Shown here: in pieces, positions 1-64,000 of the stretch | How positions within the stretch are numbered: position 1 is the stretch's first letter | Layout of the letters: each line of letters begins with the position of its first letter | Origin: Sphingobacterium tabacisoli | GTDB lineage: Bacteria; Bacteroidota; Bacteroidia; Sphingobacteriales; Sphingobacteriaceae | Length of the DNA: 64,000 nt | Assembly: GCF_017908035.1 (NCBI RefSeq) | Contig: NZ_JAEQMU010000011.1 | Coordinates: forward strand, 1 to 64,000 | Direction: 5' to 3' | Position numbers and translations under genes: made by a program | Notes under the pieces: model-generated | What the model was told of the DNA's origin: nothing | Database searches by the model: none | What the model saw: the letters and a program-made list of their open reading frames with translations, nothing else

Positions 1-57
1 GGGCGCGCTCCTTGGACCACCCTACCTTTTTATACAGCAATAAGAAATCCTTTCTGA

Positions 58-1770
58 TTAGTCTACATTATCGTGTAAAAACGAATTATTAGAACGAATT
101 TCAGTCACCCCTTCATCAAAAGATAAGGTGAATCTAGACACTTGCGAATCTGCCGAATGAGGCACATCATCCAATGTCTTTTGCTTTCTTTTATAAGCAG
201 GTTCGTTTTCCAACTCCGCCAATCCATTCGAAGACTTCAGTTTCATACTCAATTCTTTCAGTCTAAGGATACGCTCCTTTGTCTTTAACAATTGATCTTC
301 AAAGTTCACTTCTTCTTCTACTTTTACAGTAGAACTACCTACATGTGTCGTAGGTGCTGACGAAGTAACAATATGATTCACCTGGCTAGTGACTTCTTCA
401 TCAATCTTCTCTTCGTAGGCATCAAATACCGTTGGCAACTTAAATTCAAAAACAGAAGGAGAAGTTTTCAACTCGAAGCCATGGTTCTCTTCTTTTTCTT
501 CTACAAAATCATCCTGTACATCCAATGTATGACGAACAATCTGAGGCTCCGCTTGAACCGATGCATTCGTAAATCCAGCAGATTTAGATGGAGCAGAGAA
601 CAAATCTGTCTGCGGCTTACTAGCAACGGGTTGCTCCACACCACTAGCAGCTGTAGGCACTACAGGCTTTATATAACTATCTACTCTCGCTTCCGTAGGA
701 CGTTCTGCAAATTGGTTCTGCCCTACAGGCTTAACAAAAGAAGGTGTCGGCTCTGGAGTAAGTGGCAATGCTACTTTCTCTTGCTCCTTCTCTTTGATAC
801 GCTCTTCCGAAGTTTGGAATCCTGTAGCGATAATAGTTACCGACAGGCTATCTTCCAATGCTTCGTCGATACAGTTACCCCAAATCAAGTCCGCAGTCAA
901 CCCTGCTTTTTCCTGAATAAAATCTGTAACGATAGCTACCTCGTCCATAGTCACTTCCGTCTTTCCAGAAGTAATATTTAAGAGGATATAACGCGCACCT
1001 TCTATTTCATTATCTTTAAGTAATGGAGAAGCTAATGCTCCTGTAACAGCTTTGATCGCTCTATCTTCTCCCGAAGCCACATGGTTACCCATAATAGCCA
1101 CACCACTATCATTCATAACGGTACGAACATCTTTAAAATCGACGTTGACATAACCAGGGATAGTGATAATTTCGGCAATACCTTTGGCAGCCGTAGTTAA
1201 TATATCATCCGCTTTCGCGAATGCTGCAGTCATCGTCAAATTTCCAAAAATCTCACGTAGACGATCATTAGAAATTACAAGATATGAATCCACATATTTA
1301 CGAAGCTCGCTCAAACCTTCTTCCGCTTGCGAACGACGTTTCTTACCTTCGAATGTAAAAGGAGTAGTAATAATCGCGACTGTAAGGATCCCCATCTCCT
1401 TTGCTGCCTTAGCTAAGACAGGACTAGCACCGGTACCGGTACCACCACCCATTCCAGCAGTAATAAACAACATCTTTGTGTTGGGGCCTAACATTCTCTT
1501 GATATCGTCGATACTTTCGATAGCAGAGTTTTCACCCACATCAGGATCTGCACCAGCTCCCATTCCCTCTGTAAGACTAGCTCCCAATTGTACTTTGTTA
1601 GGAATTGGGCTCAACTCCAGCGCTTGCGCATCTGTGTTGCACACAATAAAATCTACACCACTAATCCCTTGCTTGTACATGTGATTGACAGCATTACCAC
1701 CGCCACCACCTACACCTATAACCTTGATTATAGATGATTGCTCCTTTAACATTTCAAATTGTATCGACAT
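58..1770 (-). CDS. ftsZ: Cell division GTPase FtsZ
   Basis: FtsZ is the tubulin-like GTPase that polymerises at midcell into the division ring. The nucleotide-binding glycine loop near residues 20-26 and the tubulin signature GGGTGTG at residues 108-114 are intact. The synergy (T7) loop NVDFKDV lies at 209-215 and supplies the catalytic Asp to the neighbouring subunit. The protein has 570 residues, far longer than the roughly 380 of E. coli FtsZ. The extra length is a Pro/Val/Glu-rich linker from about residue 330 to 540, ending in a conserved-looking tail (NNSFLHDNVD) that probably binds FtsA. It is the last gene of the dcw cluster, 130 bp downstream of ftsA. Confidence 0.98.
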   Translation of the reverse strand: MSIQFEMLKEQSSIIKVIGVGGGGGNAVNHMYKQGISGVDFIVCNTDAQALELSPIPNKVQLGASLTEGMGAGADPDVGENSAIESIDDIKRMLGPNTKMLFITAGMGGGTGTGASPVLAKAAKEMGILTVAIITTPFTFEGKKRRSQAEEGLSELRKYVDSYLVISNDRLREIFGNLTMTAAFAKADDILTTAAKGIAEIITIPGYVNVDFKDVRTVMNDSGVAIMGNHVASGEDRAIKAVTGALASPLLKDNEIEGARYILLNITSGKTEVTMDEVAIVTDFIQEKAGLTADLIWGNCIDEALEDSLSVTIIATGFQTSEERIKEKEQEKVALPLTPEPTPSFVKPVGQNQFAERPTEARVDSYIKPVVPTAASGVEQPVASKPQTDLFSAPSKSAGFTNASVQAEPQIVRHTLDVQDDFVEEKEENHGFELKTSPSVFEFKLPTVFDAYEEKIDEEVTSQVNHIVTSSAPTTHVGSSTVKVEEEVNFEDQLLKTKERILRLKELSMKLKSSNGLAELENEPAYKRKQKTLDDVPHSADSQVSRFTLSFDEGVTEIRSNNSFLHDNVD

Positions 1771-1853
1771 AATATCCTATTTTTATGAACTGCCAAGCGA
1801 TCAAAACGAAACTCAACAATTCGAATGTAATAATACCAAATTATTAACAACAG

Positions 1854-1881
1854 TTTTCCACAATTGTTAAAATGTGGAAAA
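1854..1881. repeat. Inverted repeat TTTTCCACA / TGTGGAAAA in the ftsA-ftsZ gap
   Basis: Two perfect 9-bp arms (1854-1862 and 1873-1881) are separated by 10 bp in the 130-bp gap between ftsA and ftsZ. It could be a hairpin in the ftsAZ transcript or a protein site. Each arm is one base off the classical DnaA box TTATCCACA. The same 9-mer occurs once upstream of mraZ at 16128-16136. Confidence 0.55.
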
Positions 1882-1900
1882 AACTACGTTGTGTTGAAAA

Positions 1901-3265
1901 TTATTTCTTACCTATAAAGGTGTCATCATCAATCTCTTGATTGTCGCGAATGAACTCTGAAATAATTTTCGTAAACCAGCTCTCTTTTTTACTTTGCTTC
2001 TCAGCAATCTCTTTTACCTGTACCTTTTCGGTCTTTCTGCTCGCCATTTCGTGATTTGCAGCTTCCTCGTCTTCCAAGATCTGAATACCTTTGATCAAAA
2101 GACCTATACTTGTAGCGTACATTGGGCTCTTCATTTCCTCAAATGTCTGCTTGTTCAACATATCCGTCTTTGCTAGGTACTCATTTGGATAACCAATGCG
2201 GCAATCTATTCCAGTGATATACTCGACCAATTGCACCAAATGCTTCAACTGTGCCCCCCCACCTGTAATAACAATACCGGCAATCAACTTATCCTCGTAT
2301 CCCGAAGATTTGATTTCGTAGTATACGTGCTCAATGATTTCTTCCATACGTGCTTGAATGATATAAGCCAAGTTCTTGACCGATATCTCTTTCGAGTCAC
2401 GTCCACGGATCCCCGGAACACAGATTACCTCATTCTCTTTATTCTCATCCGCCAATGATGATCCGTATCTCACTTTCAACTGCTCCGCCTGGTTTCTAAG
2501 TACAGCACAACCTTGACGGATATCTTCAGTTACAATATTACCTCCTAATGGAATTACAGCAGTATGACGGATGATTCCCTCGTGGAAAATAGCCACGTCG
2601 GTAGTACCTCCACCAATATCAACAAGAACAACACCAGCCATTTTTTCTTCATCATCCAATACAGCTTCGGAAGATGCTAAAGGCTCCAACACCAGGGACG
2701 AAACTTCAAGATCAGCATTATCAACGCACTTCTTGATGTTTTTAATATCCGTAACCCGTCCAGAGATGATATGGAAATTTGCTTCCATACGACGCCCTGC
2801 CATTCCGATAGGTTCTTTGATACCAGGTTCATTATCTATTGTAAACTCCTGAGGCAAGACATGGATAATCTCTTCTCCTGGAGGAAGAACCAATTTATAC
2901 ATATCCGAAATCAATCGTTCTACATCGATTCTACCTATTTCGTCATCATCGCTTTTGGTTAAAATACCACGATGTTGGATGCTCTTGATGTGCTGACCTG
3001 CAATCCCGATATTCACGACCTTAATATCCACATTAGACTGTCCTTCAGCCGAGGAAACTGCTTCCCTGATACTGAATACGGTCTTTTGAATATTAGCGAC
3101 CACGCCACGGTTTACTCCTGCAGATTCGGCTTTACCAACGCCCAACAACTCAATTTTATTCGAACCACTGCGTCTCCCTACAGTAACACAAATCTTTGTT
3201 GTACCGATATCCAATCCTACGATGATTGGATTCTCTCTTTCAATGTCTGTAATTCTTGGTTTCAT
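1901..3265 (-). CDS. ftsA: Cell division protein FtsA
   Basis: FtsA is the actin-like ATPase that tethers FtsZ filaments to the inner membrane. The actin-type phosphate-1 loop (VGLDIGTTKICVTVG) is at residues 16-30, and the phosphate-2 motif (VDIGGGTTDVAIF) is at about 215-227. A basic and hydrophobic segment near the C-terminus (ESWFTKIISEFIRDN) fits the amphipathic membrane-targeting helix, followed by an acidic tail. It has 454 residues, slightly longer than the E. coli protein. It sits between ftsQ (23 bp upstream) and ftsZ, as in most dcw clusters. Confidence 0.97.
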   Translation of the reverse strand: MKPRITDIERENPIIVGLDIGTTKICVTVGRRSGSNKIELLGVGKAESAGVNRGVVANIQKTVFSIREAVSSAEGQSNVDIKVVNIGIAGQHIKSIQHRGILTKSDDDEIGRIDVERLISDMYKLVLPPGEEIIHVLPQEFTIDNEPGIKEPIGMAGRRMEANFHIISGRVTDIKNIKKCVDNADLEVSSLVLEPLASSEAVLDDEEKMAGVVLVDIGGGTTDVAIFHEGIIRHTAVIPLGGNIVTEDIRQGCAVLRNQAEQLKVRYGSSLADENKENEVICVPGIRGRDSKEISVKNLAYIIQARMEEIIEHVYYEIKSSGYEDKLIAGIVITGGGAQLKHLVQLVEYITGIDCRIGYPNEYLAKTDMLNKQTFEEMKSPMYATSIGLLIKGIQILEDEEAANHEMASRKTEKVQVKEIAEKQSKKESWFTKIISEFIRDNQEIDDDTFIGKK

Positions 3266-3288
3266 ATGCTGTATATTATGCTGTATTG

Positions 3289-4107
3289 TTAATTTTTCAT
3301 ATTTATTTTCATCTGCAAACTGTCGATAAACCAGTTCCCCCTGCGCTCACAGATGATCTGACCGCCATACTTGACGTTCACTTTTTCATAGGCCTCACTG
3401 CCTACCTTAGGCAGAATATTCTTGTAATACACTTCTAGCCTTCGAAGTTTATAATCTAGAGAATCTGCCGAACCGATCACCAAGACTTCCCGCCCTACAC
3501 GTGGAATCAATTCGATATCCCGCTGTTCATTGACAAAAATCTGTACAATTTGGTTTTCCCAAAGATTATCGCCTCGAACATGTCCCGCTATACGTACCAA
3601 ATCCTGCACTAACTTGGACTCGACCATCTCTAGCGGCTGCTTATATCCTTCACTGATATTGCCATTGGCCACCATCACATGCGGCACATATTTCAATGTC
3701 ACGGGAACTTTTTTACCCAAGCGATCCACATAGTACTCACGTCCGGCTTTGTTGATCACGCGCAATACGACTTCGCGTTGCTGTACCGTGACCTGCATCG
3801 TCCCATCCATATCCAGATGCACCTCCGCATTAGAGACATAGGGCAACATTTCGATCGCTTCTTCTATCTGTTGTACTTTTATACCTGCTAAATCTTTTCC
3901 GACAACTGACCCGAATTTCTGGTCGATCATCTTCGAAATATCCTGTTGGTCGATAAATGTTTCCTTACCCTCCACAACTACTTTCAACTCTTTACATAGC
4001 TGTTGACTATCCTTCTTCGACACCAGACTCATAAGCATAGCTAAGCCTACAAAGATCACTAGACCTAAGAAAACGTAAAAAACCATGCTCCATCTGATAT
4101 TTCTCAT
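3289..4107 (-). CDS. ftsQ: Cell division protein FtsQ/DivIB-like
   Basis: This is a bitopic divisome protein with a short cytoplasmic N-terminus, one transmembrane helix at about residues 8-28, and a periplasmic part starting with a POTRA-like region (about 38-110) and continuing into a FtsQ-type beta domain. The family links early (FtsA/FtsZ) and late (FtsW/FtsI) division proteins. Sequence conservation in FtsQ is low, so the call rests on topology, length (272 residues) and position directly between murC and ftsA. Its start is 1 bp after the murC stop, so the two are probably translated from one message. Confidence 0.9.
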   Translation of the reverse strand: MRNIRWSMVFYVFLGLVIFVGLAMLMSLVSKKDSQQLCKELKVVVEGKETFIDQQDISKMIDQKFGSVVGKDLAGIKVQQIEEAIEMLPYVSNAEVHLDMDGTMQVTVQQREVVLRVINKAGREYYVDRLGKKVPVTLKYVPHVMVANGNISEGYKQPLEMVESKLVQDLVRIAGHVRGDNLWENQIVQIFVNEQRDIELIPRVGREVLVIGSADSLDYKLRRLEVYYKNILPKVGSEAYEKVNVKYGGQIICERRGNWFIDSLQMKINMKN

Positions 4108-4108
4108 A

Positions 4109-5461
4109 CTAGCTCTCCAATAATTCTTTCAATGGTTTCACCAATCGATCGATATCTCCTGCCCCTACTGTTACCAACAATTCAGGCTGCTCGTCCCTAG
4201 CGATCTCCAAAACTTCCTGTGGACTCACCACGCGCTTGTTCGACAAATCGACTTTATCCAACAACCACGAAGAAGTCACTCCTTCGATAGGTAATTCGCG
4301 TGCAGGATATATTTCCATAAGCAACAGCTCATCCGCCATACCCAATACCTCTGCAAATCCATCTATAAAATCACGCGTACGGCTAAATAAATGTGGCTGA
4401 AATACAACTGTCAATTTCTTCTCTGGATAAAGTTTACGCATAGAGCTCAAAAAAGCCCTTAGCTCTTCGGGATGATGCGCATAGTCATCAATGTAAATAT
4501 GCTTCTCATTCCTAACAATAAATTCAAAGCGACGCTTGGCCCCTTTGAAATTAGCCAGTGCGTCGACGATCTTTGAATCATCTATCTTCAACAGTCGCGC
4601 TACCGTAATCGCAGCTACCGCATTCTCCACATTGTGAAGCCCCGCTATACCTAAAAGAACATTCGCGATTGTCACTTCATGACTCACGTAATCAAAATAA
4701 AACTGACCGTCTTTAACGTGTATATTTTTAGCATAGGCATCCGCTTCAACATGCTGCGAATAGCTAATATCTCCTTTAAAAGGCAAGCCTTTTTTCACAA
4801 TCCGCTTTCCACCATCGACAACCCTATCCAGATACATCTCAAATGATTCGATCAAATGTGATTCATCGCCATAGATATCTAAGTGATCCGCATCTGCAGA
4901 TGTCACGATAGCGATATCCGGATGTAGCGTCAAAAACGAACGGTCGTACTCATCTGCTTCGACCACCACCACATTATTTGCTCCAAAAAGCACATTTGTA
5001 TTATAGTTTGAACTTATCCCTCCTAAGAATGCAGAGCAATCATAACCGGAATCTTTCAAAATATGAGCAATCATAGTTGAGGTCGTCGTCTTGCCATGCG
5101 TCCCCGCTACTCCAATAGTAAAACGGTTAGCACTGATAATCCCTAACACCTGTGAGCGCTTGAAAAGCTCAAAGCCTTTATCCAGAAAATAGTTCTTTAT
5201 CTTCAATTCCTTAGGAACCGCTGGCGTATAGATAACCAAAGCTTCTTCCGATGGTGCTGAAAAGGACGCATCGATCGTAGTGACATCATCTTCATACACC
5301 ACAGGGATACCTTCCTTAGCCAAAGCCATAGTTAGTTCCGTTTCCGTTCTATCATATCCACTCACCTCACAGCCCAGTTTATGAAAGTAACGCGCCAGAC
5401 CGCTCATCCCGATACCACCGATACCGATTAAATAAACTTTCTTTATCTGATCAATGTTCAT
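4109..5461 (-). CDS. murC: UDP-N-acetylmuramate--L-alanine ligase
   Basis: MurC adds L-alanine to UDP-MurNAc, the first step of stem-peptide assembly in the cytoplasm. The N-terminal Rossmann-like segment (LIGIGGIGMSGLA) binds the UDP substrate, and the Mur-ligase ATP loop GTHGKTT is at residues 120-126. The 450-residue length is normal. It lies 11 bp downstream of murG and 1 bp before ftsQ. Confidence 0.97.
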   Translation of the reverse strand: MNIDQIKKVYLIGIGGIGMSGLARYFHKLGCEVSGYDRTETELTMALAKEGIPVVYEDDVTTIDASFSAPSEEALVIYTPAVPKELKIKNYFLDKGFELFKRSQVLGIISANRFTIGVAGTHGKTTTSTMIAHILKDSGYDCSAFLGGISSNYNTNVLFGANNVVVVEADEYDRSFLTLHPDIAIVTSADADHLDIYGDESHLIESFEMYLDRVVDGGKRIVKKGLPFKGDISYSQHVEADAYAKNIHVKDGQFYFDYVSHEVTIANVLLGIAGLHNVENAVAAITVARLLKIDDSKIVDALANFKGAKRRFEFIVRNEKHIYIDDYAHHPEELRAFLSSMRKLYPEKKLTVVFQPHLFSRTRDFIDGFAEVLGMADELLLMEIYPARELPIEGVTSSWLLDKVDLSNKRVVSPQEVLEIARDEQPELLVTVGAGDIDRLVKPLKELLES

Positions 5462-5472
5462 ATCCCCTATTC

Positions 5473-6567
5473 CTAGATTAATTTCAATACCTCTTTTGCA
5501 ATTACCTCATCAGCATCCAGCAAGGCCATTTTTTCTATATTCTGCCCCAGCTTCTCCGATGTAGGAGCATCATTTAATAATTCCAATATTTTATCCACCA
5601 GCACATCTCTCGCCTCCACATCCTTCACCATCACTGCGGCGTCCTTATTCACTAATGCCATCGCATTTTTTGTCTGATGGTCCTCAGCTACATTAGGCGA
5701 CGGCACCAAAACAACAGGCTTACCGACCACACATAGTTCTGAGATTGTACCTGCTCCTGCACGGGCCACGATCAGATCTGCGGCAGCATATGCATAATCC
5801 ATCTTCTGCAAGAAAGCAGACATTTTAATGCTATTGGGAAGTTTCCCTCTAAGTTCTGCTGTCAGCTTATCCACATAGTACCCTCCGCATTGCCAGATGA
5901 CCTGTACACCTGCCGCATTCAACTTATCAATATTATTCTTCACGCAGTCATTGAGCGTACCCGCCCCTAGACTTCCCCCCGTCACCAAAATAGTTTTCTT
6001 ACCCGCTTCTAGACCGAAATCAACCAAAGCCTCTCCTTTTTTACCTTCAATATCCACCGACGTACGGCGAATGGGATTTCCCGTCAATAGCACCTTTTCC
6101 TTTGCAAAGAACTGCTCCATCCCCTCATAAGCAACACAGACTTTCTTAGCTTTCTTGCCTAAGCTCTTATTTGTCTTTCCAGCAAAAGAGTTTTGTTCCT
6201 GAATCAGCGTTGGTACTCCCATCATATTTGCCATCATCAACAACGGACCAGAAGCATACCCACCAACACCTACAGCGACGTCAGCTTTAAAATCTTTGAT
6301 AATCCTTCTTGCTTTCAACAAACTATCCAGCATCTTAAATGGCAAAGAAAGATTTTTCAGCAAAGATGAACGGTTGAACCCCTGAATATTCAAACCGATT
6401 ATCGTATAACCTGCCGCAGGTACTTTCTCCATCTCCATCTTTCCCTCGGCTCCAACAAACAGAATCTCAACATCGGGCTCAATACGGTGCAAAGCATTAG
6501 CAATTGCTATCGCAGGGAAGATATGTCCTCCTGTACCGCCACCACTGATAATTACTTTATGCGCCAT
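5473..6567 (-). CDS. murG: UDP-GlcNAc:undecaprenyl-PP-MurNAc-pentapeptide GlcNAc transferase
   Basis: MurG converts lipid I to lipid II on the cytoplasmic face of the inner membrane. The glycine-rich loop GGGTGGH at residues 9-15 contains the conserved His. A second glycosyltransferase half carries the donor-binding stretch (VTGGSLGAGTLND and ARAGAGTISELC). Its length of 364 residues is typical of this GT28 enzyme. An 85-bp gap with tandem repeats separates it from ftsW, whereas most other genes of the cluster nearly abut. Confidence 0.97.
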   Translation of the reverse strand: MAHKVIISGGGTGGHIFPAIAIANALHRIEPDVEILFVGAEGKMEMEKVPAAGYTIIGLNIQGFNRSSLLKNLSLPFKMLDSLLKARRIIKDFKADVAVGVGGYASGPLLMMANMMGVPTLIQEQNSFAGKTNKSLGKKAKKVCVAYEGMEQFFAKEKVLLTGNPIRRTSVDIEGKKGEALVDFGLEAGKKTILVTGGSLGAGTLNDCVKNNIDKLNAAGVQVIWQCGGYYVDKLTAELRGKLPNSIKMSAFLQKMDYAYAAADLIVARAGAGTISELCVVGKPVVLVPSPNVAEDHQTKNAMALVNKDAAVMVKDVEARDVLVDKILELLNDAPTSEKLGQNIEKMALLDADEVIAKEVLKLI

Positions 6568-6580
6568 TTTATTAATATTT

Positions 6581-6648
6581 AGTATTGAGTAGTGGGTATT
6601 GCGTATGGAGACACCTCTTAACTCTTTAACCCCTTAACTCTTTAACTT
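6581..6648. repeat. Short tandem repeats between ftsW and murG
   Basis: Two adjacent 16-bp units starting cttaactctttaac occupy 6617-6632 and 6633-6648 and differ only in their last two bases. They are preceded at 6581-6607 by a degenerate gtattg(a/c)gta pattern. No gene fits here. The block sits in the otherwise compact dcw cluster, and a related block lies on the other side of ftsW. Confidence 0.6.
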
Positions 6649-6652
6649 AAAA

Positions 6653-7846
6653 TCAAATTGTACCGACAACAACCCTTTTAGGCTTTATCACCTCGTCCAA
6701 TTCTTCTTTATCTTTTAATTCTTCAATATTCCTACTCACAGACAGAATTATCCCTAATGCCACAGATGTAAACAAAATGGATGTCCCCCCCATACTCACC
6801 AATGGAAGCGGAACTCCTGTCACCGGCCCTAATCCTACAGCCACCGCCATATTTGCAAGAGCCTGTATTGTTAGACTAAATCCTAAACCTGCTGCCAAAA
6901 ATGCACCGAATGCACGTGGACTCATCGTTACGATACGAATACAACGGTACATCAAAGCCAAATACAAGAACAACAGAATCACGCCACCCATCGTACCATA
7001 TTCCTCAATTATAATCGCGAATATGAAATCCGAATAAGGGTGTGGCAAAACATTACGCTGTACACTATTCCCAGGCCCCAGACCAAACATACCACCTGTC
7101 GCAATTGCGATTTTAGCATTATTCGCCTGATAGTTTTTATCCTCCTGAAAAGGAACGTTCGTCTCATGCACTTCCTCCGTCTTGAAGAACCCTTCAATAC
7201 GGCTGAAATAAGTCGCCCGTCGTGGACCAACGGAGATCACTATTATTCCCAATACCGCTACACCTGCCGTAACCATAGCAATCTGCCTAAAGGAAATACG
7301 GCCAATCAACAACAAAAGAACACTGGTTCCAAAAAGCATCACCGCTGTGGACAAGTTGGCCCAGGCAATCAAAACAAAAACCGCACAGACTGCCCCCATA
7401 ATAGGAACAAAGGACTTCTTCACATCCTTAATCTCCTCTTGCTTACGTGACAACATACGTGCTAAAAATGTAATCAACGCCAATTTTGCCAAATCCGAAG
7501 TTTGGAATGTCTGATTGATGACTGGGATGGTAACCCACCGCGATGCCTCATTCACTGAACTACCGAAAATCAACGTATATAACAGCAAAGGGATTGTAAT
7601 AACCATCAGTATCTTCGAAATACCAGCGTACCATTTGTAATCCAACTTATGGGACAGATACATCAAAAGCAACCCTACGGCTACAATAGAAAAATGCTTA
7701 AACAGATACAGTTCCGTCCCTTTTCCTTCTTTATAAGCCAACGTACCTACAGAACTATAAACAGCAAGCAAAGACCATCCTGATAGAATTATCACGATAA
7801 TCCAGATCCACTTGTCTCCTTTTAGTTTTGCAAATATCTGTTCCAT
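6653..7846 (-). CDS. ftsW: SEDS-family peptidoglycan polymerase FtsW
   Basis: FtsW is a polytopic SEDS glycosyltransferase that polymerises lipid II at the septum together with FtsI. The ORF shows about ten hydrophobic segments over 397 residues and ends in a charged cytoplasmic tail. SEDS features include the large extracytoplasmic loop with GGMFGLGPGNS and the C-terminal GPVTGVPLPLVSMGGTS segment. It could in principle be the paralogue RodA, but its place between murD and murG argues for FtsW. Confidence 0.95.
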   Translation of the reverse strand: MEQIFAKLKGDKWIWIIVIILSGWSLLAVYSSVGTLAYKEGKGTELYLFKHFSIVAVGLLLMYLSHKLDYKWYAGISKILMVITIPLLLYTLIFGSSVNEASRWVTIPVINQTFQTSDLAKLALITFLARMLSRKQEEIKDVKKSFVPIMGAVCAVFVLIAWANLSTAVMLFGTSVLLLLIGRISFRQIAMVTAGVAVLGIIVISVGPRRATYFSRIEGFFKTEEVHETNVPFQEDKNYQANNAKIAIATGGMFGLGPGNSVQRNVLPHPYSDFIFAIIIEEYGTMGGVILLFLYLALMYRCIRIVTMSPRAFGAFLAAGLGFSLTIQALANMAVAVGLGPVTGVPLPLVSMGGTSILFTSVALGIILSVSRNIEELKDKEELDEVIKPKRVVVGTI

Positions 7847-7862
7847 TATCTTTCTTTTCTCT

Positions 7863-7973
7863 GTTATCCAGTGATCTTGTTATCGAGTTATCTTGTCATC
7901 GAGTTGCCTTGACCATTCAAAACCTTGTTAACTCCTTAACTTGATAACTCCTTCACTTGTTAACTTGATAACT
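7863..7973. repeat. Short tandem repeats between murD and ftsW
   Basis: Three consecutive 16-bp units of the form gtYatcNagtNNNctt occupy 7863-7878, 7879-7894 and 7895-7910. After a 10-bp break there is a second set, in which the 12-mer aacttgataact appears at 7938-7949 and 7962-7973, embedded in further ttaactcc and acttg pieces. The whole 134-bp gap is filled by such simple repeats. No promoter or coding sequence is evident. Confidence 0.65.
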
Positions 7974-7980
7974 ACCTAAG

Positions 7981-9354
7981 CTACAACGCCATTACAGCAT
8001 CTTTAAATTTATCTCCTCGTTCTTCGTAATTCTTAAACCAATCAAAACTTGCACAAGCAGGCGACAACAATACAGTATCTCCTTTTTTAGCAAGATGCGA
8101 TGCGATCTGTACAGCGTCATCCATAGAAGCACTATTTACAATCACGTCTACCTCATCTTCAAATGCATCATGAATGCGTGAAGTATCCTTACCGATACAG
8201 ATAATCGCTTTAACCTTTTGCTTCACCAAATCGCGCAACATATCATAATCATTCCCTTTATCTACCCCCCCTAACAGAAGAACGATATCTGGAGAAAAGC
8301 TTTCCAACGCATACCATACCGAATTCACGTTGGTAGCCTTAGAATCGTTGATATAATTGACACCACCTATAAATGCCACATGCTCCAATCGGTGCGGTAT
8401 ATTGACATAAGAGCCCATACTCTCCTTCATCGTCTGATTGCGCAACTCTTGTACTTTAGCGACCAAACCTGACGCCATATTATTGTACACGTTGTGTCTT
8501 CCCTGTAATGATAACTCTTCAATATTCATCGCAAATATCTCTCTATTAGGTATGTTAATTATTAAATCTTTCTTCTCGTTTAAATATGCACCTGCTGACA
8601 CCACATCTTCTTGTGTCATAGGTAGCATCATTGCTTTTATATCAAATCTCGGCAGTGCTTTTACCGTCTCTTCATCATCGCTACAGTAGATAAAGAAATC
8701 GTTAGCCGTTTGATTCTGAATCACTCTGAACTTCGAGTTCACATAGTTTTCCATCTTGTAATCATACCGATCCAAATGATCTGGAGTGATATTCAGCAAT
8801 ACAGCCACATCGGCTCTAAAGTGGTACATATCGTCCAGCATAAAACTCGATATCTCCAAGACGTACACATCAAAATCCGCGCGCGCCACCTGTAGGGCGA
8901 AACTTTTTCCGATATTGCCCGCCAAGCCCACATTCAGACCTGCCTTCTCCAACATATAGTGAGTCAGCATCGTCGTTGTCGACTTCCCGTTCGACCCTGT
9001 AATACAGATCAACCGTGCATCGGTATACTGTGCTGCAAATTCGATTTCCGAAATAAGTGGAATACCCGCTTCTCTCAGTTTCTTTATTAAGGGCGCCTTC
9101 TCCGGAATACCGGGGCTCTTGACAATCACATCTGCATTCAAAATAGCCGCTTCTGTATGCTGACCGCTTTCAAAAGTGATTCCTTCATCTTGCAACTGCT
9201 TCTGATAAGATTCTGCTATCACCCCTAGGTCGGATACGAATACATCAAACCCCTTATCCTTACCCAGGATAGCAGCTCCAACGCCGCTCTCTCCTGCTCC
9301 CAGAATCACTAAGCGACCTTGCTGTGGATAATATGTATTTGCAATATTTGCCAT
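7981..9354 (-). CDS. murD: UDP-N-acetylmuramoyl-L-alanine--D-glutamate ligase
   Basis: MurD adds D-glutamate to UDP-MurNAc-L-Ala in the cytoplasm. It has the dinucleotide-like N-terminal fold (LVILGAGESGVGAAIL), the ATP loop GSNGKST at residues 120-126, and the central and C-terminal Mur-ligase domains with the ending LSPACASFDWFKNYEERG typical of MurD. Its length is 457 residues. The start is 1 bp after the mraY stop, suggesting coupled translation. Confidence 0.97.
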   Translation of the reverse strand: MANIANTYYPQQGRLVILGAGESGVGAAILGKDKGFDVFVSDLGVIAESYQKQLQDEGITFESGQHTEAAILNADVIVKSPGIPEKAPLIKKLREAGIPLISEIEFAAQYTDARLICITGSNGKSTTTMLTHYMLEKAGLNVGLAGNIGKSFALQVARADFDVYVLEISSFMLDDMYHFRADVAVLLNITPDHLDRYDYKMENYVNSKFRVIQNQTANDFFIYCSDDEETVKALPRFDIKAMMLPMTQEDVVSAGAYLNEKKDLIINIPNREIFAMNIEELSLQGRHNVYNNMASGLVAKVQELRNQTMKESMGSYVNIPHRLEHVAFIGGVNYINDSKATNVNSVWYALESFSPDIVLLLGGVDKGNDYDMLRDLVKQKVKAIICIGKDTSRIHDAFEDEVDVIVNSASMDDAVQIASHLAKKGDTVLLSPACASFDWFKNYEERGDKFKDAVMAL

Positions 9355-9355
9355 C

Positions 9356-10600
9356 TTATCTAACTTTCAACGTTACTATGGTTAAAATCGCCAGGATAAC
9401 ACCCACAATTACAAATCGGGTTACAATCTTAGCTTCGTGATATCCTTTCTTTTGGTAATGATGATGCAACGGAGACATTAAGAAAATGCGTCGCCCTTCA
9501 CCAAACTTCTTCTTCGTATACTTAAAATAGGAAACCTGTGTAATAACCGAGACCAACTCAATCAAGAACACTCCACACAGCACCGGAATCAACAATTCCT
9601 TACGGATCAGGATAGCGAATGCTGCAATATTGCCTCCGATCATCAATGACCCTGTATCTCCCATAAATACCTGCGCAGGATAAGCATTGTACCATAAGAA
9701 TCCAGTACAGGCTCCTATAAATGCTCCCGCAAAAATCACCAGTTCTCCCGAATTCGGGATATACATGATATTCAAATAATCCGAGAAAATAATATTACCC
9801 GATACATACGCCAGTATCGCGAGAGTAATGCCTATGATCGCCGACGTCCCCGTCGCCAATCCATCTATACCATCCGTTATATTCGCTCCATTCGACACTG
9901 CTGTCACAATAAATACAACGACAAATAAGAATAGAAAAAAAGTAGGCCACTTACCTTCTAGGCCAAAAACATCCAATACTTTGGAATAATCAAACTCATT
10001 ATTTTTGTAAAACGGAATGTTCGTCTTTGTTGACTTCACATTTTCCGCATAAGTCTTTTCGCCAGTCTGTGGATTGATGATCACCTCCACAGGTCGCGAT
10101 GAACTCGGATTTGTCACCTGCTCCCGCACTACAATATCCGGATGGAAATACATCGTTATAGCGATCAGCGTACCTAACCCCACTTGACCAATAACCTTGA
10201 ATCGGCCCGCCAACCCTTCTTTATTCTTCCGAAAGACCTTGATATAATCATCTAGAAAACCGATAGCTCCCATCCAAAGAGTCGTAATGATCATGATGAT
10301 AACATAAATATTATCCAACTTGGCAAACAATAATGTCGGGATAAGAATACCTGCGATGATAATCAATCCTCCCATTGTTGGTGTACCCTGCTTCTTTTTC
10401 TCTCCTTCTAGCCCTAAGTCGCGAATAGTCTCACCGACCTGCTTTTTATGCAACAACCGGATCAAACGGCTACCAAAGACGGTGGTAATAATCAAAGAGA
10501 CAATAACCGCCATTGCCGTCCTAAACGAGATGTACTGAAACAACCCCGCCCCGGGAATATGCAAGTGCTCTTGTAACCAATTAAATAAGTAATATAACAT
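9356..10600 (-). CDS. mraY: Phospho-N-acetylmuramoyl-pentapeptide transferase
   Basis: MraY transfers phospho-MurNAc-pentapeptide to undecaprenyl phosphate, making lipid I in the inner membrane. About ten transmembrane helices are visible, with the catalytic Asp pair in FLDDYIK (117-118), the [15 protein letters not shown] motif, and GDTGSL further on. At 414 residues it is about 50 longer than E. coli MraY. The extra length lies mainly in a hydrophilic stretch at about residues 153-215 between two helices. It nearly abuts murE (9 bp) and murD (1 bp). Confidence 0.97.
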
Positions 10601-10609
10601 CGGCTCTTA

Positions 10610-12064
10610 TTATTGTTCGTTAAATGTATTTTCCAATTCCTCACGATCATCAAAATGATGACGCACGCCATTAATTTCTTGATATTTCTCGTGGCCCTTT
10701 CCGGCAATCAGCACAATATCCCCAGGCGATGCCAAATGGCATGCCGCACGGATAGCTTCCCTCCGATCCGAGATACTAAACGTATTTTTCTTTTTATCGG
10801 CAGGTATTCCTGCTTCCATTTCCTTGATAATAGCCAGCGGATCCTCTGTACGCGGATTATCTGAAGTAATAATAACCTTGTCGCTGTACTTCAAAGCCAC
10901 TTTAGCCATTTCTGGACGTTTGGTCCGATCACGATCTCCGCCACAGCCTAATACCGTAATAATCTGCTGTGTTCCAGTACGCAGTTGTTGGATCGTCTCT
11001 AGTACATTCTCTACAGCATCGGGGGTATGGGCATAATCGACAACTCCAACAATCCCTTTAGCCGAACGCACCGTCTCAAAACGTCCTTCTGCACCTGTGA
11101 TCTCACTCAATGCAGTCAACACTTTTAAAGTCTCTTGCTCCAACAGAATTGCAGCGCCGTATACTGCCAAAATATTATAAGCATTAAATCCGCCCACCAA
11201 TTTGACCCAAACCTCCTGTCCATCAATCTGAAGCAACATCCCATCAAAATGACTTTCTATTACCTTAGCCTTAAAGTCCGCCATACTTTGCAGACCATAA
11301 GTCTTCCGGTGCCCGAAAGTATTTTGCAACATCACCGCTCCATTCTTATCATCGATATTGGTCAATGCAAAAGCATAGCGATCCAACTCATCGAAAAAGC
11401 ACTTCTTCGCTTTTATATAATTGCTAAACGTTTTATGGAAATCTAGATGATCATGCGTGATATTCGTAAAGATTCCACCGGCAAACCGCAGACCCGCTAT
11501 ACGCTGTTGTACCACAGCATGCGAGCTCACCTCCATAAAACAGTAATCACAGCCCTCTTCTACCATTTCTCGTAGCAACTTATTCAGCGCTACCGGATCT
11601 GGTGTGGTATGTGTAGCCGGGATAATACGGTCACCGATTCTATTCTCTACGGTAGACAGTAGCCCAACCTGATATCCCAAATGATCAAATAGATTAAACA
11701 ACAAGGTTGCCACCGTTGTCTTTCCATTTGTACCAGTCACACCGACCAACTTCAAATCCTTTGATGGATTGCCATAAAAATTTCCAGCAATCAACCCCAA
11801 GACATAGGCACTATCATTGACCAATAAGTAGGTTACCCCCTCCAATAGGTCTGCCGGCAACTCTTCGACAACAATAGCCGCAGCCCCTAAAGCCCCCACC
11901 TTATCGACAAAGAGGTGTCCATCTGTATGCACACCACGAACCGCTACAAAGAGCGCCCCATCTTTCACTTCTCGAGAATCAAAGCACACCGAAGCAATCT
12001 CCACTTCGAGCGAACCTTCAACCTGTATTACAGGCACCGCATGCAATAATTCTTTTAATATCAT
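10610..12064 (-). CDS. murE: UDP-MurNAc-tripeptide synthetase MurE (meso-DAP type)
   Basis: MurE adds the third residue of the stem peptide. The ATP loop GTNGKTT is at residues 111-117, and the lysine that becomes carbamylated lies in YIKAKK (216-221). The substrate-choice motif DNPR at 402-405 is the one seen in enzymes that add meso-diaminopimelate rather than L-lysine, so DAP-type peptidoglycan is inferred. It has 484 residues and starts 2 bp after the ftsI stop. Confidence 0.97.
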   Translation of the reverse strand: MILKELLHAVPVIQVEGSLEVEIASVCFDSREVKDGALFVAVRGVHTDGHLFVDKVGALGAAAIVVEELPADLLEGVTYLLVNDSAYVLGLIAGNFYGNPSKDLKLVGVTGTNGKTTVATLLFNLFDHLGYQVGLLSTVENRIGDRIIPATHTTPDPVALNKLLREMVEEGCDYCFMEVSSHAVVQQRIAGLRFAGGIFTNITHDHLDFHKTFSNYIKAKKCFFDELDRYAFALTNIDDKNGAVMLQNTFGHRKTYGLQSMADFKAKVIESHFDGMLLQIDGQEVWVKLVGGFNAYNILAVYGAAILLEQETLKVLTALSEITGAEGRFETVRSAKGIVGVVDYAHTPDAVENVLETIQQLRTGTQQIITVLGCGGDRDRTKRPEMAKVALKYSDKVIITSDNPRTEDPLAIIKEMEAGIPADKKKNTFSISDRREAIRAACHLASPGDIVLIAGKGHEKYQEINGVRHHFDDREELENTFNEQ

Positions 12065-12066
12065 AT

Positions 12067-14184
12067 CTAATTCAATTGAAGTGCAACATTAGTCCCTATT
12101 TTCAATTTTTCGCCCGGCACCAGTGATTGAGAAATCACTTTCCCTTTTCCACCGACCTGGCTTTTGAATCCCGCATTCTCCATTGTATATAGCGCATCTA
12201 TCAGCCCCATGCCAACTACATTTGGCACTACCCCCTCACGTACGGAGACCTCAATAAAAGGAACTCCTTTTTTTGAAGTATCTGTCACCGCACCTTGTGC
12301 TATCGAATTCCAATTGTAAGATGTAAAACCCAAAGCCTCATACACTTTTGTAGAAGCTTCTTTAGAACCGCCTAATGTAAGCGGTGTCTTCACACCTGCA
12401 ACATTCACATTACGTTTCGCAAACGAGCCATGCAAGGACAAATCATTTGCGTATACCATATCAGCCAACTCCTTAAATACAGGCCCTGCCACTGAACCAC
12501 CATAATACCCATTGCGTGGATTACGAATCACCACGATCATCGAATATTTCGGATTTTCAGCTGGAAAATATCCCGCGAAAGAAGATTGGTACCTTCGCTG
12601 TCCATAACCCCGTGCATTATCCGCCATCTGCGCCGTTCCTGTTTTTCCGGCCGAAGTGTACAACGGACTCGTCAGTTTCTTACCCGTCCCCTCCGTCATC
12701 ACACCCTCCAACATACGCTGCATTTTCGTTATCGCACTTTTAGATGCCATCTCCTTATTTATCACCCGCGCTTCAAACTTTTCCACTGTATTCCCCAAAT
12801 GCCTGATCTCTTTCACAAACAAAGGCGCTACCATCTTACCATCATTAGCAACACCATTATACAACACCAACGTCTGCAATGGCGTGAGCAACAACTCGTA
12901 CCCATAAGCCATCTGCACCAATGACAACTTACTCCAACTTTTATTCTTCGGTGTCTTTACCACCGGCTTTGCCTCTCCTGGAATCTGCAACCCCAAAGGC
13001 TCATTCAACCCCCAACTATGCAACTTTGAGGTAAACTTGGACGGATTATCCCCATACTTCAGGTTGATCAACTTTGTTATTGCCACGTTGGACGACACCT
13101 CGAAACCTTCTTTGGCTGTCATCATCGATTTCCGCGGCGCATGCGAATCACGAATCGTATGCGAAGGCACCTTATATGTACCGTTTCCCACATCGACCAT
13201 CGTATTCGTATCAATAAGACCATCGTCCAAAGCAGCCAAGTAAGAAGCCAATTTAAACGTTGACCCAGGATCCGCAGCATGCGCTATCGCATTATTATAT
13301 TTTTCCCGATACTCACCATCCGTGTCTTTCGTGAAATTAGCAATCGCACGCACCTCTCCTGTAGCCACCTCCATCAGAATAACGCAGCCCTCATCTGCAT
13401 TTGAGATTTTCATCTGCTTACCCAGAGCCCGCTGCGCCATATCCTGCATATTGACATCAATAGTCGCCACGATATCTGACCCATCTACTGGAGCGACCTC
13501 CACTTCACGGTTCAAAGGAACCCACACCCCTCCGGCAATACGCTGCATCATCTGTGCTCCGCTTTTTCCTTCGATATAATCGCCATAAGCACCTTCCAGT
13601 CCTACACGATATTCATCATTTTTATAACCAATAGTCCGAGCGGCCAAATTAGTAAACGGTAAGATGCGTTTATTTTGCCTTACCGAAACCATACTACTCG
13701 AAAACCGGGATTTACCTTCCCTAAAGGTCCGCATCAGCGGAAAAGTCTTTAATACCTTTAAGTCCTGATGCGAGACACCTCGCTTAATCAAGACGTAACG
13801 TTGCTTCTTGCTACGTGCCTCTTTCAGTAGATTCAGATATTGCCGCGATGATTTATCTTTAAAGAATCCCGACAGCTTTATAGCCAGGGAGTCCACCTTC
13901 AAATTAAACACATCGTTATGCTCGACCGGAATAGCCATCGCATCAAACCGGATTTCATACTCAGGTACAGAAGTAGCCAAAAGACTACCATCATTAGAAA
14001 AAATATTTCCCCTTGCCGCCTCTACAACACGCTCCTGAATAGTCAAACTGTCCGCAATCGCTTTCCATTCTTTCCCATCCACATATTGCAAGTGAAGCAG
14101 CTTGGCAAACACAGCCAAGGCCCCAAAGACCATAAGCCCGAAAGCCAGGTACACTCTTACCAATATGGACTTTCTAATATTCAT
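12067..14184 (-). CDS. ftsI: Septal penicillin-binding protein FtsI (PBP3-like) with PASTA domain
   Basis: This class B PBP is the transpeptidase that cross-links septal peptidoglycan with FtsW. A single membrane anchor at about residues 8-28 is followed by the PBP dimerisation region and a transpeptidase domain with SxxK at 308-311, SSN at 364-366 and KTG at 514-516. The C-terminal 55 residues form a PASTA domain (VPNVVGMGLIDAL onward), absent from E. coli FtsI but usual in Bacteroidota. Length is 705 residues. It sits between the ftsL-like gene and murE. Confidence 0.95.
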   Translation of the reverse strand: MNIRKSILVRVYLAFGLMVFGALAVFAKLLHLQYVDGKEWKAIADSLTIQERVVEAARGNIFSNDGSLLATSVPEYEIRFDAMAIPVEHNDVFNLKVDSLAIKLSGFFKDKSSRQYLNLLKEARSKKQRYVLIKRGVSHQDLKVLKTFPLMRTFREGKSRFSSSMVSVRQNKRILPFTNLAARTIGYKNDEYRVGLEGAYGDYIEGKSGAQMMQRIAGGVWVPLNREVEVAPVDGSDIVATIDVNMQDMAQRALGKQMKISNADEGCVILMEVATGEVRAIANFTKDTDGEYREKYNNAIAHAADPGSTFKLASYLAALDDGLIDTNTMVDVGNGTYKVPSHTIRDSHAPRKSMMTAKEGFEVSSNVAITKLINLKYGDNPSKFTSKLHSWGLNEPLGLQIPGEAKPVVKTPKNKSWSKLSLVQMAYGYELLLTPLQTLVLYNGVANDGKMVAPLFVKEIRHLGNTVEKFEARVINKEMASKSAITKMQRMLEGVMTEGTGKKLTSPLYTSAGKTGTAQMADNARGYGQRRYQSSFAGYFPAENPKYSMIVVIRNPRNGYYGGSVAGPVFKELADMVYANDLSLHGSFAKRNVNVAGVKTPLTLGGSKEASTKVYEALGFTSYNWNSIAQGAVTDTSKKGVPFIEVSVREGVVPNVVGMGLIDALYTMENAGFKSQVGGKGKVISQSLVPGEKLKIGTNVALQLN

Positions 14185-14201
14185 GCTACCTAAGCGTTAT
14201 C

Positions 14202-14612
14202 CTATCTTTTTTCTTTTAAAACTTCTAGTTTTATAGGCGGTTCCGTACGCTCTTTCAAACCTAAGGTATCCGCCCTCTTTGCAATCTCCGTCTGTGTTGT
14301 CAACTTCATCAACTCCGCAGAAAGTGACTTATAATCCCAACTCAACTCTTTCACTTCTTTACCCAACCGATCGATCTGCCTCACCGTACGCTCGGCCAGA
14401 TGCCGATTTGATATATATATCAATGTCAATAAAACCAAGAAAGCTACAAAGGGCAGATTCTTTGTAACCAAGTAAGTAGAAATTCTACCTGGAGAAAAAA
14501 TTGTTCGGATAAAATCCTGCGTCTCCTCTACTTTTTCCTCTACCGCATCAGACATTTCTTCTTGAACATCTTCACTCAACTCCTGATTACGTATCGTGTT
14601 TTTTCTAGACAT
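14202..14612 (-). CDS. FtsL-like small divisome protein
   Basis: This is a 136-residue bitopic protein with an acidic cytoplasmic N-terminus, one transmembrane helix at about residues 53-69 (PFVAFLVLLTLIYISN), and a periplasmic helical heptad region (about 73-115). These are the topology and size of FtsL, which forms a coiled coil with FtsB and activates FtsWI. The sequence itself is too diverged for recognition by motif. The call rests on shape and on its position between rsmH and ftsI, where ftsL is found in dcw clusters. Confidence 0.8.
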   Translation of the reverse strand: MSRKNTIRNQELSEDVQEEMSDAVEEKVEETQDFIRTIFSPGRISTYLVTKNLPFVAFLVLLTLIYISNRHLAERTVRQIDRLGKEVKELSWDYKSLSAELMKLTTQTEIAKRADTLGLKERTEPPIKLEVLKEKR

Positions 14613-14667
14613 CCTTATTTATTTTACACGCCCGACTTCCGTCAAACGCCATTATTGTCACCCTCCC

Positions 14668-15582
14668 CTAGGTCAGCTTTTCAGCAACCCTCAACTTCGC
14701 ACTTCTTGATCTGTTATTTTCAGCAAGCTCTGTATCCGATGCTGTAATCGCCTTACGCGTCACAATTTTAAACGGCTTGATTTCATTTCCGAAAAAATCC
14801 TTCTCCACCTCACCCTTAAACTTACCTTTCAGCATAAAATTCTTGACCAGCCTATCTTCCAACGAATGATAAGACATCACAACCAATCTACCCTCAGGCT
14901 TCAACACTGAAATCGTATGCAACAAAAACTCCTGCAATGCTTCCAGCTCTTTATTCACTTCGATACGCAAAGCCTGAAAAACCTGCGCATGATATTTATG
15001 TTCCTTTCCACGGGGAACCATCTTCTTTATAACCTCTTTAAGCTCAGCAACAGTCTCGATAGACTTTGTCAAGCGTGCTGTCACAATGGTTTTCGCTAAA
15101 GACTTTGCATTCTGCACTTCCCCGTACATCCCAAAAATCCGGTGCAGCTCTTCCTCCGAATACGTATTCAGCACCTTCCGCGCATCCAAATCCGACACCT
15201 GATCCATCCGCATATCCAAATCCGCATCAAAACGAATGGAAAAACCACGTTCTGCATCATCAAATTGATGCGACGAAACGCCCAAATCTGCCAATATACC
15301 GTCCACTTGCCGGATTCCCTCCAAACGGAGAGAATTTTTCAAAAACCTAAAATTCTGATGAACCAACACAAAACGTTCGTCATCAATTTTATTTCGTAGT
15401 GCATCTGGATCCTGATCAAAAGCAACCAGGCGACCATTTGGCCCAAGATGCTTCAAAATCTCCCGCGAATGCCCACCACCTCCAAAAGTCACATCCACAT
15501 ACACACCATCTGGCTTAATAGCCAACCCCTCCATACACTCGTGGAGCATAACCGGAACATGATATACTTCTTCGCTAGCCAT
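14668..15582 (-). CDS. rsmH: 16S rRNA m4C1402 methyltransferase RsmH (MraW)
   Basis: RsmH methylates N4 of C1402 in 16S rRNA using S-adenosylmethionine. The N-terminus HVPVMLHECMEGL and the SAM-binding loop VDVTFGGGGHSREIL are characteristic, as is the late MSYHSLEDRLVKNF motif. Its length of 304 residues is normal. It overlaps the 3' end of mraZ by 8 bp and precedes the ftsL-like gene by 55 bp. Confidence 0.97.
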   Translation of the reverse strand: MASEEVYHVPVMLHECMEGLAIKPDGVYVDVTFGGGGHSREILKHLGPNGRLVAFDQDPDALRNKIDDERFVLVHQNFRFLKNSLRLEGIRQVDGILADLGVSSHQFDDAERGFSIRFDADLDMRMDQVSDLDARKVLNTYSEEELHRIFGMYGEVQNAKSLAKTIVTARLTKSIETVAELKEVIKKMVPRGKEHKYHAQVFQALRIEVNKELEALQEFLLHTISVLKPEGRLVVMSYHSLEDRLVKNFMLKGKFKGEVEKDFFGNEIKPFKIVTRKAITASDTELAENNRSRSAKLRVAEKLT

Positions 15583-16045
15583 CTAAACCTCCAAAATCTA
15601 AACTACCCATCACTTCCTCAGCCAATGCAGAGAAATCCTCCCCATCTCCCAGATCCATTTTCTCATCGTACACCGCTTTCGGCCACACCTCCACTTTATC
15701 AAACTGACAAGCCAACACTACATCCCCCTCAATATTCGCATAATCCAAAAGCACCTTCGGCAACAACACTCGCCCTGCCGAATCCAAAGACAAAATAGTT
15801 GCCCCCCGCATAAACTGACGGACAAACTCCCTGTTCTTCGCATTAAACGTATTCAACTTTGAAATCTTAGCAGCTTGTTTATCCCATTCCTCCCGCGTAT
15901 AAATAACAAGATTCTTATCGAAACCTCTATTCACAATAAGCCCCTCCTGCTCCACATCCGGCAATTGCCGTTTGAGCGCAGCGGGAACCACCAATCTACC
16001 TTTGGCGTCCAACTTACATTCGAATTCTCCGATGAGCTGAATCAT
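15575..16045 (-). CDS. mraZ: Transcriptional regulator MraZ
   Basis: MraZ is a DNA-binding protein of the AbrB-like superfamily that represses its own dcw promoter in E. coli. Two tandem repeats of the fold are visible, each with the DxxxR signature (D13 to R17 and D88 to R92). Its length of 156 residues is typical. It is the first gene of the cluster. Its promoter region carries three perfect 10-bp repeats with a GTGGG core on the coding strand, the expected layout for its own operator. Confidence 0.96.
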   Translation of the reverse strand: MIQLIGEFECKLDAKGRLVVPAALKRQLPDVEQEGLIVNRGFDKNLVIYTREEWDKQAAKISKLNTFNAKNREFVRQFMRGATILSLDSAGRVLLPKVLLDYANIEGDVVLACQFDKVEVWPKAVYDEKMDLGDGEDFSALAEEVMGSLDFGGLDG

Positions 16046-16071
16046 TGAACTAATTATGCTAAATTATATTT

Positions 16072-16102
16072 CAAATGTAAAAGTATACACTTTCCCCCAC
16101 AA
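16072..16102 (-). promoter_or_regulatory. Predicted promoter of the dcw cluster (upstream of mraZ)
   Basis: Read on the minus strand, TACATTTG (16079 to 16072) matches the Bacteroidota -7 consensus TAnnTTTG. A TTG (16102 to 16100) lies 20 bp further upstream as the -33 element. The mraZ start codon is 26 bp downstream of the -7 box. The -33 element lies at the edge of the repeat array described next, so a protein bound there would block RNA polymerase. Confidence 0.7.
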
Positions 16103-16122
16103 TCCCCCACAATCCCCCACAA
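16093..16122 (-). promoter_or_regulatory. Putative MraZ operator: three perfect 10-bp repeats
   Basis: Three head-to-tail copies of tcccccacaa lie at 16093-16102, 16103-16112 and 16113-16122. On the coding strand each copy reads ttgtggggga. Known MraZ boxes are short direct repeats with a TGGG core at 10-bp spacing just upstream of mraZ, so the period, core and location all agree. The array overlaps the predicted -33 element. Confidence 0.75.
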
Positions 16123-16458
16123 AAAAGTTTTCCACATAGAACTTAATCTACAAAGCACCTAAAAAAAGTACGCTGAATGCTAAAAAAGGCACCTAATTGC
16201 TGATTATCAATAAAATCCAAAAATCAATATTTTATAAGCGGCAGTAGCACAACAAGTAACACCAATCTTCAAAAACCTCAAAAAAAAGACACTTTTTCGA
16301 AAATTGTGGGGCAAAGTGGTAGGTGCTAAAACTTGAAATTATTAATTGCCCATCATTCGTTATTCTCCTTCAAATCCAATAATTTTGCACATTAGCCATC
16401 GGTGTTACGAGATACCACCCTTGGCATAATTTTAGTTTTTAAGTTTTTACCTTATATA

Positions 16459-18213
16459 ATGTATAGAAGTCATAATTGTGGCGAGCTACGTGTAGCCGAT
16501 GTCAACAAAGAAATTACGCTTTCGGGTTGGGTTCAAAAGAGCCGGGATAAAGGTTTTATGATCTGGGTAGATCTTCGGGACAGATATGGAATCACACAGC
16601 TTATTTTTGATGAAGTACGCACCTCCACTGAAGTAATGAAGTTGGCAAAGTCGTTAAGCCGCGAATATGTTATTCAAGTAAAAGGAACGGTCATCGAGCG
16701 CGAGTCCAAAAATGCAAATCTTGCTACAGGAGAAATTGAAGTTCTAGTCACTGAACTGACAATTTTGAACGAAGCACAGCTCCCTCCTTTCACTATTGAA
16801 GATGAGACTGACGGCGGTGAAGATATCCGTATGAAATACCGTTATCTTGATATCCGCCGCAATCCGGTCAAGAATAGTCTATTATTCCGACATAAGGTAA
16901 CCCAATCGGTCAGAAACTACCTCTCCAACCTTGACTTCTGCGAGATAGAGACACCATACCTTATTAAGTCTACACCTGAAGGTGCACGTGACTTTGTGGT
17001 ACCTTCACGCATGAACCCTGGACAATTCTACGCTCTGCCGCAATCTCCGCAGACCTTCAAACAGCTATTGATGGTCGGCGGTATGGACAAGTATTTCCAG
17101 ATTGTAAAATGCTTTAGGGATGAAGATCTTCGTGCAGACCGTCAACCGGAATTCACGCAGATCGACTGCGAAATGTCTTTCATTGAACAAGAAGATATCT
17201 TAAATGTATTTGAAGGACTGACTAGACATTTATTAAAATCAATTCACAATATTGATATCGACACTTTCCCACGTATGACTTTCGACGAGGCGATGCGCAA
17301 ATATGGTAACGACAAACCGGATATCCGTTTCGGAATGGAGTTTGGCGAATTGAATACCGTAGCACAGCACAAAGAATTTGCGGTGTTTAATAACGCAGAA
17401 CTTGTCGTTGGTATCGCGGTACCCGGGGCTGCCAGCTACACACGTAAAGAAATAGATGGTCTAATCGACTGGGTAAAACGTCCTCAGGTAGGAGCATTGG
17501 GCATGGTTTACGTCAAGTGCGAAGCTGATGGTTCGTTCAAATCTTCGGTAGATAAATTTTATGACCAAGAGGATCTGAAAAAATGGGCCGAAGCTACTGG
17601 TGCTAATACCGGAGACCTTATCCTAGTATTATCAGGACCTGCCAATAAAACACGTGCACAACTGAGCGCATTGCGCATGGAACTGGGCAACCGTATGGGC
17701 CTACGTAAACCCGATGAATTTGCTCCACTATGGGTAGTCGACTTCCCGTTATTGGAATGGGACGAAGATAGCAGCCGCTTTCATGCAATGCACCACCCAT
17801 TCACCTCTCCTAAGAAAGAGGACATGCACCTACTCGATACCGATCCGGGTAAAGTCAGAGCCAATGCGTACGACTTGGTACTGAATGGAAACGAAATCGG
17901 TGGTGGGTCTATCCGTATCCACGACAAAGAAACACAAGCCTTGATGTTCAAACATCTTGGTTTTACGGCCGATCAGGCACAAGAACAATTTGGGTTCTTG
18001 ATGAATGCATTTCAATACGGAGCTCCTCCACATGGCGGTTTAGCTTTCGGTTTGGATCGTCTTACAGCGATATTGGGTGGACAAGAAACAATACGTGACT
18101 TTATAGCGTTCCCAAAAAACAATTCGGGCCGAGATGTCATGATTGATGCTCCAGCCCAAATAGACCAGGCTCAACTCGAGGAACTGAGTCTTGCCTTAAA
18201 CATTAAAGCATAA
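16459..18213 (+). CDS. aspS: Aspartyl-tRNA synthetase
   Basis: This class II synthetase charges tRNA-Asp. An N-terminal OB-fold anticodon-binding domain ([21 protein letters not shown]) is followed by the catalytic domain with motif 2 ([18 protein letters not shown]), a GAD insertion domain, and motif 3 (GLAFGLDRL). I use the ATG at 16459 (584 residues) because [11 protein letters not shown] is where the family normally begins; the frame is open back to a GTG at 16402. A TAATTTTG -7 box at 16380-16387 lies upstream. A clear terminator follows. Confidence 0.96.
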
Positions 18214-18214
18214 T

Positions 18215-18247
18215 AAAAACTCCCGCTATAATACAGCGGGAGTTTTT
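18215..18247 (+). terminator. Rho-independent terminator of aspS
   Basis: A perfect 13-bp stem (18215-18227 with 18235-18247, core ACTCCCGCT/AGCGGGAGT) with a 7-nt loop ends in a T run, 2 bp after the aspS stop codon. Confidence 0.9.
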
Positions 18248-18334
18248 GTTAACCCCTATAAAAACGGGCACGAAAGCGCATTATCGTGTCAATTAAAATA
18301 TACACTTTCAGAAAAAAAAGAGTAGTTTTACCAC

Positions 18335-19720
18335 ATGGCTCAAAACGTTGCAGAGAAATTTTTAAAAGATAGCACGACAAAATCCTTTGACCTTCGTCAC
18401 CGCGAAATCATCAATAACAACATTGACAAATACGAGGTGGCTTTTGAAAAAGGAAAAAGTAAGTTTATGGATTTAAATAACTCCAGAACTAAGGCCAATC
18501 TGATAAAATGGCGCGTAATGGAAAACCTGGACAAGTACCTCTTGGATTTCGAAGCCAACTTTACCCACAACGGTGGTAAGGTCATCTGGGCAAACAATGC
18601 AGAGGAGGCCCGTCAGGAAATTTGGAAAATAATGGAGAAGCACCAAGCTAAATCCGTAATAAAATCCAAATCCATGGCTACCGAAGAAATAGAGCTCAAT
18701 CACTTCCTCCAGCAAAAAGGCGTAGAGACTATAGAAAGCGATCTAGGTGAGTACATCATCCAGTTGCTCGATCAAAGGCCGTATCACTTTGTGACTCCTG
18801 CCATGCACCTAAGCTTAGAGGACATCGCGAAGCTATTTCACGAAAAATTTGACACTCCTCTAGATGCTACTGCTGAGCAATTGACCATGAAGGCACGTGA
18901 GCTACTTCGATCACACTATACGAGTGCAGATATCGGAATTACCGGAGCCAATTTCCTGATTTCTGATACGGGAAGTATTGCTATCACTGAGAATGAAGGC
19001 AATGCCCGTCTTACCACAACATTTCCGAAGATACATATTGCCGTTGTCGGCATAGAAAAGGTCATACCCAGCATTTCGGATCTCGATTTATTCTGGCCTT
19101 TACTTGCTTCACATGGAACAGGTCAAAATCTGACCGTATACAACAGCATCTTGAGCGGCCCAAGAATGGATACCGATACGGATGGCCCCGATGAGATGTA
19201 TGTCATTCTCCTAGACAATGGCCGTACCGACCTTTTAGAAAAGAAAGAACAACGCCAAGGGCTATACTGTATACGCTGTGGTTCCTGCCTCAATGTCTGC
19301 CCTGTATATCAAAATATTGGAGGACATAGCTATGAAACAACCTACCAAGGTCCTATTGGCTCATTAATATCACCACACCTGAATGGTATGAAAGAATTCA
19401 AACACCTTTCTTATGCCTCCAGTCTATGTGGCAAGTGTACCGAAGTATGCCCTGTAGGCATCGACATACACAATATGCTGTTGCACAACAGAAGAGATGC
19501 CGTTCAAGAAAACCTCATTACGGCAAACGAAAAGCGTATGTGGAAAGGCTTTGCTTACATGATTCAAAAGCGTCGCCTGCTTGATTTTTTTGGAGGGAAA
19601 TTCAAAAACTTCTTCATGCGTAATTTTTTCAAGAAAGCTTGGGGCGACAAACGTGCGTTACCCGATTTTCCTAAGAAATCATTCGCACAGCAATGGAAAG
19701 ATAAAGAAAAGCATTCATAA
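18335..19720 (+). CDS. lutB: LutB-type iron-sulfur protein (lactate utilisation family)
   Basis: LutB proteins are part of the LutABC complex that oxidises L-lactate to pyruvate. The N-terminal two thirds form the LUD domain (about 70-300). Two 4Fe-4S motifs follow: CIRCGSCLNVCPVY and CGKCTEVCPVGIDIH. The C-terminal tail is basic. Its length of 461 residues fits. No lutA or lutC flanks it, so either the partners lie elsewhere or the protein serves another electron-transfer role. It is a single-gene unit between the aspS terminator and a bidirectional terminator. Confidence 0.85.
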   Translation: MAQNVAEKFLKDSTTKSFDLRHREIINNNIDKYEVAFEKGKSKFMDLNNSRTKANLIKWRVMENLDKYLLDFEANFTHNGGKVIWANNAEEARQEIWKIMEKHQAKSVIKSKSMATEEIELNHFLQQKGVETIESDLGEYIIQLLDQRPYHFVTPAMHLSLEDIAKLFHEKFDTPLDATAEQLTMKARELLRSHYTSADIGITGANFLISDTGSIAITENEGNARLTTTFPKIHIAVVGIEKVIPSISDLDLFWPLLASHGTGQNLTVYNSILSGPRMDTDTDGPDEMYVILLDNGRTDLLEKKEQRQGLYCIRCGSCLNVCPVYQNIGGHSYETTYQGPIGSLISPHLNGMKEFKHLSYASSLCGKCTEVCPVGIDIHNMLLHNRRDAVQENLITANEKRMWKGFAYMIQKRRLLDFFGGKFKNFFMRNFFKKAWGDKRALPDFPKKSFAQQWKDKEKHS

Positions 19721-19760
19721 AAAAAGCGAGCCTAGGCTCGCTTTTTTTATGAATGCTTTT
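19707..19760. terminator. 54-bp perfect palindrome serving as bidirectional terminator
   Basis: The two 27-bp arms 19707-19733 and 19734-19760 are exact reverse complements with no loop. The core GCGAGCCTAGGCTCGC is flanked by seven A and seven T bases, giving a U tract in both directions. The palindrome includes the last codons and stop of the LutB gene and part of the serS stop codon. Confidence 0.9.
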
Positions 19761-21030
19761 AATCTATGTATTCAAATCCGGTGTAAGGCACCAAGACTGC
19801 AGGAATTTTAATTCCTTTATCCGTTTGATTATTTTCTAAAATAGATGCTACGATACGTGGAAGGGCCAATGCTGAACCATTCAATGTATGCGCCAGTTGC
19901 ATTTTACCGTCCTCATTTTTAAAACGTACTTTCAATCGGTTGGACTGATAAGTTTCAAAGTTAGAAACAGAAGACACCTCCAACCAACGCTCTTGCGCTG
20001 CACTGTAAACCTCCATATCATAGGTTAGCGCCGCAGTAAAGCTCATATCGCCACCGCAAAGACGAAGCACGCGGTAAGGTAATTCTAATTTCTGCAACAA
20101 TCCCTGAATATAGTTACTCATTTCCTCAATAACCTCATACGATTTCTCTGGATGCACAATCTGAACGGCTTCAACTTTATCAAACTGGTGCAAACGGTTC
20201 AAACCGCGTACATGCGCTCCGTAAGAACCTGCTTCTCTACGGAAACAAGGCGTATACGCACAATGTCTGATTGGAAACTGCTCTTCCTTTACGATTACAT
20301 CGCGGTACAGATTCGTTACCGGCACCTCTGCCGTAGGGATCAAATAAAAGTCATCGTTTGTCACGTGATACATCTGTCCCTCTTTATCCGGCAATTGTCC
20401 TGTTGCGAAAGCAGAAGCTTCATTTACTAAAACCGGAACTTCTACTTCCGTATACCCTGCAGCACCTGCCTGATCCAAAAAGTAATTGATCAAAGCACGT
20501 TGCAAACGGGCTCCCTTACCTTTATACACTGGAAAACCAGCACCTGTCACTTTTACACCTAACTCCAAGTCTACGATATCATACTTAGTCAACAACTCCC
20601 AGTGTGGTAGCTTAGTATCTCCCAAATCAGGAATATCACCATGCGTCAGCACCACCTCATTCTCTTCAGGAGTTATCCCCACCGGCACCGAACTGTGCGG
20701 AAGATTAGGCAGCTGCACGATCTTATTGTTAAGCTCCTGCTCTACTTGGGACAACCGTTCTGTAAACTCTTTGATTTGCTCTTTATATCCCGAGGATTTT
20801 GCCTTAATGGATTCAGCTTCTTCTTTCTTTCCCTGACGCATCAAATCACCAATTTGCTTAGCGGAGGAATTTGCTTCTGCAGCAATCGCATCGGATTCAC
20901 TTTGAATCTGACGGCGTTGTTCATCCAAGCTAATGATCTCATCAACCAAAGCTACATCTTTAAAGTTTTTCACAGCCAATCTTTCGATGACCGTATCCCT
21001 GTTTTCGCGGATATAATTTAACTGCAACAT
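19759..21030 (-). CDS. serS: Seryl-tRNA synthetase
   Basis: This enzyme charges tRNA-Ser and tRNA-Sec. The N-terminal coiled-coil arm (about residues 30-110) that contacts the long variable arm of tRNA-Ser is evident. It is followed by the class II core with motif 2 (FRREAGSYGAHVRGLNRLHQ) and motif 3 (LNGSALALPRIVASILEN). Its length is 423 residues. On the minus strand a TATCTTTG -7 box (21058 to 21051) lies 20 bp before the start codon. Confidence 0.97.
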   Translation of the reverse strand: MLQLNYIRENRDTVIERLAVKNFKDVALVDEIISLDEQRRQIQSESDAIAAEANSSAKQIGDLMRQGKKEEAESIKAKSSGYKEQIKEFTERLSQVEQELNNKIVQLPNLPHSSVPVGITPEENEVVLTHGDIPDLGDTKLPHWELLTKYDIVDLELGVKVTGAGFPVYKGKGARLQRALINYFLDQAGAAGYTEVEVPVLVNEASAFATGQLPDKEGQMYHVTNDDFYLIPTAEVPVTNLYRDVIVKEEQFPIRHCAYTPCFRREAGSYGAHVRGLNRLHQFDKVEAVQIVHPEKSYEVIEEMSNYIQGLLQKLELPYRVLRLCGGDMSFTAALTYDMEVYSAAQERWLEVSSVSNFETYQSNRLKVRFKNEDGKMQLAHTLNGSALALPRIVASILENNQTDKGIKIPAVLVPYTGFEYID

Positions 21031-21050
21031 ATATTTTGAGTTTTATGTCG

Positions 21051-21058
21051 CAAAGATA
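21051..21058 (-). promoter_or_regulatory. Candidate -7 element of serS
   Basis: TATCTTTG on the minus strand matches TAnnTTTG and is 20 bp upstream of the serS ATG. No convincing -33 element is seen at the proper distance. Confidence 0.45.
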
Positions 21059-21120
21059 AGAAGTCTCTCCGTCAAAAAATTACTTTTTGAGCCTTTTCCT
21101 TAAAATCTTTACCTTTGACT

Positions 21121-21786
21121 ATGCTATACTTAGTCCCTACCCCCATCGGCAACTTAGAAGATATGACCTTTAGAGCAATACGCATTCTAAAAGAGTCTGA
21201 CCTAATTCTTGCTGAAGACACACGCACAAGTGCTCCTTTATTAAAACACTTTGGCATAGACAAAAAAGTCTTTGCCCACCACCAACACAATGAGCACAAA
21301 GCTGTTGCTGAGATTATTCGTTTTTTAAAAGAGGGACAACAGATTGCATTGATTTCGGATGCAGGAACCCCTGCCATCTCTGATCCTGGTTTTTTACTGG
21401 TACGCGAGGCCATCAAAGAAGGTATCACTGTACAGTGCCTACCAGGGGCAACCGCATTTGTGCCTGCACTGGTCAATTCGGGACTCCCTAATGACAAGTT
21501 CTGCTTTGAAGGTTTTCTTCCTGTCAAAAAAGGCAGACAGACACGTATGAAACAACTTGCTGAAGAAAAAAGAACAATGATTTTTTATGAATCACCGCAC
21601 CGCTTACTCAAAACCATCGAAGAGTTTATCACCTATTTTGGTGAAGAAAGACAAGCGTCTATATCCCGTGAACTCAGCAAGATCTACGAGGAGACACAGC
21701 GTGGCACACTGGTTGAGCTAAAGACCTATTTCGAAAACAATCCAGTCAAGGGAGAATTTGTCTTCTGCGTAGCTGGATTAGAATAG
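21121..21786 (+). CDS. rsmI: 16S rRNA 2'-O-ribose C1402 methyltransferase RsmI
   Basis: RsmI methylates the 2'-OH of C1402, the same nucleotide that RsmH modifies. The tetrapyrrole-methylase fold is recognisable by YLVPTPIGNLEDMTFRA at the N-terminus, LAEDTRTSAPLLKHFGI, and SDAGTPAISDPG. The start is the ATG at 21121 (221 residues), which begins directly with the conserved strand; a TTG two codons earlier is less likely. The protein is shorter than E. coli RsmI (about 286) because the C-terminal extension is missing, as in many Bacteroidota. Confidence 0.93.
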   Translation: MLYLVPTPIGNLEDMTFRAIRILKESDLILAEDTRTSAPLLKHFGIDKKVFAHHQHNEHKAVAEIIRFLKEGQQIALISDAGTPAISDPGFLLVREAIKEGITVQCLPGATAFVPALVNSGLPNDKFCFEGFLPVKKGRQTRMKQLAEEKRTMIFYESPHRLLKTIEEFITYFGEERQASISRELSKIYEETQRGTLVELKTYFENNPVKGEFVFCVAGLE

Positions 21787-21909
21787 TGCAGGGCCAACCG
21801 TTTGATCGGCAGGATAAAAGTTTTATTACACATTAGTGAATACAACGCATTTTAGTTAAGTTTACTAACAGATTAGTTTACATATTGATCACTATCATTG
21901 GATAAAGAA

Positions 21910-22632
21910 ATGAGTTTAGATAAGTATATACAAGACGGACAAGACCTTAAAGTTGTAGAAAAAATACACACCAAAATTGTCGATATGCTGACCCACGGCG
22001 AGGCCCTTAGTTACATCGCTTTACAAAAAAAACCTGCTGTAACCTTACTACCGGACAGTATAGCTATCAGCAACAAACGTATTTTTCTATGTGAATTCAC
22101 GAAATTGGGCTTAGCTACAAACTTCGAGATTTTCTCTTGGAAAGACATTAAGGATATTGCTTTTAAAGAAGAAATATTTGGCTCCAAAGTCACTGTTATT
22201 CCATTTACAGGAGAGAACCTGAGCATAGATTACATTCCCAAAACACAGGCGCGCAAGCTGTATCAGTTGATCAAGGAAGCATTGGAAAATGTCAAAATTG
22301 AAAGTGAGGAGCCCGCACCTGCAGTCAAGCCTGTCGTTCCTATCCGTGACCTATACGAGGAGCCTAAGCGGGAAATCCCTGCTCCTATCACGCCTGCTTT
22401 TGAAGCACCAGCTACACAGCCGATCGTCGAGCGCCCAGTAGTCGTTCCTGAAGAAATCAAAGCAGAGCCTGCTCCTGTATTCGAAAGACCGGAACCATCG
22501 CCCGTAAAAATCGAGGTAGAAGAGGATGAATTAACATTAAAACTGAAGAAACTGAAAGGACTCTTTGACAAACAATTGATTTCTCAAGCGGAATACGAAA
22601 GTAAAAAGGCCGAAATTCTCTCTCAGTTATAG
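21910..22632 (+). CDS. PH-like domain protein with C-terminal SHOCT motif
   Basis: The function is not known. Residues about 15-115 form a bacterial PH-like domain (pattern ALQKKPAVTLLPDSIAISN ... IFSWKDIKDIAF). A Pro/Glu/Val-rich disordered linker follows at about 120-195. The last 30 residues (LKKLKGLFDKQLISQAEYE) form a SHOCT motif, a short helical pair common at the C-termini of bacterial proteins and thought to mediate oligomerisation. No signal peptide or membrane helix is seen. I chose the ATG at 21910 over the in-frame TTG at 21898. It lies 8 bp before lnt. Confidence 0.8.
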   Translation: MSLDKYIQDGQDLKVVEKIHTKIVDMLTHGEALSYIALQKKPAVTLLPDSIAISNKRIFLCEFTKLGLATNFEIFSWKDIKDIAFKEEIFGSKVTVIPFTGENLSIDYIPKTQARKLYQLIKEALENVKIESEEPAPAVKPVVPIRDLYEEPKREIPAPITPAFEAPATQPIVERPVVVPEEIKAEPAPVFERPEPSPVKIEVEEDELTLKLKKLKGLFDKQLISQAEYESKKAEILSQL

Positions 22633-22640
22633 TATAGCAC

Positions 22641-24260
22641 GTGAAACAAAATTATTTACTGGCGCTACTCAGTGCCTTTATGCTTTGGCTTGCATGGCCA
22701 CCAGTTCCTTATACCGGACTCCTGCTATTGGTAGCGTTTGTCCCCCTATTAGTCGCTGTTGAAAATATCATTCGCGGCAACTACAGCAAAAAAGGAACGA
22801 AAATATTTCAAGTCAGTTTCTTGACAGGTCTTGTCTGGAACACCGCATCGATCTATTGGGTATTTAATGCCATGAATGCCTTTCTTCCTGCCGTAGTATC
22901 CTTAGGCATTGCGCTGATTCCCTTTGCACTCGCCCCCCTATTGATGGCCTTAGTCTTTAGGTTATACTATCAGCTACGCAAACGCCGACATATTGCCATT
23001 AGTTTTGCAGGTCTTGTTTCCCTATGGATAGGCTATGAGTACCTGCATCAAAGTTGGGGCTTGGCTTTTCCGTGGATGAATCTAGGGAATGGTCTCTCCA
23101 ATGTACATCAATTGGTGCAGTGGTACAGTATCACTGGTGTATACGGTGGCACACTATGGATTTGGTTAGCGAATATTTTTGCATTCCTGTACTACTGGCA
23201 ATACAAAGAAAAGGTAACCGCATTTTCTCAAAAGAAGCTAATTATCGGCATCCTAACAATCGTATTATTACCGATAGGAATTTCGCTGCTCCAATACTCC
23301 ACCTACGAAGAACACATTAATCCTTCAGAAGTCGTTGTTGTACAACCCAATATAGACCCTTATCAGAAATTTGGTTCTATCACACCTGAACAGCAATTAG
23401 ACAAATTATTTGAACTTTCGGCAAGTGTTGCCAAACCCAATACAGAGTTTTTCCTATGGCCCGAGACCGCTATTTCGGACCGAAACGGTATCAATGAAGA
23501 AGATTTCAGAGAATACCCTGCTTACGAAAAAAGCGTTTCTTTTTTAGAGAAATACCATAACGGCAATATCCTATCGGGTATTGAGAGCTACCTCCTCTAC
23601 TCGGATCAAAAGACATTGACTGCACGCCCCTTTGGCAATAAATACCTAGATAGCTTTAACGCGGCAGTATTGATCGATGGCTCTAGCAAAGTACAGTTTT
23701 ACCACAAGTCCAAATTGGTACCCGGTGTAGAGCAGATGCCTTTTGGTCGGGCTCTTTCCTTTATGAAGCCTCTTTTCGAACATTTTGGTGGTACTACCGG
23801 TGGTTATGGCTATGACAAAGAACCTTCTGTATTTTACAGTCAAAGTGGTATAGGGGCAGCTCCCGTGATTTGTTATGAATCCATCTGGGGTGAGTATGTA
23901 GCCCAATACACTAAAAAGGGAGCTCAATTTATCGCCATTGTCACCAATGATGGTTGGTGGAAAAATACTTCGGGAAAAGACCAACATCTAGCCTATGCTA
24001 AGCTAAGGGCTATTGAAAATAGACGCTGGGTCGCTCGCTCTGCCAATACCGGAATATCAGGATTCATCAATCAACGTGGAGACATTGTACAACATACTCA
24101 ATGGTGGGTTCCTGCGGCACTCACACAAGAAATAAATCTGAACGAAGAGCTAACCATCTACACAAGGTATGGCGACCTATTAGCCTATCTAGGACTACTA
24201 GGCAGTCTAGTTAGTGTAATATTACTGCTGATTCCAGCACCTGTTCGTAAAAAATTATAA
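22641..24260 (+). CDS. lnt: Apolipoprotein N-acyltransferase
   Basis: Lnt adds the third acyl chain to the N-terminal cysteine of lipoproteins in the inner membrane. About six N-terminal and one C-terminal transmembrane helices surround a periplasmic nitrilase-like domain. Candidate triad residues are E275 (WPETAI), the Lys in YHKSKLVPGVEQ (356 or 358) and C411 (VICYESIWG). Its length is 539 residues. The start codon is GTG at 22641, chosen because MKQNYLLALL begins the first helix. Its presence agrees with the several lipoproteins encoded in this window. Confidence 0.94.
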   Translation: MKQNYLLALLSAFMLWLAWPPVPYTGLLLLVAFVPLLVAVENIIRGNYSKKGTKIFQVSFLTGLVWNTASIYWVFNAMNAFLPAVVSLGIALIPFALAPLLMALVFRLYYQLRKRRHIAISFAGLVSLWIGYEYLHQSWGLAFPWMNLGNGLSNVHQLVQWYSITGVYGGTLWIWLANIFAFLYYWQYKEKVTAFSQKKLIIGILTIVLLPIGISLLQYSTYEEHINPSEVVVVQPNIDPYQKFGSITPEQQLDKLFELSASVAKPNTEFFLWPETAISDRNGINEEDFREYPAYEKSVSFLEKYHNGNILSGIESYLLYSDQKTLTARPFGNKYLDSFNAAVLIDGSSKVQFYHKSKLVPGVEQMPFGRALSFMKPLFEHFGGTTGGYGYDKEPSVFYSQSGIGAAPVICYESIWGEYVAQYTKKGAQFIAIVTNDGWWKNTSGKDQHLAYAKLRAIENRRWVARSANTGISGFINQRGDIVQHTQWWVPAALTQEINLNEELTIYTRYGDLLAYLGLLGSLVSVILLLIPAPVRKKL

Positions 24261-24280
24261 ATAAATACAGACACAATAGT

Positions 24281-24288
24281 TAATTTTG
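24281..24288 (+). promoter_or_regulatory. Candidate -7 element just before the cysteine desulfurase
   Basis: TAATTTTG matches TAnnTTTG and ends only 5 bp before the ATG at 24294. If used, transcription would start at or very close to the start codon. No clear -33 element is visible. Confidence 0.4.
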
Positions 24289-24293
24289 TAAGT

Positions 24294-25427
24294 ATGCAAG
24301 TATATCTAGACAACGCAGCTACTACTGCCATTGACCCCGCGGTCATTGACGTTATGGTAGCAACCATGCAAAATGACTTTGGAAACCCTTCTTCTATACA
24401 CACGCACGGCCGTCAGGTAAAAACTATTATAGAAAAGGCCAGAAAAACTATTGCAAACTTACTGCATGCCTCCCCTTCGGAGATTTTCTTCACATCAGGT
24501 GGCACGGAGGCAGACAACATGGCTATTGTCCGATCTATCGAGGATTTTGGAATCACACATGCCATCACGTCTCCTATAGAACATCATGCCGTACTCCATA
24601 CCCTAGAGGAATTGGAAAAAACAGGTAAAGTACAGCTGGATTTCCTTCGTGTAGATAGCGAAGGGCATATTGACCTACAGCATCTTGAGGAATTATTACA
24701 AAAAAATCCCCGTAGCTTCGTCTCGATCATGCAGGCCAACAATGAGATTGGCAATCTTACCGACCTACATAAAGTGTCCGAGATATGCCAACGTTACGAT
24801 GCGCTGTTACATTCAGACACCGTACAGACGATGGGACACTATCCGCACAACCTATCGGAACTCAAAATTGACTTTATCACAGGAGCTGGCCACAAGTTTC
24901 ATGGTCCAAAAGGAGTCGGTTTCTTATACATCAATGGCAAGAATAAAATAAAACCATTAATCTACGGTGGGGCGCAAGAACGCAATATGCGTGGCGGTAC
25001 CGAGAATATATATGGTATTGCAGGTATTGCAAAAGCCTTAGAAATAGCCTATAACAACATGGAAGAGCACCATGCCTATATACAGGAGTTAAAAAGCTAC
25101 ATGATAGACGAATTAAGGAAAGCTATTCCCGACATTCAGTTAAATGGATGTATAGACCCCAAACAATCCTTATATACGGTATTAAACGTGTCTTTACCGT
25201 GTACAGAGATGGCAGATGTCCTATTATTTAACCTCGATATCATGGGGATATCAGCTTCAGGCGGTAGTGCCTGCAGCTCCGGGTCAGATATAGGCTCGCA
25301 TGTACTTACGGGAATTAAAGCCGATAGCGAACGGCCTTCTGTGCGCTTTTCTTTCAGCAAATGGAACAACAAGGCAGAGATAGACTACGTCGTCGGTAAA
25401 TTAAAAGAAATCTGCGAACATGGATAA
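24294..25427 (+). CDS. Cysteine desulfurase (NifS/IscS class)
   Basis: This PLP enzyme removes sulfur from cysteine to form a persulfide for Fe-S clusters or tRNA thiolation. It shows the N-terminus VYLDNAATTAIDP, the conserved His in PIEHHAVLHTLEE, the PLP lysine in GAGHKFHGPKG, and the catalytic cysteine in GGSACSSGSD. Its length of 377 residues fits class I (IscS/NifS). No iscU or iscA is adjacent, so its acceptor cannot be told from context. It ends in a shared terminator with the convergent lipoprotein gene. Confidence 0.93.
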   Translation: MQVYLDNAATTAIDPAVIDVMVATMQNDFGNPSSIHTHGRQVKTIIEKARKTIANLLHASPSEIFFTSGGTEADNMAIVRSIEDFGITHAITSPIEHHAVLHTLEELEKTGKVQLDFLRVDSEGHIDLQHLEELLQKNPRSFVSIMQANNEIGNLTDLHKVSEICQRYDALLHSDTVQTMGHYPHNLSELKIDFITGAGHKFHGPKGVGFLYINGKNKIKPLIYGGAQERNMRGGTENIYGIAGIAKALEIAYNNMEEHHAYIQELKSYMIDELRKAIPDIQLNGCIDPKQSLYTVLNVSLPCTEMADVLLFNLDIMGISASGGSACSSGSDIGSHVLTGIKADSERPSVRFSFSKWNNKAEIDYVVGKLKEICEHG

Positions 25428-25470
25428 AAAGTAAAAGAGGGATCTAAAATAGATCCCTCTTTTACTTTTT
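25426..25470. terminator. Bidirectional terminator hairpin with 21-bp perfect stem
   Basis: Arms 25426-25446 and 25450-25470 are exact reverse complements with a 3-nt AAA loop. The stem core is GAGGGATCTA, flanked by A/T runs giving U tracts both ways. It overlaps the stop codons of both convergent genes. Confidence 0.9.
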
Positions 25471-25878
25471 CTTTGCTAACTGATAACTTTCGGCCAGTTC
25501 TCCCGTTATCTCATTACCGGAGAGATCCAGCTGCACCAGTAATTCGCTTTCGATTTTATACTTATAATCTACGCCATCCAGAATCAACCTATTCTTATCT
25601 ATTTCCCACTTTCCTTCTTTCACAAATTGATCCTTTGATTTACCGTCATAGGTGTAGACCAGCGTATAGGAATGATCCCGATTTAGCTCCAACAACGTAT
25701 TTATTGCATCACAGTCTACACAGGGAAGGTTTCCTCCATATACCCCCACAATATTTGCGGCCAATAACTCTATATTCTCCAGCTTGTCTTTTGCTGTAGT
25801 TCTCTTTTTGTTGTTTATACAACCAACAAAAAGAGCAGTTACTATTAAAGCTATTGATATATAGTTAAAAAATCGCAT
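25462..25878 (-). CDS. NlpE N-terminal-domain-like lipoprotein
   Basis: This is a small lipoprotein of 138 residues. A signal peptide ends in a relaxed lipobox (LFVGC, Cys20). The mature part resembles the NlpE N-terminal domain: GVYGGNLPCVDCDAINTLLE with a CxxC pair (C53, C56), followed by a lipocalin-like strand pattern. NlpE in E. coli is an outer-membrane lipoprotein that reports copper and surface stress to Cpx. Bacteroidota homologues are common but uncharacterised, so the role here is open. The start at 25878 is preferred over the upstream in-frame codon at 25917 because MRFFNYISIALIV begins a proper signal peptide. Confidence 0.75.
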   Translation of the reverse strand: MRFFNYISIALIVTALFVGCINNKKRTTAKDKLENIELLAANIVGVYGGNLPCVDCDAINTLLELNRDHSYTLVYTYDGKSKDQFVKEGKWEIDKNRLILDGVDYKYKIESELLVQLDLSGNEITGELAESYQLAKKK

Positions 25879-26063
25879 TTGTACTCCTTTGTCCAAAGCT
25901 TTCAAAAACAGTACCAAAAAAATGTTTTTAGATTAAAGCAGGTGGACAATAACCGTCGATTAGAACGTCAACTCGTCCCATGGGCCAAAGAAGTCGCTTT
26001 TAGTCTAAAATTTAAATCGTTATATCTTTTTCAACAAGAAATCTCGAACCTAGGAAACAGAAA

Positions 26064-26396
26064 TTAATAATCGTCGTCTTCATCAATCCCACGAAGGAGA
26101 TTCAATGCAGACTGCAGTTCACCCATAGCATGTCTATTCCGCATTCGATTTGCAACTAATATACCTTCTTCGTATATTTTTTCGGCAGACTCTTTCTCAT
26201 TCTGCTTCTCCAGAAACTTTGCATAATGATAATAGGTCCCTACATAATCAGGATATGTCGAAACCATACTTTCAAAGCCCTCTCTACTTTTCTGAACATC
26301 CCCAAGTTTCACGTACTCCATCGTGAGCGCATAATGCAGGAAGGGATCCTGTGGTGTTTCTTTTATAAAATCTTTAAGCTGCTCAATCCTATCCAT
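26064..26396 (-). CDS. Small tetratricopeptide-repeat protein
   Basis: This 110-residue soluble protein is made of about two and a half TPR-like helical hairpins (residues 5-90, for example FLHYALTMEYVKLGDVQKS and YYHYAKFLEKQNEKESAEK). It has no signal peptide. TPR proteins bind other proteins; the partner is unknown. The gene stands alone, 185 bp from the NlpE-like gene and next to a 496-bp non-coding gap. Confidence 0.75.
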   Translation of the reverse strand: MDRIEQLKDFIKETPQDPFLHYALTMEYVKLGDVQKSREGFESMVSTYPDYVGTYYHYAKFLEKQNEKESAEKIYEEGILVANRMRNRHAMGELQSALNLLRGIDEDDDY

Positions 26397-26892
26397 CGGT
26401 ATTAAAATTTAGTGATAATCTACAAAGAAAACCAAAGGCCATCAAAAAACAAAACACTACTTTTCTAATACTTTAAAGAACGCGATAACCCCATACAAGT
26501 ACAACCACTTCTGGAATCACATAATCTTGCTTGTAAGGAAATACTAAGTAAAACAAGTACCCCACAATCACTCCTTTTATCGCCTACAAATTTTTGATAA
26601 TAGTAGTGGGAAGCACGGATGTTGTATCAAAAATTTTCAGCGATGAGTTTTTGCTTACTTTTTGCGGAAAAAAGTGAGAGCCATTCGCGGCTTGAGTGAA
26701 AACCAATATTATGCCCGCATAGGATTTTACATAAAATTGACTATATTTGATAAGTAAACTTAAGTGTTAATCAGTAGATTTACTGTAGTATGATTTGCTG
26801 TAAAGTAAACCATCACTCAAAATCCGTTCTTATAGCATGCATTTATATAGAGTGCAAATAGATTTATTTATGTAAAACCAAAAGATTAGTAT
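26397..26892. other. 496-bp intergenic region upstream of etfB
   Basis: No gene is supported here. It contains an imperfect palindrome at 26654-26678 (arms CTTACTTTTT and AAAAAAGTGAG around GCGG) of the type dispersed between genes in Sphingobacteriaceae. TATATTTG at 26742-26749 matches the -7 consensus and could start the etfB message, leaving a 5' leader of about 135 nt. A short ORF across the palindrome is not convincing. Confidence 0.45.
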
Positions 26893-27630
26893 ATGAAGAT
26901 ATTAGTATGTATAAGTAATGTCCCGGACACTACATCGAAAATAACATTTACCAACGAAAATACCGCGTTCAACACAACTGGCGTACAGTACATCGTCAAT
27001 CCTTATGACGAGATTGCGCTTTCCAAAGCCGTTGATCTCGCTGCAGCAGCCAGCGGTTCGGTTACAACGATTACCGTAGGCGATGCGAGTACCGAACCTA
27101 CCATCCGCAAGGCTCTAGCGATAGGTGCAGACAATGCTGTCCGTGTCGATGCAGCAGCATCCGATGCTTGGTTTGTAGCAAATCAAATTGCTGCCTATGC
27201 CAAGAATAATAATTTTGATCTGATTCTAACTGGTCGTGAATCCATTGACTACAATAGTGCACAGATCGCAGCAATGGTAGGCGAGTTATTACATATACCT
27301 TCAGTATCTGTTGCCAAAGGCATACAGGTTACCAATGGTCAAGCGAGCGTCGAACGTGAGATCGAAGGCGGTAAAGAAGTCCTTACGGCATCTCTTCCGA
27401 TTGTAATCGGTACCGCTGAAGGAGTTGCAGAACCAAAAATTCCGAATATGCGCGGTATCATGGGTGCACGTAGTAAACCGCTAGAAGTTATAGCAGCGAT
27501 TGCTGTCGAACCGCTTACCAAAATCAAGTCCTACGCTACACCTCCAGCGCGAGGTAGCGTGACATTAGTCAACGAGGACCAGGTAGACGAGTTAGTCAGT
27601 CTATTGCACAACAATGCGAAGGTAATCTAG
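26893..27630 (+). CDS. etfB: Electron transfer flavoprotein beta subunit
   Basis: EtfB forms a heterodimer with EtfA and carries electrons from acyl-CoA and related dehydrogenases to the quinone pool. The adenine-nucleotide-binding fold begins at KILVCISNVPDTTSKI, and the signature DYNSAQIAAMVGELL plus PNMRGIMGARSKPLE are present. Its length of 245 residues is normal. It lies 99 bp before etfA in the same direction; the gap holds no obvious terminator. Confidence 0.95.
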   Translation: MKILVCISNVPDTTSKITFTNENTAFNTTGVQYIVNPYDEIALSKAVDLAAAASGSVTTITVGDASTEPTIRKALAIGADNAVRVDAAASDAWFVANQIAAYAKNNNFDLILTGRESIDYNSAQIAAMVGELLHIPSVSVAKGIQVTNGQASVEREIEGGKEVLTASLPIVIGTAEGVAEPKIPNMRGIMGARSKPLEVIAAIAVEPLTKIKSYATPPARGSVTLVNEDQVDELVSLLHNNAKVI

Positions 27631-27729
27631 TCATTGCTTTCACTAGGTCAATATATTTTAAAAAATAGTACTCGCCAATCAGCGGATTAAATAAACTGCA
27701 ACGAGTTCGTGAAATAAACAAGAATTTTT

Positions 27730-28704
27730 ATGTCAGTATTAGTATATATAGAAAATACAGAAGGTCAATTCAAAAAATCGGCTTTTGAAGCAGTATCATA
27801 TGGTAAAGCCGTAGCCGACCAACTTCAGACCGAGGTTATCGCTATTTCTATAGGAACTGTAAAAGAAGATGAATTACAGAAACTAGGAGGTTATGGAGCC
27901 ACTAGAGTACTTAATGTCTCTACCGACAACCTTAGCTCTTTTGTCAATCAGGCTTACGCATCCATTGTAGCGACAGCCGCTCAAAAAGAAAATGCTTCGG
28001 TAGTAGTACTATCAAATACATTTAGCGGCAAAGGACTCGCTCCACGCGTGGCGGCCAAGCTTAGTGCAGGTATTGTCTCCGGCGCCTCAGCCCTCCCACA
28101 GATCAATGGCGACACATTTGAAGTACAGACTTCCGCTTTTTCAAACAAGGCAATCGCAACGGTATCGGTTCAATCTGCTATGAAAGTATTGACGATCAAT
28201 CCAAATGCTTTCGCATCCAAAGAAACTGGTGGTTCTGCTACGATAGAAGCTTACACTCCAGATATTCCGTCTACAGATTTCAGTACTACCGTACAGGAGA
28301 TTGTACGCGCTACCGACACCATATCGCTTCCAGAAGCGGAGATTGTAGTATCTGCAGGAAGAGGCCTAAAAGGCCCGGAGAACTGGGGTATGATCGAGGA
28401 GCTAGCCAAGGTTCTTGGTGCGGCTACAGCCTGTTCAAAACCTGTTTCTGATGCGGGATGGAGACCTCACTCTGAGCACGTCGGTCAGACGGGGATCGTA
28501 GTAAGTCCTAACCTATACATTGCTATTGGTATTTCGGGAGCGATTCAACATTTGGCAGGGGTATCGTCCTCCAAAACTATCGTTGTAATCAACAAGGACC
28601 CAGAAGCTCCTTTCTTCAAAGTAGCCGATTATGGCATCGTGGGTGACGCTTTTGTAGTAGTCCCCAAGCTCATTGAAGCCTTAAAAAAGCATAAAGGAAA
28701 CTAA
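27730..28704 (+). CDS. etfA: Electron transfer flavoprotein alpha subunit
   Basis: EtfA holds the FAD of the ETF heterodimer. The C-terminal FAD domain is clear: SAGRGLKGPENWGMIEELA, SKPVSDAGWRPHSEHVGQTG, and IGISGAIQHLAGVSSSK. Its length is 324 residues. It follows etfB and is closed by a terminator. Confidence 0.95.
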   Translation: MSVLVYIENTEGQFKKSAFEAVSYGKAVADQLQTEVIAISIGTVKEDELQKLGGYGATRVLNVSTDNLSSFVNQAYASIVATAAQKENASVVVLSNTFSGKGLAPRVAAKLSAGIVSGASALPQINGDTFEVQTSAFSNKAIATVSVQSAMKVLTINPNAFASKETGGSATIEAYTPDIPSTDFSTTVQEIVRATDTISLPEAEIVVSAGRGLKGPENWGMIEELAKVLGAATACSKPVSDAGWRPHSEHVGQTGIVVSPNLYIAIGISGAIQHLAGVSSSKTIVVINKDPEAPFFKVADYGIVGDAFVVVPKLIEALKKHKGN

Positions 28705-28716
28705 AAAATAATCAAG

Positions 28717-28744
28717 CAATGGCACCGCACTTAGGGTGCCATTG
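28717..28744 (+). terminator. Terminator of etfBA
   Basis: Arms CAATGGCACC (28717-28726) and GGTGCCATTG (28735-28744) are perfect 10-bp complements with an 8-nt loop and a T-rich tail, 12 bp after the etfA stop. Confidence 0.85.
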
Positions 28745-28820
28745 TTAATTTCCCGCATTTTATCTAAGTTTGTATCATTGGAAAAGGGATCGCCTAATCC
28801 ATATCACGGAGTGTATTAGG

Positions 28821-29450
28821 ATGAAGAAATTAAAGTTAGATATTGTCGGCTTATCATATAGTCAAACCCAATCTGGTGCTTATGCATTGGTATTGGGTGA
28901 AGTAAATGGAAATAGACGCCTGCCCATCATTATTGGAGGTTTTGAAGCTCAGGCCATCGCTGTAGAGATTGAAAAAATGACGCCTAGCAGGCCACTCACT
29001 CATGATCTGTTCAAGTCTTTTGCAGATGTCTTTAATATTGAACTCGAAGAAGTACTGATCTATAATCTGGTCGATGGCATCTTTTTCGCGAAGATTGTCT
29101 GTAAAAATTCAGGAAAATCAATAGAAATCGATGCGCGTACTTCCGATGCTGTAGCTTTGGCAGTCCGTTTTGGCTGCCCTATATATACCTACGACTTTAT
29201 CATGGCTTCTGCAGGTATTGTGATTGAAAACAATGACTTTGCATTTCTAGAGAATATATCAGCCGCGTCTACTGCCGAGACAGAAAACACGATACCGGAA
29301 CAAAAGGATGAACAACCTCCAAAAGTAGTATCTCCTTATGCATCTCTCAGCGATGAACAGCTGGAGAGCACCTTGCAAAAAGCCATCGCCAACGAACAAT
29401 ACGAGGCAGCTGCCCGTATCCGCGATGAGATCGAACGAAGAAAATCATAA
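28821..29450 (+). CDS. Bifunctional nuclease family (BFN/DUF151) protein with UVR motif
   Basis: Residues about 1-135 are a BFN domain (KKLKLDIVGLSYSQTQSGAY, LPIIIGGFEAQAIAVEIE, DARTSDAVALAVRFGCPIY). Plant and Thermotoga members have been linked to nuclease activity, but the bacterial role is unsettled. A linker follows, then a C-terminal UvrB/UvrC-type helical hairpin (EQYEAAARIRDEIERRK), a protein-interaction motif. I use the ATG at 28821 (209 residues); an in-frame upstream start adds 17 residues unlike the family. It is 9 bp before the permease gene, so they are probably one operon. Confidence 0.85.
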   Translation: MKKLKLDIVGLSYSQTQSGAYALVLGEVNGNRRLPIIIGGFEAQAIAVEIEKMTPSRPLTHDLFKSFADVFNIELEEVLIYNLVDGIFFAKIVCKNSGKSIEIDARTSDAVALAVRFGCPIYTYDFIMASAGIVIENNDFAFLENISAASTAETENTIPEQKDEQPPKVVSPYASLSDEQLESTLQKAIANEQYEAAARIRDEIERRKS

Positions 29451-29459
29451 CACACCTAT

Positions 29460-30836
29460 ATGTCTATAAAATTAAGACTGACTGTCATGAACTTCCTGCA
29501 ATTTTTCGTGTGGGGGGCATGGCTGATTACCATAGCTAATTATTGGTTTGGTACTAAGCAGTGGGACGGTACGCAGTTTGGTGCCATCTTTTCAACCATG
29601 GGGATTGCTTCCCTATTCATGCCGACATTGATGGGGATCATCGCTGACAGATGGGTCAATGCAGAGCGCCTCTATATTGGTCTTCATTTGCTTTACGCTA
29701 TCTGTCTAATTTATCTCGCACAGGCGACAACCCCAGATAGCTTCTTTACTGTAATGCTACTGGCCATGTGCTGCTACATGCCGACACTCGCGCTGTCCAA
29801 TTCAATTGCTTATAGCTCCCTGACCAAAGGAAACTATGACCTTATCAAAGCTTTTCCATTAATCCGGGTATGGGGAACTGTAGGATTTATCGCTGCAATG
29901 TGGCTAACCAATCTTACAGGCAATAAAGCGACCGAGTATCAGTTTTACATCGCTGCCGGAGGCTCTATATTTCTAGGGATATATGCGCTATTCATGATAC
30001 CAAAATGCCCACCACAGCACCTTACAAAAGAAAACGCAAAACTATCAGAACTCTTGGGATTAGAAGCATTCAAATTGTTCGGGAACTATAAGATGGCTCT
30101 TTTCTTTATATTCTCTATGTTTTTGGGGGCAGCCTTGCAACTGACCAATGCCTATGGGGATGTATTCTTGAGTGAATTTGCTTTTTACCCTAAATATGCA
30201 GACTCATTAGTAGTAGAACGCTCGACAATTATCATGTCCATATCACAGATATCGGAGACACTATTCATCCTGGCAATTCCTTTCTTCCTAAAGCGCTTTG
30301 GTATCCGTAATGTCATGCTCTTTGCAATGGTCGCCTGGGTGCTACGGTTTGGTCTTTTCGCATACGGCAATCCCTCTTCTGGTCTATGGATGATCATCTT
30401 GTCCTGTATCGTGTACGGGATGGCCTTCGACTTTTTCAACATATCAGGATCGCTATTTGTTGAAACATCGACAGATTCAAAAATACGTTCTTCGGCACAA
30501 GGACTCTTTATGATGATGACCAATGGGATAGGCGCCATCTTAGGTTCTCAGGTATCCGGTTGGATGATCGACAAGTACTATACGAAGCCCTTTGATACCC
30601 TAGATAGCCTTGCGACACGGCTCGAAACCAGTACAGACAACCCAAAACTATTGGACTTTATCGCAGGTAAAGGAGTACAAATCACGAATGGCACATTCGA
30701 TTCCGCTATTTATTTAAAAGACTGGCAACATATATGGTTGGCTTTTGCGATATATACCTTAGTTATCGTAATCGCTTTTTCTATCCTATTCAAACATAAA
30801 CACGATCCAAAGGACCTGGAGAATACAGGTCACTAA
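29460..30836 (+). CDS. NupG-type nucleoside:H+ symporter (MFS)
   Basis: This 458-residue membrane protein has about twelve hydrophobic helices. Its start (LTVMNFLQFFVWGAWLITIANYW) and segments such as LFMPTLMGIIADRW and RVWGTVGFIAAMW match the nucleoside:H+ symporter branch of the major facilitator superfamily (NupG, XapB). It probably imports nucleosides across the inner membrane. Exact specificity cannot be read. It follows the BFN gene closely. Confidence 0.88.
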   Translation: MSIKLRLTVMNFLQFFVWGAWLITIANYWFGTKQWDGTQFGAIFSTMGIASLFMPTLMGIIADRWVNAERLYIGLHLLYAICLIYLAQATTPDSFFTVMLLAMCCYMPTLALSNSIAYSSLTKGNYDLIKAFPLIRVWGTVGFIAAMWLTNLTGNKATEYQFYIAAGGSIFLGIYALFMIPKCPPQHLTKENAKLSELLGLEAFKLFGNYKMALFFIFSMFLGAALQLTNAYGDVFLSEFAFYPKYADSLVVERSTIIMSISQISETLFILAIPFFLKRFGIRNVMLFAMVAWVLRFGLFAYGNPSSGLWMIILSCIVYGMAFDFFNISGSLFVETSTDSKIRSSAQGLFMMMTNGIGAILGSQVSGWMIDKYYTKPFDTLDSLATRLETSTDNPKLLDFIAGKGVQITNGTFDSAIYLKDWQHIWLAFAIYTLVIVIAFSILFKHKHDPKDLENTGH

Positions 30837-30840
30837 CATA

Positions 30841-30872
30841 AAAAAGGCTCTTCTTAAATCGAAGAGCCTTTT
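30841..30872. terminator. Bidirectional terminator
   Basis: A stem of AAAAGGCTCTTC with GAAGAGCCTTTT (30842-30853 / 30861-30872) and a 7-nt loop, with T runs on both strands, lies between the convergent permease and barrel genes. Confidence 0.88.
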
Positions 30873-30877
30873 GTTTT

Positions 30878-31507
30878 TTATAGCTTAAATGTCAGTGAAA
30901 ACTGCCCAGTTTCAAAAAAGTTATTAAATGAGTTCACGTTCATGTAAAAATTATTCCTAGACATGGCACCATCCTTTCTGATTTTGGTCGTATTAAATCC
31001 TATAACGTCACCAAAAGAATATCCAAGCGCTACATTCTTTGTTAAAAAGAAATTGGCACCTATCCCGGCTTTCGCAGCGAAATGATTTGATTTGACATCA
31101 TCATAGCCAGCTGCCATCGTAGTCTTTCCGTTAAGATAGGCTACATTTAACTCCGAGTAGGTCTTAAAACGTTCCCCTATATTCAGGAAATAATATCTTC
31201 CAAAAGCACCTATCTTATATTCATTGTATTTACTCTTAAATACATTATTATTTACTCCTAGCTCTTCCGTATTGATTCTTAAAAATCCTAAATCAACTCC
31301 AACTGCAAATTTATCACTTAAAAAATAGCCAACCTTAGGCGAAAACCCGAAATGACTATTTTTCAAATCAGTATTTTTATCTTTACTACTGTGGATATTG
31401 ATCTGTCCTTCCAGTAGTATATCGCCTTTCTTTAACCCGAATTCCTGGGCCTGAAGCATTGATGTTAAGCCGGCAGTCACGGCAATAGTTAGTAGAATTT
31501 TTCTCAT
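30878..31507 (-). CDS. Outer-membrane beta-barrel protein
   Basis: This 209-residue protein has a Sec signal peptide (cleavage probably after LQAQ). The mature part is built of alternating amphipathic strands (GYFLSDKFAVGVDLGFLRI, YKIGAFGRYYFLNIG, AAKAGIGANFFLTKNVALG) and ends in the aromatic/Leu strand FSLTFKL, as expected for a small outer-membrane barrel. Its function is unknown. It is a single-gene unit with a shared terminator at its 3' end. Confidence 0.8.
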   Translation of the reverse strand: MRKILLTIAVTAGLTSMLQAQEFGLKKGDILLEGQINIHSSKDKNTDLKNSHFGFSPKVGYFLSDKFAVGVDLGFLRINTEELGVNNNVFKSKYNEYKIGAFGRYYFLNIGERFKTYSELNVAYLNGKTTMAAGYDDVKSNHFAAKAGIGANFFLTKNVALGYSFGDVIGFNTTKIRKDGAMSRNNFYMNVNSFNNFFETGQFSLTFKL

Positions 31508-31588
31508 ATTTTTATTTTTTCAAGTTTATGGATGCAATAATATTCAAATTAATTTTCATAAAAAATATTTTAACCATTATTAACTAAA

Positions 31589-31616
31589 AAAGGCAAGATA
31601 TAACTACCTTGCCTTT
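31589..31616 (-). terminator. Terminator for the gene at 31639-32139
   Basis: A stem of AAAGGCAAG (31589-31597) with CTTGCCTTT (31608-31616) is followed on the minus strand by a T run. It lies just beyond the stop of the downstream minus-strand gene. Confidence 0.75.
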
Positions 31617-31638
31617 AATAACTTAAAAATATTTTGAG

Positions 31639-32139
31639 TTATCTCGCCTTAACCTCAGCTATCATTGTTAATACCGCATCAATAGTCGATTTGGCGGCAT
31701 CTTTCATTTTTTGTGTACCAGCATAGTCTGCGTCCAGCGTCACCTCTTTAGATTTCTCTTTATACGTATATTTTAAGATATAGCGTGGCACTTGCTTTCC
31801 TTCAGTAGAATCTTTCCGTGGTGTAGTCATGTCGTCATCGACGTTCCAAAATCCCAACTCCATCGCTTTGCGGTGTAAGTACAACAAATCATTGTCCCGC
31901 ATTTTCAATGTATCCGTCAAAACCTGGTTATCCTTTGTCAAGTATTGATAAATCCTTGTTTTAGAATTGTATGTATTCAACATCTCTCCAGGCGTACCAT
32001 ACGTAATCTCAATGGATTCAAAATCCGAAAATCGGTAAGGAGCATTTTTGATCATGGATGAATAATAAATCGCACAGTAGACCACAAATGGAACAATGAT
32101 ACAAATTCCTAGAAAAATTTTTCTTGCCTTATCGCTCAT
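31639..32139 (-). CDS. Hypothetical membrane-anchored protein
   Basis: I do not recognise this family. The 166-residue protein has a single N-terminal membrane helix (about 6-24, FLGICIIVPFVVYCAIYY), then a soluble, probably periplasmic domain with an alternating strand pattern (FESIEITYGTPGEML, RYILKYTYKEKSKEVTLDAD) and a C-terminal helix. I chose the start MSDKARKIF at 32139; an in-frame ATG 20 codons upstream would add a Cys-rich hydrophobic stretch with no support. It is transcribed alone. Confidence 0.65.
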   Translation of the reverse strand: MSDKARKIFLGICIIVPFVVYCAIYYSSMIKNAPYRFSDFESIEITYGTPGEMLNTYNSKTRIYQYLTKDNQVLTDTLKMRDNDLLYLHRKAMELGFWNVDDDMTTPRKDSTEGKQVPRYILKYTYKEKSKEVTLDADYAGTQKMKDAAKSTIDAVLTMIAEVKAR

Positions 32140-32252
32140 AACTAAAAAATATGCACAAAAGTACATATTTAAAATACAACCTGTGTCAGAGAAACGCAAT
32201 TAGGCAATCCCATTATTCTGGATCTTGGTCTCCAGACACTACACAGATCGCT

Positions 32253-32284
32253 TTTGTATGATACTTTACTTTTATTTAAGTTTG
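32253..32284 (+). promoter_or_regulatory. Predicted promoter of the secreted TonB_C protein gene
   Basis: TTTG (32253-32256) lies exactly 20 bp before TAAGTTTG (32277-32284), a full match to the Bacteroidota vegetative promoter. The leader to the ATG at 32317 is about 25 nt. Confidence 0.75.
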
Positions 32285-32316
32285 TGGAAATAATACATTC
32301 TTAATATAATCCAACA

Positions 32317-33309
32317 ATGAAAAGTTTCCTTCGACAAATCTGCAGATATCTAATGCCTGTATTATTGATATCTTTTATTACCCCTACGAGCGCACAGGAA
32401 AGCATCATTACCTACATCAAAAAAGATGGAGGTTTCACTCCACTCAAAGACTCTGCTGCATATACCAGCATATTGCATCTCCGACCCAACGATACAGGGT
32501 TATACCAACTTCATGAATACTATCCCAACGGCAACTTGAAGCGCCGGGGCTGGGTCAAAACAGCTGACCCTAAACGATTGCGCTTTGAAGGCTTGCTAGA
32601 AGACTTTTATGATAATAAAATACTAAAAGCCACCTATCAGTATAGTAATGACAAGCTACTGGATACGGCAAAAAAATATTACAGAAACGGGGTTTTAAAA
32701 GAAACCATCGTGCATTTAAACCCCACAACTCCCCCTACTGACCTCTCGCCTGTAGACCTATCTACCAGGCTCGTGTATTATGCAGACTCATTGGGTCACG
32801 TTCAGGTTAGCAATGGCAATGGCATTGTCACAATAATACCTGATGAGACCGAAAAAGAACAGGGAGAATACATCAGTGGGCTACGCGAAGGACATTGGAC
32901 AGGCATCCTTCATAGGGGAAAATCTCAGTTTGAAGAATGGTACAGTAACGGAATTTTAGAAAAAGGAGTAACAACGGACAGCCTAGGGCAACAGCACAAG
33001 TACACACAGAAAGATGTTGAACCCGAATATCCAGGAGGCATCATGCAACTAAGAATGTTTATAGGTAACAACTATAGATACCCGACTGAGGCCATAAAAG
33101 CGAATGTATCGGGACAATTGCTTGTCAGCTTTGTGGTTGAGAAAACAGGAAAGACCTCCGAACATAAAATCATTAATGATCTAGGATATGGTACAGGGCA
33201 AAGAGCCATTGAAGTACTAAAGAGAGCAAAAGACTGGACTCCGGGGTACCACCGCGGACTTCCTGTCCGAGTCGCCTACTCCGTCCCCATTCAGTTAAAC
33301 CTGAACTAA
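32317..33309 (+). CDS. Secreted protein with YwqK-like repeats and TonB C-terminal domain (paralogue 1)
   Basis: A signal peptide (cleavage near TSAQ, about residue 27) is followed by two MORN_2/YwqK-type repeats (YYPNGNLKRRGW and YYRNGVLKE), a middle region, and a TonB_C domain in the last 95 residues (EYPGGIMQLRMFI to the end). Unlike genuine TonB it has no transmembrane anchor or Pro-rich spacer, so it cannot simply transduce inner-membrane energy. Such proteins are common in Bacteroidota and uncharacterised. A paralogue with the same layout lies at 36539-37534. Confidence 0.78.
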   Translation: MKSFLRQICRYLMPVLLISFITPTSAQESIITYIKKDGGFTPLKDSAAYTSILHLRPNDTGLYQLHEYYPNGNLKRRGWVKTADPKRLRFEGLLEDFYDNKILKATYQYSNDKLLDTAKKYYRNGVLKETIVHLNPTTPPTDLSPVDLSTRLVYYADSLGHVQVSNGNGIVTIIPDETEKEQGEYISGLREGHWTGILHRGKSQFEEWYSNGILEKGVTTDSLGQQHKYTQKDVEPEYPGGIMQLRMFIGNNYRYPTEAIKANVSGQLLVSFVVEKTGKTSEHKIINDLGYGTGQRAIEVLKRAKDWTPGYHRGLPVRVAYSVPIQLNLN

Positions 33310-33343
33310 GTAGTCTTATTAAGGCCTTATAGAGCAAAATAAA

Positions 33344-33381
33344 AGCTTAGAAATACAGGACATATCTTATATTTCTAAGCT
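33344..33381. terminator. Bidirectional terminator hairpin
   Basis: A perfect 12-bp stem AGCTTAGAAATA (33344-33355) / TATTTCTAAGCT (33370-33381) lies between convergent genes. The minus strand continues into a T-rich run, so it mainly serves the minus-strand gene at 33410. Confidence 0.7.
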
Positions 33382-33409
33382 AAATAGCAGACTATAATGG
33401 TGCACTGTA

Positions 33410-34093
33410 CTATTCGTTTTCTTTAGGCGTTACAGTCTTGACAAACTCCAACAAGGTGTCGTCAAATTCGCCTATACGATCATATAAAGTATCTATTTTT
33501 TCATTCAGATCCGTAAAAGTATCGATGCACTCATTCATCATATCATAATACTTGCCTTCCCGCTTTCTGATGTGACCTAGTACACCCTTGAAGTCATCGA
33601 GATCCCGATCAAAGGATACCATATCGACAGCACAGCGTTTATAATCGTCAAAAACAGCAGCAAACGCCTTAAAAGCAATTTCGGTCATCCAGGTATCTTC
33701 TTCGATTGTATAATTATCGTAATCGTAAAAATCCCCGGCCTGGTCAATCAGATCAGGAACGTACTCGCACAATAACCTATCCAGATCCTGGGTAAAGGTC
33801 CTAAGCTGCATCCTAACCCTTGGGCGTTCCGGATTTTCTGGTACCATAACCAGCAGATGTTCCAGTTTTCGTTTTGAATCCTCATACAGTTCTTCGATGC
33901 GTTCGAACTGAAAACCGAGACGAGGAATCTTCTCCCTAGCAATGCGCAACCGCTCCTCCCCTCTCAGCACACGGTCATGCATCTCATAATATATTTCCAT
34001 CGCCTTTTTTTCAAATTCAGGAGCGATCTTATCTTCGTCCACCAGTAAGATAATCCTTCTGAGTCCATGGTCTGTAACACTTTCTTTTATCAT
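33410..34093 (-). CDS. Hypothetical helical protein
   Basis: This gene is not recognised. The protein (227 residues) is acidic and almost wholly helical by residue pattern, with coiled-coil-like stretches near 30-80 and 170-215, no signal peptide and no membrane helix. Its C-terminal half is rich in Asp and Phe (FDRDLDDFKGVLGHIRKRE). It lies 66 bp downstream of another unrecognised gene (34160-34768) on the same strand, so the two are probably co-transcribed. Confidence 0.6.
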   Translation of the reverse strand: MIKESVTDHGLRRIILLVDEDKIAPEFEKKAMEIYYEMHDRVLRGEERLRIAREKIPRLGFQFERIEELYEDSKRKLEHLLVMVPENPERPRVRMQLRTFTQDLDRLLCEYVPDLIDQAGDFYDYDNYTIEEDTWMTEIAFKAFAAVFDDYKRCAVDMVSFDRDLDDFKGVLGHIRKREGKYYDMMNECIDTFTDLNEKIDTLYDRIGEFDDTLLEFVKTVTPKENE

Positions 34094-34159
34094 ATCCTTA
34101 TTGATTAAAGGGCCAGGAATACCTCTGTTTTGCAGTATCCCTGTCCCTGATTTTTCACT

Positions 34160-34768
34160 TTAAACGACCAATGCTGTGACGATGTCACTAAAATTGGTAA
34201 CCGTATCCCGGCCTAAATAAGACACTCTGAATTCATATTCCTGCAACCGGTCCAGTCCACTGAGCTCTAGTGTAGAACTACTATTCAATATCCCCGTCCA
34301 CTCGTCGGTTCCTTTCTTACGGTGTTCATACTGATACAGTCTTGCATGCTTCCAGTGATGAACCTTTATTCGTAGGATACCGCTACCTACCTCCATGTTT
34401 CTGACTACGAGACCTGTAGCTTTGGGTGTACGTCCGATCCGGTTCTGCGTTGACTTGGAAGGTCGATATCCTGCGGCAAGAATGATATTCGGATCCCCCT
34501 GCGCCTGTGCGTCGACATAGTGAGATAGCCTGTAGATCACTTGATGTAGATCCTTCCCCTTTTGTCCCTTTAGTACCACAGCACGCATATCCCTGTGCGT
34601 CGCCTCAGCATAGGCTGCACGATAAGCTGCCAGACTCGTCTCCAAAGTAGCCAAAGCGGGTTCGGGCTCTACAAACATCGTTGCATTTTCGGTCATCTTT
34701 TTAAAGATGTGTTCAGCATAGTTCAACAATTCGGTTGCATCTTTGCTTCTGAAATTTGGTTTAATCAT
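34160..34768 (-). CDS. Hypothetical protein with C-terminal fibronectin type III-like domain
   Basis: The protein has 202 residues and no signal peptide. The N-terminal 110 residues are helical and include a stretch that looks like a structural scaffold (AAYRAAYAEATHRDMRAVVLK). The C-terminal 85 residues resemble an FN3 sandwich (LYQYEHRKKGTDEWTGIL, LSGLDRLQEYEFRVSYLG). In Bacteroidota, FN3-bearing cytoplasmic proteins of this size are frequent and without known function. It is upstream of the helical protein gene. Confidence 0.62.
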   Translation of the reverse strand: MIKPNFRSKDATELLNYAEHIFKKMTENATMFVEPEPALATLETSLAAYRAAYAEATHRDMRAVVLKGQKGKDLHQVIYRLSHYVDAQAQGDPNIILAAGYRPSKSTQNRIGRTPKATGLVVRNMEVGSGILRIKVHHWKHARLYQYEHRKKGTDEWTGILNSSSTLELSGLDRLQEYEFRVSYLGRDTVTNFSDIVTALVV

Positions 34769-35011
34769 TTCTGTTAAATTTTAAATAAATAATAATTAAT
34801 AAACTCATTACAAAGATGTGGCACAAAATGACCGAAAAGGTTTGTTTTTCGGCCAAATTCAAGGGGGGCATAAAAAACTTTTTGCCGTTTTACAAACCTT
34901 TTGATATTTAAAAATGCACCTTAAAATCTCAAAAAACTATCCTAACAATACCATAAACCCACATTTTCAATCTAAAAAGATCTCAAAACCCGAAATACTC
35001 CGAGCTACAAC
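34769..35011. other. AT-rich leader region upstream of the FN3-like gene
   Basis: This 243-bp stretch has a small hairpin at 34832-34852 (CCGAAAA with TTTTCGG) that could lie in the 5' leader of the minus-strand gene at 34768. Otherwise it is A/T-rich and without a supported gene. It borders the inverted-repeat element to the right. Confidence 0.4.
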
Positions 35012-35376
35012 GCAGACTCGACACGCTAGCGCGCGGCATCTGATCGCTAATGCGTCTAGGCTACTAATTACCTTCGACACAGAGAATGCTATCGCTCATC
35101 TTTCATGCGCTATCTTGAGGAGTATACAAACACACGGCTCGTCTCCATACGCCAATGAATACCACCTGTGACTTAGTCCTCATCAAACAATCACTAACGT
35201 ATTACCTCACCTCGATCATGTACAGTGTTCCGGCACATACTCGCCTACTCTACGTTTTAGCTCCTCAACACGATGCGATACCACTCCGTGCCCTCAAGAT
35301 AGCGCCCCCCCCTCATGCATCGATGTCCTAAATCGAGAAGCTAGCCCCGCGTTGCCGTAGCCTAGCGTGTGTCTGC
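35012..35376. ncRNA. Non-coding element with nested inverted repeats; candidate structured RNA or MITE-like element
   Basis: This 365-bp stretch has no convincing ORF and is visibly richer in G+C than its surroundings. Its two ends pair: GCAGAC (35012-35017) with GTCTGC (35371-35376) and, after a 3-nt bulge, ACACGCTAG (35021-35029) with CTAGCGTGT (35362-35370). Inside, a perfect 14-bp inverted repeat joins 35107-35120 and 35292-35305 (GCGCTATCTTGAGG), extended by CACGG/CCGTG (35133-35137 / 35286-35290). A competing 9-bp pairing joins 35056-35064 and 35357-35365. Several short local stems lie in between. It begins 6 bp beyond the stop of the araC-like gene. The strand of any RNA is unknown; no promoter is evident. 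Confidence 0.5.
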
Positions 35377-35382
35377 TCATTC

Positions 35383-36372
35383 CTATTTCCTCTTTCTTAA
35401 GTTATCCTTTATCCATACCGTTCCCGTCTTACGCTCCTCCCTCGGTGTTCGGCAAAAACACTTTTTATATTGTACTGCAAAGTGCTTAGCATCCGGAAAA
35501 TGAAGCATTTCTGCGATATCCGCGATAGAAAGATCAGACTGGCTCTTTAGCAGTTCTCTCGCTTTATATAATCTTACCGCAATTATGGTTGCTTTCACGC
35601 CTAAAGACCTTCCCTCAAATGCTCTTGTTAGATTCCGTACCGAGCAGCCAAGTACATCGGCAATCTTTTCACTCGTCAAATCATTTACTAAATAATGTTT
35701 CCGAACATAAGCCAACGCCCTGTGATAAATTTGTATCTGCGCCTCTTCTTTGGAAGGAACTCGGGGTTGCATGAGCTGAATCGTATAATTATTAAAAAGC
35801 TTACCTATAGCGACACCGCTCTGATACAAGGCGTTAAAAGGACCCAGTGCCTTTTTACACAGTCCTTCAATAATCTGCCGTTCGAGATAAGAAATAGATA
35901 TAGATTGCAATGTATTATTCGGTTGCTCATCGTAGGCCTGTCTCAGAGCAGGTAATTCGGCCAAAAGCTGCAATCTAGAATGTCCCGTAAGTCCAAAAAA
36001 GAGTACCCATTGCCGTTCGGCGGCCAAGGTGGGCGTATAGCCCTCTGAATGTGCCATAAAGGACATCAGACGGTCTGCATGGTGATTGGCTCCGTTCGGG
36101 AATACCGTCTTGCCCTGCAGTTGTATACAAAGCCATAGCACCTCATTACCTGTTTGTGGTAGGTCAACTGCATATAAGGCACCTGATCTGCCTTTGACCT
36201 CCATGATGAGGATATCATCCATACGAGACTGGATCATATATATTCCTTCGGCAGGGCTGGATAGCATTCCTTTTGAGAATATAGATAAATGCATCGTCTT
36301 CGCTATATCTCGCGGGCTACGCCTAGATACCACCGCCTCTTTCCATAAATGGGAGAGTTCTCTATGTGACAT
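35383..36372 (-). CDS. AraC-family transcriptional regulator
   Basis: This is a 329-residue regulator. The C-terminal 100 residues hold the two helix-turn-helix motifs of the AraC/XylS family (LTSEKIADVLGCSVRNLTRA and LSIADIAEMLHFPDAKHFAV). The N-terminal 200 residues are an unrecognised sensing domain without membrane helices. In this family effectors are usually small molecules. Neighbouring genes do not point to a pathway. Directly behind its stop lies the inverted-repeat element. Confidence 0.88.
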   Translation of the reverse strand: MSHRELSHLWKEAVVSRRSPRDIAKTMHLSIFSKGMLSSPAEGIYMIQSRMDDILIMEVKGRSGALYAVDLPQTGNEVLWLCIQLQGKTVFPNGANHHADRLMSFMAHSEGYTPTLAAERQWVLFFGLTGHSRLQLLAELPALRQAYDEQPNNTLQSISISYLERQIIEGLCKKALGPFNALYQSGVAIGKLFNNYTIQLMQPRVPSKEEAQIQIYHRALAYVRKHYLVNDLTSEKIADVLGCSVRNLTRAFEGRSLGVKATIIAVRLYKARELLKSQSDLSIADIAEMLHFPDAKHFAVQYKKCFCRTPREERKTGTVWIKDNLRKRK

Positions 36373-36476
36373 TGTAACTTAAGTCATAATTGATATAAAC
36401 CTAAGATAAGAATAAAAAACAAGAAACCACTAAAAATCAAGCGATTGAAATTCACCTCCTGGATTTAGTTTTTATA

Positions 36477-36506
36477 TTGTACATCAATAAAATTTGAATA
36501 TGTTTG
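36477..36506 (+). promoter_or_regulatory. Predicted promoter of the second secreted TonB_C protein gene
   Basis: TTG (36477-36479) is 19 bp before TATGTTTG (36499-36506), matching the Bacteroidota promoter. The leader to the ATG at 36539 is about 25 nt, almost the same layout as the promoter of paralogue 1. Confidence 0.7.
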
Positions 36507-36538
36507 TATTATCAAAAAATAGTAACAATTAGAACATC

Positions 36539-37534
36539 ATGAGACAATCCCTTTTCTTAATCAGTAAATATGTGGTCGTATTCCTTTTTTTATTTTGCAT
36601 AAAACCGCTAAAAGCACAGGAAACAATTGTAACCTATATAAAGAAAAACGGTGGTCTTACTGCTTTAAAAGATTCAGCCGACTACACAAGAATATTAAGT
36701 ATTACCCCGAATGACATCGGCCTCTATGAATTAAACGAATATTACTCTAATGGCAACTTAAAGCGACATGGGTGGGTGAAGTCTCTAGATGCTAGAAAAT
36801 TACAGTTTGAAGGGATAGTAGAAGCATACTATGACAATGAAATAGTAGAGGCGACACTAAACTATAGCCAAAACAAACTAGTAGATACTGCCAAAAGATA
36901 CTATAGAAATGGCGTGCTAAAGGAAAATAGAGTGTATTTAAAAGATAAAGTAACCCCAGATTCAATAACCGATAACGAATTGTTTAGTCGCTTGGTCTAC
37001 TATTCAGACTCCCTCAACAACATTCAAATCATAAATGGTAATGGAACAGCCAGATTTGTAGACAAAGATAATGACATTGAACAAGGCGACTATGCGAATG
37101 GCGTACGGACAGGTCACTGGAAGGGCACCATATTGAAAGGTAAGTATCGATTTGAAGAACAGTATGAAGAAGGAATAATTGTAACTGGAGAAACCACCGA
37201 TAGTCTTGGACAGAAAATAAAATATACCAAGAAACAAGTCCAACCAGAATATCCGGGTGGGATTCAACAATTAAGAATGTTTATCGGCAAGAACTATAGA
37301 TATCCTAAGGAAGCCCTAATGGCAGGAGTCGTAGGCCAAGTAACCATCAGTTTTGTGGTTGAAAAAACGGGGAAAACAACGGACTATAAAATCATTGACG
37401 ACCTGGGATATGGAACAGGAAATGTCGGTATAGAAGTTATAGAAGCAGCAAGCGATTGGACACCTGGCTATCTAAGAGGTATACCTGTTCGCGTGGCTTA
37501 CACGCTCCCTATACGCCTGAATTTAACTAGATGA
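36539..37534 (+). CDS. Secreted protein with YwqK-like repeats and TonB C-terminal domain (paralogue 2)
   Basis: It has the same architecture as the gene at 32317: a signal peptide (cleavage near LKAQ), two MORN_2/YwqK-type repeats (YYSNGNLKRHGW and YYRNGVLKE), a middle part, and a C-terminal TonB_C domain (QPEYPGGIQQLRMFIGKN onward). Much of the protein is identical between the two, so they are recent paralogues now separated by three minus-strand genes. This copy has more A/T-ending codons. Its last 8 bp overlap the end of the convergent gene at 37527. Confidence 0.78.
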   Translation: MRQSLFLISKYVVVFLFLFCIKPLKAQETIVTYIKKNGGLTALKDSADYTRILSITPNDIGLYELNEYYSNGNLKRHGWVKSLDARKLQFEGIVEAYYDNEIVEATLNYSQNKLVDTAKRYYRNGVLKENRVYLKDKVTPDSITDNELFSRLVYYSDSLNNIQIINGNGTARFVDKDNDIEQGDYANGVRTGHWKGTILKGKYRFEEQYEEGIIVTGETTDSLGQKIKYTKKQVQPEYPGGIQQLRMFIGKNYRYPKEALMAGVVGQVTISFVVEKTGKTTDYKIIDDLGYGTGNVGIEVIEAASDWTPGYLRGIPVRVAYTLPIRLNLTR

Positions 37535-38897
37535 TGAGTCCTTTATTAGATTTCATCTGTTTTAGTAAAGCTTCTATTTCTTGATATTTTACCTTGTCCC
37601 GTTTATAGAACTCCTTTGCGCGCAAAAGCTCTGCTTCAGCCTGAGCAGAAAAACCAACTTTATATAATAACATGGCTAGGGTGTGGTGATACAATCCGCT
37701 TCGCGGGGACTGTTCGATGGCTTTGGTCTGCCATCGGATAGCATCATACAACGCATCCATATTATCTTTAGAAAATGCCAATATCTGCCGAGCACCATAG
37801 CTCAGATGCTGCGCATGCTCATGCTTGTACCTCGATTCAGATACCTTAAACCACTTCTGGAATGCTTCGTTTTCGACGCGATTTAATTGACCCTGATAAC
37901 GCGAAAAACTAATTTTCCGCTCCACGGCATAGTCTATCCGTGCTAAAGAGTCTATCGCAACGCGATAATAATTCATATTATAATAATTTCTCGCCATGTT
38001 GACGTATGCCAAGCTATCCTTAGTCAGACGTTTATACTCCATCGGATAATAAGATCCACTACTATTTTCACGTAGATAATTAGGACTCCAGCTACCGCTG
38101 ACAAATCCTTGTAACTCTTGTGCCAGATAGTAATTAGAAGACTCTAAAGACTGCCTAAACGTTTGTTGAATAATACGGTTATTGATATCCTGACGAGCCA
38201 GTAAGGGTAACGTTGCATATAGACTATCCACCATCTTGGCATTGGTACGGGCCAATTTGTAAACATTCCCATTATATACCGGTCCACTTTTCATTAAAAA
38301 AACCACTGTTTCAAAGTTATTTAACTCTTGAACAGTCAGCTGCGAAAGATAGTCATTCAATATCCGCTGATCAGCATAGTAATTGAAAGACTGATACTGG
38401 GTCAATAGCTTGGTCAATAATCCCCTACTACGTCCTCCCTTCTGATATTGTTTCAGTAGCTTGCCTAAGGTTTCTCCCTTAGCCAGTGTATAAGCCGAAT
38501 CAGCAAGTTGCAACAATAACTGCTCATCCCTCACTGGTTTATCATACCGCAAAATTGGATATCCTTCGCTATCGGCAAAAAGGTATACGGGAGTAGTCAG
38601 ATAAAATCCTTTACGGAGGGAATGTTGAAAATCCTCCCGCTTTACCTGTACGATGCCCGATACAAACTTATCACCGATATACTCTTTATTCTTTTTAGAG
38701 ACCGATGCTTTTAGAAATTCAAAACTTTCATTCTGTTCATGTACCACTAAAAACATTAACTTATTTTGCTTATTTCCAACCGTTCGTATGCTATCGTAAT
38801 CTACTCGTTCAAGAAAACCTGTCTGAGCATTAACGGAAAAAAAGATCAAGAATAATACAAATAGAAAAGGAGCTTTTATCCAAGTTACATTGGCCAT
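37527..38897 (-). CDS. Secreted thioredoxin-fold/TPR-like protein
   Basis: It is a 456-residue protein with a signal peptide (cleavage near VNAQ). Residues about 40-145 look like a thioredoxin-like fold (NKLMFLVVHEQNESFEFLKA ... FYLTTPVYLFADSEGYPILR) but lack the CxxC pair, so it is not an oxidoreductase. The rest is helical, with a TPR-like end (SGLYHHTLAMLLYKVGFSAQ). Family and function are unknown; it is probably periplasmic. Its 3' end overlaps the convergent paralogue gene by 8 bp. Confidence 0.68.
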   Translation of the reverse strand: MANVTWIKAPFLFVLFLIFFSVNAQTGFLERVDYDSIRTVGNKQNKLMFLVVHEQNESFEFLKASVSKKNKEYIGDKFVSGIVQVKREDFQHSLRKGFYLTTPVYLFADSEGYPILRYDKPVRDEQLLLQLADSAYTLAKGETLGKLLKQYQKGGRSRGLLTKLLTQYQSFNYYADQRILNDYLSQLTVQELNNFETVVFLMKSGPVYNGNVYKLARTNAKMVDSLYATLPLLARQDINNRIIQQTFRQSLESSNYYLAQELQGFVSGSWSPNYLRENSSGSYYPMEYKRLTKDSLAYVNMARNYYNMNYYRVAIDSLARIDYAVERKISFSRYQGQLNRVENEAFQKWFKVSESRYKHEHAQHLSYGARQILAFSKDNMDALYDAIRWQTKAIEQSPRSGLYHHTLAMLLYKVGFSAQAEAELLRAKEFYKRDKVKYQEIEALLKQMKSNKGLII

Positions 38898-39031
38898 ATC
38901 AGTAATTTATTGGTAACTCCATAAACATAGTCAAAATATTTTGAAGGGCAAACGAAGTTTAAACACAAGAGCTACTTTTTCCTTTTTTAAAATTCTCTTT
39001 AAGTCGTTAATGTTTCAAATGAGACAGTCCC

Positions 39032-39526
39032 CTATCTATTATAAGGATATTCCTGTATCCAATTAAATCCACGCTTCCTCAGTTCAAAATCCTCTGGCTT
39101 CTGCTTAACCAACTTGATGACTTCTGTACGACTATCAAAAACTTTCTTTAGGAAGACATCGCCATTGTCATCAACAGAATAGTCGAATGTGTAATTAATT
39201 AGTGATATTGTCTTGTTGCCAACATCTATTCTTGGCTCAATAGCAATTTTACTATAATATTTATCCCGAACACTCGCATAGCCATCGAGTTCAAAGACAA
39301 TAGACATCCAATCATTGGGAATACTCTTCCGCTCGGTATTATCATCGTCAATACGGTAAATACCGTAGAATGCTGATTTCTTGAAATAGTGGTCAATTAG
39401 CTTATGCCTATTCAACAAGCCCGTAACCTGCTGCGTTACAAAAACAAGAAGAATCATAACTTTGAGTCCGATCATCAGCTTATTTTTCCAAGACCGTGCG
39501 TATATCGGCCTTTCCAGTAGCTGCAA
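39032..39526 (-). CDS. C-terminal part of a DoxX-type membrane protein (downstream of apparent frameshift)
   Basis: The ORF has 164 residues and begins MQLLERPIYARSWKNK, then one hydrophobic helix (about 18-36), then a soluble domain rich in strands. The frame is open upstream of this ATG and overlaps the previous gene by 52 bp. If one G is added to the G5 run on the minus strand (plus C run 39537-39541), the two ORFs fuse into one continuous 412-residue protein. An alternative independent start, M18 at 39475, would overlap the upstream stop codon by one base (TGATG). I favour the fused reading, from memory of the family as a single polypeptide. Confidence 0.6.
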   Translation of the reverse strand: MQLLERPIYARSWKNKLMIGLKVMILLVFVTQQVTGLLNRHKLIDHYFKKSAFYGIYRIDDDNTERKSIPNDWMSIVFELDGYASVRDKYYSKIAIEPRIDVGNKTISLINYTFDYSVDDNGDVFLKKVFDSRTEVIKLVKQKPEDFELRKRGFNWIQEYPYNR

Positions 39527-40269
39527 CTGACCAGGGCCCCCACACGCACCAACAAATTGAACAAAGTCCGGATATAAGGTAAGAGCAAATAGAGCGATAA
39601 TAAAAATAAGGCCGTCGAAAGGATCTTGACAGGGACATCAAAAAAATAGTTGGTCGCCATAACATTGATACTCACAGCTGTAGTGATCAGCGCTCCGAGT
39701 ACCATCGTCCTTCGAAACAGCAAGAGACCTGCCAGTATCTCTACGATACCTACGAAAATATTGTAGCCTTTGGAATAGCCAAAATAGGTCCAAGCCAGTC
39801 CCATTGGAGAAAACTCACCCAAAGGTTGCATCAGTCTACCCAGCCCCGGAGGAGGCATCTGCGAGTGAGTCAGCTTGACAACACCATAATTGATCAGCAT
39901 AAATGCGATGTAATATCTCGTAATCGCTGTCAACCAATAGTAACAGGTATTATAGCTCTTCCTGTCTCTATCCAACACAGACCAAACCAGGGCTCCTAAT
40001 ACCGCAACAGCCAAAAATATCGCCAAAGAAACCCAATCAAACGAGGTGTCTCCGCTACCATTAGTATACACTGCGTAGTCATACCGATAATTTAGAATAT
40101 GAATTGCAAACCAATGGCATAACTGACGCATCGGCGTAGTCAGAAACTGAGTCAAATAACCCAACAACGAGAAAGCTCCATTATTCTTAAACAGGATAAA
40201 CGAAAGAATGAAAATAAAACTGAAGCGAAAGCCTATTTTCCTTGATAGCGTCCATGATTGGTCAGTCAT
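39475..40269 (-). CDS. DoxX-like membrane protein, N-terminal part (possibly frameshifted)
   Basis: The ORF has 264 residues with about six hydrophobic helices. The region YYIAFMLINYGVVKLTHSQM through FVGIVEILAGLLLFRRTMVLGALITTAVSIN fits DoxX-like quinone/redox-associated membrane proteins of Bacteroidota. The last 25 residues (VGALVSCSYWKGRYTHG) look out of frame: they do not resemble the family and follow a GGGGG run. See the neighbouring ORF for the proposed fusion. The defect could be natural, programmed or a sequencing error. Confidence 0.7.
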   Translation of the reverse strand: MTDQSWTLSRKIGFRFSFIFILSFILFKNNGAFSLLGYLTQFLTTPMRQLCHWFAIHILNYRYDYAVYTNGSGDTSFDWVSLAIFLAVAVLGALVWSVLDRDRKSYNTCYYWLTAITRYYIAFMLINYGVVKLTHSQMPPPGLGRLMQPLGEFSPMGLAWTYFGYSKGYNIFVGIVEILAGLLLFRRTMVLGALITTAVSINVMATNYFFDVPVKILSTALFLLSLYLLLPYIRTLFNLLVRVGALVSCSYWKGRYTHGLGKIS

Positions 40270-40443
40270 AAGTTAACATATTAAGTTCCTGTTGAAGTTA
40301 GTAAAAATCATCCATCTCTATCCACCTTTAACTTTATTTAAGACTTCAATCCTGCCGTTCCTTTTATACCCAATTCTTCAATATCCACAAGAACAAACAT
40401 TCCTACTTCGATAGATTTTACGTAGGTTTAAAAAGAAATAGCG

Positions 40444-41496
40444 ATGTATATGTCTATAAAAAATAGTTTTAGTATAATCGGGTGTCTTCTTTTAGGTTTT
40501 ATTAGCTCTGTATCTGGACAAGAACTCTATTACTTTACTGATAAAGATTCTATTCAATTGGGGGTAAAATCAGCGACAGAAATAATTGTCCCGCTTGGAA
40601 GACATAGAATAACGTACGAAATTGATTTTTCTAAACCTATCCTCACTCCCATCTTTGAATTACCAGGAAGTCTAAACAAATCCCCACTCGCGACGGATAA
40701 TCCCGCTATGCCATCGGCTACGGTATATAATAGAAAAGGGGAACCTCTTTACTACACCTTGTGGTTTGATAATGGCAGTGATTATTTTTCGGAAGACCTA
40801 CAACGTATTATCGCCTTAGATAATGGAAAAATTGGATTTGCCGACGAGGAGGGAAATATCAAAATATCCCCCGAATGGGACTTTGCAATTCCATTCAACT
40901 ATGGTTATGCAACAGTACTACGGGATATCAAAAAAGAACGAATAGATGAAGAGCACTGGACTGTAGTGCCAAACTCCTCTAGCTCCTTCAAAGGATATAT
41001 GAACAAAAACGGAAATCTGATCACACCGAGCAAAACAAAAAAACATGAAAAAGACTATGTCTTAGAAGATGGTGAATACCTCCCTTACCCGTTCAGCTAT
41101 ACTAAAGATGAACAAGACATTCTAAAGAGATTTGAAGAATATTACGAGATTATTAATGATATCTCTTTACACAACTATTACAGCTCGGATCCTAAATCTG
41201 AAGTATCACTACAGTTTGAAATCATAAAAAGACCTACCGAACATTTTCCATATTACAAAATTCAAGGCTACCGCAAGCAACGTACGGAAGATGATTATAC
41301 ATTTTTATTTAATACTGAGGCACAAACTTTCCACTATATCGATTACCCCTATTCCTTAGATCAAGAAAATATTAAGCCAATAAAAGAGCATATACTAGAA
41401 AAACTGGAAAGAATCATCGAATACGACAAGCAAGCGTCTAAACATAAATCATCATATCCCTTTGATATTGATCATGCCTATCAAAAGTGGAGATAA
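40444..41496 (+). CDS. Secreted protein with WG-like repeat
   Basis: This is a 350-residue protein with a signal peptide (cleavage near VSGQ). Residues about 130-165 match a WG-type repeat (NGKIGFADEEGNIKISPEWD). The rest is not recognised. WG-repeat proteins in Bacteroidota are usually periplasmic or surface proteins of unknown role. Either M1 at 40444 or M3 at 40450 could be the start. It has no operon partner: a divergent gene lies upstream and a convergent one downstream. Confidence 0.65.
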   Translation: MYMSIKNSFSIIGCLLLGFISSVSGQELYYFTDKDSIQLGVKSATEIIVPLGRHRITYEIDFSKPILTPIFELPGSLNKSPLATDNPAMPSATVYNRKGEPLYYTLWFDNGSDYFSEDLQRIIALDNGKIGFADEEGNIKISPEWDFAIPFNYGYATVLRDIKKERIDEEHWTVVPNSSSSFKGYMNKNGNLITPSKTKKHEKDYVLEDGEYLPYPFSYTKDEQDILKRFEEYYEIINDISLHNYYSSDPKSEVSLQFEIIKRPTEHFPYYKIQGYRKQRTEDDYTFLFNTEAQTFHYIDYPYSLDQENIKPIKEHILEKLERIIEYDKQASKHKSSYPFDIDHAYQKWR

Positions 41497-41548
41497 AAAC
41501 AAAAAGAACAGCATAGGGGGTAATTTACGTTTGTAGGAAAATCTGACG

Positions 41549-42904
41549 TTAGTCTACTGTGCTTATAAACCAATCGATATATTCTGGCAACTTTGTTCCC
41601 AAATAATACGGAAGGTTCAGTAATTTATAAGGCTTTCCATTTGGTGTAACGGTATCCTCAACTCTTAGCTCTCCTCCATATATCCGAACTGCGAAATGAT
41701 GATCCACTCTTTCCAAAAATTGATGAAGAGACTTCAATGAACCTGTAGCACCAGACTTTACTTCAATAGGTATTACCAACCCCTTGGCAACAAAAAGAGC
41801 GTCAACCTCTGCACTGGACTGAGCCTTATCCCTAACCCAAAAGTGAGGCATTGATGTTGAGGAAAACTGTATAGAGATCAGCTCTTGTACAATCAAATGA
41901 GGAACTAATGCCCCTTTATATGCAGGACTCAAATCTTTCATCGCAAGCATATCAGACTGAATACCTGCCGCATAATTAATGAGTCCTGTGTCTAAGAACT
42001 GTAATCTAGGCGACTTCTTAATATCGCTCCGAATCGGAGGAGTCACATCAGTAGTAGGATAAATCAACCTTATAATTTTAGCATTATCTAAGGTCCTGAA
42101 TGACTCTCCAATTTCCCGTGAACGGTAGTTTGAATTACCAAAACCCTGAAATTTAACACGTTCATCTAAATACAAAGGAGCTGTATCCATAATATGTTTA
42201 ATAATCTTACGTTCCGTATCATTAGAAGCGTATTTCTCCACATCGTTTTTATATGTCCCCCAAATACTCTCGTATTTAGAAATAAGGTCAGATAGATTAG
42301 ATGTTACCAAATCCGCTTTAACAATCTCTGGCATTCCTCCTATGATTGCAAATCTGTGAAATTCATCCATTAAAATCTGATGAGCAACTTTAGAAACAGG
42401 AATTTTATTCAGATATCCGGCAAGATTAGTCTTACTATTGGCTTCTAAATACTCTTGAAAATTCAAAGGATGCAAATACAAAAACTCAACCCTACCGACT
42501 GGAAAACTAGGAATCTCCTGCATAGCAAATTCGAGAAGAGAACCTGCACTAATAACATGTAATTCTGACATCTCTTCATAGAAGTAGCGTAATAATTGAA
42601 TTGCAGCAGGACTCTCTTGAATCTCGTCTATAAAGAGAATGGTATCTGAAATGTCCTTCGAAGGAACTTCGTGAACAAGAAAGAGAGCTTCAACAATGTC
42701 TTGCACATTATCAAAGTTTTCAAAATATCGTCGATCTGCGGGTTTTTCTAAATTAAGAATAATACGATGCTTGTATTTCTTTGAAAAATCACGTATTAAA
42801 GTCGTTTTACCAACCTGCCTTGCTCCTCGTAAAATCAAAGGCTTTCGATCTACACGACCTCTCCAATTATCCAAACACCCCTGAATAGCTCTCTTGAATT
42901 CCAT
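41549..42904 (-). CDS. AAA-type ATPase with DUF4143 domain
   Basis: The 451-residue protein has a Walker A motif GARQVGKT at residues 27-34, a Walker B ILFIDEIQ, a central helical part, and the DUF4143 C-terminal domain with a nuclease-like core (SSAEVDALFVAKGLVIPIEVK). Members are abundant and mobile in Bacteroidota; their task is not established, though the C-terminal fold resembles PD-(D/E)xK nucleases. I set the start at MEFKRAIQGC (42904) rather than 42949 because the extra 15 residues are hydrophobic and unlike the family. Three repeats at 33-bp spacing lie just upstream. Confidence 0.88.
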   Translation of the reverse strand: MEFKRAIQGCLDNWRGRVDRKPLILRGARQVGKTTLIRDFSKKYKHRIILNLEKPADRRYFENFDNVQDIVEALFLVHEVPSKDISDTILFIDEIQESPAAIQLLRYFYEEMSELHVISAGSLLEFAMQEIPSFPVGRVEFLYLHPLNFQEYLEANSKTNLAGYLNKIPVSKVAHQILMDEFHRFAIIGGMPEIVKADLVTSNLSDLISKYESIWGTYKNDVEKYASNDTERKIIKHIMDTAPLYLDERVKFQGFGNSNYRSREIGESFRTLDNAKIIRLIYPTTDVTPPIRSDIKKSPRLQFLDTGLINYAAGIQSDMLAMKDLSPAYKGALVPHLIVQELISIQFSSTSMPHFWVRDKAQSSAEVDALFVAKGLVIPIEVKSGATGSLKSLHQFLERVDHHFAVRIYGGELRVEDTVTPNGKPYKLLNLPYYLGTKLPEYIDWFISTVD

Positions 42905-42924
42905 AACAAAAGTTAAAAATGTAA

Positions 42925-42932
42925 CAAAAGTA
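42925..42932 (-). promoter_or_regulatory. Candidate -7 element of the DUF4143 gene
   Basis: On the minus strand TACTTTTG matches TAnnTTTG, 20 bp before the chosen start codon, and lies inside the degenerate fourth copy of the repeat. Confidence 0.45.
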
Positions 42933-42954
42933 AACCCAAATATACACACTCATT

Positions 42955-43043
42955 GTCACAAAATAAAGCCAGTTTCATCCAGTATATGTAACAAAATAAA
43001 GCCAATTTCAACAAACTGTTGTCACAAAGTAAGGCCAAATTAA
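42955..43043. repeat. Three 23-bp repeats with exact 33-bp spacing upstream of the DUF4143 gene
   Basis: Units start at 42955, 42988 and 43021 and read gtMacaaaRtaaRgccaRttt or close to it; the first two differ at only two positions. The intervening 10-bp pieces are unrelated. A degenerate fourth copy (gtaacaaaagtaaacccaaa) starts at 42921, 34 bp before the first. The array lies in the 266-bp gap between the ATPase gene (reading away to the left) and the gene at 43171. Confidence 0.75.
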
Positions 43044-43139
43044 AAAATAAGAAGAAAAAACACCAATTCATATCGATCCACAGTCTATTTCCATGACCTT
43101 CCCACTTTAAAAGAAACTAAAAAATTAACAGCAAATCCC

Positions 43140-43147
43140 TAAATTTG
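43140..43147 (+). promoter_or_regulatory. Candidate -7 element for the gene at 43171
   Basis: TAAATTTG matches TAnnTTTG and is 23 bp before the ATG. No clear -33 element is present. Confidence 0.45.
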
Positions 43148-43170
43148 GGCAATACAGCGGTCGTATACAC

Positions 43171-44349
43171 ATGGAAAGAAACACACCTACCTTTATATCC
43201 CTAACCGGAGAAAATAGCCACAAAATAGTAATACCTCCTGGACAGGGGAGTTTTTCTATAGGAACGAAAAATATTTCCAACGGGAAATACGATGTATTAG
43301 TTGCGGAAGGCAGTGCAATCAACTGGGATGTATTCAACGAGATGTACACACCACATGGAAAACAAAATGCAGACCGCTCCCCTTACGGTGACTGGCCTCG
43401 TTTTTTCTATTACTCGGGAGATGATACAGGTTTCATCCAATGGTCGGAGAAGCGAAAGATAGAAAACATAAACTGGGCTCCGATAGGCCCAATGAAAGCA
43501 GATTTTACAAAGGCCAATATCAATGAACTGAGCATCCATGCGACAACCAATCCGATCGAATTAATATTGGGTGAGAATATCAATAAACTATACCTGTCTG
43601 GTAATCTAGCCAACATACAGATTAAAGCCAGTCCTGGTACTACGCTCGTACAATTTGCTCCAGATACCAGTACAGCGGCTGATAACAATTACAGCATACC
43701 GGAATTCCCATCATTAAATAAGACAGTAACCTCAGTACATGTAGACAATACTGTGATAGGTACAGCCGTAGACTGTAGCAGCTTATTGCAGTTCAAAAAC
43801 ATACAAAGTCTGAATCTGAGCGGTAATATCACCAATCTACAGGCTATTGCCCAACTACATGAGCTCGAATATCTGGGATTACGGACGATGCCCGATCTAA
43901 CAGGCATGCCAGCACTGAAAATATGGCAAAAACTCAAAAGCTTCATCGGTTGGAATATTGAGGAGACACAGGGCAAGGTCCTACAACAGGAACTCAAAGC
44001 GATCTTGAAAGAAAAGGAAATGGGGTACTCCTCCGTATCTAAACTGCGTAAAAAGATATGGTTTACGACTGAGTATGGAATTCCATTCACCAATTGGGAA
44101 GGCAAGAATGTTAAAATCGCAACCAAAGCGTACAAAACGGCACTAAAAGAAATCAGCAAAGCAAAAGGTGAACAAGAAGTCAAACAAGCTATCGTCAAGC
44201 TCATCGAATTGGTCAACACCCTGCCCAATATAGAAACTATAGAACGTGAAGATACGGGCACCGCTGTAGAGCAATTGATCGAATCATCACCTTTAAACCT
44301 ACCACAGGAGCTTGCGACAAAATGGTTTGACGAAGTTCGGGATTTCTAA
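43171..44349 (+). CDS. Hypothetical protein with leucine-rich-repeat-like segment
   Basis: This family is not recognised. The 392-residue protein has no signal peptide or membrane helix. Residues about 115-250 contain repeated hydrophobic strands with LRR-like spacing (IELILGENINKLYLSGNL, IQSLNLSGNITNLQAIAQL, LEYLGLRTMPDLTG). The C-terminal third is helical and ends in an acidic segment. It is a single gene followed at once by the convergent NlpC/P60 gene. Confidence 0.65.
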   Translation: MERNTPTFISLTGENSHKIVIPPGQGSFSIGTKNISNGKYDVLVAEGSAINWDVFNEMYTPHGKQNADRSPYGDWPRFFYYSGDDTGFIQWSEKRKIENINWAPIGPMKADFTKANINELSIHATTNPIELILGENINKLYLSGNLANIQIKASPGTTLVQFAPDTSTAADNNYSIPEFPSLNKTVTSVHVDNTVIGTAVDCSSLLQFKNIQSLNLSGNITNLQAIAQLHELEYLGLRTMPDLTGMPALKIWQKLKSFIGWNIEETQGKVLQQELKAILKEKEMGYSSVSKLRKKIWFTTEYGIPFTNWEGKNVKIATKAYKTALKEISKAKGEQEVKQAIVKLIELVNTLPNIETIEREDTGTAVEQLIESSPLNLPQELATKWFDEVRDF

Positions 44350-44354
44350 TACGA

Positions 44355-44918
44355 TTAGATAGTCGGTGTACCGCAACGCTTCAGATACTTGTAATACCAG
44401 ACATCTTTAAGATTCGAAATAACGACTCCCTGTTTGGTGGATACATGTACAAACTTTCCATTGTGCAGGTAAACACCCACGTGATCTATATCCCGTCCTC
44501 CAAAAGAAAAAAACACTAAATCTCCTTCCTTAAGTTGGTCATCATACTTTCGCTTGATCCGCTCCGCCATATCACGTGAGGTACGGGGCAGATCTTTACG
44601 GTACACTTCATTGTATACCATCCCCACAAAAGCAGAACAGTCTATTCCCGAGCGTGTCAACCCTCCCATACGATGCGGGCTTCCCATCCAATCATCAATA
44701 AAAGAGTAAAGATCTGCATTCAGTGATTTTGAATCTGTACCCAACAAATCTGCATAATATGCAGTTAAATTACCTTTGTTTTTCTTGCCTGCCAAAGTGC
44801 CACTCCCTACCGTCGGTTTATGATTATTTCCGTAAAGCGTCTTCTTTTTGGCACCACAGGATGCAAAAACAAAGGGCACAAGGAGCAGTAAAATAGATAA
44901 GTGTTTCGTTAGTGTCAT
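44355..44918 (-). CDS. NlpC/P60-family cell wall hydrolase, lipoprotein
   Basis: This is a predicted periplasmic endopeptidase that cuts peptidoglycan stem peptides, probably at D-Glu-DAP. The signal peptide ends in the lipobox FASC (Cys21). The NlpC/P60 domain covers about residues 65-187, with catalytic C94 (GIDCSAF), H146 (DHVGVYL) and a third polar residue H158 (FVHVS). Its length of 187 residues is typical of lipid-anchored Spr-like enzymes. Unusually for this genome it has a perfect AGGAGG ribosome-binding site. Confidence 0.9.
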   Translation of the reverse strand: MTLTKHLSILLLLVPFVFASCGAKKKTLYGNNHKPTVGSGTLAGKKNKGNLTAYYADLLGTDSKSLNADLYSFIDDWMGSPHRMGGLTRSGIDCSAFVGMVYNEVYRKDLPRTSRDMAERIKRKYDDQLKEGDLVFFSFGGRDIDHVGVYLHNGKFVHVSTKQGVVISNLKDVWYYKYLKRCGTPTI

Positions 44919-44925
44919 AGCGTAT

Positions 44926-44931
44926 CCTCCT
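44926..44931 (-). promoter_or_regulatory. Strong Shine-Dalgarno sequence of the NlpC/P60 gene
   Basis: AGGAGG on the minus strand is 7 nt from the ATG. Such motifs are rare in Bacteroidota, and I saw no comparable one in front of the neighbouring genes. Confidence 0.7.
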
Positions 44932-45094
44932 ATTTATTACGAATATAATAGCTCACAATAATACTATAAAACAGATAGTTTTCCACATATGTGATTTAAA
45001 CATGCCCCATTTCAAACATAAAACACCCCTAAATGATAATGTTTTCTTTAAAACCTTTTCTATCCTTTCTCCCATTTCACTGATATTTTTCTTT

Positions 45095-45102
45095 TAAATT
45101 TG
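45095..45102 (+). promoter_or_regulatory. Candidate -7 element 4 bp before the lipoprotein gene
   Basis: TAAATTTG (45095-45102) is followed by the ATG at 45107. If active, the transcript would be leaderless or nearly so. Confidence 0.4.
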
Positions 45103-45106
45103 TATT

Positions 45107-46006
45107 ATGAATAACAAAATCAACAACGCGCTACTCTTAGCGTTATGTACCCTCTCTACAGGGTTATATATCGGATGTAACAATCCTCCACAGCAGAATA
45201 ACACAACCAGCGCAGCACAGGACACGATTCCGCAAAAAGTATCCGAAAGTCTAGCCGTGGACAGCTTATCACATCAGGATATCGGTTTCGGTTTATTCGA
45301 TGATTCGCGTAAGCAACTTATCTTGATCGACGACGAAGAACGTCCTTCAAACGTGAAAGAGCTAAGCTATGCATGGGCTAATGAAAAAGCATACCAATTT
45401 GATTTTGTAAAAATGCAGCAGGAAAGCGAAGATTACAATGGAAGGCAGACGCCAGACAACTTCAGCAATCTCCCGGGAGCGGTGTTCCAACTTCATGAAA
45501 AACTATCCCCGGGTGAAGCCTATGCTTTCCTCGCCAACGACAGCTTCCATAAAACCCGAAAAGCAGTTGCCGTCAAACAGAACTTGGCGGATGCCAATAA
45601 AAGCAATGTGATTACAGAGTTAAAAAAAAGCTACCAAAGTCCTATAAAAACCATAAAACTCATCGCAACGACAGCAGAGAAAGACAGTGTTTTTCTAGCA
45701 CAGCTAGCACCCGTAGCGGATACCCTAATAGTACTACTCGTTGCCAAATCCAATACAAGTCCAACCCTATTTATACAAGAATTCAAAGCCGAATATAACG
45801 AGATGAGTACCTGGAGAGTAGATGACGGCGGTCAGTTTCCGATGGAGGATTTCACCATCCTAAATGTCTTTCGCTACGACAATAAAATTGAACTGGTCAC
45901 ATCATTTCCGGGAGCTGAGGGCGGAAGTTTTTCCTTCATAACACCAGATAAACAAAACCGTTATCATACGATCAAAGAAGCCTATGCATACTGGTCTCCT
46001 TTGTAG
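45107..46006 (+). CDS. Hypothetical lipoprotein
   Basis: This 299-residue protein is not recognised. The signal peptide ends in YIGC (Cys24), followed by a Gln/Thr/Asn-rich linker as in surface or periplasmic lipoproteins. The mature domain mixes strands and helices and has no motif I can name. It stands 80 bp before the sigma factor gene in the same direction; co-transcription is possible but not shown. Confidence 0.65.
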   Translation: MNNKINNALLLALCTLSTGLYIGCNNPPQQNNTTSAAQDTIPQKVSESLAVDSLSHQDIGFGLFDDSRKQLILIDDEERPSNVKELSYAWANEKAYQFDFVKMQQESEDYNGRQTPDNFSNLPGAVFQLHEKLSPGEAYAFLANDSFHKTRKAVAVKQNLADANKSNVITELKKSYQSPIKTIKLIATTAEKDSVFLAQLAPVADTLIVLLVAKSNTSPTLFIQEFKAEYNEMSTWRVDDGGQFPMEDFTILNVFRYDNKIELVTSFPGAEGGSFSFITPDKQNRYHTIKEAYAYWSPL

Positions 46007-46086
46007 AAAGAATCACGGGCGATATCTTAATTTAACATTAAATAACTGATACTCTGAAAAAAAAGCACTAATTTGACGGCAATTTT

Positions 46087-46659
46087 ATGAAACTATACAA
46101 TGCTGACCTTCCTCCTTATGAAGAAGATGCTGTCCTCTTGACGCAGTATCTTCAGGAAAATAATATGGAAGCCTTAGGCAAGCTGTATAGCAAACATGCC
46201 GAAATGGTATACTATGTATGCTTACGCTACTTTAAAGAAGAGGAAAAGAGTAAAGATGCTGTGATGCAGATCTTTGAAGAGCTAATAACCAAGATTAAAA
46301 AACAGGATATCAAGAGCTTTCCAAAGTGGCTATATGTAGTAAGCAAGAACTTTTGTCTCATGGATCTGCGTTCAAAAAAAGGTAGAGTAGAAATTTCAGT
46401 CGATGAATTTGTGGAATTTCCAATAAGTATGCATCAGGAAGAAAGCTATTCAGAAAAAGAAGGAAAACTGTCTTCGCTGGAACAATGTATAGAAAAGCTT
46501 CCAGAAAAGCAAAGAGTCACTGTAGACCTTTTTTTTATCAATGAGCATTGCTACAAAGAAGTAGTAGAAATAACGGGGTATAGCATGAATGAAGTAAAAA
46601 GCTATATCCAAAACGGAAAGAGAAACTTAAAAAACTGTATGGATAGAGCTGATGCGTAA
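46087..46659 (+). CDS. ECF-type RNA polymerase sigma factor
   Basis: This is a 190-residue sigma-70 family protein. Region 2 lies at about residues 25-95 (ALGKLYSKHAEMVYYVCLRY, KWLYVVSKNFCLMDLRSKK). Region 4 lies at about 135-185 (CIEKLPEKQRVTVDLFFINE, YSMNEVKSYIQNGKRNLK). It presumably directs polymerase to a small regulon when released by the anti-sigma-like product of the next gene, with which it overlaps by 8 bp. Confidence 0.88.
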   Translation: MKLYNADLPPYEEDAVLLTQYLQENNMEALGKLYSKHAEMVYYVCLRYFKEEEKSKDAVMQIFEELITKIKKQDIKSFPKWLYVVSKNFCLMDLRSKKGRVEISVDEFVEFPISMHQEESYSEKEGKLSSLEQCIEKLPEKQRVTVDLFFINEHCYKEVVEITGYSMNEVKSYIQNGKRNLKNCMDRADA

Positions 46660-47983
46660 ACTCACATTCGATATTGCACACCTACGTAAGTACGTCAATG
46701 GCGAATTGTCTTCCAAGGAAATGCACGAAATAGAACGTGCTACCCATGATGACGAGATGCTAACCGACATCCTTATGGGCTTAGAGATCGAAAAGAACAA
46801 TCAGAGCACCCCACTATCATTGGCCGACATCAGTGACCAAATCACCGAAAGGACACAGCAACGACCACGTTCCAGACCGCTATGGAATAATAATATATTT
46901 AAAATAGCCGCATCTGTTGTCGTACTACTGACCGCAACAGGCGTCCTATTTTGGAATACCCAAAAGCAAGAAACTCACTCCGAAGAGCTTGCTGTCAACG
47001 ACATGCCGGAAGGTCCTATTGGCCCTAGCCACGACCGTATCGCAGAAATCTCTGCTACGCCAGACAGCGTTGGTAAGTTGTATTCTGAACCCAAATACCG
47101 TCAACAAGACGTCCATCCAGAACAGAACAGAAAACATGAAAATGTATCGGCCAATCTACGTTCCAGAAATCTTACAGAGCAAGAGAAGCAGATCCTAGCC
47201 TATACGCCTACAGAAAAAAACATTGAATTTAGCCAAGATATCGCTGGCACGCTAAATCTCGGTCACCCCAAGCATGAGAGCGATGTCATCATCATCAATA
47301 CCGAAGCACAGGATAAATCGAATCTGATTGCCTCTAGCTCCAAAAAACAAGCACAGCCCAGAATCGCCGACACAAGAGTCAGCATAAATCCTAATGCGAC
47401 ATTATCTGCCGCTCAAATGCGGGCAAAACTAAGCAATATGGGCTTAGAGCCTCAGACAAATTTTATATCGGCACAGGTGCTGGATCAACAGTCTAAAAAA
47501 CCTTTGGCTGGTGTAGAGGTGACAGACATACAAAACGATAGAGTTGCTCTAACTGATGCTGACGGAAGGTTTACCTACCTGGCTAACAACAAACAAAGCT
47601 TAAAAATCAATGCAGAAGGCTATACTACTAGAGAAATAGCGACAGAAAACGGAGCCCAAACCATATTACTATCTCCAAAGGAAAGCTTCCTAGAGGAGAT
47701 CAGTATCACCAAGGATTCCAAATCCAGTAAAAGTACACCTTTGATGGGACGGGAAAAATACATGACCTATCTCCGTAACGAAATAAACAAGATTACGGAG
47801 CAGAGATATGCCTTTACTGTTCAAATAGCATTAAGCAAAAAAGGAGATCCTGATACTGTTACGATAACAAAGTCTTCTGATGAAAGCTTGAATGCCAAAG
47901 TGATTCGCATTATCACAAGAGGGCCACACTGGACAACAGGTTCAGACTGGAAAAAAGTAACACTCGAGATATCCTCTCTATAA
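46652..47983 (+). CDS. Anti-sigma-like membrane protein with carboxypeptidase-regulatory-like domain
   Basis: This is a 443-residue bitopic protein. The cytoplasmic N-terminus (about 1-80) begins RKLTFDIAHLRKYVNGELS, as many Bacteroidota anti-sigma factors do. One transmembrane helix lies at about 83-101. The periplasmic part has a long low-complexity linker, a carboxypeptidase-regulatory-like beta domain (about 270-350, LDQQSKKPLAGVEVTD, LTDADGRFTYL) and a last domain with TonB_C-like strand pattern. The overlap with the sigma gene makes it the likely partner. Sensing through the periplasmic domains is an inference. Confidence 0.75.
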   Translation: MRKLTFDIAHLRKYVNGELSSKEMHEIERATHDDEMLTDILMGLEIEKNNQSTPLSLADISDQITERTQQRPRSRPLWNNNIFKIAASVVVLLTATGVLFWNTQKQETHSEELAVNDMPEGPIGPSHDRIAEISATPDSVGKLYSEPKYRQQDVHPEQNRKHENVSANLRSRNLTEQEKQILAYTPTEKNIEFSQDIAGTLNLGHPKHESDVIIINTEAQDKSNLIASSSKKQAQPRIADTRVSINPNATLSAAQMRAKLSNMGLEPQTNFISAQVLDQQSKKPLAGVEVTDIQNDRVALTDADGRFTYLANNKQSLKINAEGYTTREIATENGAQTILLSPKESFLEEISITKDSKSSKSTPLMGREKYMTYLRNEINKITEQRYAFTVQIALSKKGDPDTVTITKSSDESLNAKVIRIITRGPHWTTGSDWKKVTLEISSL

Positions 47984-47999
47984 AATCTTCCTTAAAACA

Positions 48000-48023
48000 A
48001 TTCAAGTCCCGAAGGACTTGAAT
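48000..48023. terminator. Hairpin between convergent genes
   Basis: A 10-bp stem ATTCAAGTCC / GGACTTGAAT with a CGAA tetraloop lies between the anti-sigma-like gene and tonB. The following T run is weak, so this is a tentative terminator. Confidence 0.55.
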
Positions 48024-48033
48024 CAAATAACTA

Positions 48034-48918
48034 TTATTGTTGAATGGTACTGAGTCTGATAGGCAAAGTATAGGACACTCTAACCGGTCTTCCGTTCTGA
48101 ATACCCGGGCTCCACGCCTTCGCTCTTTGCAGGAGTTTAACAGCCTGATCTCCCGTTCCGAATCCTAAATCTCGCTTCACATCAAATGAGCTCAAACTAC
48201 CATCTTTCTCCACAACAAAGGTAACCTGTATAATACCTGCCGCTGCATTATCGACCGCGGCGGATGGAAACTGATAATTACGCGCCACCCATTCTACGAA
48301 TGCTTTCATACCTCCCGGTGGCACAGGCATGATCTCAACTGCCTCGAAGGGATCTCCCGAATCATCGCCGCCTCCCGTAATACTTCCTGTACTCCGCCCT
48401 TTACCGCCGCCTTCACGTTTTTCTTTTCCAAAAGTGCCTTTCGGGATTAGCGTACCCCCGGCCTGCCCTTTCATCGATATCGCTCCTATCATCTTCTTGG
48501 GCGCAAGAGTTTCCGAAGTCGCTACAACATCTTCTTTAACGTTTGCCTTATCGGTTGGGTTAACCTCTGTAAACTTCACTACATCTACCGCAGGCACGTC
48601 CTGCGCCACCTGCTGGGCTTCGCCAGATTCTTTAGGAATGACAACCTCTTCTTTAATCGGAAGTGGCTGCTCGATCTCAACAGTAATCACTGATGTATTT
48701 AGCGCAGACAGATTGTTCCCTACCTCTTTGTTGGGCTTATGCTCGATAAAAGAGAGACTACACAAAGCGGCAACAAATAATGCCACACCTGCTAAAGAAA
48801 TCTGAATAGCTTTCTCTCCAAAAAGCCTTAATTGATAAGCTCCATAAGCTTTGTTCCGGCCGACAAAAACAACATCCATCCATTCTTTGTCGAAAATAAC
48901 TGATTTTGAAAATAGCAT
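48034..48918 (-). CDS. tonB: TonB energy-transducer protein
   Basis: TonB passes proton-motive energy from ExbB/ExbD to outer-membrane receptors. The cytoplasmic N-terminus contains the phylum-typical MDVVFVGRNKAYGAYQLR, and one membrane helix is at about 37-57. A Pro/Glu/Val-rich periplasmic spacer and a Gly/Ser-rich segment follow. The TonB_C domain occupies about residues 200-294, ending in YTLPIRLS. No exbB/exbD are adjacent. It is the only gene in the window with the full TonB layout, and a TonB-dependent receptor lies 1 kb away. Confidence 0.9.
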   Translation of the reverse strand: MLFSKSVIFDKEWMDVVFVGRNKAYGAYQLRLFGEKAIQISLAGVALFVAALCSLSFIEHKPNKEVGNNLSALNTSVITVEIEQPLPIKEEVVIPKESGEAQQVAQDVPAVDVVKFTEVNPTDKANVKEDVVATSETLAPKKMIGAISMKGQAGGTLIPKGTFGKEKREGGGKGRSTGSITGGGDDSGDPFEAVEIMPVPPGGMKAFVEWVARNYQFPSAAVDNAAAGIIQVTFVVEKDGSLSSFDVKRDLGFGTGDQAVKLLQRAKAWSPGIQNGRPVRVSYTLPIRLSTIQQ

Positions 48919-49055
48919 AGCAAAAAGTTTAAAGGTTTATAACTCTCTTTTATGCTATGATGATTCAAAACGATTGTTTCCACAAAACAAATTGAACATA
49001 TTTTGGTGCGCACCTACTATGCACAAGTACCGCGAAGTATATACAAAGACACAGA

Positions 49056-49169
49056 CTACCCTACGCGGGACATCAATTTTGAATATATCTTAAGTAAAAA
49101 AAGGGCGGCGAAAACAAGAACAGCAATACCGGCTATAGCGACGACAGGTTCTTCAAAAAATTCTACCAT
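49056..49169 (-). CDS. Possible 37-residue single-pass membrane protein
   Basis: The small ORF starts at ATG 49169 and stops at TAG 49058-49056. It begins MVEFFEEPVVAIAGIAVLVF, continues as a Leu/Phe-rich helix to about residue 27 and ends in a short basic tail (KIYSKLMSRVG). An acidic N-terminus, one uninterrupted hydrophobic helix and a positive end are what a real small membrane protein looks like. There is no Shine-Dalgarno, which means little in this phylum. It could be a chance ORF. Confidence 0.45.
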   Translation of the reverse strand: MVEFFEEPVVAIAGIAVLVFAALFLLKIYSKLMSRVG

Positions 49170-49250
49170 AATAATTAGATAAAGGTTAGCTATCACTAAG
49201 ATAACAATAATGTTGCAACAGCAAAATATTTTTTATCATTTTATTTCCTT

Positions 49251-49258
49251 TATATTTG
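49251..49258 (+). promoter_or_regulatory. Candidate -7 element of the Cys-rich secreted protein gene
   Basis: TATATTTG ends 6 bp before the ATG at 49265. As with two other genes here, it would give a leaderless or near-leaderless message. Confidence 0.4.
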
Positions 49259-49264
49259 CTCTTG

Positions 49265-49690
49265 ATGAAACGATTTTTAGCCCTATTATTATGCGCCATT
49301 TATACTATGGTCTCCTTTGGAGGATCGGTGTACATGCATAACTGTTGTGGCGGAACATCCATCAGTATATATGAGAAAACAGGCCATGACGAATGCGCGC
49401 TGTGCACAAAACATGAAAAACAAACCTCTAGTTCTTCAGAGCACAAAACATGTTCAGATGGAAAATGTAGCGATATCGAAATTAAAATCGACCAGCTCGC
49501 CAACAAACTGTTTTCGGGAAGTTCGAATTTTTCTACCGATATAGCACCAGCTATCTTACCTCGGCTATGGATTAGCCTCAAGCCTATCAGCTTGGAGTTG
49601 AAAAAGGAAAAATTAGCCCTAACGAACAACTTTGTCTTTAAGGACGTCTCTCCGCCCACATTTCTTTTAAATTGTATTTTCAGGATTTAG
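49265..49690 (+). CDS. Small Cys-rich secreted protein (HYC_CC_PP-like)
   Basis: The protein has 141 residues from the ATG at 49265 (a TTG three codons earlier is in frame). After an N-terminal hydrophobic segment come several Cys and His residues: HNCCGG, HDECALCTKHE, TCSDGKCSD. A Pro-containing hydrophobic end follows. The pattern matches a small Bacteroidota family, named after these motifs, found beside metal-related TonB receptors; its function is unknown. It precedes the HMA-bearing receptor by 218 bp in the same direction, which supports a role in metal (perhaps copper) handling. Confidence 0.7.
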   Translation: MKRFLALLLCAIYTMVSFGGSVYMHNCCGGTSISIYEKTGHDECALCTKHEKQTSSSSEHKTCSDGKCSDIEIKIDQLANKLFSGSSNFSTDIAPAILPRLWISLKPISLELKKEKLALTNNFVFKDVSPPTFLLNCIFRI

Positions 49691-49908
49691 AATAGCATCT
49701 CTGTTGTTATTAAACTGAGGGATACTGCATACATATTCCTCACAGATTAAATCACACGAGAGAATCGTAGGAACATACTTTCCATTGGTAATCTAAAAAA
49801 TAACAAACCATTATTTTTTAGCAGTTATCAGTTCAGCGAAAGGACTATTCGATTCGATCGAGAAGGCAAACTATACACAATAGTTCCCTTAGAATAATTT
49901 AAATACAT

Positions 49909-52590
49909 ATGAACACAATATATAAAGTCACATCATTCATTTTATTTATTTTTATAACACAGATTACAATAGCACAAACCCTTAGCACTGCTGTATTTGA
50001 AGTGCCGGGAAACTGTGGTATGTGTAAAAAACGTATTGAAACAGCTGCCAAAATATCAGGTGTAGAATCGGCAGTGTGGGACGACAAAACCCACAAGATT
50101 ACAACAAAGTACAATTCTAAAAAAGTCAACCTAAACCAAATCCAACAGGCGATTGCCAAAGCAGGCCACGACACCCCGTTAGTCAAAGCGGAAGACGATG
50201 TATACGCCAAGCTACATGAGTGCTGTCTATATGAGCGACTAGGTGAAGGCAAAAAAGACGAACATGCAGGTCACAACCACGATGATCATGCTGGACATAA
50301 TCATGACGACCATGCTGGACATAACCATGATGATCACGCCGGGCATAGCCATGACCCTAAGGCAAAACACGATGACGATGATGACCATGAGCACCATGAT
50401 CACGAACATATTATAACGGGTGTAGTCGTGAATGAAGATGGAAAAGCAGAGCTTACTCCGATTGTCGGCGTGAATATCAAATGGCTCGAAGCACCATCAA
50501 AACAGACTACAAGTAATGAAAATGGGGTATTCAAGATAAAACATGAAAAAGGATACAAACATCTCGTATTCTCCCACCCGGGGATGCAGGCAGATACTGT
50601 AGTCGTAAAAAACCTTCATGAAGTACTCGTTATCCACTCTAAGGACAATGTACTATCGGAAGTAGTAGTATCAAGAAGTAAAAAAGCGACCTATATCAAC
50701 AAGCTAAATCCAAACCGGATGGAAGTACTTACGACAAAGGAACTTTTCAAAGCGGCATGTTGTGACTTGAGCGAGAGTTTCTCGACCAATGCGTCTGTCG
50801 ACGTCGTGAGCAATGATGCGGTAACAGGTAGTAAACAGATCCAAATGTTAGGCTTAAGTGGTATCTATACCCAACTAACAGTAGAAGGTTTACCAGGACC
50901 CCGTGGTTTTGCAACACCGCTAGGTTTGAATAGTATTGCTGGGACATGGATCAACTCTATAGAAATTTCTAAAGGTATCGGGTCTGTTGTTAATGGATTT
51001 GAAAATATGGCAGGACAGATCAATATCGAATTGAAAAAGCCACATGACTCGGACAGGTTATTTTTCAACGCTTATGCCAATAACATGGGCCGTACGGATA
51101 TCAACCTAAACTTAGCACAAAAGCTGAATGATAAGTGGTCGGTAGGTTTCTTGCTCCATGACAACTTCATGTACAATAAAGGCATGAACTATAGTAAAAA
51201 TGGATATAGAGATGCACCTGTAGGTAATCTATTCTCCGGAATCAACAGATGGCATTACGAAGATGGAAAAGGTGTGATTGCACAATTTGGGGTTAAATAC
51301 CTTAAAGACGATCGTACGGGAGGACATACCGATTTCAATAAATCTACGGACAAAGGTACAACCAATAGATATGGAATCGGTTTCGACAACCAACGCATTG
51401 AAGGGTTTGCTAAAATCGGATATGTATTCCCCGAAAACAGATTGAGAAGTATCGGCCTACAATTATCTGGTTCGAACTATAAACAAGACAGCTACTTTGG
51501 GCTTACTAATTACCTAAGCGAGCAAAGCAGTGGCTATGCCAACCTTATCTTTCAAGATGTAATTGGTTCTATAGCTCACAAGTATAAGGTGGGAGCTTCG
51601 ATCTCTTATGATGACTATGACGAGACAATAAACAAATCCAATTTCAAACGGAAAGAAGCAGTTACAGGCGCATTTGCAGAATATACCTACAGCCCTACTG
51701 AAAACTTTGATGCGGTATTAGGTCTCCGCCAGGACTACAATTCTCTATACGGCTGGTTTACCACGCCAAGAGCTGTGGTACGTTATGCACCAACATCAAC
51801 TACAACGCTCCGCTTAAGCTCCGGAAGAGGACAGCGCACAGCAAATATATTTGCGGAGAACATGAGCATATTCGCATCGAGCCGTACGATTGACTTCGCT
51901 TCTTTAGCAAACCAGAACAATGCCTATGGGTTAAAACCAGAGGTATCTTGGAACACGGGACTGACCTTTGACCAGGACTTTCAATTGTTCGGACGGGAAG
52001 CGGGAATATCCATGGAATTATTCCATAATAACTTCCAGAATCAGGTTGTTATCGATTTTGAGGACCCAAGAGCGGTATCTTTCTATAACCTAGAAGGCAA
52101 ATCATTCTCGAACAGTTTGCAGACAGAACTACGCTTTATGCCTGCACAGCACTTTGAAGCTAGATTTGCATACAGACTGTTAGATGTACAGACAGACTAT
52201 GCTAGCGGACGTCTACAGAAACCATTGACGGCAAAACATAGAGGTTTCATGAACCTTGCCTACAATCTGCATAGCGGATGGTCGTTTGACTACACGGTAA
52301 ATGTAGTAGGTAAAAAGAGAATGCCTTCTACGGCATCCAACCCAGTAGAGTACCAACTACCGGAGAACTCTAAGTCGTACGTAACGATGAATGCACAGGT
52401 CAGTAGAAAATTAGGAAAAAACAAGAATATCGATATCTATGTAGGTGGTGAAAACTTAACAAATTACTACCAAAAAGATCCGATATTAGGTTTTGACCAA
52501 CCTTTTGGCCAATATTTTGACACCAACTTATTATGGGGTCCACTAACAGGTAGAATGTTCTACACTGGGGTGAGATACCACATAAAGTAA
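49909..52590 (+). CDS. TonB-dependent outer-membrane receptor with HMA domain and His-rich repeat
   Basis: The 893-residue receptor has a signal peptide (to about residue 23, IAQT), an HMA-type metal-binding domain (about 25-100) with the CxxC of GNCGMCKKRIE (C36, C39), a CC pair (HECCLYERL), and then a His/Asp-rich stretch (119-167) containing four 8-residue units HAGHNHDD. A carboxypeptidase-like domain (about 168-250), the plug (with AACCDLSESFSTNASVDVV) and a beta-barrel ending GVRYHIK follow. It probably takes up or senses a transition metal such as copper; the metal cannot be told from sequence. It presumably depends on TonB. Confidence 0.88.
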   Translation: MNTIYKVTSFILFIFITQITIAQTLSTAVFEVPGNCGMCKKRIETAAKISGVESAVWDDKTHKITTKYNSKKVNLNQIQQAIAKAGHDTPLVKAEDDVYAKLHECCLYERLGEGKKDEHAGHNHDDHAGHNHDDHAGHNHDDHAGHSHDPKAKHDDDDDHEHHDHEHIITGVVVNEDGKAELTPIVGVNIKWLEAPSKQTTSNENGVFKIKHEKGYKHLVFSHPGMQADTVVVKNLHEVLVIHSKDNVLSEVVVSRSKKATYINKLNPNRMEVLTTKELFKAACCDLSESFSTNASVDVVSNDAVTGSKQIQMLGLSGIYTQLTVEGLPGPRGFATPLGLNSIAGTWINSIEISKGIGSVVNGFENMAGQINIELKKPHDSDRLFFNAYANNMGRTDINLNLAQKLNDKWSVGFLLHDNFMYNKGMNYSKNGYRDAPVGNLFSGINRWHYEDGKGVIAQFGVKYLKDDRTGGHTDFNKSTDKGTTNRYGIGFDNQRIEGFAKIGYVFPENRLRSIGLQLSGSNYKQDSYFGLTNYLSEQSSGYANLIFQDVIGSIAHKYKVGASISYDDYDETINKSNFKRKEAVTGAFAEYTYSPTENFDAVLGLRQDYNSLYGWFTTPRAVVRYAPTSTTTLRLSSGRGQRTANIFAENMSIFASSRTIDFASLANQNNAYGLKPEVSWNTGLTFDQDFQLFGREAGISMELFHNNFQNQVVIDFEDPRAVSFYNLEGKSFSNSLQTELRFMPAQHFEARFAYRLLDVQTDYASGRLQKPLTAKHRGFMNLAYNLHSGWSFDYTVNVVGKKRMPSTASNPVEYQLPENSKSYVTMNAQVSRKLGKNKNIDIYVGGENLTNYYQKDPILGFDQPFGQYFDTNLLWGPLTGRMFYTGVRYHIK
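50263..50358 (+). repeat. Four 24-bp coding repeats (HAGHNHDD)
   Basis: Four consecutive 24-bp units encode HAGHNHDD three times and HAGHSHDP once. Their third positions vary, so protein selection rather than fresh slippage keeps them. Repeat number may differ between strains. Confidence 0.85.
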
Positions 52591-52591
52591 T

Positions 52592-52624
52592 AAAAAGGCC
52601 GTTTGTTGTACAAACGGCCTTTTT
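52592..52624. terminator. Bidirectional terminator
   Basis: A perfect 14-bp stem AAAAAGGCCGTTTG (52592-52605) / CAAACGGCCTTTTT (52611-52624) with a 5-nt loop lies between the convergent receptor and maf genes. Confidence 0.9.
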
Positions 52625-52626
52625 TA

Positions 52627-53226
52627 TTAAGAAGATAGTACAATTCGCTTGAGCTCCTCGTATAGTCGGCTAGTAGGGAGTCCGACAACGTTCTCAAAAG
52701 ATCCTTCGATAGTATCTACCCCCATTCGACCGATCCATTCCTGAATACCGTAAGAACCGGCCTTGTCATAGGGTTTGTATTTGTCCAGGTAATATTCAAT
52801 CTCTTCACTATCCAGCGTTCGAAAACGAACAATTGTCTCGCTTGTAAAACTTTTCACCTGCCCGCGATAGGCAATGGCTACTCCCGTATAAACGTGATGC
52901 GCATTACCGCTCAAACCCGCCAATACCGCCCGAGCTTCTTCTACATTTTTGGGTTTCCCAAGCACAGCATCTGTCCCATCTACCACGACTGTATCAGCTG
53001 TAATAACGATATGATTAAAAAAGTCTGGCTCTGCAAAAGCCTTGATTTTTTCCACGGCAATATACTCGGCGGCATCTTGAGGCAGCATACCTGCCGGTAT
53101 CGACTCGTCGATTTCACGGACGACAACTTCAAAACCCAAATCCAGCGATGACAAAAGTTCCTTCCTGCGTGGAGATTGCGACCCTAAAATAATGGGTGTC
53201 TCCGCTATAGCTTCCAAAAACAACAT
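52627..53226 (-). CDS. maf: Maf-family nucleotide pyrophosphatase
   Basis: Maf proteins hydrolyse modified or canonical nucleoside triphosphates to the monophosphate, protecting RNA and DNA. The N-terminal signature ILGSQSPRRKELLSSL, the catalytic ITADTVVVDG and the EIEYYLDKYKPYDKAGSYGIQ segment are present. Its length is 199 residues. Its start is 1 bp after the stop of the KdsC-type phosphatase gene, so the two are co-transcribed. Confidence 0.94.
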   Translation of the reverse strand: MLFLEAIAETPIILGSQSPRRKELLSSLDLGFEVVVREIDESIPAGMLPQDAAEYIAVEKIKAFAEPDFFNHIVITADTVVVDGTDAVLGKPKNVEEARAVLAGLSGNAHHVYTGVAIAYRGQVKSFTSETIVRFRTLDSEEIEYYLDKYKPYDKAGSYGIQEWIGRMGVDTIEGSFENVVGLPTSRLYEELKRIVLSS

Positions 53227-53227
53227 G

Positions 53228-53746
53228 TTATATACTTTTTATTAGAACTTCCGTATGCCACTTATCCTGAAGGCGTAAAACCTTTTCTATAATCTCGCGC
53301 ACGATGCCTTCGCCTCCCCGTTTGGTAGAGACGTAGTGACTTATGCGTTTGATATCTTCAACGGCATCTGCTGGTGCAATGGCTGCGCCGACTTGCTCCA
53401 TACAGCTATAATCAGGCATATCATCGCCAATAAAGGCCATATCCGCTAAGCGCAAATTGTAACGCGTAGCAAGCTCCTCAAGCAGACTCAGCTTGTCCGA
53501 GACGCCCAAATGTATCTCAGGAACATGAAGCCCCTCCATACGTTTTAAAACGCCCTGAGAATGTCCTCCTGTAATCACAAAAATCAACAAGCCCTGCTTG
53601 GCTGCATACTGAATTGCATAGCCATCCTTGACATTGAAGGTCCGCAATTGCTCTCCATTTTCGTTGACTAAAATAGCACCATCTGTCAACACGCCATCGA
53701 CATCCAAAACAATGCATTTTATATTTTTTAACGTAGAATAAATCAT
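53228..53746 (-). CDS. KdsC-type HAD phosphatase
   Basis: This is a HAD-family hydrolase of 172 residues. It shows the nucleophile motif VLDVDGVLTDG and motif IV IGDDMPDYSCM. Length and motifs match the KDO-8-phosphate phosphatase (KdsC) group, which works in lipopolysaccharide synthesis. The substrate cannot be fixed from sequence alone, as related proteins act on other sugar phosphates. A TACCTTTG box lies on the minus strand 8 bp upstream of the start. Confidence 0.86.
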   Translation of the reverse strand: MIYSTLKNIKCIVLDVDGVLTDGAILVNENGEQLRTFNVKDGYAIQYAAKQGLLIFVITGGHSQGVLKRMEGLHVPEIHLGVSDKLSLLEELATRYNLRLADMAFIGDDMPDYSCMEQVGAAIAPADAVEDIKRISHYVSTKRGGEGIVREIIEKVLRLQDKWHTEVLIKSI

Positions 53747-53754
53747 AACTAATA

Positions 53755-53762
53755 CAAAGGTA
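53755..53762 (-). promoter_or_regulatory. Candidate -7 element of the KdsC-type/maf operon
   Basis: TACCTTTG on the minus strand matches TAnnTTTG, 8 bp before the ATG at 53746. No clear -33 element is visible. Confidence 0.4.
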
Positions 53763-53889
53763 ACTAATAATAGTAGATATGCTAAACCGCCTCCTTACTC
53801 AAAATAGCCATAGATTTATCAATATAACCCAGAAACATCAAAACTTTGTCACAAAGTAGTTGTTATCGCAACTTTTATACAGATAAGTC

Positions 53890-53920
53890 TTGACAGCTAT
53901 CGATTCTTGACGTAACTTTG
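53890..53920 (+). promoter_or_regulatory. Promoter of the small-RNA candidate
   Basis: TTG (53890-53892), then 20 bp, then TAACTTTG (53913-53920) fits the Bacteroidota consensus. No ORF of convincing length follows in this direction. Confidence 0.75.
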
Positions 53921-53925
53921 TGTTA

Positions 53926-54050
53926 ACAATTCGGAAATCTATGTAAGTGTTCGAATAGAAAAAAGAGTTGTTTTAGAATAGTCTTTTCATAATTTAGGTT
54001 TATAATTGGTTAGTAGCAAACCTTGGCGCCCATCGTCAAGGTTTTGTTCT
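53926..54050 (+). ncRNA. Candidate small RNA, about 125 nt, rod-like hairpin plus terminator
   Basis: Downstream of a good promoter the sequence folds by eye into one long irregular hairpin: CAATT (53927-53931) with AATTG (54004-54008), AAATCT (53935-53940) with AGGTTT (53996-54001, two G-U or G-C changes included), ATG (53941-53943) with CAT (53988-53990), AAAAGA (53961-53966) with TCTTTT (53982-53987). A terminator follows. A bulged rod of this length with its own promoter recalls 6S RNA, which in Bacteroidota can be about 100 nt; this identity is only a hypothesis. Confidence 0.6.
54018..54050 (+). terminator. Terminator of the small-RNA candidate
   Basis: An 8-bp stem AAACCTTG (54018-54025) / CAAGGTTT (54037-54044) is followed by TGTTCTTTT. 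The T-rich tail is only on the plus strand. Confidence 0.8.
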
Positions 54051-54124
54051 TTTATGGCCTTATATAAGAAGCCCCAACAGACAACTTATCACACAGTCCC
54101 TCAAATGCAGTCTCTTTTTAGATA

Positions 54125-54154
54125 AAAAAAGGGGCATTTTAGTGCCCCTTTTTT
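54125..54154 (-). terminator. Terminator of floA
   Basis: A 12-bp stem AAAAAAGGGGCA / TGCCCCTTTTTT with a 6-nt loop, with T runs in both directions, lies 17 bp beyond the floA stop. Confidence 0.88.
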
Positions 54155-54170
54155 ATAACGGTATCTTGGT

Positions 54171-55154
54171 TTAAGACTTATTCTTATCCGAGCCTTTAGG
54201 ATTAGATATGGATGAACGCATATCAGTATCCGCTTGAATATTTTGCATCTTGTAATAATCCATTACCCCTAGATTACCATTACGAAAAGCTTCTGCCATC
54301 GCTAATGGTACTTGCGCCTCAGCTTCGATTACCTTAGCCTTAGCTTCCTGTGCTTTCGCTCTCATCTCCTGCTCATTCGCGACCGCCATAGCGCGACGCT
54401 CTTCAGCACGGGCATTAGCTACTTTAAGGTCAGCTTCCGCTTGGTCTGTCTGTAATTTCGCACCTACGTTCTCGCCGATATCGATATCTGCAATATCAAT
54501 AGATAAGATTTCAAAGGCTGTTCCTGAATCCAATCCTTTCGATAATACCGTTTTAGAAATACGGTCAGGATTTTCCAAAACCTCTTTATGGTTTGCAGAA
54601 GAACCTATAGTCGTAACAATACCTTCCCCCACACGAGCTAGAATTGTTTCTTCTCCGGCACCACCCACCAACTGATTAATATTGGCACGTACCGTAACTC
54701 TCGCTTTCGCGATCAACTGTATACCGTCTTTGGCAACAGCAGCTACAGGAGGCGTATTGATAACCTGAGGATTAACAGAAAGCTGTACCGCATCAAAAAC
54801 ATCACGTCCAGCCAAATCGATAGCTGTAGCAAGTTTAAAATCCAAAGGAATATTAGCCTTATCTGCAGAAATCAACGCTCTTATAACCTTATTTACGTTA
54901 CCACCAGCAAGGTAGTGCGTCTCGATATCATTGGTGCTGATACGAAGTCCTGCTTTGGTCGACGTAATCATCGCATTGGTAACCAATGCAGGAGACACCT
55001 TCCGTAAGCGCATTAGCACGAGATTCAGTAGACTGATACGTACATTAGAAAGTTGAGCGGTAAACCAAAGATTGACCGGCAATAGATAGAATAAAAAAAA
55101 CAGTGCTATTACAGCACCAATGATGGTTAAAATTAAAGATACGTCTGGATTCAT
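54171..55154 (-). CDS. floA: Flotillin-like protein FloA
   Basis: FloA is an SPFH-related membrane scaffold that organises lipid microdomains. The N-terminal hydrophobic hairpin (about 5-27) anchors it to the membrane. The SPFH-like body follows ([42 protein letters not shown]). A long Ala/Glu-rich coiled coil (about 235-295) makes up the C-terminal part. Its length of 327 residues is typical of the UPF0365/FloA family. It is a single-gene unit. Confidence 0.92.
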
Positions 55155-55266
55155 ATATTGAAATTATAAAAAATAGCTCCTTAAAGATATTAATTTATTT
55201 TAATTTTTTATGCATAATCTGCGTTAGATTCTTCGAAATCCTTATAAAGAAATTTAAACATTTATA

Positions 55267-55274
55267 TACCTTTG
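55267..55274 (+). promoter_or_regulatory. Candidate -7 element of the signalling operon
   Basis: TACCTTTG matches TAnnTTTG, about 100 bp before the first gene of the kinase operon. A -33 element is not obvious. Confidence 0.35.
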
Positions 55275-55374
55275 CATTAATCTGACCTAGTCCGACTGAA
55301 TGAAAAACAAAGTGTAAACTTTATATAGACGGAATATTATTAGTTTTTTTACATTGTTTTAGAGATCACCACCC

Positions 55375-58300
55375 ATGAATAAACGAAACAAATTAAAAAC
55401 ACAAGTTTTTATAAGTATTGTCATCGCTATCGCAATTATTTTAGTGTCGATACTTTATTTGTTTAACCAGTTTTCTAACTATATGGTTAGGAATGATGAA
55501 ATCATCAAAAACTCCCAAGATCAGCTGCAAGCAGCTACGACTATAAATACGGATTTTTATAATCTGACACGGGCACGTATCGACCAGATAAAGGATCGAC
55601 AGGATGCCGAATCTGAAGTGACAACACACAAGAACGCACTAAAAAAGCAGGTCACTGCACTACAAACCATTAGCTCGGAAAACAAAGAAAATGCGCGACA
55701 CCTGATTGAGAGGATTCAATTTGTGTTGACCAATACGGTAGCCCCCGATGTCGCGCCATCCAAAGACCAAGCGATCAATCACTGGATCGAAGAGCAAGAA
55801 AAGAACTTACAGGCGACCAACGTATTTGTCGGATCTGTAATCACCAACCGAGCCAAAGAAATGGCCAACAATGAAAAGTACATTAACGATGTAAAATCCG
55901 TAACTACAGGATTAATAACCTTAAGCCTCCTAATAATCGGATATGTCTTTTATAAAATATTCCAGCTACTATATCAATTACGTAAATCCAGCAGTGAATT
56001 AAAAACAGTCAACAAAGAGTTTGAAGAAGCCCGGATCAAAATTGAAGATACCAATTGGATTTTGGAAAACAGTGCTTATCTAGCCGATAAAATAAGTGGC
56101 ATCGATGAAAGTCAGAAAATAAGCAGTGTAGTCATTAATTTACTGAACCAGCAAGTACCATTACAGGCTATTGCTCTATTCATTAGAAAGCCAGACTCTT
56201 ACGAATTTACACTATCGGCTTCCTTGGGGTTAAAAAATGCTACCAACATAACCGGATTTGTTAGCGGAGAGGGCTTCTTGGGCAAGGTTGTCGAGGATAA
56301 AAACTTTATTATCCAGGAGATACAAAACGCTGAACATCTAAACACCCAAACAGGAACGGTAAATCAACTTCCCTCCACGGTATTTATTTCGCCTTTGATC
56401 CATGAAGGACATTGTCTTGGCGTTATCGAAATGGCGGCATTCTGTGCGAAAGTGGATCAAAAAAGATACCAAGACTATTTAACTCGTATCAGCCGGATTA
56501 TCGCTACACGGATTAAATTCGGACAAAGTCACCTATTGGTTGAACAACTGCTTGAGGAAACCCAAAGACAGACGGAAGAGCTCGAAGCACAACAAGAGGA
56601 ACTCCGTATCACAAACGAAGAGCTCATCCATAAGACACACTTGTTAGAATCTTCGGAAGAAGAGCTTCGCGTACAGCAAGAGGAACTGACCCAGACCAAT
56701 ACGGAGCTAAATCAAAAAGCCGCCGAAGTAGAGAAGCGGAACAACGAGCTCAATGATGCCCATAAAGTCGTAGAGCAAAAAATAAGTGAAGTACAACAGG
56801 CGAGTAGATACAAATCCGAATTCATGGCAAATATGAGCCACGAACTGAGAACTCCACTGAACAGCATTCTGATCCTCGCCAAATTACTACAGGACAACAA
56901 GGCTAAAAACCTAAATACTGAACAGATCAAATACGCCAGTGTCATACATGGTGCAGGAACAGACCTTTTGGAACTCATCAATGAATTACTTGACCTAGCA
57001 AAGATTGAATCTGGAAAAATAGACTTAAATGTCGATAAGATCTATACCAAGGATTTTATTGAAAACACAGAGGAGCTCTTCCGAGCCGTAGCAAAAGACA
57101 AAGGCATTACCTTTACAGCTCAAATCGCACCTGAGGTTCCGAGAGACTTCCTTTCGGACGAATATAGGCTACAACAGGTTATCAAGAATTTCCTATCGAA
57201 TGCCTTTAAATTTACACCTATGAACGGATCTGTAGAGCTGAATATCCGAATGCAGGCTAACAATCTGTTCTTTGAAGTCAAAGACTCCGGAAAAGGAATT
57301 ACAAAAGAAAAACAAGAACTTATATTTGAAGCATTTAGACAGGAAGACGGTTCTACAAGCCGTAAATATGGTGGTACAGGATTAGGCCTTTCGATTAGCC
57401 GAGAGATCGCATCTTTACTAGGCGGAAGAGTCACCTTAGAGAGTGAGCTCGGCAAAGGCAGCACATTTGCACTAATCATCCCTTATGCTCCTTTTGAGCC
57501 TATCGAAGCAGTAAAAAAAGTAGTTCCAGTAGAGAAAAAAGAAAGCAGTAAACCGATTGTCGAAAAAGCGCCTGAACAACAACTACCTGTGGTCCAAAAA
57601 GATCGAAAAATCCTTATCATTGAAGATGACATCAATTTTGCCGATATCTTAAAAGGATTTGCTGAGGAATATGGCTTTATAGTGACGCTCGCACACGATG
57701 GAGCGAAAGGATTTGAAGAAGCCTTGCAGACTCTACCAGATGCCATCATTCTGGATGTCATGCTGCCTATTGCCGATGGCTGGGAGGTATTGAGAATGCT
57801 CAAGGAAAACCACTCGACAAAGCATATACCGGTACACATGATGTCTGCTGCGACCTTTAATAAAAAGGACTTCTTAGAAAAAGGAGCCATAGGCTTTATG
57901 CACAAACCTGTGACTGCAGATACGATACAGAATACATTTGAGACCATCAACTTAAATGTGAGCCAATCTGTCAAGAAAATATTATTGATCGAAGACCAGG
58001 AGCTACAGAGCGAATTCATCAAAGATTCATTTGCAGACCACAACATCAACGTTATCCAAACGTTCTCACTCGCCGCCGCTTGGGATAAACTTAATGAAGA
58101 GGTGAATATAGACTGTATCATCCTAGACATGCAACTTCCTGACGGCAATGGTTTAGATTTGATTGAAAAGATAAAAGAGACACCAAAGCTGGTCAATATT
58201 CCAATCATTATCAACACGGCTTACGAGCTCCCTAAAGAACAATACGATAAAATACTGGCCGATGCGAGGGCTACTATCCTAAAATCAGACAAATCGAGCG

Positions 58301-58773
58301 ACCGACTGATAGATGAAGTCAATTTATTTCTAAATAAAATAAATAACACGTCATACCAACCCATCAAAAACATGGGCAATATCCAACAGACAAGCAATCT
58401 CAAAGGCAAGCGTGTACTGGTAGCAGATGATGACATGCGGAATATATTTGCGCTAACCACCTCACTACAGAGCTTTGAAATGGAAATAGAAATAGCCAAC
58501 AATGGTAAAGAAGCGGTCCAGATCATGAGCAATCCGGACAACGACATAGACATCATCCTAATGGACATTATGATGCCAGAAATGGATGGGTATGAAGCCA
58601 TAAAAATCATCCGTGAGGATCTGAAATATAAAAACATCCCTATCCTAGCTGTAACAGCTAAAGCAATGAAAGGAGATCGTGAAAAATCCATACAAATCGG
58701 CGCAAATGACTATGTGAGTAAACCTATAGATATCGATAAGCTAACATCATTAATGCAGGTATGGTTAGGCTAG
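55375..58773 (+). CDS. Hybrid sensor histidine kinase with GAF domain and three receiver domains
   Basis: The 1132-residue protein has TM1 at about 11-31, an extracytoplasmic helical sensor (about 35-172, CHASE3/four-helix-like), TM2 at about 177-200, a GAF domain (about 240-385), a Glu/Gln-rich coiled coil (about 390-475), HisKA with phospho-accepting H489 (MANMSHELRTPLNS), an HATPase domain (KDSGKGI, GGTGLGLSISREI), and three receiver domains (about 743-860, 864-985, 1008-1130), each with the DD/D phosphoacceptor pattern (LDVMLP, LDMQLP, MDIMMP). It opens a four-gene operon and overlaps cheR by 13 bp. Confidence 0.93.
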   Translation: MNKRNKLKTQVFISIVIAIAIILVSILYLFNQFSNYMVRNDEIIKNSQDQLQAATTINTDFYNLTRARIDQIKDRQDAESEVTTHKNALKKQVTALQTISSENKENARHLIERIQFVLTNTVAPDVAPSKDQAINHWIEEQEKNLQATNVFVGSVITNRAKEMANNEKYINDVKSVTTGLITLSLLIIGYVFYKIFQLLYQLRKSSSELKTVNKEFEEARIKIEDTNWILENSAYLADKISGIDESQKISSVVINLLNQQVPLQAIALFIRKPDSYEFTLSASLGLKNATNITGFVSGEGFLGKVVEDKNFIIQEIQNAEHLNTQTGTVNQLPSTVFISPLIHEGHCLGVIEMAAFCAKVDQKRYQDYLTRISRIIATRIKFGQSHLLVEQLLEETQRQTEELEAQQEELRITNEELIHKTHLLESSEEELRVQQEELTQTNTELNQKAAEVEKRNNELNDAHKVVEQKISEVQQASRYKSEFMANMSHELRTPLNSILILAKLLQDNKAKNLNTEQIKYASVIHGAGTDLLELINELLDLAKIESGKIDLNVDKIYTKDFIENTEELFRAVAKDKGITFTAQIAPEVPRDFLSDEYRLQQVIKNFLSNAFKFTPMNGSVELNIRMQANNLFFEVKDSGKGITKEKQELIFEAFRQEDGSTSRKYGGTGLGLSISREIASLLGGRVTLESELGKGSTFALIIPYAPFEPIEAVKKVVPVEKKESSKPIVEKAPEQQLPVVQKDRKILIIEDDINFADILKGFAEEYGFIVTLAHDGAKGFEEALQTLPDAIILDVMLPIADGWEVLRMLKENHSTKHIPVHMMSAATFNKKDFLEKGAIGFMHKPVTADTIQNTFETINLNVSQSVKKILLIEDQELQSEFIKDSFADHNINVIQTFSLAAAWDKLNEEVNIDCIILDMQLPDGNGLDLIEKIKETPKLVNIPIIINTAYELPKEQYDKILADARATILKSDKSSDRLIDEVNLFLNKINNTSYQPIKNMGNIQQTSNLKGKRVLVADDDMRNIFALTTSLQSFEMEIEIANNGKEAVQIMSNPDNDIDIILMDIMMPEMDGYEAIKIIREDLKYKNIPILAVTAKAMKGDREKSIQIGANDYVSKPIDIDKLTSLMQVWLG

Positions 58774-59597
58774 CACACAACAATGACTTCATCAGTTTTA
58801 CTGATCTCGATGAGATTGTATACCTGTTGAAAAACATTTCGGAATTTGACCTTAGTGGTTATTCAAAATCATCGCTCAAACGCCGGGTGGAACGTTTTCT
58901 AATTGTAGAAAAAATGGATTTGGTGGACTTAAAAAATGCTATTCTAAATATCGATGGTTTTGAAAACTATTTCATACAGGAACTCGTCGTTAATGTGACA
59001 GAGATGTTCAGAGATCCTGACTTTTTCAAACAGTTAAAAGCGAAAACTTTCCCCTACCTAGAGACTTATCCTCAACTCCGGCTATGGAGTGCAGGATGTG
59101 CTACAGGCGAAGAAGCATATTCATTGGCAATCCTCTTAAAGGAGAATAACCTGTTGGACCGATCATTTTTATATGGTACCGACGTTAGTTTAAAGGCCTT
59201 AGATTTTGCCCGAAAAGGGGTTTACCCCCTGGCCAAGATGAAATCTTATACAGACAACTTTAATAAATCGGGGTTAACATCGGAGTTTTCTTCCCACTAT
59301 ACAGCGATGTATGATGCAGCCATCATAAACAATGAGTATAGAAACAAAGTTTTATTTTCGACACACAACCTTGTCTCAGACAATGTATTCAACGAGTTTC
59401 AATTAATACTATGCCGTAATGTGATGATATACTTTGACAAGGAACTACAAGAGCGTGTATTAAACCTATTCTATCAATCATTAGCGCTTTTCGGTTTTCT
59501 GTGTTTAGGAACTAAAGAAAGTCTCTACGGACATCCCATAAAGAGTAGATTTAAAGTCGTAGACAGTACGCTCAATATTTACCAAAAAATTAAATGA
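58761..59597 (+). CDS. CheR-type protein-glutamate methyltransferase
   Basis: CheR methylates glutamates of signalling coiled coils using S-adenosylmethionine. The helical N-terminal domain (about 10-75) and the SAM-binding domain are complete: LWSAGCATGEEAYSLAILL, FLYGTDVSLKALDFARKG, LILCRNVMIYFDKELQ. Its length of 278 residues is normal. No chemoreceptor, CheA or CheW gene is in the window, so the substrate is likely a non-chemotaxis protein, possibly the adjacent kinase. It overlaps the kinase gene by 13 bp and cheB by 4 bp. Confidence 0.93.
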   Translation: MVRLAHNNDFISFTDLDEIVYLLKNISEFDLSGYSKSSLKRRVERFLIVEKMDLVDLKNAILNIDGFENYFIQELVVNVTEMFRDPDFFKQLKAKTFPYLETYPQLRLWSAGCATGEEAYSLAILLKENNLLDRSFLYGTDVSLKALDFARKGVYPLAKMKSYTDNFNKSGLTSEFSSHYTAMYDAAIINNEYRNKVLFSTHNLVSDNVFNEFQLILCRNVMIYFDKELQERVLNLFYQSLALFGFLCLGTKESLYGHPIKSRFKVVDSTLNIYQKIK

Positions 59598-60172
59598 AAG
59601 GCAACGCAGATAAAATAGTGCTCATCGGTGGCTCGGCAGGCTCTTTATTACTGATTACAGAGATATTGGAATACCTCCCTGCACAACTAGGTTATGCGCT
59701 ATGCATCATCATCCATCGCAGTCCGACATTCAGCTCCGAAATAGAGCAAAACCTCTCGAAAAAATTGAATCGACCTGTGCTAGCTGTGGTAGACAAGATG
59801 CCTATCGAAAACGATATCATCTATTTTGCTCCCCCAGGCTATCACCTTCTTATTGAGCCCGACAAAACCTTTGCTCTGGATAGCTCGGAGCATGTCAATT
59901 ACGCTAAGCCTTCGATTGATGTTCTCTTTGAGACCTGCGCGCAAGTATATCAAGCAAACTGTAGTGCTTTTTTGCTATCAGGAGCTAATGCAGATGGTGC
60001 CCATGGATTAAAGACCGTTGAAGATTTTGGAGGGAAGACTTTTATCCAAAAACCAGAAGAAGCATTGATCGACACCATGCCGCTTTCGGGAATACAGGAA
60101 ACCAACACATCTACTATTCTTAAAAACCAAGAAATAATACGTTATTTTAGCTACAATCTCCAGTCAACATGA
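59594..60172 (+). CDS. CheB-type methylesterase domain protein without receiver domain
   Basis: CheB removes methyl groups added by CheR. The 192-residue protein is only the catalytic domain, with triad S14 (IGGSAGS), H41 (IIIHRSP) and D134 (SGANADGAHGL). The usual N-terminal receiver domain that controls CheB is absent, so its activity must be set another way, perhaps by the receiver-bearing kinases beside it. It overlaps both neighbours by 4 bp (ATGA). Confidence 0.92.
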   Translation: MKGNADKIVLIGGSAGSLLLITEILEYLPAQLGYALCIIIHRSPTFSSEIEQNLSKKLNRPVLAVVDKMPIENDIIYFAPPGYHLLIEPDKTFALDSSEHVNYAKPSIDVLFETCAQVYQANCSAFLLSGANADGAHGLKTVEDFGGKTFIQKPEEALIDTMPLSGIQETNTSTILKNQEIIRYFSYNLQST

Positions 60173-61791
60173 AAAACATAAACTTATTAATACTTGACGA
60201 CAAAGAAGAAAACATTATAAGCTTACAGGCCCTTCTAGCGGACATCGAGAATATCAATATTATATGTTCGACGGACCCCAATGAGGCGCTGAAGCTCTGC
60301 TGGAAGAATGACATTGCTTTAGCTCTTGTAGATGTACAGATGCCCGAGATCAATGGCTTTGAGTTTGTTTCATTATTAAAATCCAATCCTAAAACCAGCC
60401 ATATCATGGCGGTCATGGTCACAGCTATATCCAAAGAGGACAAATACCTTATCAAAGGCCTACAAAGTGGCGCAGTAGATTACCTGTACAAGCCCTTGAA
60501 TCCAGAAATTACCATTGCCAAAGTAACTTCTTTCATTAAACAGATTCATATTCAAGAAGAGATCATTCAAAAAAACATTGAACTAGAAGAGTCGAAAAAA
60601 GCACTGATACAGGCTAATCAAGAGGCAGAACAGGCCCGCAAGTCCAAAGAGATATTTTTAGCAAACATGAGTCACGAAATCAGAACTCCGATTAACGGAA
60701 TCAAAGGTATCGTACACATGTTGAAGAATGCCAATCTAAACTTTGAACAACTGGACTGGGTCAATAGATTGGAGATCGCATCCAATTCACTACTGCTCAT
60801 TATTAATGATATTCTCGATATCTCCAAAATCGATTCCGGAATGATGAAAATCGAAATGGAGGATTTTCATTTCACCAATCTGCTTTTAGATCTAGGACAA
60901 ATGTTCAAGATTAAAGCTTCCGATAAAAAACTAGATTTCGATGTTATTCTAGACGCAAAACTACCAACACACGTACATTTCGATTCTCTCCGCCTCGAAC
61001 AGGTCATTAGCAACTTCGTATCGAACAGTCTAAAATTTACGGAAAGAGGAAAAATAACCCTCGCTGTAGAATCCTTAGAAACGAAAGGTGATATCCATAA
61101 AATCAAGTTTTCAGTCAGTGATACCGGAATCGGTATCAAACCGGATTCTGTCGACAAAATATTCCTCGCTTTTGAACAGGGCGATGATGGTATCACCAAA
61201 AAATTTGGAGGTACTGGACTTGGCTTGGCCATTGTAAAACGGCTTGCAGAGCTATTGGACGGTGAAGTCCATGCAAAAAGCATTTATGGGCAGGGCTCTG
61301 AGTTTTCTTTTATCGTAGACATCAAAGCGGCAGAAAATACCATAAAAATAAAACGGGAGACCAATCTACCCTACTCCCAATTTCCAAAGCTGGACGACAT
61401 CAATATATTGGTTGCTGAGGACAACGAACTGAACAGCTTTATGCTAGCCCACATGTTACAGACCTGGAACTGCAAGGTGACGGTTGTCAAAAATGGAAGA
61501 CTAGCTTTAGAGGCTCTAGAGAAAGACAACTTTGATCTGGTATTGATGGACACGCATATGCCCGTCATGAGTGGCTTTGAAGCAATCAAAGAGATAAGGG
61601 GCAACATCAACCCCACACGTAGACAGACACCGATAATTACCATCTCCGCATCTGTACTCGAACACGAACAGCAAGCTGCATTTCAAGTCGGCGCTGATGA
61701 AGTAATCGGCAAGCCATTTGAACCCACCGAACTCTACAAAAAAATAACTAAAATATGTCGTCCTGAGAAAGTCAGTAATTTGCCATTTTGA
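60169..61791 (+). CDS. Receiver-histidine kinase-receiver hybrid protein
   Basis: The 540-residue soluble protein has an N-terminal receiver (about 4-122, phospho-Asp D55), a coiled coil, HisKA with H169 (LANMSHEIRTPING), an HATPase domain (SDTGIGIKPDSVDK, GGTGLGLAIVKRL), and a C-terminal receiver (about 410-530, LMDTHMPVMSG). It lacks membrane helices. With an input receiver it can take phosphoryl groups from the upstream hybrid kinase and pass them on. It is the last gene of the operon, coupled by ATGA to cheB. Confidence 0.92.
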   Translation: MKNINLLILDDKEENIISLQALLADIENINIICSTDPNEALKLCWKNDIALALVDVQMPEINGFEFVSLLKSNPKTSHIMAVMVTAISKEDKYLIKGLQSGAVDYLYKPLNPEITIAKVTSFIKQIHIQEEIIQKNIELEESKKALIQANQEAEQARKSKEIFLANMSHEIRTPINGIKGIVHMLKNANLNFEQLDWVNRLEIASNSLLLIINDILDISKIDSGMMKIEMEDFHFTNLLLDLGQMFKIKASDKKLDFDVILDAKLPTHVHFDSLRLEQVISNFVSNSLKFTERGKITLAVESLETKGDIHKIKFSVSDTGIGIKPDSVDKIFLAFEQGDDGITKKFGGTGLGLAIVKRLAELLDGEVHAKSIYGQGSEFSFIVDIKAAENTIKIKRETNLPYSQFPKLDDINILVAEDNELNSFMLAHMLQTWNCKVTVVKNGRLALEALEKDNFDLVLMDTHMPVMSGFEAIKEIRGNINPTRRQTPIITISASVLEHEQQAAFQVGADEVIGKPFEPTELYKKITKICRPEKVSNLPF

Positions 61792-61973
61792 GTGGGAGGC
61801 CAACCTATAGTTCTTTTATTTTTAGTACCTTTAAGCGTTATATTCACAATGACAGAAGTTGCATAAAAGCAGCCTCCGCAGGAAGGAAGTATTCTTTTAG
61901 CAGCTTCATTAAACAAAATGAAACAGGTATAGCAGTACGTCGTATGCTATATCCTTAATTTAATCAAATTTCA

Positions 61974-62507
61974 ATGAAAAAACTATTTTTTATCCCTGTC
62001 CTAGCAGCAGTTGTCTCTTTAGCAGCTTGCGGAGGAAACAACACGAAAACAGAAGGTTCGACAGAAAACAAAACAGAAGAGACTGCATCGGAGCCTACAG
62101 TAGAGACGGTACCTGGTATTGAAAACGTAACAATATCAAACAACTGGACTGTAGAAGGTAATGACCAAATGAAATTCAACACGGAATTGATCCGTGTAAA
62201 AGCAGGAGAACCTTTGGAATTGACATTGAAAAATGTGGGTAAAATGCCAAAGGAATCAATGGGCCATAACCTGATAATATTAAAATCCGGTGTAGACCTT
62301 CCTACTTTTGGTGGCGAAGCAGCGGCAGCCGCAGATAACGAGTACATTCCTAAATCGGCATTGTCATCTATCGTAGCGCACACTAAACTATTAGGCCCAG
62401 GTGAAGAAGATAAAATCTCTGTAACTTTGGAAAAAGGAGTATACACCTATATCTGTAGCTTCCCGGGACACTATGCATTAATGCAAGGTAAAATCGTAGC
62501 GGAATAA
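61974..62507 (+). CDS. Azurin-type copper lipoprotein
   Basis: Azurins are small blue copper proteins that shuttle electrons in the periplasm. The signal peptide ends in LAAC (Cys19), so this one is lipid-anchored. A Glu/Thr-rich linker (20-50) leads to the cupredoxin domain with type 1 copper ligands H98 (GHNLIIL), C161, H166 and M170 (CSFPGHYALMQG). Its length is 177 residues. It stands alone and is followed by a strong terminator. Confidence 0.93.
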   Translation: MKKLFFIPVLAAVVSLAACGGNNTKTEGSTENKTEETASEPTVETVPGIENVTISNNWTVEGNDQMKFNTELIRVKAGEPLELTLKNVGKMPKESMGHNLIILKSGVDLPTFGGEAAAAADNEYIPKSALSSIVAHTKLLGPGEEDKISVTLEKGVYTYICSFPGHYALMQGKIVAE

Positions 62508-62516
62508 TATTACATT

Positions 62517-62566
62517 CCCTCATAAATTATAAAAGGCACGGTTTCGTGCCTTTTTATTTATGAGGG
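62517..62566 (+). terminator. Two-tier terminator hairpin after azurin
   Basis: An inner perfect stem AAAAGGCACG / CGTGCCTTTT (62531-62540 / 62545-62554) is enclosed by an outer stem CCCTCATAAA / TTTATGAGGG (62517-62526 / 62557-62566), then a T run. Confidence 0.88.
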
Positions 62567-62640
62567 TTTTTTGACTCAATATTTTGGAATTACTTGGAGA
62601 TAAGTCTTAACTTAGCCTCAAAATTTAAAATTCGCAATCA

Positions 62641-64000
62641 TGCAATACGATGTTATAGTTATAGGTAGTGGTCCTGGCGGTTATGTAGCCGCTATCCGTT
62701 GCGCTCAATTAGGTCTAAAAACTGCAGTAATCGAAAAGTACAGTACGTTTGGAGGAACTTGTCTTAACGTAGGCTGTATCCCTTCCAAAGCTTTACTTGA
62801 TACTTCAGAGCATTATCACAATGCAGCTCATTCTTTTGCGACTCATGGAATCAGCCTTAGCAATCTTAAAATAGATGTTAAGAAAATGATCGAGCGTAAA
62901 GATGATGTTATAGCCCAAAACACAGCAGGAATCACTTATTTGTTCAAAAAGAATAAAATCGACTCGTACGAAGGTGTAGGTTCTTTTGTCAACAAGAACA
63001 CGATAAAAATCACTAAAAAAGACGGTACCACAGAAGAACTTACAACTAAAAATGTAATCATTGCAACAGGTTCAAAACCGACAGCATTGCCATTCTTACC
63101 TATCGACAAACAACGTATTATCACTTCTACAGAAGCCTTAAACCTTTCTGAGGTTCCTAAACACCTTATCGTTATTGGTGGTGGAGTAATCGGTCTTGAA
63201 TTAGGATCTGTTTATGCTCGATTAGGTGCTAAAGTATCTGTAATTGAATACGCTAAATCAATCATCAGTACAATGGATGGTGGTCTAGGTAAAGAATTAC
63301 AACGTGTTCTAAAAAAATCTTTAGGCATGGAGTTTTTCTTGGGACACAAAGTAACTGGAGCAACAGCAAAGGGTAAAAAAGTAACTGTTACTGCTGAAGA
63401 TAGTAAAGGACAGGCAGTTTCTTTCGAAGGTGATTACTGTATCGTATCTGTAGGTCGTGTAGCTTATACAAAAGATCTAGGCTTAGAGAACATTGGAATC
63501 ACTCCAGAAGAGAGAGGCAATAAAATCCCTGTAAACGATCATTTAGAAACAGTTGTTGAAGGCGTGTATGCTATCGGCGATGTGATCAAAGGAGCTATGT
63601 TGGCCCACAAAGCAGAAGACGAAGGTATCTATGTTGCTGAGCGTATCGCTGGACAAAAACCACATATCGATTACAATTTAATCCCTGGGGTAGTCTATAC
63701 ATGGCCAGAGGTAGCATCAGTAGGTCAGACTGAAGAGCAATTAAAAGAAGCAGGTAAAAAATACAAATCAGGATCATTTTCTTTCAAAGCGTCTGGTCGT
63801 GCGAAAGCATCTGGAGATACAGACGGATTTGTTAAGGTATTGGCAGATGCAGAGACAGACGAAGTATTAGGTGTCCATATGATTGGTCCACGCGCGGCAG
63901 ACATGATTGCTGAAGCAGTGGTAGCGATGGAATACAGAGCATCTGCAGAAGATATCGGTAGAATCTGTCATGCTCACCCTACGTTTACCGAAGCATTGAA
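62641..64000 (+). CDS. lpdA: Dihydrolipoyl dehydrogenase (3' end outside the window)
   Basis: E3 of 2-oxoacid dehydrogenase complexes reoxidises dihydrolipoamide with NAD+. The FAD-binding loop GSGPGGY is at 9-15, the redox-active disulfide C41/C46 in GGTCLNVGCIPSK, the NAD-binding GGGVIGLELGS near 180, and the catalytic His in HAHPTFTEAL at the very end. About 453 codons are present; the family has about 465, so roughly a dozen residues lie beyond the window. Codon choice looks uniform and optimised, as for a highly expressed gene. Confidence 0.95.

Follow-up and report, generated by a model that had tools for sequence, protein, structure and literature searches.

The small RNA gene located between a kdsC-type gene and floA in Sphingobacterium tabacisoli is best explained as the kdsC-adjacent member of a multicopy, trans-acting sRNA family of the Sphingobacteriaceae that would repress SusC-type transporters in a FopS-like mode, a reading to which we assign a probability of about 0.58. 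The gene lies in the 64,000-nt stretch of DNA analysed here, referred to as the window, and is one of ~36 related genomic copies of an apparently undescribed sRNA. Judged from sequence comparison, the existence of the sRNA family is close to certain. The initial annotation, which had proposed an independent small RNA gene, perhaps for 6S RNA, was partly confirmed: the sequence evidence supports the sRNA gene and leads us to reject 6S.

Organisation of the kdsC-adjacent locus

A plus-strand promoter of the Bacteroidota primary-sigma type was present at positions 53890-53920 as originally described, with TTG at 53890-53892, a 20-nt spacer and TAACTTTG at 53913-53920. Between the TAACTTTG element and the core lie ~60 nt of variable 5' sequence, in which the fold of the predicted transcript places a sequence-variable hairpin at 53925-53972 (53925-53932 paired with 53965-53972, and an inner stem of 53938-53942 with 53955-53959). 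The core itself, GTCTTTTCATAATTTAGGTTTATAATTGGTTAGTA (53981-54015, plus strand), was delimited by orthologue and paralogue conservation and is the proposed seed region. It is followed by the intrinsic terminator that had been annotated (54018-54053), with a stem of 11 pairs (54018-54028/54034-54044), the loop CCCAT and then TGTTCTTTT, giving a T-rich tail. The left neighbour, a KdsC-type HAD hydrolase gene (53228-53746, minus strand), is divergent from the sRNA gene and the right neighbour, floA (54171-55154, minus strand; FloA, PF12127, E 3e-161), is convergent. No ORF of at least 40 aa was found at the locus, in agreement with the earlier description, and the predicted transcript has stop codons in all three frames, which rules out the reading as a small ORF.

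The stretch 53890-54050 folded better than chance (z -2.48; 2 of 200 shuffles were as good), but in its MFE structure the core pairs with promoter DNA that lies before the predicted start. In the fold of the predicted transcript, the 5' hairpin is followed by the core, which contains a single weak hairpin, and by the terminator; the single rod of four helices at 53927-54008 that had first been drawn was not recovered. Using Rfam 15, no match at gathering was obtained anywhere in the window. Up to E=10, the region 53740-54170 gave 23 low-scoring matches, far below their own gathering scores, and no 6S family was among them. Other Rfam families are ruled out, with no gathering-level match in the window or in five tRNA-linked loci. 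Elsewhere in the window (49909-52590), inspection by eye revealed a TonB-dependent receptor-like protein with an N-terminal metal-binding-like domain and a histidine-rich HDHAGHNHD repeat.

Conservation of the element within Sphingobacterium

A BLASTN search of 53880-54060 against 59 genomes returned strong matches in all 35 other Sphingobacterium genomes (best E 2e-54 to 4e-20), and no match better than E 0.008 outside the genus. Among the loci of named genomes listed with an exact core match, the nearest relative of the window locus was that of Sphingobacterium yanglingense (KdsC 94%, FloA 98%). Orthologues were analysed at 30 loci among the 36 genomes of the genus with matches; the window is itself one of these, so that 29 of the 35 other genomes are represented. 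The sRNA adjoins kdsC at all 30 loci, with floA also within the fetched 3 kb at 18. A stretch of 35 nt, GTCTTTT...GTTAGTA (53981-54015), is identical in 30/30 loci including the window. KdsC identity is only 53-69% in 28 of the 29 other loci and 80% in one, yet this core is invariant.

The promoter word TAnnTTTG was found 53-75 nt upstream of the core at 23 of the 30 loci and was absent from the 130 nt upstream of the core at the remaining seven, which were left out of the alignment (A2) and of the 5'-segment fold test. In these 23 loci the 5' segments vary in length and sequence. Since 21 of the 23 segments folded better than their shuffles (z<-1; mean z -2.84, with 200 dinucleotide shuffles each), a short 5' hairpin is kept among the orthologues. 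Because the sequences are related, the corresponding Stouffer value of -13.6 should not be taken as a clean probability. Of the single-sequence MFE structures of the 23 orthologues, 17 had pairs between the 35 nt and the 5' part, over 5-27 nt and with differing partners, and in 21 the core formed a weak hairpin of its own. As these pairings between the core and the 5' part differ in partner and length, no common rod is seen. Collectively, these comparisons indicate that the promoter (23/30), the 5' hairpin, the invariant core and the terminator are kept well beyond chance. Of the conservation that the initial annotation had proposed as a check, the promoter-terminator pair was kept and the rod helices were not. 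The predicted independent plus-strand sRNA gene of ~125 nt is thus well supported by its promoter, terminator, synteny and conservation.

A multicopy family in the Sphingobacteriaceae

The core word TTTAGGTTTATAATTGGTTAGTA occurs in 29 genomic copies within 3 mismatches, and the reversed core pattern in none at the same tolerance. Each copy has a constant 5' segment of ~30 nt (TCATAATTTAGGTTw followed by ATAATTGGTTAGT) and, directly after it, a terminator hairpin of variable stem. When the 29 members were folded, the terminator loop was usually C-rich, with CUCCCC or GCCCAUC common within classes. By eye, similarity between copies begins at the promoter or start site and stops at the terminator, and the flanks are class-specific.

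A covariance model (R1) was built from 26 of the 29 members (alignment A1), leaving out L045, L050 and L053 as identical or near-identical. In the S. tabacisoli genome the model gave at least 36 matches at E<1e-6 and at least 38 at E<0.01, among the best 150 of 2797 candidates scored. Matches were obtained in 112 of 151 Sphingobacteriaceae genomes, representing 18 of 25 genera. Under strict filters, 13 genomes of a phylum sample of 395 matched, eight of them Sphingobacteriaceae; the five hits outside the family were weak and single (E 2e-4 to 0.009), and the sample held no multicopy relatives outside the family by this model. The exact core was present at 119 or more loci of named genomes. Among the matches listed, these belonged to Sphingobacterium, Mucilaginibacter, Parapedobacter, Olivibacter, Albibacterium and Rhinopithecimicrobium, with further sources named as Sphingobacteriaceae bacterium, bacterium A37T11 and Bacteroidetes bacterium MAGs.

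In members cut at 70 nt, the MFE structure had no core pairs in 20 of 29, and the mean unpaired probability of the core was 0.69 (lowest 0.52). The value was 0.58 in the 23 long orthologues and 0.54 in the window copy; the seed is accordingly not fully open. Covariation of the terminator stem was evaluated on a gapless alignment (A3) of 15 of the 29 members, all of one loop class, which is other than that of the window copy. Here, 18 cells had changed on both sides compared to 5.7 in shuffles (0/500 as high), 95% of the stem cells were still paired, and slid registers gave a clear optimum. Two of the five covariation measures were less extreme, being matched in 7/500 and 51/500 shuffles.

Eleven of the 36 copies with E<1e-6 lie within ~50 kb (C1:1110-1160 kb), and the genes among which they are located include those for ECF sigma factors, a Fic-domain protein and SusC proteins. 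Another copy, L031, adjoins genes for a TetR-type regulator and an outer-membrane efflux protein (OEP).

Promoter classes and the predicted transcript start

Promoter words were placed by their offset from the C of CATAAT in the conserved block. The sigma-54-like word GG-N10-G(A/C/T) starts exactly at -29 in 15 of the 29 copies, compared to 10 such words at the other offsets combined, and TAnnTTTG starts exactly at -14 in 8 of the 29. Neither word is at its position in six copies, L039, L056-L059 and the window copy (L032), which has its TAnnTTTG at -75 and hence a longer 5' part. Recently related paralogues are not independent in these counts; the sigma-54 type nevertheless includes diverged members. 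An rpoN gene is present in the genome. The usual spacing of sigma-54 promoter elements is -24/-12 relative to the start, and by this spacing transcripts of the sigma-54-like class are predicted to begin with the first base of the conserved block, TATTCATAATT. For the TAnnTTTG class at -14, the predicted start is this base or one within a few bases of it. That two unrelated promoter types agree on one start is strong evidence that the conserved block forms the 5' end of a transcript. Predicted transcript lengths are ~125 nt for the window copy (53924-54050) and ~65-70 nt for the other copies. Since the copies carry different promoters, different signals should feed one regulator.

In named genomes, TAnnTTTG was found at -14 in 28 of 112 distinct copies among the matches listed. 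The word GG-N10-GC at -66, present in 22 of these 112 copies, was dropped as a candidate sigma-54 site because it belongs to a tRNA-like gene. Inspection by eye revealed an inverted repeat, GTGTA-N5-TACAC, immediately before the TAnnTTTG promoter element of L033, L035, L048, L053, L147, L226 and L237, which is perhaps the operator of some regulator. Four sigma-54-type copies at C1:1119-1160 kb (L036, L040, L041 and L043) share TGTAACCTTTTTGTTAAC further upstream, also seen by eye, and this is perhaps an enhancer site.

Complementarity of the core to SusC leaders

The complement of the core, AACTAACCAATTATTAACCTAAATTATGA, resembles the SusC start region. The SusC set from S. tabacisoli comprised the 56 TIGR04056 matches listed (best 56 of 198 candidates scored), represented by positions -45 to +24 around the most upstream in-frame ATG, which was taken as the start codon. 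Mean duplex energy with the 36-nt core was -13.5 kcal/mol for the 56 SusC leaders compared to -10.3 for 97 other starts (p=4.4e-9), and neither 40 shuffled cores nor 20 shuffled leader sets included one as low as the SusC mean. The core variant of the window gave -14.5 for SusC and -12.6 for other starts (p=5e-4), again with 0/40 and 0/20 shuffles as low. SusD starts, which were sought at 30 of the 56 SusC loci and found at 29, averaged -10.8 with the core, the SusC leaders being lower (p=1.8e-4). The word AACTAA was present in 22 of the 56 SusC leaders (upstream of the ATG in 19) compared to 3 of 97 other starts, and ACCTAA in 10 of 56 compared to 0 of 97. The eight best predicted duplexes between core and SusC leaders fell between -39 and +7 around the AUG; the leaders with the best scores include those of the SusC genes at C1:65925, C1:1182771, C14:129645 and C1:1687318. 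The positional profile of pairing peaked from -30 to 0, with the reversed core showing part of the -30 peak (-10.5 vs -9.8). A register that sets CAU against AUG was mildly enriched (34/56 SusC leaders vs 39/97 other starts, p=0.011). Some non-SusC starts also scored well with the core.

Two other genomes were compared, with 35 of 53 SusC leaders listed for each. In G153 the reversed core was nearly as good as the core (-12.5 vs -13.8), and the contrast between SusC and SusD was weak (n=15, p=0.013). The SusC leaders of G092 were at least as complementary (-14.8), though this genome gave no match to the covariance model and held one 3-mismatch core without a recognisable terminator. Complementarity therefore does not separate this control, in which the sRNA was not detected, from sRNA-bearing genomes, and the SusC leader motif is wider in distribution than the detected sRNA. 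The words AACTAA, AACCAA and AACCTAA recur near SusC starts (AACTAA in 3/35 leaders of G153 and 19/35 of G092) and may serve as translation signals; by eye, the SusC leaders have no obvious Shine-Dalgarno sequence.

On balance, these comparisons favour base pairing of the core with SusC leaders, and we infer that the sRNA family represses SusC. In the proposed mechanism, the constant segment would act as an antisense seed, in which two G-containing words, UUAGGUU and UUGGUUAGUU, would pair with AACCTAA and AACTAACCAA, which recur close to the start codons of genes for SusC-type TonB-dependent transporters; the seed's 5' UCAUAAU could cover the AUG. Such pairing would block initiation at SusC leaders and thereby reduce uptake through SusC/SusD. 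The window copy has a TAnnTTTG promoter of its own, a 5' hairpin and a kept genomic position, and may be a 'housekeeping' member.

tRNA-linked relatives

At Mucilaginibacter-type loci, one copy lies directly 3' of a tRNA-like gene that shows an acceptor, a T arm and a long variable arm. A text pattern for a tRNA-like 3' end was present in 40 of the 119 named loci among the matches listed, and the D-arm word of the Mucilaginibacter-type element in 18 of the 151 family genomes, all of genus g38. In genome G161 (genus g41), two copies follow tRNA-like genes, one of which was called as tRNA-Tyr(ata) by ARAGORN (L374). When 31 tRNA-linked loci were scanned together, ARAGORN called no tRNA, and five such loci had no Rfam match at gathering. 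These tRNA-like genes have a very long variable arm, unusual anticodon loops and a 3' end running into the sRNA copy (L166:6900-7250, L222, L190, L272 and L365 for the Mucilaginibacter type; L369 and L374 in G161), and they occur in tandem at several of the sRNA-linked loci. The position of copies directly 3' of tRNA-like genes suggests a processing origin for some members, which may be made from a tRNA-like transcript. The 3'ETS-leuZ RNA of E. coli is a tRNA-trailer RNA located directly 3' of a tRNA gene. Some copies in Mucilaginibacter and g41 resemble it in their position; they differ in that an odd long arm marks the tRNA-like element preceding them, and in that the same core is also found in free-standing genes.

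Alternative explanations

6S RNA forms an extended, bulged rod whose centre opens into a bubble; resembling the DNA of an open promoter, it is bound by RNA polymerase and serves as template for product RNAs. The sRNA described here agrees with 6S and 6S-Flavo (RF00013, RF01685) in size class and in being an independent transcription unit, equipped with a promoter and a terminator. The longer stretch 53890-54050 also has a better fold than expected by chance, and the MFE structures of 17 of the 23 orthologues contain pairs between part of the core and the 5' part. Against this, the core is invariant while its pairings change between orthologues, so that the conserved part is a short stretch and not a common rod, and the core is found in 36 copies, which have promoters of several types and mostly lack the 5' part. 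The search for Rfam 6S families proposed in the initial annotation found none to E=10 in 53740-54170; genome-wide, RF01685 gave no match, and was equally silent in all 14 control genomes, so this second result is not decisive alone. The 6S identity has a negligible probability. A cis-acting leader or attenuator of the downstream gene is scarcely more credible. The layout of promoter and then terminator fits an attenuator, but the neighbouring genes differ among the copies inspected, and floA downstream of the window copy is convergent on the opposite strand, which rules out a cis leader for that copy. It is also very improbable that the copies have no function as RNA and are dispersed DNA repeats or mobile terminator cassettes. 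Their distribution, scattered but with a cluster of 11 of the 36 in C1:1110-1160 kb, would suit such a repeat; however, they carry two promoter types at fixed spacing, their terminator stems covary, copies of different classes have by eye no flanks in common outside the promoter and terminator, and 30/30 loci have a syntenic copy.

The remaining alternatives accept a functional RNA and place its action elsewhere. In a CsrB-like decoy, the invariant core would titrate an RNA-binding protein and copy number would set the dose. The invariance of the core (30/30) and the high copy number suit a protein site, and the SusC leader motif is present where the sRNA was not detected. A pure decoy does not predict, however, that complementarity between the core and words recurrent in SusC leaders should exceed that of shuffles and other starts, and a search for RRM_1 alone found no such protein in the genome; we consider the decoy unlikely. 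A base-pairing sRNA might instead have its main targets outside the SusC mRNAs, either in other leaders that contain these words or in other RNAs reached through the C-rich terminator loop. The non-SusC starts that score well and the loops CUCCCC or GCCCAUC common within classes are in line with this; the enrichment was nevertheless clearest for SusC among the three classes compared (SusC, SusD and other starts), and other main targets seem decidedly improbable. Repression of SusC-type transporters by a trans-acting sRNA family is the reading that we prefer.

Comparison with known sRNA systems

In the parts of the FopS report considered here (PMC11697453), FopS of Bacteroides thetaiotaomicron comprises 14 paralogous sRNAs with a conserved single-stranded seed and a terminator, pairs at the susC start and is bound by the RRM protein RbpB, with homologues reported within the Bacteroidaceae. 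To the extent of that description, the Sphingobacteriaceae family is alike in having many paralogues per genome (at least 36 compared to 14), a conserved 5' seed that a Rho-independent terminator follows directly, although the seed of the window copy is less open (0.54), and complementarity of the seed to susC start regions, which here extends to G092, where the sRNA was not detected. It differs from FopS, as so described, in its sigma-54-like words at 15/29 copies, and in that some relatives are tRNA-linked. FopS-like sRNAs have primary-sigma (TAnnTTTG) promoters, and here this word was observed at -14 in 8/29 copies and at -75 in the window copy. The FopS partner RbpB is without an RRM_1 counterpart in S. 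tabacisoli: no RRM_1 protein was found in its genome, and the same search found the control in Bacteroides ihuae and Synechococcus elongatus. By analogy with these described features, the family may work like FopS, and we do not file it as FopS. Among the titles and first parts of abstracts listed for open-licence papers, FopS was the sole multicopy SusC-directed sRNA family of the Bacteroidota, and none was named in the Sphingobacteriaceae.

The Qrr sRNAs of Vibrio use sigma-54 promoters and exist in four to five copies. They are alike as a multicopy sRNA family (mentioned in the parts of PMC11697453 considered), and differ from the Sphingobacteriaceae family, in which the promoter classes are mixed.

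Implications

A broader reading, which we put forward tentatively as possible and short of probable, is that the family is a Sphingobacteriaceae-wide RNA brake on SusC uptake, separate from FopS/RbpB, in which up to dozens of seed copies, each with a different input, would connect many signals to one generic SusC start-site motif. In that reading the inputs would be promoters for primary sigma, with or without a palindromic operator, sigma-54 promoters paired with an upstream site, and processing from a tRNA-like transcript. A covariance model is now at hand for this RNA, which has no Rfam 15 match in the window. If the proposed function is correct, this would be a very large paralogous sRNA family and a second case of post-transcriptional SusC control beside Bacteroides FopS, in a genome without the RRM partner. 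With an invariant seed, many promoters and dozens of SusC targets, it would offer a ready system for asking why tens of sRNA copies are kept.
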